Source: a virus
Direction: 5' to 3' (one strand)
Length of the DNA stretch: 38,694 nt
IMG/VR virus record: IMGVR_UViG_3300023110_000083
Span: 1 to 38,694 of that record
Shown: piece after piece, positions 1-38,694 of the stretch
Numbering within the stretch: position 1 is the stretch's first letter
Layout: every line of letters starts with the position of its first letter
Notes under the pieces: generated by a model
Databases searched by the model: none
What the model saw: only the letters and a program-made list of their open reading frames with translations
Told to the model about the DNA's origin: nothing
Made by a program: the position numbers and the translations under genes

Positions 1-597
1 ATATAATCCAGTTTCAGAAGTGTCTCTATATCTATCTGATTGTTCTAAATCTCCTGAGATTATAAATTTACTTTTCCAACCTATTCTTGTCAATAGTGTT
101 TTTGTTTGTCTTTTAGTTGAGTTTTGAAATTCTTCAGCAATTAATATTGAATTATCAACGTTTATACCTCTCATATATGCTAGAGGCATAATTTGTATAT
201 GTTCAGAATCTATTAATGATTGTACTTTTTGTTTTCCTATTATTTTTTCAAAAAGATATATACTTGAATATGTATAAGGTGCCATTTTTTCTAACATATC
301 ACCTGGTAAAAAACCTAGCTTTTCATCCGCTTCAACAGCTGGTGTTGTTATTACTATCTTATAAAATTCATTATCTTGTGATGATAAAAGTTCTAATGAT
401 TTTAGTGCTGTTAAATATGATTTTCCTACTCCTGCTGGACCTGAACATATTACTATCTCTTTTTCGTCCATCAAATCATAAAATTGTTTTTGTTTTTTAT
501 TTTTTTCTTTAAAATATATATCTCCTATTATTGTTTTTAAAAATTGTTTTGTTTCATTGCCTCTTCCTTTTTTTCTTGAATTTTTTTGATTACTCAT
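1..597 (-). CDS. phoH: PhoH-family P-loop ATPase, N-terminal part (runs off the left edge)
   Basis: The frame is open from an ATG at 595-597 to base 1, so 199 residues are present and the C-terminus lies outside the window. Visible motifs fit the PhoH family, an SF1-like ATPase linked to RNA metabolism and very common in marine phages. Walker A is GPAGVGKS (residues 53-60). The family signature PAVEADEKLGFLPGD is at 86-100. A Walker-B-like ILIAEEFQN is at 151-159 and SGDLEQSD at 181-188. The protein is likely cytoplasmic. Its biochemical role in phage is unsettled; a phosphate-stress role is only presumed by analogy. It diverges from the gene at 686, and a late-type motif CTATTTAT lies on the minus strand at 616-623, 18 bases before the ATG. 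The family call is secure; the exact function is not. Confidence 0.93.
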   Translation of the reverse strand, partial: MSNQKNSRKKGRGNETKQFLKTIIGDIYFKEKNKKQKQFYDLMDEKEIVICSGPAGVGKSYLTALKSLELLSSQDNEFYKIVITTPAVEADEKLGFLPGDMLEKMAPYTYSSIYLFEKIIGKQKVQSLIDSEHIQIMPLAYMRGINVDNSILIAEEFQNSTKRQTKTLLTRIGWKSKFIISGDLEQSDRYRDTSETGLY

Positions 598-615
598 AAA
601 TTTTAAATATTTAAT

Positions 616-623
616 ATAAATAG
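616..623 (-). promoter_or_regulatory. Late-promoter-like motif CTATTTAT before phoH
   Basis: CTATTTAT reads on the minus strand 18 bases upstream of the phoH ATG. This is the only copy seen in front of a minus-strand gene, and it has the same orientation relative to its gene as the plus-strand copies. It therefore helps to orient the motif. The promoter role is inferred. Confidence 0.5.
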
Positions 624-657
624 TAAGTCAAAATACGTTTAAGATAAAATTAACTTA

Positions 658-664
658 TATTTAT
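658..664 (+). promoter_or_regulatory. Late-promoter-like motif TATTTAT
   Basis: ATATTTATT followed by an A-rich run ends 21 bases before the ATG at 686. It belongs to the recurrent motif family described in the findings. Confidence 0.4.
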
Positions 665-685
665 TAAAAATAAAATACTAATAAC

Positions 686-1633
686 ATGGCACAGATTACA
701 ACAAGTGAATTAGAAGAAATGATAAAGAAAAACATCAGAGAAAAAGGTTTTGATGATGTTAATATAAATGAAGAAGATTTAAAAAATTTATCTGAAAGAA
801 TAAAGTCTGCAGTAAATGAAGATTTAAAAGGTCAAGATAAGAAAGAAGAAGCTGAAGAAAATGAAGAAGTTGTAAATGTTGATATATCAAAAGACGATAA
901 TGAAGAATCTAATTTAGAAAATCCTCAATCAATAACTCAATCTCAAGATGATGAAGTTTATAAAAAAGAAGGCGAATTAGATGAAAGAGAAAGGGTTTTA
1001 GCACAAAAAGAAGAAGAGTTAAAACAAAAAGAGGAAGCATTAAAACAAAAAGAAGAAGAATTAAAATATAAACCTGAAATGCCTAAAGTTCTTGAAGATA
1101 TGGGTTCTGAAAAACTTTTTGTTTTTGATATGAGTAAATTAAGTGCTGGTGCTGAAAATCTTTCAAAACTTCCAATGAAATACATGGACAATCCAGAAGA
1201 AGAAACTACTATTAAAGATGTATGGTTAGAAAAGGCAAAGAAAAAATCTGAAGTATATGTTGTTAAGTTTGAAAAAGTTGGAGAAGTTGAATTTGACCCT
1301 ATTGAAGGAACTTCTAATCTTATAAACATTAAAGATGTAAACGGAGATAAAGAAATAACTGATTTCCAAAATGGATTAGACCCAGATGCTACAAACGATA
1401 CTCCTACAAATATGATAGATACAATAGAACCCATTAAAGATGTTAGTCAACCAATGACTAATGATATGGGTTTAGAAGTTAATTCTGGTGAGTATGAAAA
1501 TATTGAATCTAAAGCTAACGTATTGAATATCCCAGAAGAAAATTTTGAAGAAATATTAAATTCAAAATTAAAAGAAATAATAAAGAGCTACATAAATGGT
1601 CAGCTTGTATTAGGCAAAAAAGAGAATGATTAA
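686..1633 (+). CDS. Acidic coiled-coil protein of the head gene cluster, function unknown
   Basis: This is a 315-residue protein I cannot assign to a named family. Residues 1-90 are highly charged and rich in Glu, Asp and Lys. Residues ~95-127 form a near-perfect coiled coil built from repeats of QKEEELK. A more globular middle part (~135-215) contains LFVFDMSKLSAGAENLSKLP and VYVVKFEKVGEVEFDP. The C-terminus (~285-315) is predicted helical. Acidic composition, a coiled coil and a position upstream of protease and scaffold suggest a prohead core or assembly role, comparable in position to T4 gp67/gp68, but no direct similarity is visible. The next gene overlaps it by 8 bases, so the two are probably translated together. 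Confidence 0.8.
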   Translation: MAQITTSELEEMIKKNIREKGFDDVNINEEDLKNLSERIKSAVNEDLKGQDKKEEAEENEEVVNVDISKDDNEESNLENPQSITQSQDDEVYKKEGELDERERVLAQKEEELKQKEEALKQKEEELKYKPEMPKVLEDMGSEKLFVFDMSKLSAGAENLSKLPMKYMDNPEEETTIKDVWLEKAKKKSEVYVVKFEKVGEVEFDPIEGTSNLINIKDVNGDKEITDFQNGLDPDATNDTPTNMIDTIEPIKDVSQPMTNDMGLEVNSGEYENIESKANVLNIPEENFEEILNSKLKEIIKSYINGQLVLGKKEND

Positions 1634-2114
1634 TGAATCTTATAAAAATAGGTTAAAATTTCTTGCTGGTGTTATTTCTGAAGCTGAAGTAGTTCTTAGT
1701 TCAGATTCTGGCAGAAGTGATAAAGAAACTTTAGGATGGTATTCTGAAGACTACCTTCTTGTTTTGGGTTCTGATATATTAACACTATTAGATGATGCTG
1801 TAAAAGAAGAAGAAGGTTTAGTTTTAAATCTATTAAAAAGCTCTACAAAAATTGATAAAAACTCTCTTTTTATAAACATAAAAATAGATGGTTCTATAAA
1901 AGAAAAACAAATAGATGAAGAGGTGGATTTAACCTTAACAATTAAATTTTCTGAAAACTCTAATACTGTAGCTTCTGTATCTTATAGGGGTACAAACAAT
2001 AAATTTAATTTAAGTTCTAAACATTCAACAAAAGACTTAGATACATTCAAATCTAATGTTGTAGATAACATCATGAACTCTATAAGATTATCTATACTAA
2101 ATCCTAATTCATAA
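1626..2114 (+). CDS. Putative prohead-targeted protein, function unknown
   Basis: 162 residues, starting inside the end of the preceding gene (8-base overlap). The first 19 residues form a basic amphipathic segment, SYKNRLKFLAGVISE, ending in I17-S-E19 before A20. [LI]-x-E is the cleavage rule of the T4 prohead protease gp21, and T4 internal proteins carry a short N-terminal targeting peptide cut at such a site. The rest is a mixed alpha/beta body with a strand-rich part at ~95-140. I infer, without proof, that this is a head-internal or core protein delivered to the prohead and processed. The LAG[VI] motif recurs near the C-terminus of the scaffold (KQLAGIK). No enzymatic motif is visible. 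Confidence 0.75.
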   Translation: MINESYKNRLKFLAGVISEAEVVLSSDSGRSDKETLGWYSEDYLLVLGSDILTLLDDAVKEEEGLVLNLLKSSTKIDKNSLFINIKIDGSIKEKQIDEEVDLTLTIKFSENSNTVASVSYRGTNNKFNLSSKHSTKDLDTFKSNVVDNIMNSIRLSILNPNS

Positions 2115-2189
2115 TAATAATATATTATTATTTACTTTATTAATTAAAAAATTATATTTGATTTTAACAAAACAAATAAATATAAAATT

Positions 2190-2516
2190 ATGAATAGTTG
2201 GAAAATTACTAATACATCTAATGAGCCAGTAAAAATTGCTTGCAAAACGGCTTCTATGAACTCAAAAGGAATTATACTAAAACCTAATGAGTTTTGCTTG
2301 GCAGAATGTCAACTTACAGCTTCAATAGATGCTCAAGAAAGAAGAGGTTTTATTTCTGTTGATAGAGAGTTTGATAATTCTAAATTACAATTAGAATATG
2401 TTACATCTTATACGAATAATCAACTTAAAGATTTAATCTTAGAAATGGAAGCAGCTGAAAAATCTGATTTTGAAAAAGCGGCTGAAAAAGCAGAAAAGTA
2501 CATTAAAAAATCATAG
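2190..2516 (+). CDS. Small protein of the head cluster, function unknown
   Basis: 108 residues. The N-terminal ~70 residues look like a compact beta domain (WKITNTSNEPVKIA, GIILKPNEFCLAECQLTAS, AQERRGFISVD). The last ~35 residues form an acidic then Lys-rich helix. Three cysteines lie at ~18, 36 and 40. No catalytic signature is seen. The fold hints at a small decoration or adaptor protein of the virion. The stop codon (2514-2516) lies one base before the proposed TTG start of the next gene, whose frame is already open back to 2470. Coupled translation, or even a +1 frameshift joining the two, is therefore possible. Confidence 0.75.
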   Translation: MNSWKITNTSNEPVKIACKTASMNSKGIILKPNEFCLAECQLTASIDAQERRGFISVDREFDNSKLQLEYVTSYTNNQLKDLILEMEAAEKSDFEKAAEKAEKYIKKS

Positions 2517-2517
2517 T

Positions 2518-3237
2518 TTGTCTAAAATAAACGATACAATAAATTCAACAGGTGATTTCTCTAGATTAGAAATAATAGATGGAAGCAACACTGTCTTTAA
2601 TTTTTCAAGTGGTTCAAATTATTTTGCAAATATTGATTTATCGTCTATTATGATAACAGAAAACATTATACTAGAAAAAAATAAAAATAATTTTTTAATA
2701 GTTAATAATGGAAAAGAAGTTATTACCTGGGATGAAAATCATGATTGTTGGTCTATATTAAAAATAAACTCTTTTAAAGGTAATTTTAAAGAAAATCTAA
2801 AAAATAAAGAGTTGGGATTTTCTAACACTAAAAGTTATATTCTTAGTAATAACATTTTAAATCTGATTTATTACATTATTGAAAAAGATGGAAATTACTA
2901 TATAAATTTAGATAAAAAATTATACTATAAATTTTCTAAAAACTCTTGGGTTGGTCTTGATTTATTAGGAGATTTTAAATTAGAAATAGAAAAATTTGTT
3001 AATATAGATTTTTTAAAAAAAAATAATAAATCTAAATTATTATTAGAAAAAATTCCTAAACCTATTAAAGTTAAAGATTTTGCTTTAGATGCAGGATATA
3101 TTTTCGCGCCTTATGTCCCAGCTCAAACCATTCAAAACAATATTATTATTGAAGATTACAATCCAAGAAAAAGATTAACTTCAAGATATGCAACAAATTT
3201 AGTAAATAGCAAATACTACACAACAGCAACAATATAA
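2518..3237 (+). CDS. Protein carrying a copy of the major capsid protein C-terminus
   Basis: 239 residues from a TTG at 2518; the frame is open from 2470, but that stretch only re-reads the end of the previous gene. Residues ~1-180 are Asn/Lys/Ile-rich and match nothing I recognise. The last 52 residues align without gaps to the C-terminus of the gp23-like capsid protein at 8685-10250, with 21 identities counted by hand. Shared blocks are AGY..APY.P, D(Y/F).PRK and RYA...VN..(Y/F)Y. In T4 gp23 the same segment (DAGIYYAPYV, then TRYG) belongs to the capsid fold. The protein probably occupies or contacts a capsomer-type interface, for instance as a vertex, decoration or assembly protein. A rare TTG start or frameshift expression makes the N-terminus uncertain. 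Confidence 0.75.
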   Translation: MSKINDTINSTGDFSRLEIIDGSNTVFNFSSGSNYFANIDLSSIMITENIILEKNKNNFLIVNNGKEVITWDENHDCWSILKINSFKGNFKENLKNKELGFSNTKSYILSNNILNLIYYIIEKDGNYYINLDKKLYYKFSKNSWVGLDLLGDFKLEIEKFVNIDFLKKNNKSKLLLEKIPKPIKVKDFALDAGYIFAPYVPAQTIQNNIIIEDYNPRKRLTSRYATNLVNSKYYTTATI

Positions 3238-3250
3238 ATAAAATTAAATT

Positions 3251-4480
3251 ATGTCTAATAAAATTAAAATACTTTTTCATCCATCTGACTTAGCGGGAGT
3301 AGGACACTTTCGTTCAATATGGCCAGCTCAAGAAATTCAAAAAAACTTTAAAGATGATTTTGAGGTCAAAATTAGTGCTCATATTAATTTTGATAATTTA
3401 GATTCTCTAAAAAAATATGATATAATTCATTTTCATAGAGCTTTAGGTCCACATGAAAGAATAGATGAAATTTTTAAAGAATTAAAAGAAGCTGGAGTTA
3501 CTTTAGTTATGGATTTAGATGATTACTGGACTCCTCCAACTACTCACCCTATGTATTATGCGGTTAAGGAGCAAAAGATAACAGAAAAAATTATAAAAAC
3601 TATTCAAATGTCTGATTATGTTACTACTACTACAGACATTTTTGCTAAAGAAATAGCAAAATATAATAGCAATGTTATAGTTATACCTAATGCTATAGAC
3701 ACTAATCATAAAATGTGGAAACAAGAAGATGTTGAAAAAGGTGACAAACTTAGAGTTTCTTGGATTGGAGGTTCTTCACATTTAGAAGATTTAAAACTGT
3801 TAGGTTCTTCAATGTCTAAATTACATAAAGATTCTAGTTTAGTTGATAAATATCAAGTTGTTTTGTGTGGTTTTGATGTTAGAGGTAATATAACAGAAAT
3901 AAACAAACAAACTGGTCAACAAAAAACTAGAAAAATTAAACCTCATGAAACTGTATGGAATAAGTTTGAGGAAATTTTTACTAACAAATATGAGATAGTA
4001 GATGAAGATTATAAATCTTGGTTACAAACTTATAAAAACGAAAAATATAAAGTTGACAGTAAAGATTTAAAATATGTTAGAAGATGGACTCTTCCTTTAA
4101 CTCAATATGGAAAACATTATAACTATTGTGATGTTTGTTTAGCTCCTCTTACTAAAAACACTTTTAATAAAGTTAAATCTGAATTAAAAATAATTGAAGC
4201 TGGTATGACCAAAAAGGTTTTAATAGCTCAAGATTATGGAATATATAAAGAATTATTGAAAGATGGTGAAAATGGTTTTTTAATAAATGATTCTAGAAAC
4301 CATAAAGACTGGTACAAAAAAATTAAGTATCTTATAAATAATCCTTCTGAAGTTGAAAGGCTATCTAATAACTTGCATGAATTTGTAAAAGATAGATATA
4401 GTTTAAAAAATGTTACAGAAGATAGGGTAGACACTTATAAAAAAATACACAAAGAAAATAAGTTAGTTACCGTTGATTAA
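3251..4480 (+). CDS. GT-B glycosyltransferase (GT4-like)
   Basis: A 409-residue, apparently complete glycosyltransferase of GT-B type. The N-terminal domain has a glycine-containing loop (SDLAGVGHFRSIWPAQ, ~12-27), then IIHFHRA (~58-64) and VMDLDDYW (~86-93). The C-terminal Rossmann domain begins near RVSWIGGSSHLEDL (~169-182). It holds the nucleotide-sugar-binding region KIIEAGM ... DYGIYKELLKDGENGFLI (~313-350), with the conserved Glu of the E-x7-E type. The enzyme should transfer a sugar from an activated donor; the acceptor cannot be read from sequence. Its place among capsid genes suggests glycosylation of a virion protein, while modification of DNA or host surface glycans remains possible. 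The start is an ATG 13 bases after the preceding stop, so it is likely co-transcribed. Confidence 0.85.
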   Translation: MSNKIKILFHPSDLAGVGHFRSIWPAQEIQKNFKDDFEVKISAHINFDNLDSLKKYDIIHFHRALGPHERIDEIFKELKEAGVTLVMDLDDYWTPPTTHPMYYAVKEQKITEKIIKTIQMSDYVTTTTDIFAKEIAKYNSNVIVIPNAIDTNHKMWKQEDVEKGDKLRVSWIGGSSHLEDLKLLGSSMSKLHKDSSLVDKYQVVLCGFDVRGNITEINKQTGQQKTRKIKPHETVWNKFEEIFTNKYEIVDEDYKSWLQTYKNEKYKVDSKDLKYVRRWTLPLTQYGKHYNYCDVCLAPLTKNTFNKVKSELKIIEAGMTKKVLIAQDYGIYKELLKDGENGFLINDSRNHKDWYKKIKYLINNPSEVERLSNNLHEFVKDRYSLKNVTEDRVDTYKKIHKENKLVTVD

Positions 4481-4492
4481 TAATTTTCTTAC

Positions 4493-4500
4493 ATATTTAT
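4493..4500 (+). promoter_or_regulatory. Late-promoter-like motif ATATTTAT
   Basis: ATATTTAT followed by TTGTAAAAATAA ends 18 bases before the ATG at 4519, in the gap after the glycosyltransferase gene. Confidence 0.45.
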
Positions 4501-4518
4501 TTGTAAAAATAATTTATA

Positions 4519-5334
4519 ATGAGAAATGTTAGTTTAAACTTTGGTGCAATAAAAGATACTGTATATAGAGTTTCTGTTAAAGAAATTATTAATGAATCAA
4601 AAGATTCAAAAGAAGAAAATTCTTTAAAAAAATTCATAAAAAAAATAAAAGAAGAACCTTTATTGAAAATTCAATATATGATTTATGAGAATTTAACTAA
4701 AGGTCACTTTGAAAACGAGAGATTAGCAGAAAGGTATATAAATCAAAATATGTCTACACTAAAGAATGTTTCATTTCAAAACATTCTTGAAGTAAATAAA
4801 AAAACAAGAAGTTACATATTAGATGAAAAATATGTTCAAGGAGATTCTGAATTTGAAGATTTATACGAATCTATACACACTCTTATAGAATCAGAAACTA
4901 CAATAGGATATAAAGATGTAAACAAATCTCATGAAGCTTATGAAAACATACTATCTTATTTACAAAGAGAAGTTACTGAAAAACTAAGAGAATCTGAAGA
5001 GAAAAATGATATGCCAAAATTATTTTCTTGGAACTATATAAACGAACATGCTGTTAGTAATTTTAATAAAAGATATAGTCACTTAAACGAAGAAGATAAA
5101 AAATTATTTAAAATTTTAACTTCTAGTGAAGATGTTAAAATAAACTATGCAAAAGACTTAAAGGAAAATACTTTAGAAAATATAGATTCTCTTTTAGAAG
5201 AAGAAACATATCCAGAATCATTACTTGAAGGATTTAAATCAAAACTAAATTCTATAGATTCAATAAATAAAAATAATGTAGAAGAGATAATAATTAATTG
5301 TTCTGAATTAAATTCTACTATATCTAATTTATAA
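4519..5334 (+). CDS. Helical head-cluster protein with possible targeting peptide, function unknown
   Basis: 271 residues, almost entirely predicted alpha-helical, rich in Glu, Lys, Asn and Ser, with no membrane segment or enzyme motif. The N-terminus contains YRVSVKEIINESKDS, where I24-N-E26 followed by Ser fits the [LI]-x-E rule of the T4-type prohead protease encoded at 6601. This resembles the basic-start-plus-cleavage pattern of the proteins at 1626 and 5345. A further acidic helix occurs at ~222-240 (SLLEEETYPESLLEGF). The position before protease and scaffold suggests a prohead core or internal protein. That is inference from context and motif only. Confidence 0.75.
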   Translation: MRNVSLNFGAIKDTVYRVSVKEIINESKDSKEENSLKKFIKKIKEEPLLKIQYMIYENLTKGHFENERLAERYINQNMSTLKNVSFQNILEVNKKTRSYILDEKYVQGDSEFEDLYESIHTLIESETTIGYKDVNKSHEAYENILSYLQREVTEKLRESEEKNDMPKLFSWNYINEHAVSNFNKRYSHLNEEDKKLFKILTSSEDVKINYAKDLKENTLENIDSLLEEETYPESLLEGFKSKLNSIDSINKNNVEEIIINCSELNSTISNL

Positions 5335-5344
5335 ATTTTTAATA

Positions 5345-5896
5345 ATGAAAATATCTAAGAAAAGATTAAGAGAAATATTATCGGAAGAAATACAAATTTT
5401 TATAAAAGAAAATTCACACCCAGGACCAAATTATAGTCCAAAACTAGGTGTAACTCTTGTTCAGTTCATGGACGATTTATCTAACAACCAATTAACTGAT
5501 GTTAAATTCGTTAAAGAAGAAGGCGATAAAATGATTTTTTCTACAACTACACCTTTAGGTAATGAAAATTTAGAAAGAGTTAGAAAAGAAGAACCTTCCC
5601 TTAAAATAGTAGACAATCCAGTAGACGATACACGTTTAATGGTTTATGCAATGGAAGAAGGTGTAATAGGTGAAGGTTTTGATAAAGATGTAGATGTTAA
5701 AAGTACTGGTGAATATTCTGACATGACAATAGCTGAACTTAAAAAGAAAGTTAAAGAGCTAAAAAAAGAAAATGATAAATATAAAGAAGATGATAAAAAA
5801 GTTCCTAAATCTAATTTAAAGAAAATGGGACAACTTCTTTTTGCTATAAGAGCTAAACAAGGTTGGAAAAAAGGAGAAGGAAGTACAGGAGTTTAA
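5345..5896 (+). CDS. Head-cluster protein with N-terminal basic peptide and conserved C-terminal domain, function unknown
   Basis: 183 residues. The N-terminus KISKKRLREILSEEI is a basic amphipathic helix ending in L12-S-E14, a candidate prohead-protease site. Residues ~35-110 form a mixed domain. The C-terminal ~60 residues begin MTIAELKKKVKELKKEN and continue to MGQLLFAIRAKQGWKKGEG. This is a compact Lys-rich helical unit of a kind I associate with phage structural proteins of unknown role. It could bind DNA or a head protein through its many lysines. It follows the upstream gene by 10 bases. It ends tail-to-tail with the minus gene at 5893, the two stop codons sharing TTAA. Confidence 0.78.
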   Translation: MKISKKRLREILSEEIQIFIKENSHPGPNYSPKLGVTLVQFMDDLSNNQLTDVKFVKEEGDKMIFSTTTPLGNENLERVRKEEPSLKIVDNPVDDTRLMVYAMEEGVIGEGFDKDVDVKSTGEYSDMTIAELKKKVKELKKENDKYKEDDKKVPKSNLKKMGQLLFAIRAKQGWKKGEGSTGV

Positions 5897-6459
5897 TCTT
5901 TCTTTTTTTTGTGTACACTAAAATCTAAATTTCCTTTTAACAATTCAGAATTAGCTATTTTTTTACAAACATTAATAGCTTCTGCGTATATTAAATTATC
6001 CTTTTTATTATTTAAGGGATAGTTTTTGTCTTTTGTTTCACAATTTAAAGTATGTAAATTCAACTCTAAAGAAACAAAACTTCTTTTGTTATTATAGTTT
6101 ATGTTTTCAGGAAAATCAAATGTATATATATTTTCTAAATAATAAGGAAACACATCATTAGATTCTAAAATACTTTTTAAATCTTTTCTGTATATATTAC
6201 TTAACTGTTTTGATAATTTTCTAGAAATTTCATAATCATAATCTATATAAGAATGCTTATCATTATAATCACACTTTTCTTTAATATCTATCCAAAAACT
6301 CATTATTATATATATTGTTTCTGGTTTGTCTTTATCAAAAGAAGCGCCTATTTTACAATTCACACAATTGTTACCTAATTCTTCTCCTTTAATTTTTATT
6401 TCTTTTCCTGTTCTTTTATTAGATTCTTTATCTAAAATCAATTCATCTTTATTTAACAT
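5893..6459 (-). CDS. Antisense protein of unknown function
   Basis: 188 residues from the ATG at 6457-6459, reading against the head genes. I recognise no family. It has a CVNC pair (~32-35), an acidic, Tyr-rich middle (SYIDYDYEISRKLSKQL) and a Lys-rich C-terminus (HKKKKD). There is no signal peptide or membrane segment. A host-type promoter precedes it (TTG at 6494-6496, TAATATTG at 6467-6474), so it is probably expressed early and separately from the head genes. Only 7 bases separate the promoter box from the ATG, so the mRNA may be nearly leaderless. It is probably an accessory (moron-type) gene. Confidence 0.7.
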   Translation of the reverse strand: MLNKDELILDKESNKRTGKEIKIKGEELGNNCVNCKIGASFDKDKPETIYIIMSFWIDIKEKCDYNDKHSYIDYDYEISRKLSKQLSNIYRKDLKSILESNDVFPYYLENIYTFDFPENINYNNKRSFVSLELNLHTLNCETKDKNYPLNNKKDNLIYAEAINVCKKIANSELLKGNLDFSVHKKKKD

Positions 6460-6466
6460 TTTGTTG

Positions 6467-6496
6467 CAATATTAAACTTTCATTTGTTCTTGACAA
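6467..6496 (-). promoter_or_regulatory. Bacteroidota-type promoter for the 5893-6459 gene
   Basis: On the minus strand TTG (6494-6496) is followed after 19 bases by TAATATTG (6467-6474), one mismatch from the TAnnTTTG -7 box of Bacteroidota. The ATG lies 7 bases further on. Confidence 0.5.
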
Positions 6497-6562
6497 TAAT
6501 ATATATTTTTTTTAATTAAAACAAGTTTTTTAATTAAAAATTAATATAAGAATTTTTTTAAA

Positions 6563-6570
6563 CTATTTAT
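6563..6570 (+). promoter_or_regulatory. Late-promoter-like motif CTATTTAT before the protease gene
   Basis: CTATTTATAGG ends 30 bases before the ATG at 6601. It follows an AT-rich, gene-free gap. Confidence 0.5.
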
Positions 6571-6600
6571 AGGTGTTAAATATCCTATAAATTAATAGAA

Positions 6601-7239
6601 ATGAGTAATTCAGACAAGTATGTAATATCAGAGTTTTATGCTTTTGAGGCAGACTCTAACTTGATTAAAGAAGCTGAAGAAAAAAATAAACCTATCATCA
6701 TGAAAGGTATTCTTCAAAAAGCGAATACTGAAAATAGAAATGGTAGAGTTTATCCATTAGAAATCTTAAAAAGAGAAGCTAAAAAATATGAAGAAGCAGT
6801 AAGAGAGAGAAGGGCTACTGGCGAATTAGACCATCCTGATAGTGCTGTAGTTAGTCTTTCTAACGTTTCTCACATGGTTACAGAAATGTGGTGGGAAGGA
6901 GATACTCTTATGGGGACTGTTCAGTTATTAGAAACTCCTTCTGGGAATATTTTAAAAGGACTTCTTAAAAGTGGTGTTATGTTAGGAATATCTTCTAGAG
7001 GAGTAGGTTCTGTAAAAAACAAAAACGGTCTGGATGAAGTTCAAGAAGATTTCGAATTAATAGCTTTTGATTTTGTTTCTTCTCCATCAACTCCAGGAGC
7101 TTATTTATTTAAAGAATCTAAATCTTGGGGATTAACAAAATTAGACAACAGTACTTCAAAAATATTAAAAGTTAAAGATTTAGAAAATTCATTTGATGAT
7201 TTAAGTGAATTATCTAATAAAAAGTTTTGGAAATTGTAG
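6601..7239 (+). CDS. gp21: Prohead core protease (T4 gp21-like)
   Basis: 212 residues, the same size as T4 gp21, a serine protease of family S77. It matures the prohead by cutting scaffold and capsid precursors after [LI]-x-E sites. The fold markers are in order: GILQKANTENRNGRVYP (~36-52), GELDHPD with the catalytic-type His78 (74-80), the strand TEMWWEGDTLMGTVQLLETP (~94-113), and GISSRG carrying the nucleophile serine (129-134). Next comes EDFELIAFDFVSSPSTPGAY, typical of the family. The C-terminal tail from ~175 is probably autoprocessed. It is followed by scaffold and capsid in the order seen in T4. Confidence in family and role is high. Confidence 0.95.
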   Translation: MSNSDKYVISEFYAFEADSNLIKEAEEKNKPIIMKGILQKANTENRNGRVYPLEILKREAKKYEEAVRERRATGELDHPDSAVVSLSNVSHMVTEMWWEGDTLMGTVQLLETPSGNILKGLLKSGVMLGISSRGVGSVKNKNGLDEVQEDFELIAFDFVSSPSTPGAYLFKESKSWGLTKLDNSTSKILKVKDLENSFDDLSELSNKKFWKL

Positions 7240-7280
7240 CATTAATAATCAATTAAAATTAGAATTTAATTTTTTATTAA

Positions 7281-7288
7281 CTATTTAT
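7281..7288 (+). promoter_or_regulatory. Late-promoter-like motif CTATTTAT before the scaffold gene
   Basis: CTATTTATTGGAAAC ends 32 bases before the ATG at 7321. The TTG inside it opens the scaffold frame 11 codons early, but that is unlikely to be the true start. Confidence 0.5.
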
Positions 7289-7320
7289 TGGAAACATTTC
7301 ATTTAAAGAAAATTAATAAC

Positions 7321-8649
7321 ATGTCTAAAAATACAAAAAGTTCTCTTGAAAAAGCTTTATTAGAAGCTAAAGAGATAGAAAAAGCGGCTTTACAAGAAGC
7401 GAGTAAAATTGCGGAAGAAAAGGTATTATCTAAAATAGAAGAAACCGTAATGGAAACTATAAAAGAAATTGAAAAAGAATCTTTAAGTGAATCAGTATCT
7501 ATTGACGTAGGAGATGCAGACGTTTCTATTAGCGTTAAGGATGGAGTTGCGTCTATAGATGTTGATGCTGATGAAGAAGATTTAACCATAACTCAAAAAG
7601 AAGAAGACGAAGAAGTTGAAGATGTAGAGGATATGGAAGACGAAGAAAAAGAGGACAAAGAAGACAAAGAAGACGAAGAGGAAGATGACGAAGAGCTTTT
7701 TGAAGTATCAGGATTGTTTGAAGAAGAAGAAGCTCCTGCTGAAGAAGAGGCTCCTGCAGAAGAAGCTCCTGCTGAAGAAGAGGCTCCTGCAGAAGAAGAA
7801 GCTCCTGCAGAAGAAGAAGCTCCTGCAGAAGAAGAAGGTGGTTCAACTGCTACAGTAGAAGTTCCTACTGCGTCTGCAATAGAAGATTTATCTTCAAAAT
7901 TAGACACTATACTTTCAAAGTTAGAGCAGCCAGAAGAAGACGCTGCTGAAGCTAACGCTGCTAAAGAAGCTCCTGCAAAAGAAGGAGAAGACGAAGAAGC
8001 TGTTAGTCCTGAAGGTGAAATTGAAATTGTTGATGATGAAACTGAAGAAATGGTTTCTGAACTTATGGATGAAATTGAAATTGTTGATGAAGAAGAAACA
8101 ATGGAAGAAGTAATGGGAGTAGGTAGTGGTGTACAAAGAGCTTTTGGAAATGGTAATCATAGAGAAAAAGACGGACATCATGCACCTGTAGCTCCTGTAC
8201 ATGGAGAAAGAATGAATGAAAATAAAGCTCATGAAGAGGCAAAATTAGCCGAGTTAGAAAAGGAAAACGAAAGTTTAAGAGAATCCCTTAAGGAGTACAA
8301 AGAATCGTTTAAAGTACTTCGTAAACAAATTAATGAGGTTCAAGTTTTTAATGCAAAGTTAGCTTATGTTAACAAGTTGTTTTCAAAGGGAGGTTTAACA
8401 AACGATGAAAAAGTTCAAATCGCTGAGAATTTTGACAAAACGAACACAGTTGAAGAAGCTAAAGTTCTTTATAACAAAATTGTTGGTGAAAATAAAACTA
8501 TTTCTGAGAGTAAAACTGAACAACTAAAAAGCAAATTAAAATCTAATAACCCTGCTGTTATAAGCTCTACAAAATCTGAAGCTTTATATGAAAGCAAAGA
8601 GATTTCTAGAATGAAACAACTAGCAGGAATTAAAACCTTAAACGATTAA
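7321..8649 (+). CDS. gp22: Prohead core scaffold protein (T4 gp22-like)
   Basis: 442 residues from the ATG at 7321; the frame is open from a TTG at 7288, but that lies inside the promoter-like motif. The protein is very acidic. Residues ~99-135 are nearly all Asp/Glu/Lys. Residues ~136-175 are a run of EEEAPAE repeats, and a long coiled coil covers ~303-360 (KLAELEKENESLRESLKEYK). The C-terminus ends with SRMKQLAGIKTLND, a tail I associate with T4-type scaffold proteins of marine phages. It should form the inner core around which the gp23 shell assembles and then be digested by the gp21-like protease. Neighbours on both sides support this. It is longer than T4 gp22 (269 residues), mainly through the acidic repeats. 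Confidence 0.88.
   Translation: MSKNTKSSLEKALLEAKEIEKAALQEASKIAEEKVLSKIEETVMETIKEIEKESLSESVSIDVGDADVSISVKDGVASIDVDADEEDLTITQKEEDEEVEDVEDMEDEEKEDKEDKEDEEEDDEELFEVSGLFEEEEAPAEEEAPAEEAPAEEEAPAEEEAPAEEEAPAEEEGGSTATVEVPTASAIEDLSSKLDTILSKLEQPEEDAAEANAAKEAPAKEGEDEEAVSPEGEIEIVDDETEEMVSELMDEIEIVDEEETMEEVMGVGSGVQRAFGNGNHREKDGHHAPVAPVHGERMNENKAHEEAKLAELEKENESLRESLKEYKESFKVLRKQINEVQVFNAKLAYVNKLFSKGGLTNDEKVQIAENFDKTNTVEEAKVLYNKIVGENKTISESKTEQLKSKLKSNNPAVISSTKSEALYESKEISRMKQLAGIKTLND
7726..7845 (+). repeat. Tandem Glu-Ala-Pro repeats inside the scaffold gene
   Basis: About 120 bases of in-frame repeats of GCTCCTGCTGAAGAAGAG-type units encode EEEAPAE. Unit length varies slightly, which suggests slippage or unequal recombination. 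The opposite strand has long open frames here that are only shadows of this repeat. Confidence 0.85.
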
Positions 8650-8684
8650 AATTAAACTAAACTAAACTTTTAAAATTTAAAAAA

Positions 8685-10250
8685 ATGAGTGAATTATTAA
8701 ACAGTGGTAATGTTGGTTTAACGAACTTAAGAACTCTTTCAGAGCAAAGAAAAGAGATTGTCTCTAACTGGGACAGGTCTGGTCTTTTGGAAGGTCTTGG
8801 AGGTTCTAAAAAATCTAACGTTGCTCAATTATTAGAAAACCAAGCGTCTCACATGCTTAATGAGGTGACTCTTGATTCGTCTGCAGGTCGTTTTGACACT
8901 GTAGCGTTCCCAATGGTAAGAAGAATCTTCTCAAGATTACTTGCTAACGAAATCGTATCTGTACAGCCTTTAGCGCTTCCTTCAGGACTTTTGTTCTATA
9001 TGGATGCTAGAGTGTCTACAGACAAAGTAGCTCCTGCTAACACTGCTAACGGTCAAGCTGGTCCTACTTTCTCTAACGACTCTGCTTACGAGAGATTTTA
9101 TGACAACAGAGGTCAAACTGCATCTTTTGGTACTGGTACAACTGCTTCTGGTACTTCAATATCTTATACGTCTGGTTCTACTGAATTAGTTGGAGGTCTT
9201 ATTACTGACACTTTTACTTTAGGTGCTGACTTTGATATCAACGTACAACAATCTAGCTCTACGCTTAGATTTGTTCCTACTGGTGATGTTGTTTATAACA
9301 ACTCAACTGTAACTGCTGCTGGTGGAAGCATTAAGTACTATTCTCAACTTCAAACTTGGGGGTCTGACCAATTTGCTAACCAACAAGCAAGAGTTGTTCT
9401 TGACGTAAGACCTGCTGGTGTTTATGGTTCTGACTTTGATGAGTCATTACTTGCTGACTTCGAAGTATTCCCAGTATACGAAGTATTCAACGACTTAGAA
9501 GCTAAGTCAGAGATGAGCGAGCTTACAATCAGATTCTCTTCTGTAACAGTAAACACTATTACAAGAAAAATGAGAGCTCACTGGACTCCTGAACTTGCTC
9601 AAGACCTTGAAGCTTACCACAGCATTGATGCTGAAGCTGAGCTTACTGCTCTTCTTTCAGAAGAAGTTGCTGCTGAGATTGACAGGGAAATCATTAGAGA
9701 CCTTATCAATGGAGCTATGTTCGAAGCTAGATGGGATTACGCTGGATTGAGAAATAACGCTAACTTCTTCGGAACTCAAAAAGACTGGAACCAAACTCTT
9801 ATCACTAGAGTAAATGAGATTTCAGCTCAAATCCACAAAGCTACTCTTAGAGGTGGTGCTAACTGGATTATTTGTTCTGCTGAAGCAGGTGCTATTTTCG
9901 ATGATTTAGAATACTTCCACGTAGATGGTTCTGCTCAAGCTGAGGCTGAGAAGTATAACTTAGGTATCGAGAAAATCGGTAACTTAGGAAACAGATACGT
10001 AGTATACAAAGACCCTTATATGCCTGCAAACATCGTGCTTTGTGGACACAAAGGTGATACTTTCTTAGAAGCTGGTTATGTTTATGCACCGTACATTCCG
10101 TTGCAATTAACACAAACTATCTATGACCCTAACGATTTCACTCCTAGAAAAGGAATCATGACTCGTTACGCTAAGAAGATGGTTAACAACAGATTCTATG
10201 GAGTTATCTGTATCGATAATATCAACACTTACCAACAAGTATATAGCTAA
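8685..10250 (+). CDS. gp23: Major capsid protein (T4 gp23-like)
   Basis: 521 residues, the same length as T4 gp23, the HK97-fold hexamer protein of the shell. Recognisable T4-family blocks are FPMVRRIFSRLLANEI then VQPLALPSG (~75-101), TPELAQDLEAYHSIDAEAEL then EEVAAEIDREI (~301-335), LGNRYVVYKDPY (~434-446), and the C-terminal LEAGYVYAPYIP plus PRKGIMTRYA (~459-495). Likely maturation sites for the gp21-like protease are LLE at 34-36 or 49-51; the cut has not been mapped. Codon choice differs from neighbouring genes: C-ending Asn, Asp, Phe and Ile codons are frequent, as expected for a very highly expressed gene. It follows the scaffold by 35 bases and is closed by a strong terminator at 10291. 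Confidence 0.97.
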   Translation: MSELLNSGNVGLTNLRTLSEQRKEIVSNWDRSGLLEGLGGSKKSNVAQLLENQASHMLNEVTLDSSAGRFDTVAFPMVRRIFSRLLANEIVSVQPLALPSGLLFYMDARVSTDKVAPANTANGQAGPTFSNDSAYERFYDNRGQTASFGTGTTASGTSISYTSGSTELVGGLITDTFTLGADFDINVQQSSSTLRFVPTGDVVYNNSTVTAAGGSIKYYSQLQTWGSDQFANQQARVVLDVRPAGVYGSDFDESLLADFEVFPVYEVFNDLEAKSEMSELTIRFSSVTVNTITRKMRAHWTPELAQDLEAYHSIDAEAELTALLSEEVAAEIDREIIRDLINGAMFEARWDYAGLRNNANFFGTQKDWNQTLITRVNEISAQIHKATLRGGANWIICSAEAGAIFDDLEYFHVDGSAQAEAEKYNLGIEKIGNLGNRYVVYKDPYMPANIVLCGHKGDTFLEAGYVYAPYIPLQLTQTIYDPNDFTPRKGIMTRYAKKMVNNRFYGVICIDNINTYQQVYS

Positions 10251-10290
10251 TCAATTTAGCTAGAAGCTAGGACGTAAGTCTATCGAAATA

Positions 10291-10324
10291 AAAAAGAGGT
10301 CAGCATTTGTTGACCTCTTTTTTT
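10291..10324 (+). terminator. Intrinsic terminator after the capsid gene
   Basis: AAAGAGGTCA and TGACCTCTTT pair around an eight-base loop and are followed by a T-run. The A-run on the left makes it usable from the minus side too, where the antisense gene at 10343 converges. Confidence 0.9.
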
Positions 10325-10342
10325 GTTTATAATAATTAGATT

Positions 10343-10591
10343 TTATTTCTTTTCAAATCCACACTCTTTAAGAAAACTTTGACCAACAGGAGAGCCAAGC
10401 CATTGAATAGTTGAAATCATAATTTTCTTTTCTCTTTCTGAAAGATATTCTAAAGGATTTCCTTTATTGTCGATTTGTAGAGAAATTCTTTCCATAGTAT
10501 CATTATTATAAGAACAGTGTTTAATAAATTTATCATGAATTTCCTTTTCTAAAGGATTGCTTTCGTGTCTATATATTTTATTTCCTTTCAT
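10343..10591 (-). CDS. Small conserved-looking protein, function unknown
   Basis: 82 residues from the ATG at 10589-10591. It contains a helical N-terminal part (NPLEKEIHDKFIKHC) and a C-terminal segment, STIQWLGSPVGQSFLKECGF, that I recall as recurring in small phage and plasmid proteins without known function. It is the last gene of the minus-strand island, two bases downstream of the lipoprotein gene, so the two are one transcript. It lacks a signal peptide and is probably cytoplasmic. Confidence 0.72.
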   Translation of the reverse strand: MKGNKIYRHESNPLEKEIHDKFIKHCSYNNDTMERISLQIDNKGNPLEYLSEREKKIMISTIQWLGSPVGQSFLKECGFEKK

Positions 10592-10593
10592 AA

Positions 10594-11052
10594 TTAAAAA
10601 GGGTATTTTTTATCTAAAACAAGTTTAACTGAATCATTTTCTACTCTAACATTTATTTCAAAAGCTCTTTTTGTAGCAAATTCACTATTCAAATAATGCA
10701 TAATATAGTTTGATTCATCTATTTTTTCAAGATTTTTCAATTTTGAATTAGACATATTAGTAAAAGAGTCTTCATAGTATTTCTTCAACTCTTCTTTTCC
10801 GTATTTTTTTATACTTTCAGAAGCGGTAAAGTTTACCATTTCTTCATAATTTCCTAATTTTCTTAAAGATTTAAAGAAGCTTAAAAAATCTGTACCATAA
10901 ATTATGGCAGGATTTGAAAATTGTGAATTTGATTCAACTTTTTCAGTTTTTGTTTCAATTTTTATTTCTGATTTTAAATTTTCTTTCTTTACTTCTTCAC
11001 TGCAAGAAAATAAAAATAAACTAGACGATAATAAAAGGATTAAATTTTTCAT
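10594..11052 (-). CDS. Phage-encoded lipoprotein, possibly surface-exposed
   Basis: 152 residues. The N-terminus is a clear lipoprotein signal: MKN, a hydrophobic stretch to residue 16, and lipobox LFSC with the lipidated Cys17. The mature protein begins C-S-E-E. In flavobacteria an acidic patch just after the Cys (for example S-D-D in Flavobacterium) sends lipoproteins to the outer surface, so surface display is plausible here. Residues ~48-152 look like a small alpha+beta domain of NTF2/DUF4878 type (FLSFFKSLRKLGNYEEMV, later strands FEINVRVENDSVKLVL); this is a weak fold guess. Phage lipoproteins often block superinfection by masking receptors or injection, which would fit. It lies downstream of the UVR-motif gene on the same strand. 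Confidence 0.82.
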   Translation of the reverse strand: MKNLILLLSSSLFLFSCSEEVKKENLKSEIKIETKTEKVESNSQFSNPAIIYGTDFLSFFKSLRKLGNYEEMVNFTASESIKKYGKEELKKYYEDSFTNMSNSKLKNLEKIDESNYIMHYLNSEFATKRAFEINVRVENDSVKLVLDKKYPF

Positions 11053-11106
11053 TTTTTTTTAATTTTATTGTTAATGTATTATATAAACGATTTTTATTGA
11101 AAAATA

Positions 11107-11550
11107 TTACACTTGATTGCAATTTTGCATTTTATCTCTAATTCTAGCCGCTTCTTCATAATCTTCTTCAGCTATTGCTCTATGTAATTTTTCTTCGTCT
11201 GTTAAAATTTCTTCTTTATTTAGAAAACTCTTTATTATATTAACAAATTTTTCAGAATTTGAATGTTCTTTAGTTATATGACCTCTAAAATCAAAAACGT
11301 TTAAACTATCTGTTATATCTAACAATATGTATCCAAATTCTTCATCAGTAATTTTATTTATTTCTGTAGATATTGTATCAGTATCTTTTTCTGATATAAA
11401 ATAAATGGTATTTCCATATTGAACATGTTCTGTTCCTAATTTTTGTATGAATTTTTCATTTAAATCATCTAAATCTTCAATTAAACTTGCTACTCCTTTA
11501 CCTACAACAGTAATAGAATATAATCTTTTGTCTAAAATTTCATCTTCCAT
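11107..11550 (-). CDS. Protein with C-terminal UVR (UvrB/UvrC) motif
   Basis: 147 residues from the ATG at 11548-11550. Residues ~119-142 (DEEKLHRAIAEEDYEEAARI followed by RDKM) match the UVR motif that mediates UvrB-UvrC contact and also occurs in ClpC- and McsA-type adaptors. Residues 1-110 are a separate mixed domain (YSITVVGKGVASLIEDLDDL, YILLDITDSLNVFDFRGH) that I do not recognise. It could recruit or sequester a host nucleotide-excision-repair or Clp partner. It is the first protein gene after tRNA-Leu(UAA) in the minus direction, with an 80-base AT-rich gap. Confidence 0.78.
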   Translation of the reverse strand: MEDEILDKRLYSITVVGKGVASLIEDLDDLNEKFIQKLGTEHVQYGNTIYFISEKDTDTISTEINKITDEEFGYILLDITDSLNVFDFRGHITKEHSNSEKFVNIIKSFLNKEEILTDEEKLHRAIAEEDYEEAARIRDKMQNCNQV

Positions 11551-11630
11551 ATTATAATTTTTATTATTTGTTATTAATAAACTAAACGAATAAACTAAAA
11601 TTAAATTACAATTAAATTAATTTATTTTTG

Positions 11631-11715
11631 TACTCGGAGAGGGAATCGAACCCTCACGACCACAATGGTCACAAGATTTTAAGTCTTGCGTGTCTACCTA
11701 TTCCACCACCCGAGC
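11631..11715 (-). tRNA. tRNA-Leu (anticodon UAA)
   Basis: The minus strand folds as an 85-base class II tRNA. The acceptor GCTCGGG pairs with TCCGAGT. The anticodon stem CAAGA/TCTTG encloses loop CTTAAAA with anticodon TAA. A long variable arm (GACCA/TGGTC) and T-loop GGTTCGATTCC follow. The 3' CCA is not encoded. It reads UUA, the main Leu codon of this AT-rich genome. Its 5' end directly abuts the DHFR stop codon (11716-11718). Confidence 0.95.
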
Positions 11716-12105
11716 TTAATCTATATCAAATTTATATATAATTTTCCTCCCAGAAAAATTTTTTATAAAATTAGGAGCTTTTGTATCTCCAATTGTATCA
11801 TCATTAATTTCAGATATATGTAATTCTTCACATAAATGAATTGTAGATTCGTATATTCTTTTTCCCCCTATAATCCAATCAGGATTTTTTTCTAGAGCTT
11901 GTTCAAGCGTATTATATCCTTTTCCAACAACTATCATCTCTCTTCCTTTTAGTTTTGGTAAAGATTCGTATGTTACTCTTCCTACAAGCAATTTACATCC
12001 CATTGTTAAGTTTTTAAAATGCTTTAAATCTTCTTTACATTTCCAAGGAAGCTTATCATCCTTTCCAATGTATCCTTTTTTATTTATAGCAATAATTGCT
12101 TTCAT
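11716..12105 (-). CDS. frd: Dihydrofolate reductase
   Basis: 129 residues from the ATG at 12103-12105. The frame is open further upstream, but that part is simply the translated tRNA-Leu(UAG). It reduces dihydrofolate to tetrahydrofolate with NADPH and so supports nucleotide synthesis during phage replication. Family residues are present: AINKKGYIG (6-14), LPW (19-21), catalytic-type Asp26 in KEDLKHF, GR-x-TYESLP (42-50, NADPH side), DWIIGGKRIYE (76-86) and ELHISEI (94-100). At 129 residues it is shorter than typical DHFR (about 160) and ends soon after the GDTKAPNF block (107-114), so the last beta strands are reduced. No thymidylate synthase gene is in view. The gene sits between two tRNA-Leu genes without spacer on the 3' side. 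Confidence 0.9.
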   Translation of the reverse strand: MKAIIAINKKGYIGKDDKLPWKCKEDLKHFKNLTMGCKLLVGRVTYESLPKLKGREMIVVGKGYNTLEQALEKNPDWIIGGKRIYESTIHLCEELHISEINDDTIGDTKAPNFIKNFSGRKIIYKFDID

Positions 12106-12119
12106 TTTTTTTGTTTTTG

Positions 12120-12201
12120 TACAGATGGAGAGACTCGAACTCTCACGCCTTTCGGCACATGGGCCTAAACCATGCATGTCTACCAATTCCACCACATCTG
12201 C
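12120..12201 (-). tRNA. tRNA-Leu (anticodon UAG)
   Basis: 82-base class II tRNA on the minus strand. The acceptor GCAGATG pairs with CATCTGT. The anticodon stem CATGG/CCATG encloses loop TTTAGGC with anticodon TAG. The variable arm is TGCCGAAAGGCG and the T-loop is AGTTCGAGTCT. No CCA is encoded. It reads CUA and probably other CUN codons. It lies 14 bases upstream of the DHFR start and is probably cut out of the same transcript. Confidence 0.94.
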
Positions 12202-12207
12202 ATTAAT

Positions 12208-12362
12208 TATATGCTTTTACATATAGGGACCTTTTGAAACCCGCATTCCTTCGTTTTGCTATATGCTTTTACATATAAAAAGTGCAACATATTGCACATT
12301 TAATCGGATTTTTTCCGATTATATATAAAAATTCTTACAAAAGTGCATTAAAATACACTTTT
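12208..12362. repeat. Cluster of short hairpins and an 18-base direct repeat between tRNA genes
   Basis: The 18-base sequence TATATGCTTTTACATATA occurs at 12208-12225 and 12260-12277. Each copy is itself a TATATG/CATATA hairpin. It is followed by GTGCAA/TTGCAC around CATA (12282-12297), then AATCGGA/TCCGATT around five T (12302-12320), then a weaker AAGTG/CACTT pair (12341-12360). No gene is seen in this stretch. The array may guide tRNA processing or terminate transcripts; the function is unknown. Confidence 0.7.
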
Positions 12363-12365
12363 CAA

Positions 12366-12442
12366 GTTGCCCAGGAGGGGTCGAACCTCCTTTTCTAGAG
12401 CCAAAATCTAGCGTCCTAGCCAACACGTAGACGACAGGGCAA
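12366..12442 (-). tRNA. tRNA-Gln (anticodon UUG)
   Basis: The minus strand folds with acceptor TTGCCCT/TGGGCAA, where one U-U mismatch falls at the last pair. The anticodon stem CTAGA/TCTAG encloses loop TTTTGGC with anticodon TTG, and the T-stem GGAGG/CCTCC encloses TTCGACC. It is 77 bases counting the discriminator, with no CCA encoded. It reads CAA, the preferred Gln codon here. Confidence 0.9.
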
Positions 12443-12454
12443 TTTACCTTCTAG

Positions 12455-12526
12455 TAGCCCGTAGGGGAATCGAACCCCTGTTTCTAGGATGAAAACCTAG
12501 CGTCCTAACCCCTAGACGAACGGGCC
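12455..12526 (-). tRNA. tRNA-Glu (anticodon UUC)
   Basis: 72-base tRNA on the minus strand. The acceptor GGCCCGT pairs with ACGGGCT. The anticodon stem CTAGG/CCTAG encloses loop TTTTCAT with anticodon TTC, and the T-arm is AGGGG/CCCCT with TTCGATT. It reads GAA, very frequent in the acidic head proteins. It is the first tRNA of the array and lies only 10 bases after the terminator hairpin at 12537. Confidence 0.95.
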
Positions 12527-12536
12527 ATAAAACAAA

Positions 12537-12568
12537 AAACCTCAACAATTTTACTTGCTGAGGTTTTT
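12537..12568 (-). terminator. Intrinsic terminator, usable in both directions
   Basis: AAACCTCA (12537-12544) pairs with TGAGGTTT (12559-12566). A T-run follows on either strand. On the minus strand it closes the structured RNA at 12577-12670 and lies just before tRNA-Glu. tRNA transcription must therefore read through it or start inside it. Confidence 0.85.
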
Positions 12569-12576
12569 CACATTTT

Positions 12577-12670
12577 GAAAATAACAATATTCAACAAGCA
12601 TCAAAGAGTTTCCTCTTGAAGTAACAACTGTTCAAGCTGTAATTTTGATGAATATGTGTTTGTTATTTTC
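12577..12670 (-). ncRNA. Structured RNA of unknown class
   Basis: On the minus strand this 94-base stretch folds into a junction. The closing stem is GAAAATAACAA/TTGTTATTTTC (11 bp). A second stem is CATCAAA/TTTGATG. Inside lie a CTTGAA/TTCAAG hairpin and an AAGAG-GAAA-CTCTT hairpin with a GNRA tetraloop; the last two partly compete. The tetraloop exists only on the minus strand, which fixes the likely orientation. A TAnnTTTG box (12718-12725) precedes it and a terminator (12537-12568) follows, giving an RNA of about 175 bases. I see no open frame and recognise no known RNA class. It could be a small RNA or a leader that controls the tRNA-DHFR transcript. Confidence 0.6.
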
Positions 12671-12717
12671 ATAAACCAATTAAATATAATGTAAATATAA
12701 TTATTTTTTTAAAATTT

Positions 12718-12725
12718 CAAATATA
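12718..12725 (-). promoter_or_regulatory. Possible -7 box TATATTTG for the structured RNA
   Basis: TATATTTG on the minus strand fits TAnnTTTG exactly. The nearest upstream TTG is 25 bases away instead of about 20, so only half of the promoter is convincing. Confidence 0.35.
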
Positions 12726-12754
12726 TAACGATAAAATTTTTAAAAAGTTACAAA

Positions 12755-13414
12755 TTATTTTAAATCGAAACTATTAGGGTCAAATTTTATTTTCATTTTT
12801 TCACAAAAATCTATAACAAATTCTCTACTTTCTTTTGAGGCAGGATAATTAGAGTGTGCTTTTAATTGATTAAACACCAAATCTCCATTAACCACATTAA
12901 ATCCTAAAGTTAATCTTTCCCAAGATTTTTTATTAAAAAACTTAAATCCAACATATTCACCGTTTGAAATTATATATCTATAAGTAGCAATACAATGATT
13001 CATATACTGACCTTCCCAGTCTAATTCTTTTATATTTTTTATAATTTCAACTTCGTATTTTTTTTCATTACAAGAGTAATGTTTAAATAAATCAACTTTT
13101 TCTTTATATTTTTTTTCTAAGTGATAATCGGAATCTGCTTTAAATTTTTTTACTGTTTCATAATGAAATCCTAATAAATCTTCTTTGTTTATATTAAATA
13201 AAACATTAGTGTCTTTAGACATAATTTCTAATGTTCTATAAGTATCAATATAATACTCAACTAAAGTTTCGTGGTTTAATTTTTTTTCAAAAATATTTTC
13301 AATATGATTATTTGGCAACACTTCTCCATCTCCAAAATTATTGTTTAAATAATTAAAAAATGAATCAACTTCTTCTTTAGAAGATTTTTCTTCTAGAAAA
13401 TTTTTATCAATCAT
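12755..13414 (-). CDS. PcfJ-like domain protein
   Basis: 219 residues. The C-terminal ~85 residues resemble the PcfJ-like family found on conjugative plasmids and phages: GQYMNHCIATY (135-145, with invariant-looking His140 and Cys141), GEYVGFKFF (152-160), ERLTLGF (166-172) and FNQLKAHSN (181-189). The family's biochemical role is not established. Residues 1-130 are helical and unrecognised. The start ATG overlaps the stop of the upstream ATPase gene by four bases (ATGA, 13411-13414), so the two proteins are made together and probably act together. It is shorter than the plasmid PcfJ proteins I know. Confidence 0.75.
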   Translation of the reverse strand: MIDKNFLEEKSSKEEVDSFFNYLNNNFGDGEVLPNNHIENIFEKKLNHETLVEYYIDTYRTLEIMSKDTNVLFNINKEDLLGFHYETVKKFKADSDYHLEKKYKEKVDLFKHYSCNEKKYEVEIIKNIKELDWEGQYMNHCIATYRYIISNGEYVGFKFFNKKSWERLTLGFNVVNGDLVFNQLKAHSNYPASKESREFVIDFCEKMKIKFDPNSFDLK

Positions 13415-14127
13415 AATAAAATTTCAACTTTTTTATTTTCTGAACCAAATCTATTTTTTAAAATTTTCAACTCTGTATTTGTTAAATTACTTTTATTAAC
13501 ACCAAAACATAAATCAGATTCCATAAAATAAGCATCAGAAAACCCAGAAGCCATAAATATATTTGTATTATTAGAATTAGAATTTAAAACATCATCAATT
13601 AAGTGTCTTTTATTTGAGTTTTTATTTAAATAAAAAGATACATTATATTTATTTATTAAAAATCTTAAATTCATTAACAAAAATCTTATAGATTCTTGAT
13701 TTGTTAGTTGTTTGCGTTGTGTTTTTTTTATTTTTGTCTCTAACAACAAACTTCTAGGCGTGTAATATGAATTATTTTCATTAGACCTAATAAATTGCAT
13801 ATCATAATCTAAAAAAACAGCTCTAGGTTTATATTTTTGAATTAATTTTTCAATATAACATTCATTTAAAGAATTAAAATTTTTCTCATATATAATTTTC
13901 CCTTGATTATCTTTATTTAAATATTGATATTGTTCCATTTTTCTTTGTATTCTTTTGTAGAATGAAAAACGATTATACTCACCAATACATAAACAATCAA
14001 AACCTTTTTCTATATAATCAATCATAATTTTTTCAAACACAGCTGATTTACCAGAGCCAGCAAAACCTACAGTTGTGCTTAAAAAATTCTCATCATATGT
14101 TAAATTGAATTCATTCAATACATCCAT
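13411..14127 (-). CDS. RecA/DnaB-type P-loop ATPase
   Basis: 238 residues from the ATG at 14125-14127. The frame is open from a TTG at 14163, but that TTG serves as the -33 element of a near-perfect promoter. Walker A is GFAGSGKSA (21-29) and Walker B is VFLDYDMQ (104-111). NLRFLINKYNVSFYLNKNSN (153-172) occupies the place of the DnaB/KaiC motif with a conserved Asn/Gln. DLCFGV and ILKNRFG (223-228) match the end of DnaB- and RadA-type cores. It is only a core domain, without the DnaB N-terminal domain, so replicative helicase activity is doubtful. It may be a small recombination or DNA-transaction ATPase working with the PcfJ-like protein that follows it. Confidence 0.8.
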   Translation of the reverse strand: MDVLNEFNLTYDENFLSTTVGFAGSGKSAVFEKIMIDYIEKGFDCLCIGEYNRFSFYKRIQRKMEQYQYLNKDNQGKIIYEKNFNSLNECYIEKLIQKYKPRAVFLDYDMQFIRSNENNSYYTPRSLLLETKIKKTQRKQLTNQESIRFLLMNLRFLINKYNVSFYLNKNSNKRHLIDDVLNSNSNNTNIFMASGFSDAYFMESDLCFGVNKSNLTNTELKILKNRFGSENKKVEILL

Positions 14128-14132
14128 AAGTT

Positions 14133-14163
14133 CAAAATTAATCAAATAGATTCTTTTTTCCAA
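14133..14163 (-). promoter_or_regulatory. Bacteroidota-type promoter for the ATPase-PcfJ pair
   Basis: On the minus strand TTG (14161-14163), exactly 20 bases, then TAATTTTG (14133-14140) match the TTG/TAnnTTTG consensus without mismatch. Only five bases separate the box from the ATG at 14127, which implies a leaderless message and argues for that start. Confidence 0.65.
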
Positions 14164-14171
14164 CTATTTAT
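14164..14171 (+). promoter_or_regulatory. Late-promoter-like motif CTATTTAT before the neck genes
   Basis: CTATTTATAATTAAAAC ends 18 bases before the ATG at 14190. It lies directly beside the divergent host-type promoter of the minus ATPase gene. Confidence 0.5.
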
Positions 14172-14189
14172 AATTAAAACTTAATAATC

Positions 14190-14480
14190 ATGAATATAAG
14201 TGCTAATTATCGCGTTATCCCATTGTCTGGTACAGTGACTGAAGGCGTACTTGGAGATGGAGTTACAGCAAGTAGTGTTCACACAGTATATTGTATAGCT
14301 CCAGGTAGTGTTACAATAGAAGCTAAAGGTGGAGGTTCTTTTACTTTTACTGCTGCTGCTGCAAACGAATATGTTAATGTAGTTGTAAAACAACTTACTG
14401 TTAATAGCGGTACTTTCATAGGTTTTAAATCTAAAGATGATAGCTATCAATGGGGACCACAATTTGGACCTCCAAACTAA
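14190..14480 (+). CDS. Small virion protein, possible decoration or spike-type beta protein
   Basis: 96 residues, nearly all predicted beta strand, rich in Gly, Ala, Thr and Val with few charges. GSFTFTAAAANEYVNVVVKQ followed by LTVNSGTFIGF recalls a widespread class of small phage virion proteins. Their final strands read roughly as VKRV...GTTA..I. The role is unproven; head decoration, neck whisker or spike are all possible. It is the first gene of the plus operon with the gp13- and gp14-like genes, 13 bases before gp13, which favours a virion role. Confidence 0.7.
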   Translation: MNISANYRVIPLSGTVTEGVLGDGVTASSVHTVYCIAPGSVTIEAKGGGSFTFTAAAANEYVNVVVKQLTVNSGTFIGFKSKDDSYQWGPQFGPPN

Positions 14481-14493
14481 AATAATTTAAAAA

Positions 14494-15723
14494 ATGGGTC
14501 AAGGTTTTGGTTACTGTGAAATAATTTCTGAAGATTGTCTTAGTGGAATGACTGAGCAACAAATCTCTAGAATATACAGGAGAATTAGAAGAAAATTAGG
14601 CGAACCTGTTATGGGTGTTGAGCTAGAAGACGAACAATTAGAAGAGTCTTTATGCGAAGCTATTGAAGAATATTCTTCTTATATTCACCAGTGGGCACTA
14701 GAGAATAGATTGTCTCAAATGCTTGGTCTTCCTAATGAAATTGATTTTACATTAAAATTTGTATCTCAAAATTTTGGATTTGAAAGAACTTTTTCAACTG
14801 CATACGCAGAACAAGTTAATGGTCTTGGAGGGGTAAATAGTAATAGAGAGCTAAAATTAGCGTCAATAACTTTAACTGCTGGTACTCAAGATTATATTAT
14901 ACCTGCAGGACAAGAGTTGAATGAGGTTCTTTGGTTTACTCCAAACTTTATAAACCTTTTTGGTTTAGACCCTTTTGCCAATTCTAATATAGCATTTTCT
15001 GAATTTGGTGCTTCATTTGCAGGTCACACTCTTTATCATGTTATGCCAGTATATGATACAATTCTAACTGCACAAGCAGCTGAACTTAGAAATAAAGTAA
15101 GGGGGTCTGAATATTCTTATAGAGTTAGAGGTGGAGCAAATGGAACTAAAGTAATATCTTTATATCCTATTCCAAGAATAAATACAACTGCAGGATTAGG
15201 GGCTTCAAATATGGGTATTGGAGGTGGAGCAGGAACTCCAGGTACTTTATTTTACTATTATTATGACAAATTAGGTATTGGAGGAAATGATGCATTAAGT
15301 GGTAACACTGCAAACCCAGGATATACAGGAAGCACAAATTCTATAGATGGATTGCCAAATCAAGGAAATGGTTTAGTATCAGGACCTTCAGATGCTAAGC
15401 TTTACAATATCAGATATAACGAATTAAATGACCCAGCAAAAACTTGGGTTAAAAAATATGCTCAAGCAAATGCGAAAGAACTTCTAGGATTAGGTGTTAG
15501 AGGTAAGTTTTCAGGTGAATTACCTATACCAGACGCTTCTCTTACTTTAAATTCGGGCGATTTAATAACGAATGGAAGAGAAGATATGAGGTTATTAAAA
15601 GAAGAATTAAGAGACCTTTTAGATAGATTGAATTACAAAGCTTTACTTGAGAACAATGCTCTTATGCAAGAATATGTTAACAAAACTCTTAGTTTTGGAC
15701 CTTTACCTATTTATATAGGATAA
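14494..15723 (+). CDS. gp13: Neck protein (T4 gp13-like)
   Basis: 409 residues. Similarity to T4 gp13, the head-completion neck protein that joins the portal to the tail with gp14, is visible at both ends. The N-terminus contains RRIRRKLGEPVMGVELEDEQ and a helix EAIEEYSSYIHQWALENRL, matching the gp13 start (LRRLGAPIINVEL, ALELYGEYH). The C-terminus has WVKKYAQANAKELLG (~318-332), MRLLKEELRDLLDRL and the final FGPLPIYIG, matching WVKDYATALAKELNG and the final PPFGILVG in T4. It is about 100 residues longer than T4 gp13 (309), with Gly/Ala/Asn-rich inserts around 245-300. It is followed by the gp14-like gene after 10 bases. Confidence 0.9.
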   Translation: MGQGFGYCEIISEDCLSGMTEQQISRIYRRIRRKLGEPVMGVELEDEQLEESLCEAIEEYSSYIHQWALENRLSQMLGLPNEIDFTLKFVSQNFGFERTFSTAYAEQVNGLGGVNSNRELKLASITLTAGTQDYIIPAGQELNEVLWFTPNFINLFGLDPFANSNIAFSEFGASFAGHTLYHVMPVYDTILTAQAAELRNKVRGSEYSYRVRGGANGTKVISLYPIPRINTTAGLGASNMGIGGGAGTPGTLFYYYYDKLGIGGNDALSGNTANPGYTGSTNSIDGLPNQGNGLVSGPSDAKLYNIRYNELNDPAKTWVKKYAQANAKELLGLGVRGKFSGELPIPDASLTLNSGDLITNGREDMRLLKEELRDLLDRLNYKALLENNALMQEYVNKTLSFGPLPIYIG

Positions 15724-15733
15724 TATATAATTT

Positions 15734-16297
15734 ATGGCAAGAAATTCCGAAAATAATAATAGGGATAGACTTCTTAATAGAAATATGCCCAAACCAGAAG
15801 AAGCTAAAAATTTAGATTCTTCTCAAAAAGGTATTAAATTATTTTTCGGAGAAAAAGAAAGAAGGTTTTTTGAAAGTTCAGGAAGAGAAATAAGTGAAGA
15901 AATACTTCAAGAATCATTTATACTTTATAGAATTGATTATCAAAAAACTCAAACTCACGAACTATACGGAGAATCTAAAAATAAACTTTATTTACCACCA
16001 GTAGAAGTTTTCGGAAGAATAAATGTAGAAGCAATGGGGCCAGAGTATATGTCTCCAGGCGGATTAATAAGAAAAGGTTACGGAAATATAACGGCGAGCA
16101 TATATGTTTCACATTTAGATGAGTTAAACGCCGAGATAAGAATGGGGGATTTTGTTTACCACAAAGGTAATTACTATGAAATAACAGATGATGGAAGTTC
16201 TAATGTAGATAACCAACATTCTTGGGGTGGTGATAAGTTGTTCTCAATTACTATTAAGGGTGTTGAGGTTAACACTGATGTTTTTAGCGCAAGATAA
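15734..16297 (+). CDS. gp14: Neck protein (T4 gp14-like)
   Basis: 187 residues, shorter than T4 gp14 (256). Features consistent with gp14 are the early helix ISEEILQESFILYRIDYQKT, then HELYGESKNKLYLPPVEVFG (corresponding to the FGEDLKNKF region). A beta-rich core follows (ASIYVSHLDELNAEIRMGDF, VYHKGNYYEITDDG) where T4 has EGDLIYFPMDNSLFEI. It should partner the gp13-like protein to seal the packaged head and form the tail attachment site. The gene order (gp13, gp14, then gp15 after an antisense insert) supports the call more than raw identity does. Confidence 0.82.
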   Translation: MARNSENNNRDRLLNRNMPKPEEAKNLDSSQKGIKLFFGEKERRFFESSGREISEEILQESFILYRIDYQKTQTHELYGESKNKLYLPPVEVFGRINVEAMGPEYMSPGGLIRKGYGNITASIYVSHLDELNAEIRMGDFVYHKGNYYEITDDGSSNVDNQHSWGGDKLFSITIKGVEVNTDVFSAR

Positions 16298-16385
16298 AAA
16301 CAATTACTATACTTACTATATAGATATTAATCCGCCGTATGTTAGTAAAATTAGTTGCACAGTTTAAAAAAATATAATCATTTAT

Positions 16386-17159
16386 TTAAAGATTACTAAT
16401 ATTAAATCCAACATTTTTCATAATAGAAGCATTTTTATGGCTGTAGTAATATTTGCCTTTTACCAAATTTCCAAAATCTAAAAGTTCATTAAACTCTTTT
16501 CTTGTACACTCTAATATGGGTATACTTTTCTTTTGTATTGAAAAAATGCCTAAATCTACCATTTTTAAAAGTTGATTGTACCCAGTCATTTTAGTTTTTA
16601 AAAACATATCACCAATAGTTCTGCAACAAATAAAAGTATCAAAATTTATCCTTTCACTCTCAATTGACCTATTTAAAGATAATTTTAGATTTTCATCTTT
16701 TATCTTTTTTACTTGGTCTTTTTTCCGCATAATCGAGTTGGACTTACTTTTGATAGTATATTTTTGCTTATTGATGTTATTAATTAAAATTTTTGAATAT
16801 AATCTCGTTTTTATAGTTTGTACACTATCTGATTTATGAAATAATACAGAACCACATCTACTATTTTGCTTTATACCATATAGTTTAGATATTTTTCTAA
16901 TAGAAGAAAATGTTATATTTTCTTTTCCCCTCTTATTTTTAACAACTTTTATAACACCCATTTTTTTCATTATTGATAAGTGTTTTTTTATAGAGTTAGG
17001 AGAAACATCTATTAGTCTTGCAGCTTTTCTTAAAGAAAAGTCATATATCGTAGAATTGGAATAAAGATATTTTAATTTTATAAAATAAGAGAATGTTAAA
17101 ATTTGGTCACATTCTATCAATTTATTTATAAAACTATGTGTAATTCTTACTTTATTCAA
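16386..17159 (-). CDS. Winged-helix DNA-binding protein, likely regulator
   Basis: 257 residues. The first helix-turn-helix unit at ~41-78 reads FSLRKAARLIDVSPNSIKKH followed by LSIMKKMGVIKVV, a typical replication-initiator or regulator layout. A second unit at ~175-212 (TIGDMFLKTKMTGYNQLLKM) looks similar. A basic Lys/Ser-rich linker (~130-165) lies between. The start is a TTG at 17157-17159 because no ATG occurs near; a host-type promoter 16 bases upstream supports it. It is inserted antisense between the gp14- and gp15-like genes. It probably controls phage or host transcription early in infection; the target is unknown. Confidence 0.72.
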   Translation of the reverse strand: MNKVRITHSFINKLIECDQILTFSYFIKLKYLYSNSTIYDFSLRKAARLIDVSPNSIKKHLSIMKKMGVIKVVKNKRGKENITFSSIRKISKLYGIKQNSRCGSVLFHKSDSVQTIKTRLYSKILINNINKQKYTIKSKSNSIMRKKDQVKKIKDENLKLSLNRSIESERINFDTFICCRTIGDMFLKTKMTGYNQLLKMVDLGIFSIQKKSIPILECTRKEFNELLDFGNLVKGKYYYSHKNASIMKNVGFNISNL

Positions 17160-17174
17160 AAAATTAGATTTTTG

Positions 17175-17205
17175 CGAATATAATGTTATAAAAAATAAAA
17201 AACAA
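17175..17205 (-). promoter_or_regulatory. Bacteroidota-type promoter for the winged-helix gene
   Basis: On the minus strand TTG (17203-17205), 20 bases, then TATATTCG (17175-17182), one mismatch from TAnnTTTG. The proposed TTG start codon lies 15 bases downstream. Confidence 0.5.
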
Positions 17206-17227
17206 TACCTTATTGTAAAATTAATTT

Positions 17228-17235
17228 CTATTTAT
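17228..17235 (+). promoter_or_regulatory. Late-promoter-like motif CTATTTAT before the gp15-like gene
   Basis: CTATTTATAAAAAAGAG ends 16 bases before the ATG at 17252. It sits next to the divergent host-type promoter at 17175-17205. Confidence 0.5.
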
Positions 17236-17251
17236 AAAAAAGAGATAAATA

Positions 17252-17968
17252 ATGTCTGTTCAAAGAAACATCAATAAAAGACTAAACGAAAACTATAAAA
17301 ACACAAATTACTTACCTCAAAAATTATTATTAGAAGATATTGATAGAGGTATGAGAGATTTTATTGTAGATATAGGAATAACAGTAGAAAACGCAGATAA
17401 AAAAGCTGCAGAAGTACCAGTTATTTTTTTAACTCAAGAAAGATGGGCTGAATTTAAAATGAACTGGAAGTTTTTAAAGGATGAAAGTGGAGAAGAAATA
17501 ACAATGCCTTTTATGACTCTAAGAAGAACAGGAGTTAGAAAAGGAAGTTCACCGCTAAAAAGAACAATACCAAAAAAATTAAAATTTCAATATGTTAAAA
17601 TTCCTTCATTTGATGGGGTTTTAGGTGGGTATGAAATGTATAAAATACCTCAACCTACTTGGGTTGATGTTGAATATGAATTAAGATTTGTCACACATTA
17701 TATGCAAGATGTAAACATTTCTTATGAAAAAATGTTAGAAGAAACTTATTCTGACGGTCAAGGATATATGAAAATAAATGGATATGATATTCCATCAATA
17801 CTAGGAGACCCGTCTGAAGATAACACTGTAGACACTATAGATGCAGATAGATATTTTCAACTAGTATACCCTATAACTGTACATTCAAGAATAGTAGACC
17901 CGAATAAATTCGAGAGAGTTCAAACTGTTACAAAAATTTCTATAGAAATTCAAGAAGATGAATGTTAG
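17252..17968 (+). CDS. gp15: Tail completion and sheath stabiliser (T4 gp15-like)
   Basis: 238 residues (T4 gp15 has 272). T4 gp15 forms the hexameric cap on the finished tail that binds the neck. Matching blocks are EVPVIFLTQERWAEFKMNWK (T4 VPITYASKEHFMMKLNKW), MPFMTLRRTGV (T4 ETILPRINL) and WVDVEYELRFVTHYMQDVN (T4 MIYELSIFTRYEDDM). Near the end come FQLVYPITVHSRIVDP and VTKISIEIQE, in the place of T4 RRIEWSLTFEVNGWM. The position directly before the sheath gene agrees. Some divergence leaves room for another neck or terminator role, but gp15 is the best fit. Confidence 0.85.
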   Translation: MSVQRNINKRLNENYKNTNYLPQKLLLEDIDRGMRDFIVDIGITVENADKKAAEVPVIFLTQERWAEFKMNWKFLKDESGEEITMPFMTLRRTGVRKGSSPLKRTIPKKLKFQYVKIPSFDGVLGGYEMYKIPQPTWVDVEYELRFVTHYMQDVNISYEKMLEETYSDGQGYMKINGYDIPSILGDPSEDNTVDTIDADRYFQLVYPITVHSRIVDPNKFERVQTVTKISIEIQEDEC

Positions 17969-17985
17969 TTTTATGTTTTTTTATC

Positions 17986-17993
17986 CTATTTAT
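17986..17993 (+). promoter_or_regulatory. Late-promoter-like motif CTATTTAT before the sheath gene
   Basis: CTATTTATTGTAAAAC ends 34 bases before the ATG at 18028. It falls in the gap after gp15. Confidence 0.5.
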
Positions 17994-18027
17994 TGTAAAA
18001 CATTATAAAATTTAAAATAATAAGCAG

Positions 18028-20367
18028 ATGGCAACTATATTCGTATCACCGGGAGTTTACACTAGAGAACAAGATTTTTCAGTATTTGCTTCAAGAGTTG
18101 GATTAACAAAATTAGGGCTAGTAGGACTAACAGAAAAAGGACCTGCATTTGAACCTACCAACGTAAGAAGTACAGATGAATATCTTTTTAGATTTGGTAA
18201 CACAAGCTCCTCATTAGCACTTCCATATGTAGCTAATTCTTTTTTAACTCAATCTAGTGAGTTATCAGTAACTAGAGTATTAGGAAAGGAAGGGTTTACA
18301 AATTCAAAAGCATGGTTAATAACAGCAGAAAGTGCTAATTCCGATTATAACGGAGCAACTATCGCTGTATTAAGAAGTAAATCTTCAGATAATGGAACAA
18401 CTTTTTTACAATCAAATGAAACTGATTTAGAAATTGGAAACGTTACTGCAGGAGCTCCTTTATCTGACTTTACTCTTAGCGCTTCAACTGGGCCTTTTAG
18501 TGCTTATACTTTAAGTATGAACTTAGATGAAAGCACAAGCGGTTATATATTAAATGTTTTAGGTCAAAATCCTAAAAAATTAGCAGGAGACTATGGAGTT
18601 TATGTAGAAGCTATTTATTCTCACTTTGTAAGAGAGGCAGCAGACAGAGGCGATATAAGCGGTATAACTGCAAATTTAGTTTATACAGCTGCAGAAACTG
18701 CTTATACTGATTATACTTCTCCTTATACAAATCCATTTACTCCAAAAGTTGTGTCAAATGTAGTTGGAGGCGAAGTTAGAGATTTGTTTACTTTCCAATC
18801 TATTTCAGATGGTAATGCAGCAAACAGAGAAATTAAAATATCTATAAGTAATATTGATGTAGTAACAAAAACATTTGATGTTGTTATTAGAGATTTTAAT
18901 GACACCGATGCTAGTGCTTTCCAAACTGCTTTAGAAAGATTTAGGGGAGTAACAATGAATCCAAATGATAGAAACTATATAGCTAGAGTTATAGGTACTA
19001 CAGATGAAGAATATCCTAGAAATTCATTATTTGTAACTCTTGATATGGAAGAAGGACATCCAACAAATGTTGTTCCTGCAGGTTTTAGAGGATACAAACA
19101 AAGACAAGTTGGAATGAGTGGAGAAACAGCTGCTCCTATGTATTATAAAACTTCTTATCTTTCTGGAGATTCTGTAAATAGAACTTTCTTAGGAATTTCA
19201 GAATTAGCTTATACTGGATTTACTTCAGACCAAGTAAGCTTTAGTAAAGTTATAAGTACAGTAGAAAAAGATTTCTTTAAATATATACCTTCTGAAGATA
19301 ATGTAACAGTTAAAGGTTTCCACTTAGAAAGTACAGCACCAGCTGCAGGATTTACTACAGGAGATAAAGTTTCAATAACTGGCTACACAAAAGCACAACT
19401 TAAGTTTACTCTTGCTCCTTCAAAAGGTTTTGATGGATGGAATCAATACAAAGACCCTACTTTTACTTCAAACATTGCAGACTTATCAAATAGAAATGCA
19501 TTTAAAGAAGCTATAGATAAAGTACAAAATCCAGAAGAAGTAGATATTAACTTATTTGCAACTCCAGGAATAGATTTTTCAACCAACGAAGAAGTTGTAA
19601 AGTATGCTTTAGAAAAAATAGAAGATAGAGCAGACACTCTTTATATAATGGATTCTCCTAGGCTTAGTGATGAGATTTCAAAAGGAACTCCAGAACAAGT
19701 TGTTCTTGCTATGCAAGATACAGGTATTGACTCTAACTATGCAGCAACTTACTGGCCTTGGGTACAAATAGAAGACCAAACAACAGGTAAGTTTGTTTAT
19801 ATATCTCCTACTGCTGAAGTTGTTAAAGCTATAGGATTAACTGACAACATTGCATTCCCTTGGTTTGCACCAGCTGGTATCAATAGAGGTACTATGGGAG
19901 ACTCAGTTAGAAGGGCAGATGTTAAGTTAAGCCAAACTGATAGAGATACATTGTATGATGGAAGAATAAATCCAATTGCAACTTTTGTACAACAAGGAGT
20001 TGTAATTTATGGACAAAAAACTCTTCAAATCAGACAATCTGCTTTAGATAGAATTAATGTAAGAAGATTACTACTTCAAATAAGAAGAGTGGTAGCTGCA
20101 ACTTCTCAGACTTTATTGTTTGAGCAAAATGACCAAACATTAAGAGACCAATTCTTATCAAAAGTAGAACCTTTATTATTACAAATTCAAAACCAAAGAG
20201 GTTTAACTGGATTTAGAGTTATAATGGATGAGTCTAACAATCCACCTGAAGTTGTTGATAGAAACACATTAGTTGGTAAGATTCAATTGAAACCTACAAG
20301 AACTGCAGAATTTATTGATTTAACATTCCAAGTTCTTCCTACTGGTGCTAGGTTTGAAGACTTCTAA
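18028..20367 (+). CDS. gp18: Contractile tail sheath protein (T4 gp18-like)
   Basis: 779 residues, longer than T4 gp18 (659). It forms the outer tail cylinder that contracts to drive the tube through the cell envelope. The start is typical: FVSPGVYTREQDFS, then TKLGLVGLTEKGPAFEPTNV and a DEYLFRFGN segment (~1-60). The conserved C-terminal core (~570-779) includes TYWPWVQIED, FPWFAPAGINRG, INPIATFVQQGVVIYGQKTL, LDRINVRRLLLQIRR and the final TAEFIDLTFQVLPTG. The variable middle (~140-480) has several Ser/Thr-rich beta insertions and forms the exposed outer domains. It has its own promoter-like motif and terminator, in line with high expression. Confidence 0.96.
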   Translation: MATIFVSPGVYTREQDFSVFASRVGLTKLGLVGLTEKGPAFEPTNVRSTDEYLFRFGNTSSSLALPYVANSFLTQSSELSVTRVLGKEGFTNSKAWLITAESANSDYNGATIAVLRSKSSDNGTTFLQSNETDLEIGNVTAGAPLSDFTLSASTGPFSAYTLSMNLDESTSGYILNVLGQNPKKLAGDYGVYVEAIYSHFVREAADRGDISGITANLVYTAAETAYTDYTSPYTNPFTPKVVSNVVGGEVRDLFTFQSISDGNAANREIKISISNIDVVTKTFDVVIRDFNDTDASAFQTALERFRGVTMNPNDRNYIARVIGTTDEEYPRNSLFVTLDMEEGHPTNVVPAGFRGYKQRQVGMSGETAAPMYYKTSYLSGDSVNRTFLGISELAYTGFTSDQVSFSKVISTVEKDFFKYIPSEDNVTVKGFHLESTAPAAGFTTGDKVSITGYTKAQLKFTLAPSKGFDGWNQYKDPTFTSNIADLSNRNAFKEAIDKVQNPEEVDINLFATPGIDFSTNEEVVKYALEKIEDRADTLYIMDSPRLSDEISKGTPEQVVLAMQDTGIDSNYAATYWPWVQIEDQTTGKFVYISPTAEVVKAIGLTDNIAFPWFAPAGINRGTMGDSVRRADVKLSQTDRDTLYDGRINPIATFVQQGVVIYGQKTLQIRQSALDRINVRRLLLQIRRVVAATSQTLLFEQNDQTLRDQFLSKVEPLLLQIQNQRGLTGFRVIMDESNNPPEVVDRNTLVGKIQLKPTRTAEFIDLTFQVLPTGARFEDF

Positions 20368-20387
20368 CAATTAGAAATATATTTTAT

Positions 20388-20416
20388 AAAGGAGGGTTTT
20401 TCCCTCCTTTTTTTTT
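20388..20416 (+). terminator. Intrinsic terminator after the sheath gene
   Basis: AAAGGAGGG and CCCTCCTTT pair around a five-T loop and are followed by a further T-run. It is a strong, compact hairpin 20 bases after the sheath stop. Confidence 0.93.
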
Positions 20417-20465
20417 AAAAAATAAAAAATTTTATAAATATAGTCCAATAATTTTTTTTACTTAA

Positions 20466-20472
20466 TATTTAT
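20466..20472 (+). promoter_or_regulatory. Late-promoter-like motif TATTTAT before the tube gene
   Basis: TAATATTTATAAATG holds the motif 33 bases before the ATG at 20506. It lies after the sheath terminator, so the tube gene needs its own promoter. Confidence 0.5.
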
Positions 20473-20505
20473 AAATGATTAAAGAAACAATTAAATTATT
20501 ATAAA

Positions 20506-20994
20506 ATGGCTGTAATGTTTAGACCAGTTCCTGTAGAACAGGAACCAAAAAGAAAAAATAGATTTGTACTAGAGTTTCCATCAGAATTAGGGATTGAATC
20601 TTTTAACGTACAAACTTCAGGAAAACCTACGATAGAAATCGGAAGTACAGAAATTCCATATATGAACACTAGTACATTCGTTGCTGGTAGATATAAATGG
20701 CAAGCAATTGACATTGAATTTATTGATGTTATTGGACCTTCTACCACTCAAAAAGTAATGGAATGGGTTAGACTTCATGCTGAATCAGCTACTGGTAGAA
20801 TGGGGTATGCAGTAGGTTACAAAAAGAATCTAGTATTAAAAGCATTAGACCCTGTAGGAGTTGAAGTTGAAAAATGGACAATGATTGGTTGCTTTATAAC
20901 CAACGCATCTTTTGACGATTATGATTACAGTGCTGATGATATTTCAAAAGTTAAGATTAACGTACAGCCTGACAGATGTCTTCTTAACGCCTAA
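20506..20994 (+). CDS. gp19: Tail tube protein (T4 gp19-like)
   Basis: 162 residues, one fewer than T4 gp19. It polymerises into the inner tube through which DNA passes. The sequence reads as a compact beta-barrel: RKNRFVLEFPSELGIESFNV, the strand pair IEIGSTEIPYMNTSTFVAGR, WQAIDIEFIDVIGPSTTQKV, a helix EWVRLHAESA, then TMIGCFITNASFDDYDYS and KVKINVQPDRCLLN. This fits the tube/Hcp-like fold. It has its own motif upstream and terminator downstream. The order sheath then tube is as in T4. Confidence 0.95.
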   Translation: MAVMFRPVPVEQEPKRKNRFVLEFPSELGIESFNVQTSGKPTIEIGSTEIPYMNTSTFVAGRYKWQAIDIEFIDVIGPSTTQKVMEWVRLHAESATGRMGYAVGYKKNLVLKALDPVGVEVEKWTMIGCFITNASFDDYDYSADDISKVKINVQPDRCLLNA

Positions 20995-21015
20995 TTAAAC
21001 TTCTAATATTAATAT

Positions 21016-21053
21016 AAAAAAAGGAGACTGTTTTAGTAACAGTCTCCTTTTTT
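21016..21053 (+). terminator. Intrinsic terminator after the tube gene
   Basis: AAGGAGACTGTT and AACAGTCTCCTT pair around a five-base loop, with an A-run before and a T-run after. It starts about 20 bases after the tube stop. Confidence 0.93.
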
Positions 21054-21057
21054 GTTA

Positions 21058-21065
21058 CTATTTAT
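21058..21065 (+). promoter_or_regulatory. Late-promoter-like motif CTATTTAT before the host-recognition module
   Basis: CTATTTATTTTAG ends 24 bases before the ATG at 21090, directly after the tube terminator. It could drive the large adhesin cluster. Confidence 0.5.
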
Positions 21066-21089
21066 TTTAGAAGAATTTATCTTTTAATT

Positions 21090-21455
21090 ATGGCTTATTT
21101 GAGGATTTATAGAGATTTTTATTGTATTCAGTCCATACCAGGCGTAACAGGAGACACTTATACGCTGATAAATGTGGAAAGTTTATCTTCTCAAGTAAAA
21201 GTTTTAGGAAATAATTCAGTAATTGAAAGTCCAATTGTTCAAAATGAATCAACAGGCAAATATTATGTTGATTTAAATCCAAATTATTATAATATAGATG
21301 ATACTTATGAAATAAATTGGATAGTAAAATATACAAGTCAAAGTCCTCAAAAGATTTTGATTACAAGATTTAAATTTAAACCTGTTGTGGTTGGTCAAAA
21401 TGTAGATATAAGATTAAACACAGAAGAAATAAGGTTAGAAATAGTTAATAGTTAG
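21090..21455 (+). CDS. Small Ig-like virion protein, probably tail or baseplate associated
   Basis: 121 residues, all beta. It has an N-terminal strand YLRIYRDFYCIQSIPGV, middle strands SQVKVLGNNSVIESPIV and GKYYVDLNPNYYNIDDTYEI, then INWIVKYTS and a final RFKFKPVVVGQNVDIRL. The GKYYVDL...DDTYEINW...Y arrangement is typical of immunoglobulin-like accessory proteins encoded before phage fibers. It should be a connector or small baseplate protein. The BppU-type gene follows after three bases. The specific role is inferred. Confidence 0.72.
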   Translation: MAYLRIYRDFYCIQSIPGVTGDTYTLINVESLSSQVKVLGNNSVIESPIVQNESTGKYYVDLNPNYYNIDDTYEINWIVKYTSQSPQKILITRFKFKPVVVGQNVDIRLNTEEIRLEIVNS

Positions 21456-21458
21456 AAT

Positions 21459-21818
21459 ATGGCAAGAGGAGAAAAACCATTTATAATAAAAAGAAATGAC
21501 ACAGCCCCAGCTTTAATAGCAACTATATATGACAAGGGTTGTTTAGGAGGTTGGAATAGATTAAACTTAAGTGCAGTTACTAGAGTGGACTTTTCTATGG
21601 TTGATGATTGTGGCGCTTTGATAGTTTCTTCTCAATCAGCTCAAACAATATCTGCTTCTAGTGGAATAATACAATATAATTGGAGAGAGGGTGATACTGC
21701 TATAGCTGGTAATTACACAGGAGAATTTGAATTGTTTTTTGGAGATGGAACAAAAATGTCTCTTCCTAGAGAAGGGGGTATAAGTATAAGAATTGCAGAA
21801 GATATTAATAATATATAA
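21459..21818 (+). CDS. BppU-type Ig-like baseplate or fiber connector protein
   Basis: 119 residues. The sequence follows a pattern I know from N-terminal domains of phage upper-baseplate proteins. It opens with FIIKRNDTAPALIATIYD, then VTRVDFSMVDDCGALIVSS, IIQYNWREGDTAIAGNYTGE and FELFFGDGTKMSLPREGG, ending ISIRIAEDI. The hallmark is W..GDTA.AG.Y..EFE..F.DG...P. Such domains bind the tail tip and hold receptor-binding proteins. Here the domain stands alone, directly upstream of the beta-helix protein. It is probably translated with the gene before it. Confidence 0.8.
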   Translation: MARGEKPFIIKRNDTAPALIATIYDKGCLGGWNRLNLSAVTRVDFSMVDDCGALIVSSQSAQTISASSGIIQYNWREGDTAIAGNYTGEFELFFGDGTKMSLPREGGISIRIAEDINNI

Positions 21819-21828
21819 AGACTAGAAA

Positions 21829-23613
21829 GTGGCAGGACAATATTTTTATAAAGTAGGTTCAGACGGTAATTTTTTACCCTTAAGCGGTGGCACTGTAAGT
21901 GGCAATACTTATATTGATGCAACCTTGTCTGCAAACACTTTAAATTTGGTAAATATACCAGTAAATGATGATTCTTTAAATCAAGTTTTAGTTAGAGATA
22001 GTGTTACAGGAGATGTAAAATATAGAGATGTAAGTAGTATAGTAGGAAGTTTAGATTTAGGAAAAATATTATTTGTTGCAGAAACTGGTGATGACTCAAC
22101 AGGTACAAAAGGAGATATAAGTAAGCCATATAGAAATTTGTACGCAGCAAAAAGCGCTTCTACATCAGGAGATACAGTTTATGTATACCCAGGTACTTGG
22201 ATATATGACAATACAGACGCTGCTGGAAATCCATACAATGGCAACATGGACACTCTAGTTAATTTATGGAAAGACGGTGTATCTTATTATTTTTCACCTA
22301 ATTCTAAGGTAATTTTTTACAATCAAACAGTGACTGGTGAAAATATGCACTTGTTTATTCCTCCAAATACGGCAACAACTGTTGAATCTTGTAGTGTATA
22401 TGGAGAATTAGAATGGGAAGGTAGCTCTATAGGTGTTAACACTTCAAATGGAGGTGCAGGATTTCATACTATTTCTGGATTTTATGATAACGCTTATAGG
22501 TTTAGTGCTAAAGTAAAATCATTAGTTTCTAAATCTTCAGGAATTGGGTATGCTGGAATATATGGTTATAGTGGTAATACGGAAGGTAGTTTTACTTTAG
22601 ATGCTGATTTGCTTGAGGTCGATTATCAAGGTGGACAATCAGGTAATGGTGGTGCAGTAGCAGTACAATGTGATGGTAAATTTATTACAACTATTAATGT
22701 AAAAGAAATAAGAAGTAGTTTTCACGCTTTTTACTTACGTTCAGATTCATATAATGAAGGTAATAGATTTGTTGCAAATGTAGACTATATGTATGCTAAT
22801 TCTTTTGCTATATTACAAAGACACTCTATTGGTGAAGAATTTATTTTCAACATTAACAATGGTACTTTTGGCTCTTGTTTATTAAGAAACGAAAGTATAA
22901 CTACAGGCACAACAACTATTAATGGTAATTTTAGAACTATTACTGATACAACATTCCCTATTTTTAATTTAAATGCAAATCAACCAAACACTTTAGTATT
23001 TAATGGTACAATAAAACCAGATAATACTTCTGGTGATGGGAGAAGGATATTTCAAACAAATAGCGGAAATCAAAAGGTTATAGCAAATTGTAATATTTTA
23101 TATGAAAGTGATTTGACTACAACTTCGAGAATTTTTGAAATAAATAATGGAGATGTAACATTTGATGGCATTATTGACGGCAATTTTAGCGGACCTATTG
23201 CCAGAGTAATCAGTGGTGGCAAACTAACTATTAAGAATAGTGAAATTAATTCCAGTTTTACTGGAGGTACTTTATTTAGTAATACAAATACAACAAATAG
23301 TAAAGTAATAGTAAAAGATAGTAAAATAATATTAAATAATTCTGTATCAGATTTATATGATGGTCAGTATTTAAATACTTATATTTTAAATTCTAACATT
23401 AAAAATGAAGGCTCTTCCAGCATTTTTACAAACACAACTTCAAACGGTTTATTACAAATTCAAAATAGTGGTTTAGTTTGCAGTTCAGGAACTACAATTA
23501 ATATTAGTGGGAGTGCTCCTTTGACTGTAACAAATGTTACAACGAACACTCCAGTAAACGCAACATCAATAAGCGGAACTTTAACAGAATTAACAGAATT
23601 AGATATAGAATAA
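21829..23613 (+). CDS. Beta-helix tail protein (pectate-lyase-like fold)
   Basis: 594 residues from a GTG start at 21829. Residues ~1-75 form the shared fiber module (LSGGTVSGNTYIDATLSANT, then NDDSLNQVLVRDSVTGDVKY). From ~80 the sequence ILFVAETGDDSTGTKGDISK plus DTVYVYPGTW opens a right-handed parallel beta-helix, as in tailspikes with polysaccharide-binding or depolymerising activity. Repeated short Asn/Gly/Ile coils continue to ~585. No catalytic Asp/Glu set can be assigned by eye, so binding is safer to claim than cleavage. Its stop TAA shares a base with the next ATG. Confidence 0.82.
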   Translation: MAGQYFYKVGSDGNFLPLSGGTVSGNTYIDATLSANTLNLVNIPVNDDSLNQVLVRDSVTGDVKYRDVSSIVGSLDLGKILFVAETGDDSTGTKGDISKPYRNLYAAKSASTSGDTVYVYPGTWIYDNTDAAGNPYNGNMDTLVNLWKDGVSYYFSPNSKVIFYNQTVTGENMHLFIPPNTATTVESCSVYGELEWEGSSIGVNTSNGGAGFHTISGFYDNAYRFSAKVKSLVSKSSGIGYAGIYGYSGNTEGSFTLDADLLEVDYQGGQSGNGGAVAVQCDGKFITTINVKEIRSSFHAFYLRSDSYNEGNRFVANVDYMYANSFAILQRHSIGEEFIFNINNGTFGSCLLRNESITTGTTTINGNFRTITDTTFPIFNLNANQPNTLVFNGTIKPDNTSGDGRRIFQTNSGNQKVIANCNILYESDLTTTSRIFEINNGDVTFDGIIDGNFSGPIARVISGGKLTIKNSEINSSFTGGTLFSNTNTTNSKVIVKDSKIILNNSVSDLYDGQYLNTYILNSNIKNEGSSSIFTNTTSNGLLQIQNSGLVCSSGTTINISGSAPLTVTNVTTNTPVNATSISGTLTELTELDIE

Positions 23614-23903
23614 TGGCAATAATAACAAGTGAAAAAAAAGTAGTAGTTTTTATAGAGTTTTCATCAAAAAGTGAAGGGGTTGATGTTATGTCAAATTTTA
23701 AAAATCCTTGTGCTTTTATAGCTGGTTCTAAAAAGTACGATTATTTAGGAAGTGAAATAAGTTTTACAGAAGAATATTACACTGTTCCAAATACTACTAT
23801 GAACACTATAAAAGATGGAGATGGAAAAGGTGAGGACTTTGGAACTATGTTCGTAGAAGAAGGTTTTTGTAAAGTAAATAAATTAGATGTGATAACAGAA
23901 TGA
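23613..23903 (+). CDS. Small protein within the fiber operon, function unknown
   Basis: 96 residues. Its ATG overlaps the preceding stop by one base (TAATG), and its own stop overlaps the next start (ATGA), so translation of all three is coupled. The N-terminus KKVVVFIEFSSKSEGVDVM and YYTVPNTTMNTIKDGDGKGE look like a small alpha+beta domain. No motif is recognised. Its position between two fibers suggests a chaperone or attachment protein for them, which is inference only. Confidence 0.75.
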   Translation: MAIITSEKKVVVFIEFSSKSEGVDVMSNFKNPCAFIAGSKKYDYLGSEISFTEEYYTVPNTTMNTIKDGDGKGEDFGTMFVEEGFCKVNKLDVITE

Positions 23904-26900
23904 GTACAAAACATAACATATATGGCTCTTTAAATGTTAGAGATAACATAACTGGTAGTACGTTAACTTTATCTAGCATAACTAATGATAATTCATTAAC
24001 TCAAATACTAGCAAGAGATGATTCAACAGGTCTTGTAGAGTATAGAGATGTAACAAGTATTATTACAGGAGCTACTTCGGGTATTACAACAATAACAGCA
24101 TCTAATGGTCTTACAAAGAGTAATGATAATGTTACGCTTGGTGGAATACTTACTGGAAATACCAATATTGATAATAATGGTTTTATATTAAGTTCAGAAA
24201 GCTTTTCTGCATCAACCTTGTCAGCACAAACTGTTTATGTAAACAGTGGAAATGTGTTCATGGATAACTCTTTTGGGGTAAATATTGGAACTAACATAAT
24301 TGATGGTGGCTCTGGATTCTTCGGCCCAGTTAACTACCTTCAAATGAGAACTGCTTCAGACTATTCTGAACCTTGGTTTTTTATGAACGCTGATGGCGGA
24401 ACTGCATTTGGTAGTTTTATACAATTTGCTCTTGGACAAACATCAACAGATATAGGGGTTACATTTATGAAGCCAAGTCAAAATGTAACTCAAATAAACA
24501 ATAATCATCTTGCCGTATATGATAATAGCGGGCTTTATTCTATTAATAATACTTATGCAAGAGAAAGTGTGGTAGGTTTCTTTGCAGCAGAAGGTACTGC
24601 AACTTCTGCTGTAACTGGCTCTGTTGCTATTGCAACAAGTGCTGTTACAATGACAGACAACTATACGCTTTATACAGATAAGATTAATCTTATAGATACA
24701 CCCATTAATGATAATTCATTAACTCAAATACTAGCACGAGATGATTCAACAGGTCTTGTAGAGTATAGAGATGTTAGTTCAATCATTGGTGCTGCATCTG
24801 GAGATACGTTTGTTGTGTCTGGTAATGCAGACGTAGCTACATCACAACTAACTTTTACTTACAATACTGGAGGTACATTTACAGTTGCAAACTCAGCAGC
24901 TTTATTTGCTGATAACGATATAAATGTTACGGGAGGTACTTACAATCCTGTTACTGGATGTGTTACATTCGCAACAAACAGTGGAACTACATTTGATGTT
25001 TGTGGTTTTGTTACTGGTATAACAGATACTTATGTTACTGGAGGAACATATAATTCCTCTACAGATACAATAGATTTAACAAGAACAGATTTAGGTACAG
25101 TTAGTATCACTGGTATAACTGACACTTTTTATTGGACAACTGGCTCTACAGGAAATTATTCCTTGAAAGCAATAAATGACAGTGGATTAGATGCTACAGG
25201 AAATTATTCAGTAGCTCAAGGATTTAATACGCTAGCGAGTGGTCCAAATTCACATGCTGAAGGCCAAAACACTACAGCTTCTGGTATTTCCTCACATGCT
25301 GAAGGCGCTTTTAATCAAGCTACAGGTGATGCATCACATGCTGAAGGTGGAGACCCAGGAAAATCTTTAGGAAACACAGCATCTGGTTTAGCTTCACATG
25401 CTGAAGGTGTAAATAATACAGCTAGTGGAGACTATTCTCATGTACAAGGCATAAATAATACGGCTAGTGGAGAAGCATCTCACGCTCAAGGGAAATTTAC
25501 ATTATCAAATGGAGTAGCATCTCATGCTGCTGGTCAAGAAACAATAGCAAATGGAAACTATTCTTATGCAGGAGGATTTGGCTCTAGCGCTTCAGGAGTA
25601 ACTTCATTTATACACTCAACAAACTCTATAGTAACAGGTGACAGAAGCGTTGTATTGGGAGGTCAAAATATTACAGGAATAACTGACGACACTGTTTATG
25701 TTCCTTATCTTAATATAAATAATTTAGCAACTGGAACTTCTGTTAATACTTTAGGAATAGATGTAAATGGAAATGTTGTTACAGGTATTACCAGCGTAGG
25801 AGATATAACAAGAGTACAACCAGGAACTAATATCAATACAGGAGGAACAGAAAACAACCCAGTAGTTAATCTTGATGATGATATTTCTCTAAATTCTGTT
25901 TCTGCAAATACAATTAGCGGAGGAACTATCTATTCTGGTTCAACTGATTTATATGACATTTTCTTAACCACTGCTGATGGAAATGATATTACAAGAGTTC
26001 AAGATGGAATCAATACGTTTACTGGAGGAACTGGGAACAATCCAACAATTAATGTTACAGCTCTCACAATAGACAATATAACTGTTTCTGGAGATTCTAG
26101 TTTTGATTCTGTTTCTGCAACTACAATTTACTCGGGAAGTACTAATCTTTCTGATATTTTTGCAACAAAATCAGAAGATTCATTTAGCACTGGAGGTACT
26201 GTCACTCAACAAGCTACAAGTGCTAGTACAGAAGTAACTATACAAATAGATGGAAATAATAGTTTTTCATCTTACAGTATAACAGGTCTTACAGATACTT
26301 TTGTTAGTGGATTCACTTATAGTGCAAACACATTTACTATAAGCCAAAATGATGGTAGTAGTCTTGATGCGGAGATAGACACTATTGATTTGGCTTCTGT
26401 TCTGAGTGCAGTTACTTTTAATATAGGAACTACAGGAAGTATATCCGCTACAACTTTTTATTCTGGAAGTACTGACCTTTCTGATATATTTCTTACTGAA
26501 GCTGATGGGAATGATATCACAAGAGTTCAGCCTGGTGTTAACATTAATACGGGAGGAACTGCAAACAACCCAGTAGTTAATCTTGATGATGATATTTCTC
26601 TAAATTCTGTTTCTGCAAATACAATAAGTGGAGGAACTATATATTCTGGAAGCACTAATTTATATGATATTTTCTTAACTACTGCTGACGGAAACGATAT
26701 TACAAGAGTTCAAGATGGAATAAACACATTTACTGGAGGCACTGGAAACAATCCTACGGTTAATATAACTGGTTTAACTATAGATAACATTAATGTTTCT
26801 GGAGATTCTGAGTTTGTATCAATTTCTGCAACAACAATTTATTCTGGAAGTACTGATTTGTCTAACTTGTTTGTAACAGAAGATACTTTTGTAACTGGAT

Positions 26901-27553
26901 TTACATATAATGATGCAAATGTACTTACTATAAATAGCAATGATGGTTCTGACTATTCTGTTACGGTAAACACTATGACAGGGCTAACAATAAACGGAGA
27001 GTCGTCAGGAACAACGTTTACTGTTAACGGTCAATCTGTATTTAGCGGACAAAGTACTGATGTAGTTCAAATATATGGCTCTGGCTCTACTTCACCAATA
27101 TTTAGAGTACAAGGTTCAAGTGGCGAGTTATTTAGTATTACAGATAGTTTAACTGGCTCTTTATTTGCAGTTAATGATATATCAGGATTGCCAATATTAG
27201 AAGTGTTTGATGATGACACCATACATATGGGAAGTTATCAAGCTCCTTCATTAAATACAACAGTTCTATTAAACCCAGGAGTAGGATTAAGTACGGTCTA
27301 TTCAATTCCTATGAGCGCATACACAGGAGCTTGGTTTGAATATACTGTTTCTAATACTGTTGGAGCTAGAGCAGGACAAATCATGTCTATATTCAGTGGA
27401 AATACAGCAAACATCACAGAAACAACAACAACAGATATAGGTTCAACTGATGATGTAACATTTAGTATGTCTGCAAATAGTACTAATGCATTATTACAAG
27501 TTTCAGCTGCCACTTCTGGATGGGAAGTTAAAACAATTGTAAGAAGTATATAA
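23900..27553 (+). CDS. Large modular tail fiber with YadA-like head repeats
   Basis: 1217 residues. N-terminal fiber module with NDNSLTQILARDDSTG (~28-60), repeated near residue 270. Beta-rich blocks of TGGTYN...TD type follow. Residues ~448-590 are YadA-like head repeats (SHAEG..TTASG), which fold as a trimeric left-handed beta-roll in autotransporter adhesins. A duplicated ~120-residue unit opens with ITRVQPGTNINTGGT (25802-26160 and 26513-26871). The C-terminus contains EVFDDDTIHMGSYQAPS, GARAGQIMSIFSGNTANITE and ATSGWEVKTIVRSI, the usual end of many phage fibers. It is probably a trimer that recognises a cell-surface receptor. Not a homolog of T4 gp37 by eye. Confidence 0.88.
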   Translation: MSTKHNIYGSLNVRDNITGSTLTLSSITNDNSLTQILARDDSTGLVEYRDVTSIITGATSGITTITASNGLTKSNDNVTLGGILTGNTNIDNNGFILSSESFSASTLSAQTVYVNSGNVFMDNSFGVNIGTNIIDGGSGFFGPVNYLQMRTASDYSEPWFFMNADGGTAFGSFIQFALGQTSTDIGVTFMKPSQNVTQINNNHLAVYDNSGLYSINNTYARESVVGFFAAEGTATSAVTGSVAIATSAVTMTDNYTLYTDKINLIDTPINDNSLTQILARDDSTGLVEYRDVSSIIGAASGDTFVVSGNADVATSQLTFTYNTGGTFTVANSAALFADNDINVTGGTYNPVTGCVTFATNSGTTFDVCGFVTGITDTYVTGGTYNSSTDTIDLTRTDLGTVSITGITDTFYWTTGSTGNYSLKAINDSGLDATGNYSVAQGFNTLASGPNSHAEGQNTTASGISSHAEGAFNQATGDASHAEGGDPGKSLGNTASGLASHAEGVNNTASGDYSHVQGINNTASGEASHAQGKFTLSNGVASHAAGQETIANGNYSYAGGFGSSASGVTSFIHSTNSIVTGDRSVVLGGQNITGITDDTVYVPYLNINNLATGTSVNTLGIDVNGNVVTGITSVGDITRVQPGTNINTGGTENNPVVNLDDDISLNSVSANTISGGTIYSGSTDLYDIFLTTADGNDITRVQDGINTFTGGTGNNPTINVTALTIDNITVSGDSSFDSVSATTIYSGSTNLSDIFATKSEDSFSTGGTVTQQATSASTEVTIQIDGNNSFSSYSITGLTDTFVSGFTYSANTFTISQNDGSSLDAEIDTIDLASVLSAVTFNIGTTGSISATTFYSGSTDLSDIFLTEADGNDITRVQPGVNINTGGTANNPVVNLDDDISLNSVSANTISGGTIYSGSTNLYDIFLTTADGNDITRVQDGINTFTGGTGNNPTVNITGLTIDNINVSGDSEFVSISATTIYSGSTDLSNLFVTEDTFVTGFTYNDANVLTINSNDGSDYSVTVNTMTGLTINGESSGTTFTVNGQSVFSGQSTDVVQIYGSGSTSPIFRVQGSSGELFSITDSLTGSLFAVNDISGLPILEVFDDDTIHMGSYQAPSLNTTVLLNPGVGLSTVYSIPMSAYTGAWFEYTVSNTVGARAGQIMSIFSGNTANITETTTTDIGSTDDVTFSMSANSTNALLQVSAATSGWEVKTIVRSI
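23983..24051 (+). repeat. Fiber-module repeat, copy 1 (69 bases)
   Basis: A 69-base stretch encoding NDNSLTQILARDDSTGLVEY recurs at 24706-24774 with a single base difference. Related but diverged copies are found in the genes at 21829 and 30908. Confidence 0.9.
24706..24774 (+). repeat. Fiber-module repeat, copy 2 (69 bases)
   Basis: Second copy of the unit at 23983-24051, in the same frame 241 codons later. Near-identity implies recent duplication or gene conversion. Confidence 0.9.
25240..25700 (+). repeat. YadA-like head repeats
   Basis: About ten degenerate units of 14-19 residues with core SHAEG, N.T.ASG and similar (variants SHVQG, SHAQG, SHAAG, SYAGG). The regular alternation of Ser-His-Ala and Ala-Ser-Gly is diagnostic of the left-handed beta-roll. 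Confidence 0.85.
25802..26160 (+). repeat. Internal duplication in the 1217-residue fiber, copy 1
   Basis: About 359 bases repeated at 26513-26871 with an offset of 711 bases (237 codons) and no visible indel. It encodes ITRVQPGTNINTGGT through IYSGSTNLSDIF. Confidence 0.85.
26513..26871 (+). repeat. Internal duplication in the 1217-residue fiber, copy 2
   Basis: Second copy. Differences are mostly synonymous third-base changes, so the protein sequence is more conserved than the DNA. Confidence 0.85.
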
Positions 27554-27555
27554 TT

Positions 27556-28242
27556 ATGGGATTTTATTATTCTCCTAAAATAGTAAGAGATGGGCTTGTG
27601 TTTTATGTAGATGCAGCAAATAGAAAGTCATATCCTGGCTCTGGGGTTGGTTGGAATGATTTGTCTGGTAATGAATATAATGGAACCCTAACTAATGGTC
27701 CTACTTTTGATTCAGGCAATAATGGTAGCTTAGTGTTTGATGGATTAAATGATTATATAAGTTGTGGAAATGAAAACAATTTACAAATTACAGAAGGTTC
27801 TGTATGTTGTTGGATAAAAACATCTGCACCAGGTTCGGGATTTAGAAGTATAATAGCTAAACAGTGGAATTATGGACTTTTTACCATTGATAATAGTACT
27901 TTAATTACATATGATTGGAGTGCAAGTGCGGTTAGGTCTACAGGAATAAATATTGCTGATGGAGAATGGAAATATATAGTGTTGACTTTTACAGAAAACA
28001 CTGGTAGTCCAAGCAATAATGCAATAGTTTATTTGAATGGTGAAAACGTTTTAACAACCACAATAAAATTAAATACAACTTATATTGTAGAATTACAGAT
28101 AGGCAATGGAGGAACTATATCTGGTGGTGCAAATCAAAATATAAATGCAAATATATCTCAAGCTAAAATTTATAATAAAGTTTTAACGCCAGAAGAAGTT
28201 TTACAAAACTATAACGCACTAAAAAATAGATTCGGATTATAA
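27556..28242 (+). CDS. LamG-like lectin-domain tail protein
   Basis: 228 residues, a single concanavalin-A-like jelly roll of LamG type. Diagnostic parts are DGLVFYVDAANRKSYPGSG, WNDLSGNEYNGTLTNGPTFD, SLVFDGLNDYISCGN, CCWIKT, WKYIVLTFT, AIVYLNGENV and the terminal ISQAKIYNKVLTPEEVLQNY followed by NALKNRFGL. Such domains bind sugars and are common on phages of flavobacteria. It lies three bases after the fiber and is probably displayed on the tail. The next gene's ATG overlaps its stop (TAATG). Confidence 0.87.
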   Translation: MGFYYSPKIVRDGLVFYVDAANRKSYPGSGVGWNDLSGNEYNGTLTNGPTFDSGNNGSLVFDGLNDYISCGNENNLQITEGSVCCWIKTSAPGSGFRSIIAKQWNYGLFTIDNSTLITYDWSASAVRSTGINIADGEWKYIVLTFTENTGSPSNNAIVYLNGENVLTTTIKLNTTYIVELQIGNGGTISGGANQNINANISQAKIYNKVLTPEEVLQNYNALKNRFGL

Positions 28243-28922
28243 TGGCAGGAAGAGTTTTATATGATATAGTTACTGATGGTTTAAAAATTTATTTAGACGC
28301 TGGGAGAAGTAAATCATATACTGATGGTTCTGATTATTGGTATAATATGGTAAAGCATGACCTAAGAGGTTTATTTGAGGCAAGTCCTACATATAATTCA
28401 GCAGAAGAAAATTTGTTATTTGATGGTACAGATGATGCTTGCGATTTATCATCAAAAGTAGATTATGTAGATATAAATAAAGGAACTTTTGTTATTGTAG
28501 TAAAGGCTATAAGTATTCCAGCTAATAGAGCGTTCTTTTCATTTAGAGTAAATAGTGAAAATAATATAGCTATTTTGGTAGATAACTCTGCGAGATATCA
28601 GTTTAAATATAAAGGAAGTAATACAACAAAGCAAGTAGAAGAGGTGTTGAGTATAGGCTCTGGTTCTCCTTTTAGAGTTTTGTCGATGACATATGATACT
28701 GAGGCAGATGAATTAAAGGCATATGTAAATGGTGTACAAGTAGGCTCAACGATAACAAGTCTAGGTACTTTTACAGGCACGCCTGATTTTTTAAAGATTG
28801 CGAGAGCAGAGACTGCTTGGACTAATTGTGGAGTTAAAAGCTTTCAGTATTATGATAAAGTTTTAACAGCAGAAGAAATTTCACAAAATTATAACACTCT
28901 AAAAAGTAGATTTGGATTATGA
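28242..28922 (+). CDS. LamG-like lectin-domain tail protein, second copy
   Basis: 226 residues, paralog of the gene just before it. It opens VTDGLKIYLDAGRSKSYTDG and ends YYDKVLTAEEISQNYNTLKS then RFGL. Between lie NLLFDGTDDACDLSS, VVKAISIPANRAFFSF, LSMTYDTEADELKAYVNGVQ. The middle is clearly diverged from the first copy, so the binding face probably differs. Its stop TGA overlaps the start of a 30-codon frame (28919-29011). Confidence 0.85.
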   Translation: MAGRVLYDIVTDGLKIYLDAGRSKSYTDGSDYWYNMVKHDLRGLFEASPTYNSAEENLLFDGTDDACDLSSKVDYVDINKGTFVIVVKAISIPANRAFFSFRVNSENNIAILVDNSARYQFKYKGSNTTKQVEEVLSIGSGSPFRVLSMTYDTEADELKAYVNGVQVGSTITSLGTFTGTPDFLKIARAETAWTNCGVKSFQYYDKVLTAEEISQNYNTLKSRFGL

Positions 28923-29011
28923 GTGGAACAGTAGGACTAAGACCAGAAAGTATTTTTAACCGATTTTCATTTGATATGGATGAAAACAATAGAGTATTAG
29001 ATACTCCTTAA
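28919..29011 (+). CDS. Possible 30-residue protein
   Basis: ATG at 28919 overlaps the preceding stop (ATGA). The 30-codon product begins MSGTVGLRPESIFNRF and ends RVLDTP. It fills a gap of more than 100 bases that is otherwise AT-rich only at its end. It may be a real small protein or the remnant of a longer gene; composition and coupling favour some coding past. Confidence 0.4.
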   Translation: MSGTVGLRPESIFNRFSFDMDENNRVLDTP

Positions 29012-29038
29012 TAATATAAAAATAAAAAATAATAAATT

Positions 29039-29299
29039 ATGTCACACACATTTGACCACAGAAATTTTATGATATTCAATGTATCCGAATTGGCTTCAGT
29101 GAATTTTAATGAAGTATTGGAAACTTCACAAGATACGGTTAGAAAATCCGTTGATGAAACAAAAACATTTGTTAAATGGGAAGGTGAAACTATACCATCA
29201 AGTGTTGATTCATTAACAACAAAAGAAGGTCCTTACACATATAATGAAATACTAACAATATTGTCCAACCCAGAATGGACAACTGAAGAAGATATTTAA
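29039..29299 (+). CDS. Small protein in the adhesin cluster, function unknown
   Basis: 86 residues: FDHRNFMIFNVSELASVNFN, FVKWEGETIPSSVDSLTTKE, YTYNEILTILSNPEWTTEED. It looks like a small alpha+beta protein with a C-terminal acidic helix. No family is recognised. It sits between two lectin genes, two bases before the next, so coordinated expression and an accessory role on the tail are likely. Confidence 0.72.
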   Translation: MSHTFDHRNFMIFNVSELASVNFNEVLETSQDTVRKSVDETKTFVKWEGETIPSSVDSLTTKEGPYTYNEILTILSNPEWTTEEDI

Positions 29300-29301
29300 T
29301 T

Positions 29302-30807
29302 ATGAGTACTGCAAAAGGAGGAAGCGATATAGTTAAAAGAGGTTTGATTTTTTATGTAGATGGTGCAAATATAAAAACTTATAATTCTAATAAAGATGCA
29401 TTAAAAGTTACAGATTTAGTAAATGATTCTACAGGACAGCTAGAAAATGGGACAACTTTTAATACAGATAACAATGGTATTTTTGTTTTAGATGGTACTG
29501 ATGACTATATAAATTGTGGTGATTTTATACCAATACAAAATTTAACTTACCCTTATACTATAGAATGTTGGGTAAAACCTGACATATCAACAACAAACGC
29601 AATTAGTTTTAAAGGTATTTTTTCGCCTGCGTGTATTATAGGCGGTTCTTATTATGGTATTAGTTTACAAACATCCCCAATAACTTTTGGGTCGGTGAGT
29701 CCTGAATTTGATGGCAACTATCAACTTCAATTATCTACTGGCAATGGTGGTGGTTCGGGTTCTAACAATAGAAGAACTCTTACAACTTTAGATAGAGTTT
29801 TTATTGGTAATGAATGGAATCAGATTGTTGGTATAGTTAGAAGTGAATCAGATTTTAAAATTTACGTTAATGGTTTTTACTCACATGGAACTATTAGTGG
29901 TACAGGTTCAGTTTTGAATTGGGGAACTAATACATTTACTTTAATTGGAGAAAAAACAGGTAGCTCATCACGAATAGATGGTAGTGTCTCTAATGTTAAA
30001 TTTTATAATAGTGAATTAACTGATTTTGAAATAAGACAAAACTTTAATTTGTTAAAACATAGATTTGGTATTAAAACAAAATTATTTGAGAAAGAAGAGG
30101 TAAGTGGAGAATCTGCAATAGTAACATCAGGATTAGTTTTTAATTTTGATGCAAGTAATAGTTCTTGTATAAGTGACCCAATAAATAGATTATTAAGTGA
30201 TACTACATTAAATGATTTATCAGGTAATAATGATGGTACTATTAAAAATGGTGTTGCATTTAATTATGAAAATGGTGGTTCACTAGAGTTTGATGGGTAT
30301 AATGATAGAGTTGAGTGTGGTACTGGTAGTACATTAGATATCACATCGGGTATAACATTAGAATGTGTTTTTAATGCATCAACAAATACACAAAATGCGG
30401 GTATTATAAATAAATGGACATCTGGTGCGGTAACTGATAATTCTTTTACATTCTTAGTTAATACAACTAGTAATTTAAGATTTATTTTATATGATTCTAT
30501 AACAGGTACAACCGATTTAACACTGACTTCTACCTTTAATGAAAATCAATGGTATCATGTTACATCTACTTGGGATGGGTCAATAATGAAAATGTATGTT
30601 AATGGTGTTTTACAACCTGAAACACTTTCTTATTCGGGTACAATAAACATTAGTACTAAACAATTAACTATTGGTACATTAAGAGAAGAAGACTTTATTT
30701 TTCCTTTTAATGGTAGGATTGCAATTAGTAGAGTTTATAATAGAGGATTAGATAGTTCAGAAGTTTTACAAAATTATAACTCATTAAAAGGAAGGTTTGG
30801 ATTGTAA
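29302..30807 (+). CDS. Tail protein with two LamG-like lectin domains
   Basis: 501 residues with two LamG-type domains in tandem. The first (~10-258) runs from RGLIFYVDGANIKTY through FVLDGTDDYINCGD and YTIECWVKP to FEIRQNFNLLKHRFGI. The second (~270-501) runs from SGLVFNFDASNSSCI through LEFDGYNDRVECG, WYHVTSTWDGSIMKMYVNGV to VLQNYNSLKGRFGL. Both end in the same Q-N-[YF]-N-x-L-K-x-R-F-G tail as the two genes before it, showing one expanding family. It is probably a two-headed glycan-binding appendage. Confidence 0.87.
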   Translation: MSTAKGGSDIVKRGLIFYVDGANIKTYNSNKDALKVTDLVNDSTGQLENGTTFNTDNNGIFVLDGTDDYINCGDFIPIQNLTYPYTIECWVKPDISTTNAISFKGIFSPACIIGGSYYGISLQTSPITFGSVSPEFDGNYQLQLSTGNGGGSGSNNRRTLTTLDRVFIGNEWNQIVGIVRSESDFKIYVNGFYSHGTISGTGSVLNWGTNTFTLIGEKTGSSSRIDGSVSNVKFYNSELTDFEIRQNFNLLKHRFGIKTKLFEKEEVSGESAIVTSGLVFNFDASNSSCISDPINRLLSDTTLNDLSGNNDGTIKNGVAFNYENGGSLEFDGYNDRVECGTGSTLDITSGITLECVFNASTNTQNAGIINKWTSGAVTDNSFTFLVNTTSNLRFILYDSITGTTDLTLTSTFNENQWYHVTSTWDGSIMKMYVNGVLQPETLSYSGTINISTKQLTIGTLREEDFIFPFNGRIAISRVYNRGLDSSEVLQNYNSLKGRFGL

Positions 30808-30907
30808 AAAAATAAAAAGACATTAATAAATAAAGTAGTTTAAATAATTCTACATATTTACTAATAAGACAACATTTAATCTACTGGATAGGGAAAGTAA
30901 TTAAGTT

Positions 30908-33900
30908 ATGGCGAATGAATTTGTAATTAAAAATGGATTTATCTCCAAAGGAGATTCTATAGTTAGTGGTACCATTTCTGGTAATACACTATACTTACAA
31001 ACAACACCTACATTAAATCCTTCAGCAACAGAAATATTAGCAAGAAATTCTTCTACAGGAGAAGTTGAAAGAACTACTATTGGAGCAATAATTAGTGGAG
31101 ATACTTTTGTAACAGGAGGAACTTATAGTGAGGTTACAGACACTATAACTTTGACAAGAAACGATGGAGCTTCTATAGATATTACAGGAGTTACAGATAC
31201 ATTTATTACAGGATTCACTTATGACAACAACAATACATTTACTATATCAATAAATGATGGTACAGATATTAGCACATCAATTAATACTGTAAGTGCGTTA
31301 ACTGTAACAAATTATATAGATTATACAACAGAAACTAAACCATCCGCAATTAGTGGTAGAACTTATTTTGATGTAGATGAAAATGCTTTATCTTATTTTC
31401 CCCAAACACCTGCGAATGACGTAACAATTAATATTGGTCAAGAATCTGTAATAAGGGTACATAATAATACAGGTGTACAAATTAATAATGGAGAAGTTTG
31501 TCATATAACATCTGAAGAACCATCAGTCAATGGTGTACCTAGTGTTGTATTAGCAATTGCAACAGGGAGTACAACAACAGGTTCTAGATATTTGGTTAGT
31601 GGTGTTGCAACACATGATATTCCAAATGGAACAGAAGGGTTTATTACAGAGTTTGGTTTAGTTAGAGATTTAAACATTACAGGTGTTACAGAAGGAACTG
31701 AAATATATCTTTCTGAAACTACACCAGGTGCATTTAGATATAGTGCACCCGATATAGAATTTAGAAGAAGTGTTGTTGGGTATGTTGTTACAACTGGAAC
31801 AACGACAGGTAAGATATTAGTGGAAATAACCAATGAGGTTGGTTTCTCAGAATTATCAGAATCATTATTATCTGTTGTAACTGAAAATAATTCATCTACA
31901 GGTACTAGAAATGGTGGTGAAATAACAATTAATAGTGGTGATAATACTTTATTTGATATATCTTCAGGTAGTGGTATTATTGTGGATAATTATACTGACC
32001 CAAATGACCCTACAATTACAAATGTTGTTTGGGATAATATTACAGGAAATACAGTCACTAATTTAACTGCAGATACCGCATCTTTTATATTTTTAAATTC
32101 TAGTTTAAATACAGTACAATTTGGTATTTCCAATCCACCAACAGAGGCTGATTATAGAGACAATATATTTTTAGGTATTGTTGGGCACGCGAACTTTACT
32201 AATCTAATTAATGTATTTAATATACCAATACAAATTGTTTCACCAATTAATCAACATCAGGATTTAACATCTGCGATTGGCCCATTTAGTATTAATGGAA
32301 ATAGAATATTAAATATAACAGGAACTTTAGAGTTAGAGAAAACTGCAGGTAATTCTTATTTTTATGGTGGCAATTTCCATACAGATAATAAAGTACCTTC
32401 TAATATTACAACATCTAATTTAAGTGGTTCTACATTAATATACGCCAAAGGAACTGCAGTATTAGGTCCAATTAGTTCAGATATTGACCCTAATAACTAT
32501 GACCCAGATGGTGCTGGTACAATTACTGCAATACCAGGTATTGGAGCTTATGTTGCGCATAGAATATGGCACCAACCATCACAAAACTTATTAGTATTCC
32601 AATACGGACAAGAATATTATCCAAATGCGGCAACTGCTAGAGATGAGTTTGAGTTTGAGAATTTTGTAGTGCCACCCGGATTAAATGAGGTTGCTTACTT
32701 GGTTGCAGTTATAATTGCACAAGATGGTGATACAGATTTAGATTCTGCTACTATTATACCACAAGGTAAATTTGCAGGTACTGGTGGTGGAGGTGGTTCT
32801 GCTGCAGACACATTACAAACCGCATATGATAATTCGTCAAGTCCTGAAATAGTTACTGACCCAACAAGAGGGGCGGTAGACTTTAGGGTAGGTAGTGGTT
32901 CTGATAGTGATAACTTAGTCACTTTTCAACAATCTAGTGGTACAATTAATGCATTTGTTGAAGGAACAGGAGACGCTAAGTTTACCAATTTAACAGGGAC
33001 TAGTGTTACATCTAATTCAGCAATTAATGTATTTAACGGACATATCAATTTAAGAGATAATTCTTATTTCTTACAAGGTAGAACGGTTGCAGATGCTAAT
33101 GTATCTCTAATAGGTGTAGATAATCAGGATAGAGTATTTATCGGAAATGCAGGATACCTTTCTTACATTGATAGTGATACTATTGTAGATGGTGTATTAT
33201 CAGCACAAACTGCATTTTTAACAACATTACCTACTCTTAATAATTCAGCGACTGATATATTAGTAAGAAATAGTAGTACAGGCGAAGTAGAATATAGGCC
33301 AGTTAGTGGAATTACTCCTGACACAAACACCTTTGTAACAGGCGGTACTTATAACGATACTACTGATATTATTACCTTAACAAGAAATGATGGTGTTACA
33401 ATAGATATTACAGGTGTAACAGACAATTTTGTAATTGCTGGGACTTATAGTGATTCTACAGATACAATATCTCTTTTAAGGCAAGATGGTAGTTTTGTTA
33501 ATATAACAGGGGTTACAGATACTTTTACAACAGGTGCTACTTACGATAATGGAACTGCAACTGCAACATTTACAAGAAACGATGGTAATTCGTATACGCT
33601 AGATTTAAGTTCTATAGATGTTAATGACACATTTAGTACTGGAGGTACGGTAACACAAAGCTCATCTAATAATGAAAATAATCAAACTATACAGATTGTT
33701 GGTAATGATGGATTTAGCTCTTATAATATAACAGGAGTAACTGATACGTTTACTACTGGTGGAACTTATAATAATGGTACTTCACTAATCACCTTTGATA
33801 AAAATGATGGTACATCATATAATGTAGATTTAAGTTCTATAGATGTTAATGACACATTCATAACTGGATTTACCTATAATGATGCTAACACATTTACTTT

Positions 33901-35782
33901 AAATAGAAATGATGGTGCAGATATTAGTACTTCTATTAATATTGTTACAGGCTTAACAGTTAATGGAGATATTGAGATGGGCAATTCATCAACAAGACAA
34001 ATATTCTCTACAGGTGTAAGTGATATATCATCAATTCAATACGCAACTAGCGGAACATCAGTTCAGACAAGATGGGATGGTGGTGGTGATAGCACTGTAT
34101 TTAGTGTTAATAATACCGACTTTACGTCAATTTCTTCTACCAAATCAGGGTTTGGTGGTATTGTATATGGTGCAGATTATTCTGCAAATTACGATGATAG
34201 GTCTTTAATTGATTTAGGATATTTTAATTCTAATAATAGGTATGTGACTGGTGGTACTTATGATAATAATACCGCATTAATTTCATATTCAGGTGCAAAT
34301 GGATTCCCTTCATTTACAGTAGATTTAAGTTCTATAGATGTTAATGATACATTTGTAACTGGTTCTAGTGTTGCATCTAATGTTTTGGAAGTTTCTAGAA
34401 ATGATGCTCAAAAAATATTACAACTAAGTGGAGGTTCAAATATACAATTTGTAGATAATGGAAGTAATTCTATAACTTTAAATGCAACAACTTCTGGTGG
34501 TGGAGCTTCAGTTTCTTTTCCTTGGAAATTTAAAGTAGATACTGCGGCAGCTAACCCTGGTAGCGGACAATTTAGATTAAACGATACTATCCCTAGTGGT
34601 ATTACAGAAATATATGTTAATGATGAAACTAATAACGGCATAGATGCTAGTAATCTATTAAATATATTAGATGTTGGTGATGTAATTTATATACAACAAA
34701 ATGACGATGCTACTAGAGCTCTTTTGTTTACTGTAAGCGCATCAACTGTTGATAATACAGGATGGTTTACAATACCAGTACAATATCAACAAGGTTCACA
34801 AATACCTAAAAAAGATAAAATTTGTGGTTGGATATTTGCTTCTACAGGTGCAGAAGACAACACTGTTTCTAATATTGGCTTAGGTCAAGGCATATTTAAG
34901 CAAAGAAATGTAAATGATTTTGAGTTTTATTCATTAAGTGGAGGAACTAATACTACTTTAAGTGTAAATGATGATACAATAGTTATTGATGTTTCATTAC
35001 CACCTTCTATGAACACTTATGTTACAGGAGGTACTTATAGTGATGCAACAGATACTATTACACTTACAAGAAATGATGCGGTTACAATAGATATTACAGG
35101 TGTAACAGACACATTTACAACAGGTTCAACATACGATAATGGAACTGCGACTGCAACATTTACAAGAAATGATGGTAATACATACACACTAGATTTATCT
35201 ACAATAGATGTTAATGATACGTTTAGTACTGGAGGTACAGTAACACAAAGCTCATCTAATAACAACTCTAATCAAACTATACAGATTGTTGGCAATGATG
35301 GATTTAGCTCTTATAATATAACAGGAGTAACTGATACCTTTGTCACAGGAACAACATTTAATTCTAATCAGGCGACAGTTACTAGGAATGATGGTACAGA
35401 TGTATTTTTACTTACAGGCGGCACAAACGTAACATTATCTAATCCATCAACTAACCAAATTAAGATAGATGTATCATCATCATTAAGTGTAGTTTCAGTT
35501 ACAGGAACAACTTATTCTGCAACAACAAGTGATGATGTTATTGGTTTTGATACTTCTTCTGTTACACCTACTTTATTCTTACCAGACTCTACAAGTAGTG
35601 GCACAAAAAGATATGAGGTAAAAGATATTGGTGTTAATTCTAGAAGAAATCCTATAACCATACAAGCTGCAGGTTCAGACACCATAATAACAACATCATT
35701 AGTTTCTTCCTTTGAGTTATCCGCAGATGGTGGAGCGGTTATATTAGTTAGTACAGGTGCGGGACAATGGTGGCAAATGTAA
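30908..35782 (+). CDS. Giant modular tail fiber, 1624 residues
   Basis: Longest gene of the window. N-terminal module (~1-62) has LNPSATEILARNSSTGEVER. Repeats of TGVTDTF.TG.TY....T.T.TRNDG type follow. Residues ~140-310 (VIRVHNNTGVQINNGEVCHI, ATHDIPNGTEGFITEFGLVR) and ~390-640 (NIFLGIVGHANFTNLINVFN, GPFSINGNRIL) are blocks I recall from many phage fibers. A second module copy lies near 775 (LNNSATDILVRNSSTGEVEY), and two near-identical repeat cassettes lie at 33545-33747 and 35135-35337. The C-terminus (VSVTGTTYSATTSDDVIGFD, NPITIQAAGSDTI, GAGQWWQM) is a standard fiber end domain. A weak TATTTAC element lies at 30855-30861. Confidence 0.88.
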   Translation: MANEFVIKNGFISKGDSIVSGTISGNTLYLQTTPTLNPSATEILARNSSTGEVERTTIGAIISGDTFVTGGTYSEVTDTITLTRNDGASIDITGVTDTFITGFTYDNNNTFTISINDGTDISTSINTVSALTVTNYIDYTTETKPSAISGRTYFDVDENALSYFPQTPANDVTINIGQESVIRVHNNTGVQINNGEVCHITSEEPSVNGVPSVVLAIATGSTTTGSRYLVSGVATHDIPNGTEGFITEFGLVRDLNITGVTEGTEIYLSETTPGAFRYSAPDIEFRRSVVGYVVTTGTTTGKILVEITNEVGFSELSESLLSVVTENNSSTGTRNGGEITINSGDNTLFDISSGSGIIVDNYTDPNDPTITNVVWDNITGNTVTNLTADTASFIFLNSSLNTVQFGISNPPTEADYRDNIFLGIVGHANFTNLINVFNIPIQIVSPINQHQDLTSAIGPFSINGNRILNITGTLELEKTAGNSYFYGGNFHTDNKVPSNITTSNLSGSTLIYAKGTAVLGPISSDIDPNNYDPDGAGTITAIPGIGAYVAHRIWHQPSQNLLVFQYGQEYYPNAATARDEFEFENFVVPPGLNEVAYLVAVIIAQDGDTDLDSATIIPQGKFAGTGGGGGSAADTLQTAYDNSSSPEIVTDPTRGAVDFRVGSGSDSDNLVTFQQSSGTINAFVEGTGDAKFTNLTGTSVTSNSAINVFNGHINLRDNSYFLQGRTVADANVSLIGVDNQDRVFIGNAGYLSYIDSDTIVDGVLSAQTAFLTTLPTLNNSATDILVRNSSTGEVEYRPVSGITPDTNTFVTGGTYNDTTDIITLTRNDGVTIDITGVTDNFVIAGTYSDSTDTISLLRQDGSFVNITGVTDTFTTGATYDNGTATATFTRNDGNSYTLDLSSIDVNDTFSTGGTVTQSSSNNENNQTIQIVGNDGFSSYNITGVTDTFTTGGTYNNGTSLITFDKNDGTSYNVDLSSIDVNDTFITGFTYNDANTFTLNRNDGADISTSINIVTGLTVNGDIEMGNSSTRQIFSTGVSDISSIQYATSGTSVQTRWDGGGDSTVFSVNNTDFTSISSTKSGFGGIVYGADYSANYDDRSLIDLGYFNSNNRYVTGGTYDNNTALISYSGANGFPSFTVDLSSIDVNDTFVTGSSVASNVLEVSRNDAQKILQLSGGSNIQFVDNGSNSITLNATTSGGGASVSFPWKFKVDTAAANPGSGQFRLNDTIPSGITEIYVNDETNNGIDASNLLNILDVGDVIYIQQNDDATRALLFTVSASTVDNTGWFTIPVQYQQGSQIPKKDKICGWIFASTGAEDNTVSNIGLGQGIFKQRNVNDFEFYSLSGGTNTTLSVNDDTIVIDVSLPPSMNTYVTGGTYSDATDTITLTRNDAVTIDITGVTDTFTTGSTYDNGTATATFTRNDGNTYTLDLSTIDVNDTFSTGGTVTQSSSNNNSNQTIQIVGNDGFSSYNITGVTDTFVTGTTFNSNQATVTRNDGTDVFLLTGGTNVTLSNPSTNQIKIDVSSSLSVVSVTGTTYSATTSDDVIGFDTSSVTPTLFLPDSTSSGTKRYEVKDIGVNSRRNPITIQAAGSDTIITTSLVSSFELSADGGAVILVSTGAGQWWQM
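33545..33747 (+). repeat. Fiber repeat cassette, copy 1 (203 bases)
   Basis: Recurs at 35135-35337 with the same length and few differences. It encodes YDNGTATATFTRNDGN through GFSSYNITGVTDT. A more diverged relative encoding GNNSFSSYSITGLTDT occurs in the 1217-residue fiber at about 26250-26300. Confidence 0.9.
35135..35337 (+). repeat. Fiber repeat cassette, copy 2 (203 bases)
   Basis: Second copy of the 33545-33747 unit, 1590 bases (530 codons) downstream and in frame. Several stretches of more than 30 bases are identical. Confidence 0.9.
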
Positions 35783-35791
35783 TCTTAGAAT

Positions 35792-36952
35792 ATGGCTCAA
35801 AAGTTTATTTCATATGGCGGAAAAATTGTTACTGATGGTGGTTCTTTAAAATTATTTAGTCAAAATATTACTCCTACAAATGTGTTGCCTAGTGCACCAA
35901 CTATAGATAGTATTTCAGGCGGTAGTGAACAAGCTCTAATTTATTATACTACAGGTACAACTGGAACTAATCCAATAATAGATTATGAATATAGTTTAAA
36001 TAGTGGTTCGACATGGGTTTCTTTAAGCTCAACTGATAATCCTTTAACTGTTACAGGATTAACAAATGGTACAACTTATTATATACAAATTAGACCTATC
36101 ACAATAGATGGTGCAGGTGGAGAATCTAATATAGTTTCTGTGACACCACAAGGTATTCCTTGGGAGCCAGATGATGCTAATGTAGTTGCCTGGATTGATG
36201 CTAGTGATTTAAGTAGTTATAGCACTGTTGGTTCTACATTAACATCTGTAACTGATAAAGCTGGAACTTATACAATGAATATTGGTAACACCCCTACAGT
36301 TGTTAGTGGAGGACTTAATAGTTTAAATGTATTTGATTTTAATGGAAATGGTGAATATTTACAAAGTTCTACATATTCAAACCAAACTAGCTCTGGTAAT
36401 CATTGGGCAGTAGGTGTATTTTTAGCGGATTTTGTTGATGGTGATAAAGATAGTTTTTGGTCTTATGAAACAAACCAATCACCTAAAAGGGATTACGCAA
36501 TATCTTCAGCGGGTGGCGGTTCTAATTCTTGGCCAGGCGAATTAGACTTAGATGCATTATCATCTGGTAGAATTAGTTCTACAATTGGTAATAAACAAGA
36601 TTGGAATCTTCAAAGTGTTTCAATAGATAGTTGGGTAATTGTTTCTTGTTGGTTTAATAAAACAGGTAATCAAATAGGTAATAGAGTCAATGGAAACAAC
36701 GCATATACTCCTGTTAATGATTATGATAATTCTATTAGTCCAAATCAAGAATTAAGGTTAATGAGAAATAGAGCTTCACAAGAATTAGATGGTAGATTAG
36801 CAGAATTTTTCGCAGTCGCTGATTTACCAGGTACAGGTGGTACAGATTTGACAGATTTAGAAAAGGCGGAAGGATACTTAGCATGGAAGTGGGGACTAGA
36901 AGGTAATTTACCTGTATCACATCCATATAAAAATTCTGCGCCTACAGTATGA
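35792..36952 (+). CDS. Tail protein with fibronectin III and LamG-like domains
   Basis: 386 residues. A short N-terminal attachment part (KFISYGGKIVTDGGSLKLFS, ~1-28) is followed by a fibronectin type III domain (~32-115: PSAPTIDSISGGSEQALIYY, LTVTGLTNGTTYYIQIRPIT). A lectin-like jelly roll then starts at VVAWIDASDLSSYSTVGSTL (~130-150). It ends with the motif EKAEGYLAWKWGLEGNLPVS and HPYKNSAPT, which closes a known group of LamG-like phage proteins. FN3 domains usually act as spacers or carbohydrate contacts. It follows the giant fiber by 9 bases. Confidence 0.87.
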   Translation: MAQKFISYGGKIVTDGGSLKLFSQNITPTNVLPSAPTIDSISGGSEQALIYYTTGTTGTNPIIDYEYSLNSGSTWVSLSSTDNPLTVTGLTNGTTYYIQIRPITIDGAGGESNIVSVTPQGIPWEPDDANVVAWIDASDLSSYSTVGSTLTSVTDKAGTYTMNIGNTPTVVSGGLNSLNVFDFNGNGEYLQSSTYSNQTSSGNHWAVGVFLADFVDGDKDSFWSYETNQSPKRDYAISSAGGGSNSWPGELDLDALSSGRISSTIGNKQDWNLQSVSIDSWVIVSCWFNKTGNQIGNRVNGNNAYTPVNDYDNSISPNQELRLMRNRASQELDGRLAEFFAVADLPGTGGTDLTDLEKAEGYLAWKWGLEGNLPVSHPYKNSAPTV

Positions 36953-36970
36953 TAAAAGAAAAAAACTTAA

Positions 36971-36977
36971 TATTTAT
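36971..36977 (+). promoter_or_regulatory. Late-promoter-like motif TATTTAT
   Basis: TTAATATTTATAATAAAA places the motif 14 bases before the ATG at 36992. Confidence 0.4.
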
Positions 36978-36991
36978 AATAAAATAAATAA

Positions 36992-37330
36992 ATGGCTTTT
37001 TTACCTGAAAGAAATTTTTTAGAAGAGACTTTAGTAAGTAATTACGATTTAAGTAATGGACCCACTGGGTTCACAACTTCTGATATATCAGAGTTCAATA
37101 CTTTATCATTACAATTTATTTATACAAGTGTCGCAGGAACTAATGTATTTGTTTTAGAACAAAGTAATGATAACACCAATTGGAGTGATTTAAGTGAGGA
37201 ATACTCACTTCCTGTTGGTGGTGGTAATTTTATAATAGATAAAGGAACTTTTAGTGGTAAATATGTAAAAATAGATGTCACTAGTACAACATCGGGTAAT
37301 TTAAAAATAATATCATTGGCGAAACGATAA
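36992..37330 (+). CDS. Small beta-sandwich virion protein, function unknown
   Basis: 112 residues. FNTLSLQFIYTSVAGTNVFV, LEQSNDNTNWSDLSEEYSLP and GKYVKIDVTSTTSGNLKIIS form a single beta-sandwich resembling the modules phages use to detect or present surfaces (QSNDNTNW is a recurrent motif in such proteins). It is probably part of the tail or fiber tip. It has its own motif upstream. Confidence 0.7.
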   Translation: MAFLPERNFLEETLVSNYDLSNGPTGFTTSDISEFNTLSLQFIYTSVAGTNVFVLEQSNDNTNWSDLSEEYSLPVGGGNFIIDKGTFSGKYVKIDVTSTTSGNLKIISLAKR

Positions 37331-37337
37331 ATTTTAA

Positions 37338-37344
37338 TATTTAT
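37338..37344 (+). promoter_or_regulatory. Late-promoter-like motif TATTTAT
   Basis: TAATATTTATAAATAAAAG places the motif 12 bases before the ATG at 37357, the shortest spacing seen. Confidence 0.4.
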
Positions 37345-37356
37345 AAATAAAAGATT

Positions 37357-37584
37357 ATGTCACATATTGATTTAAAAAATAAAAGTATAATTTCACTAGA
37401 TTCTGTAGAGTCTAGATTAGTTATATTAAACAATACTTTGGTAGAACAAAATGCTCAGTTAAATGACCAATTATTAGAAACTAAAAAAATTCTACATCAA
37501 AACAGAATACACAATATGTATAAGGCACACGAAAATGATTTTATTATAGATGATAACATTTTTGAAAATGATGAAATAGATTAA
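37357..37584 (+). CDS. Small coiled-coil protein, function unknown
   Basis: 75 residues. Residues ~13-50 (LDSVESRLVILNNTLVEQNA, QLNDQLLETKKILHQ) form a heptad-patterned coiled coil. The C-terminus is acidic (DFIIDDNIFENDEID). It may trimerise or link fiber components, as small coiled-coil connectors do. It is followed by the next gene after 12 bases. Confidence 0.7.
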   Translation: MSHIDLKNKSIISLDSVESRLVILNNTLVEQNAQLNDQLLETKKILHQNRIHNMYKAHENDFIIDDNIFENDEID

Positions 37585-37596
37585 AAATAAAATAAT

Positions 37597-38190
37597 ATGG
37601 CAACAACAATAGAAGACGGGAGTGGTAAAGGTTTTTCAGTACAAGTAGATAATGAATTAAAATTAAGAACCAGAAGTGTTACTGAATCTGAGTTTGATAA
37701 ATCGACCGCAGATGGAAACGCATTTAATATTAATACTTTTTTCTTAACAGTTACAGGCTCTACCGAAACACCTTTATTGTATATAAAAAATAATGAAGAT
37801 GAAGATTTAGTGGTTGCAGCTTGGTTTATTGGTACGGATAATTCTGCTGGTAGTTCAACAAGATTATCTCTGTTACAAGTTTACCCCAATGTAACTACTG
37901 GTACAATAATAACTTCAGGTAATGATGTTGAGGCGGTTAACAGAGCGATAGGTAGTAGTGAAACTTTAAATGCGGACATTAAATCAGGTGGTGATGGATT
38001 TACTGCAAGTGTTGCTGGAATTACCCCAGTATTATTTCAAACACAAGGTTCTTCCGCAAGAGCTTTTGGGAATGTTCAAATTGTGATTAAAAAAGGTGGG
38101 TCACTCACAGTAACTTATCAACAATACGGATTAACTAGTATTGATATTTATACAGGATTTCAAGTATATAAAGCTAATTCATCAGATTAA
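37597..38190 (+). CDS. Beta-rich tail-associated protein, first of a tandem pair
   Basis: 197 residues, Gly/Ser/Thr-rich and predicted all beta. The N-terminus MATTIEDGSGKGFSVQVDNE and LYIKNNEDEDLVVAAWFIGT are shared in pattern with the next gene (MATTIQDGTGTKLKLKV, LYVKNNDDRDFVLDRAVLIL), showing tandem duplication. The C-terminus VQIVIKKGGSLTVTYQQYGL likely forms the last sheet. It is probably a virion surface or fiber-tip protein; the function is not recognised. Confidence 0.75.
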   Translation: MATTIEDGSGKGFSVQVDNELKLRTRSVTESEFDKSTADGNAFNINTFFLTVTGSTETPLLYIKNNEDEDLVVAAWFIGTDNSAGSSTRLSLLQVYPNVTTGTIITSGNDVEAVNRAIGSSETLNADIKSGGDGFTASVAGITPVLFQTQGSSARAFGNVQIVIKKGGSLTVTYQQYGLTSIDIYTGFQVYKANSSD

Positions 38191-38205
38191 TAAAAATAAA
38201 AGAAT

Positions 38206-38694
38206 ATGGCGACAACAATACAAGACGGAACAGGTACTAAATTAAAATTAAAAGTAACTAATGCAAATAGAGCGTTAGTACAATCTGTTATTATTACCGA
38301 GGAAGATGATGCTATCACAAGAGGTGAAGGTTATCAGATTGCATCAGGTACACAATCTTTTACAGGTGCTACTGAAACAGGTATACTATATGTTAAAAAC
38401 AATGATGATAGAGATTTTGTATTAGATAGAGCGGTATTAATTTTAGGTAGTGCAGTAGGTGCTAGTAGTACTGACGATTGGACATTTACTGTGTTAAGAA
38501 ACCCAACTGCGGGTACTACAATAACAAATGCGTCTAACGCAGGTATTTCTAATTCTAATCATGGTTCTGCTAACACACCTAATGTAGAGGCATATAAAGG
38601 CCCAGAAGGTAGTACAATAACAAATGGTGGAGGAGCTGCACAACCGATTAAACAATCTATAGATAGAATTATTTTACCATTAGGTAGAAGATTA
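38206..38694 (+). CDS. Beta-rich tail-associated protein, second of the pair, cut by the right edge
   Basis: An ATG at 38206 opens a frame of 163 codons that is still open at the last base, so the 3' end is missing. It is a diverged paralog of the gene at 37597. The start MATTIQDGTG, the middle ATETGILYVKNNDDRDFVLD and the layout agree, while the region after residue ~95 differs and contains TPNVEAYKGPEGSTITNGGG. The gap to the preceding stop is 15 bases, so the two are likely co-transcribed. Confidence 0.8.
   Translation, partial: MATTIQDGTGTKLKLKVTNANRALVQSVIITEEDDAITRGEGYQIASGTQSFTGATETGILYVKNNDDRDFVLDRAVLILGSAVGASSTDDWTFTVLRNPTAGTTITNASNAGISNSNHGSANTPNVEAYKGPEGSTITNGGGAAQPIKQSIDRIILPLGRRL

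Follow-up and report, generated by a model that had tools for sequence, protein, structure and literature searches.

In a T4-like myovirus, a gene separate from that of the major capsid protein (MCP) encodes a protein whose last 53 residues resemble the MCP C-terminus, joined to a longer N-terminal part of other origin. This chimeric gene, here called FUS (2518..3237, + strand), encodes 239 amino acids from a TTG start and lies in a 38,694-nucleotide stretch of viral DNA, IMG/VR record IMGVR_UViG_3300023110_000083, which was analysed at its full length (hereafter the window). FUS is not a one-off but a gene family, known in three lineages, and its product probably serves the phage head as a dispensable component or helper.

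The MCP resemblance of the FUS tail is real and not an artefact. A gapless BLASTP alignment pairs residues 187-239 (3076..3234, + strand) with residues 458-510 of the MCP encoded in the window itself, and 22 of the 53 positions are identical (E 6e-12); the core motif LDAGYIFAPYVP occupies residues 190-201. An MCP-tail HMM matches FUS with E 4.8e-20, and a shuffle test of the tail against the MCP gives Z 22. Profile-profile comparison by hhalign, a check that had been proposed in an earlier note on this DNA, returned a probability of 97.4% with aligned columns at exactly residues 187-239 and nowhere upstream. The C-terminal gp23 segment (PF07068) is also recognized by Pfam, whose Gp23 profile matches FUS residues 189-234 at profile positions 312-354 of 376 (E 6.8e-5), although the score of 22.9 bits is slightly below the curated cut-off of 24.4 bits. 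The N-terminal 187 residues, by comparison with the MCP, show no similarity (shuffle Z -1.6; no hhalign columns before residue 187), and an upstream extension of the homology, hinted at by one BLAST match, was unsupported by hhalign and shuffles. Thus, both observations of the earlier note, a gp23-like C-terminus on this 239-residue protein and a remainder unrelated to gp23, are borne out. The full HK97-fold core spans about 350 residues, whereas only residues 187-239 of the 239-aa FUS align; judged by its sequence, FUS lacks the full fold and is not a member of the gp23/gp24 family.

The window represents part of a T4-like myovirus genome; besides a gene for a PhoH-like protein and an operon of small genes, it carries those for a glycosyltransferase, prohead protease, scaffold, MCP, sheath and tube. 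FUS occupies a slot bordered by two conserved marker genes, a 108-aa gene directly upstream (2190..2516, + strand) and a glycosyltransferase gene directly downstream (3251..4480, + strand; Pfam Glycos_transf_1, E 1.4e-9; phrog_7162, E 7.9e-45). It shares strand and operon with the gp21-type prohead protease (6601..7239, + strand; Peptidase_S77, E 2.1e-31), a probable scaffold protein (7288..8649, + strand) and the gp23-type MCP (8685..10250, + strand; Pfam Gp23, E 9.1e-75), the donor of the copied segment. The scaffold gene lies between those of protease and MCP and is homologous to the gene at the same position in Flavobacterium phage immuto, which is also among the closest isolates for the MCP (39% mean identity). 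Related phages probably infect Bacteroidota. The best solved-structure match of the MCP model is T4 gp23 (Z 13.9). Upstream of the first gene of the FUS operon is TATAAATA (615..622, + strand), the T4 late-promoter consensus; it has 20 matches in the window versus 11.25 expected by chance, several of them in intergenic gaps, which is suggestive only. Two further features of the window were recorded in passing. A DHFR-like ORF, named by eye (11716-12201, - strand), has a nominal GTG start that overlaps a tRNA-Leu gene, and an internal ATG is probably its true start. Among the tail-fibre genes, 27556-30807 holds a series of similar lectin-like ORFs, and the one tested (27556-28242) matches Laminin_G_3.

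Relatives of the locus were found by searching with the conserved neighbour genes. Besides a near-identical phage from another sample (L001, 99.98%), two phages carry an intact FUS orthologue with its tail in the same slot, between the 108-aa gene and the glycosyltransferase gene: L091 (1753-2442; 37-38% identity to FUS) and L092 (4178-4987; 29% identity), the latter being the same phage as L093. ORFs of the family range from 229 to 270 codons across the three lineages, and the non-MCP N-terminal parts are recognisably homologous (shuffle Z 15-27). One base separates the stop of the 108-aa gene from the TTG codon of FUS, whose use as a start is supported by the orthologues: they begin with ATG at the corresponding position, 4 and 7 bases past the stop of the upstream gene. 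Because all orthologues have this start in the +1 frame, a +1 frameshift fusion with the 108-aa gene was also considered; it was rejected on the in-frame stop that L092 has between both genes.

The slot has other contents elsewhere. In L090 and L172, the 108-aa gene is followed by the glycosyltransferase gene within about 20 bases, so that the slot is empty, and FUS is absent from the rest of these contigs (232 kb and 138 kb, respectively). The more distant L094, L100 and their near-copies have an unrelated-looking 192-206-aa ORF there without a detectable MCP tail, and its kinship with FUS found no support (hhalign 0.4%; shuffle Z mostly below 3). In other relatives (L011, L013-L016, L018, L213 and L214), the slot holds other small genes or nothing. 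The glycosyltransferase tree unites L090, whose slot is empty, with the window, L091 and L092 in a single clade (100/99), and therefore one gain and one loss of FUS suffice. No other ORF with a convincing MCP tail was found in related loci fetched around the MCP, apart from the MCPs and the FUS orthologues, and a search for FUS relatives in bacterial and archaeal genomes found none.

The compared loci have peculiarities of their own. The glycosyltransferase homologue of L214 (5816-8287) is split by a ~400-residue insertion starting CYDSITEVLTDSGFKFFKDLNKNEKIACLN, which looks like an intein. The MCP frame of L018 (10001-11648) breaks at about locus position 10600 and resumes in another frame, owing to a frameshift, a sequencing error or a split gene. 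In distant relatives, a ~770-aa gene with a weak VWA-domain match lies between the glycosyltransferase and a 271-aa gene (L014:3977-6292, - strand; equivalents in L011, L013, L015, L016 and L018), and it is missing from the window's clade.

How old is the chimera? The MCP tails are virtually identical among the compared phages, whereas those of the three FUS proteins vary greatly, so the duplication predates the divergence of these phages and the FUS tail is an old partial duplication of the MCP, not a recent copy. Gene conversion of the FUS tail from the MCP is rejected by the same contrast. FUS evolves much faster than its neighbours, with 29-38% identity versus 57-88% for the neighbouring genes compared. 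Its best-kept 15-residue window, residues 188-202, is the MCP core LDxGY[IV][YF]xPYVP, in which 8 of 15 positions are invariant (hypergeometric P 0.002), an enrichment that is only suggestive because there are three sequences and the window was picked after inspection. Beyond these 15 residues, the MCP similarity of the L091 and L092 tails is largely gone, and the loop and PRK are lost.

AlphaFold, run with the orthologues and MCP tails, yielded a weak model of FUS (mean pLDDT 44.8). Residues 42-165 (2641..3012, + strand), a putative beta-rich middle domain, are conserved in both orthologues and modelled with pLDDT mostly 50-73. The model has beta hairpins spanning residues 43-88 and 127-162 (about 50-73) and a weak helical stretch near residues 93-124; like all of FUS outside the MCP core, the domain evolves fast and matched no known family. 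An internal beta-hairpin repeat in the N-terminal part was considered and found no support. The tail has pLDDT 31-42, and the same stretch is also below 50 in the MCP's own model (459-501), so the poor values are uninformative on the MCP conformation. Fold searches with this model (Foldseek; PDB, BFVD and VIA-align), which is too poor for the purpose, gave nothing above noise, and a PDB sequence search with the FUS family profile gave chance matches only. The earlier note knew of no described T4-type protein built this way, and searches of Pfam, PHROGs, NCBIfam, PDB and the openly accessible literature likewise found none of this architecture.

An accessory role in the head is favoured by where the gene lies, by the motif it has kept and by its distribution among relatives. 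The last is typical of accessory head genes, and FUS is dispensable across relatives, as the gene is lacking in the close relative L090. Our preferred reading, a tentative one, makes FUS an accessory protein of the head, docking via its MCP-derived segment. A copy of the 3' end of the MCP gene would have become fused to an unrelated frame; the product, made late from the head operon, would associate with the capsid or prohead via the MCP-derived hairpin (LDxGY[IV][YF]xPYVP ... SR[YF]), which would pair with, or replace, the matching MCP strand, and the shell would then bear the fast-evolving beta-rich N-terminal part on its surface or immediately beneath it. Judging from homologous capsid proteins of the HK97 fold, we take the copied stretch to be an internal hairpin of that fold and not a stand-alone domain, and docking would therefore need strand pairing or exchange. 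We infer a non-essential, late and head-associated protein, whose late expression, head location and docking mode are all predicted. The earlier note had placed the tail at a capsomer interface, which is plausible in that a retained, capsid-linked function fits a gene kept in three lineages, within the head-gene block and with the MCP core as its most conserved part, but none of the specific roles it listed gained support. One of them, a vertex role, is unlikely because FUS is without the rest of the HK97 fold and the gene is missing in a close relative.

Of the T4 head proteins, gp23 (PF07068) is homologous to the last 53 residues of FUS and shares the motifs YAPY(V/I)P and (S/T)RY with them, but FUS has no N-arm, E-loop or spine helix and is missing most of both the P and the A domain, and its other 187 residues are unrelated. 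The vertex protein gp24 is a known gp23 paralogue in the head, but a full-length one with the HK97 fold, whereas FUS carries the C-terminal fragment only. Hoc offers a possible likeness in layout, as it joins a variable N-terminal part to a conserved C-terminal capsid-binding part and is non-essential and patchy (PMC10385173). However, the Hoc C-domain is alpha/beta, unrelated to gp23 and preceded by Ig-like domains, and in sequence FUS matches neither: Pfam and PHROG gave no match to Ig-like or Hoc C-terminal capsid-binding domains, and the structural model is too poor for remote folds. FUS may be called Hoc-like in layout, with no homology to Hoc apparent from its sequence.

The main rival to capsid docking, and a serious one, is that the MCP 3' end was joined by chance and co-opted without a capsid role, its strand completing the FUS fold or being weakly constrained. 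The very fast evolution of FUS, the divergence in sequence and length of the tails beyond the 15-residue core, and the loss in one close relative all fit such an origin, but across three lineages no stretch of FUS is better conserved than the MCP core, and the gene has not left the head operon; we regard this rival as rather unlikely, though to be taken seriously. Another reading, which we consider distinctly unlikely, is that FUS is an internal (core) protein of the prohead, tethered by its tail to the inner shell or scaffold until the prohead protease cuts the body from the tail. FUS lies upstream of protease and scaffold, an (L/M)xE motif of the T4 prohead protease type stands just before the tail in all three proteins (LLLE/K, LLLE/T and LMIE/K; in FUS the LLLE is at residue 177), and LLE/G is invariant near the MCP N-terminus; however, (L/M)xE-type motifs are common by chance, with 5-6 per protein, and L092 carries M, not L/I, at the key motif position.

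Defences that sense capsid protein exist, such as Lit/Gol with T4 gp23, and CapRel (PMC9712102, PMC3014915), and they give a precedent, in general terms only, for the idea that the MCP-like fragment of FUS is a decoy that titrates a capsid-sensing host defence. Rapid evolution and patchy presence would suit an arms-race gene, but Gol maps to the first quarter of gp23 and not to the C-terminus (PMC3014915), and FUS neighbours head genes instead of early anti-defence genes; we consider a decoy very improbable. Equally improbable is a degraded MCP paralogue or pseudogene. FUS does hold only the last tenth of the MCP, but its N-terminal part is unrelated to the MCP, and ORFs of this length persist in the three lineages with homology in the non-MCP part too; the orthologues have largely refuted this reading.

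Returning to docking, FUS might represent a new capsid-associated class in T4-like phages, in which an MCP C-terminal fragment on an unrelated domain acts as a docking tag or as a competitor of the MCP in assembly, although on present sequence evidence this is somewhat unlikely. If the docking-tag reading is true, the capsid gene itself would have been the source of a capsid display system. Docking of FUS through its tail would reveal a route to new head-associated proteins, in which a copied piece of the shell protein is joined to another gene, and the segment would provide a natural tag with which proteins could be loaded into T4-type heads or displayed on them. Even without docking, FUS is a clear example of a capsid gene whose partial duplication founded a new orphan family, one that evolves fast and whose origin can be dated.
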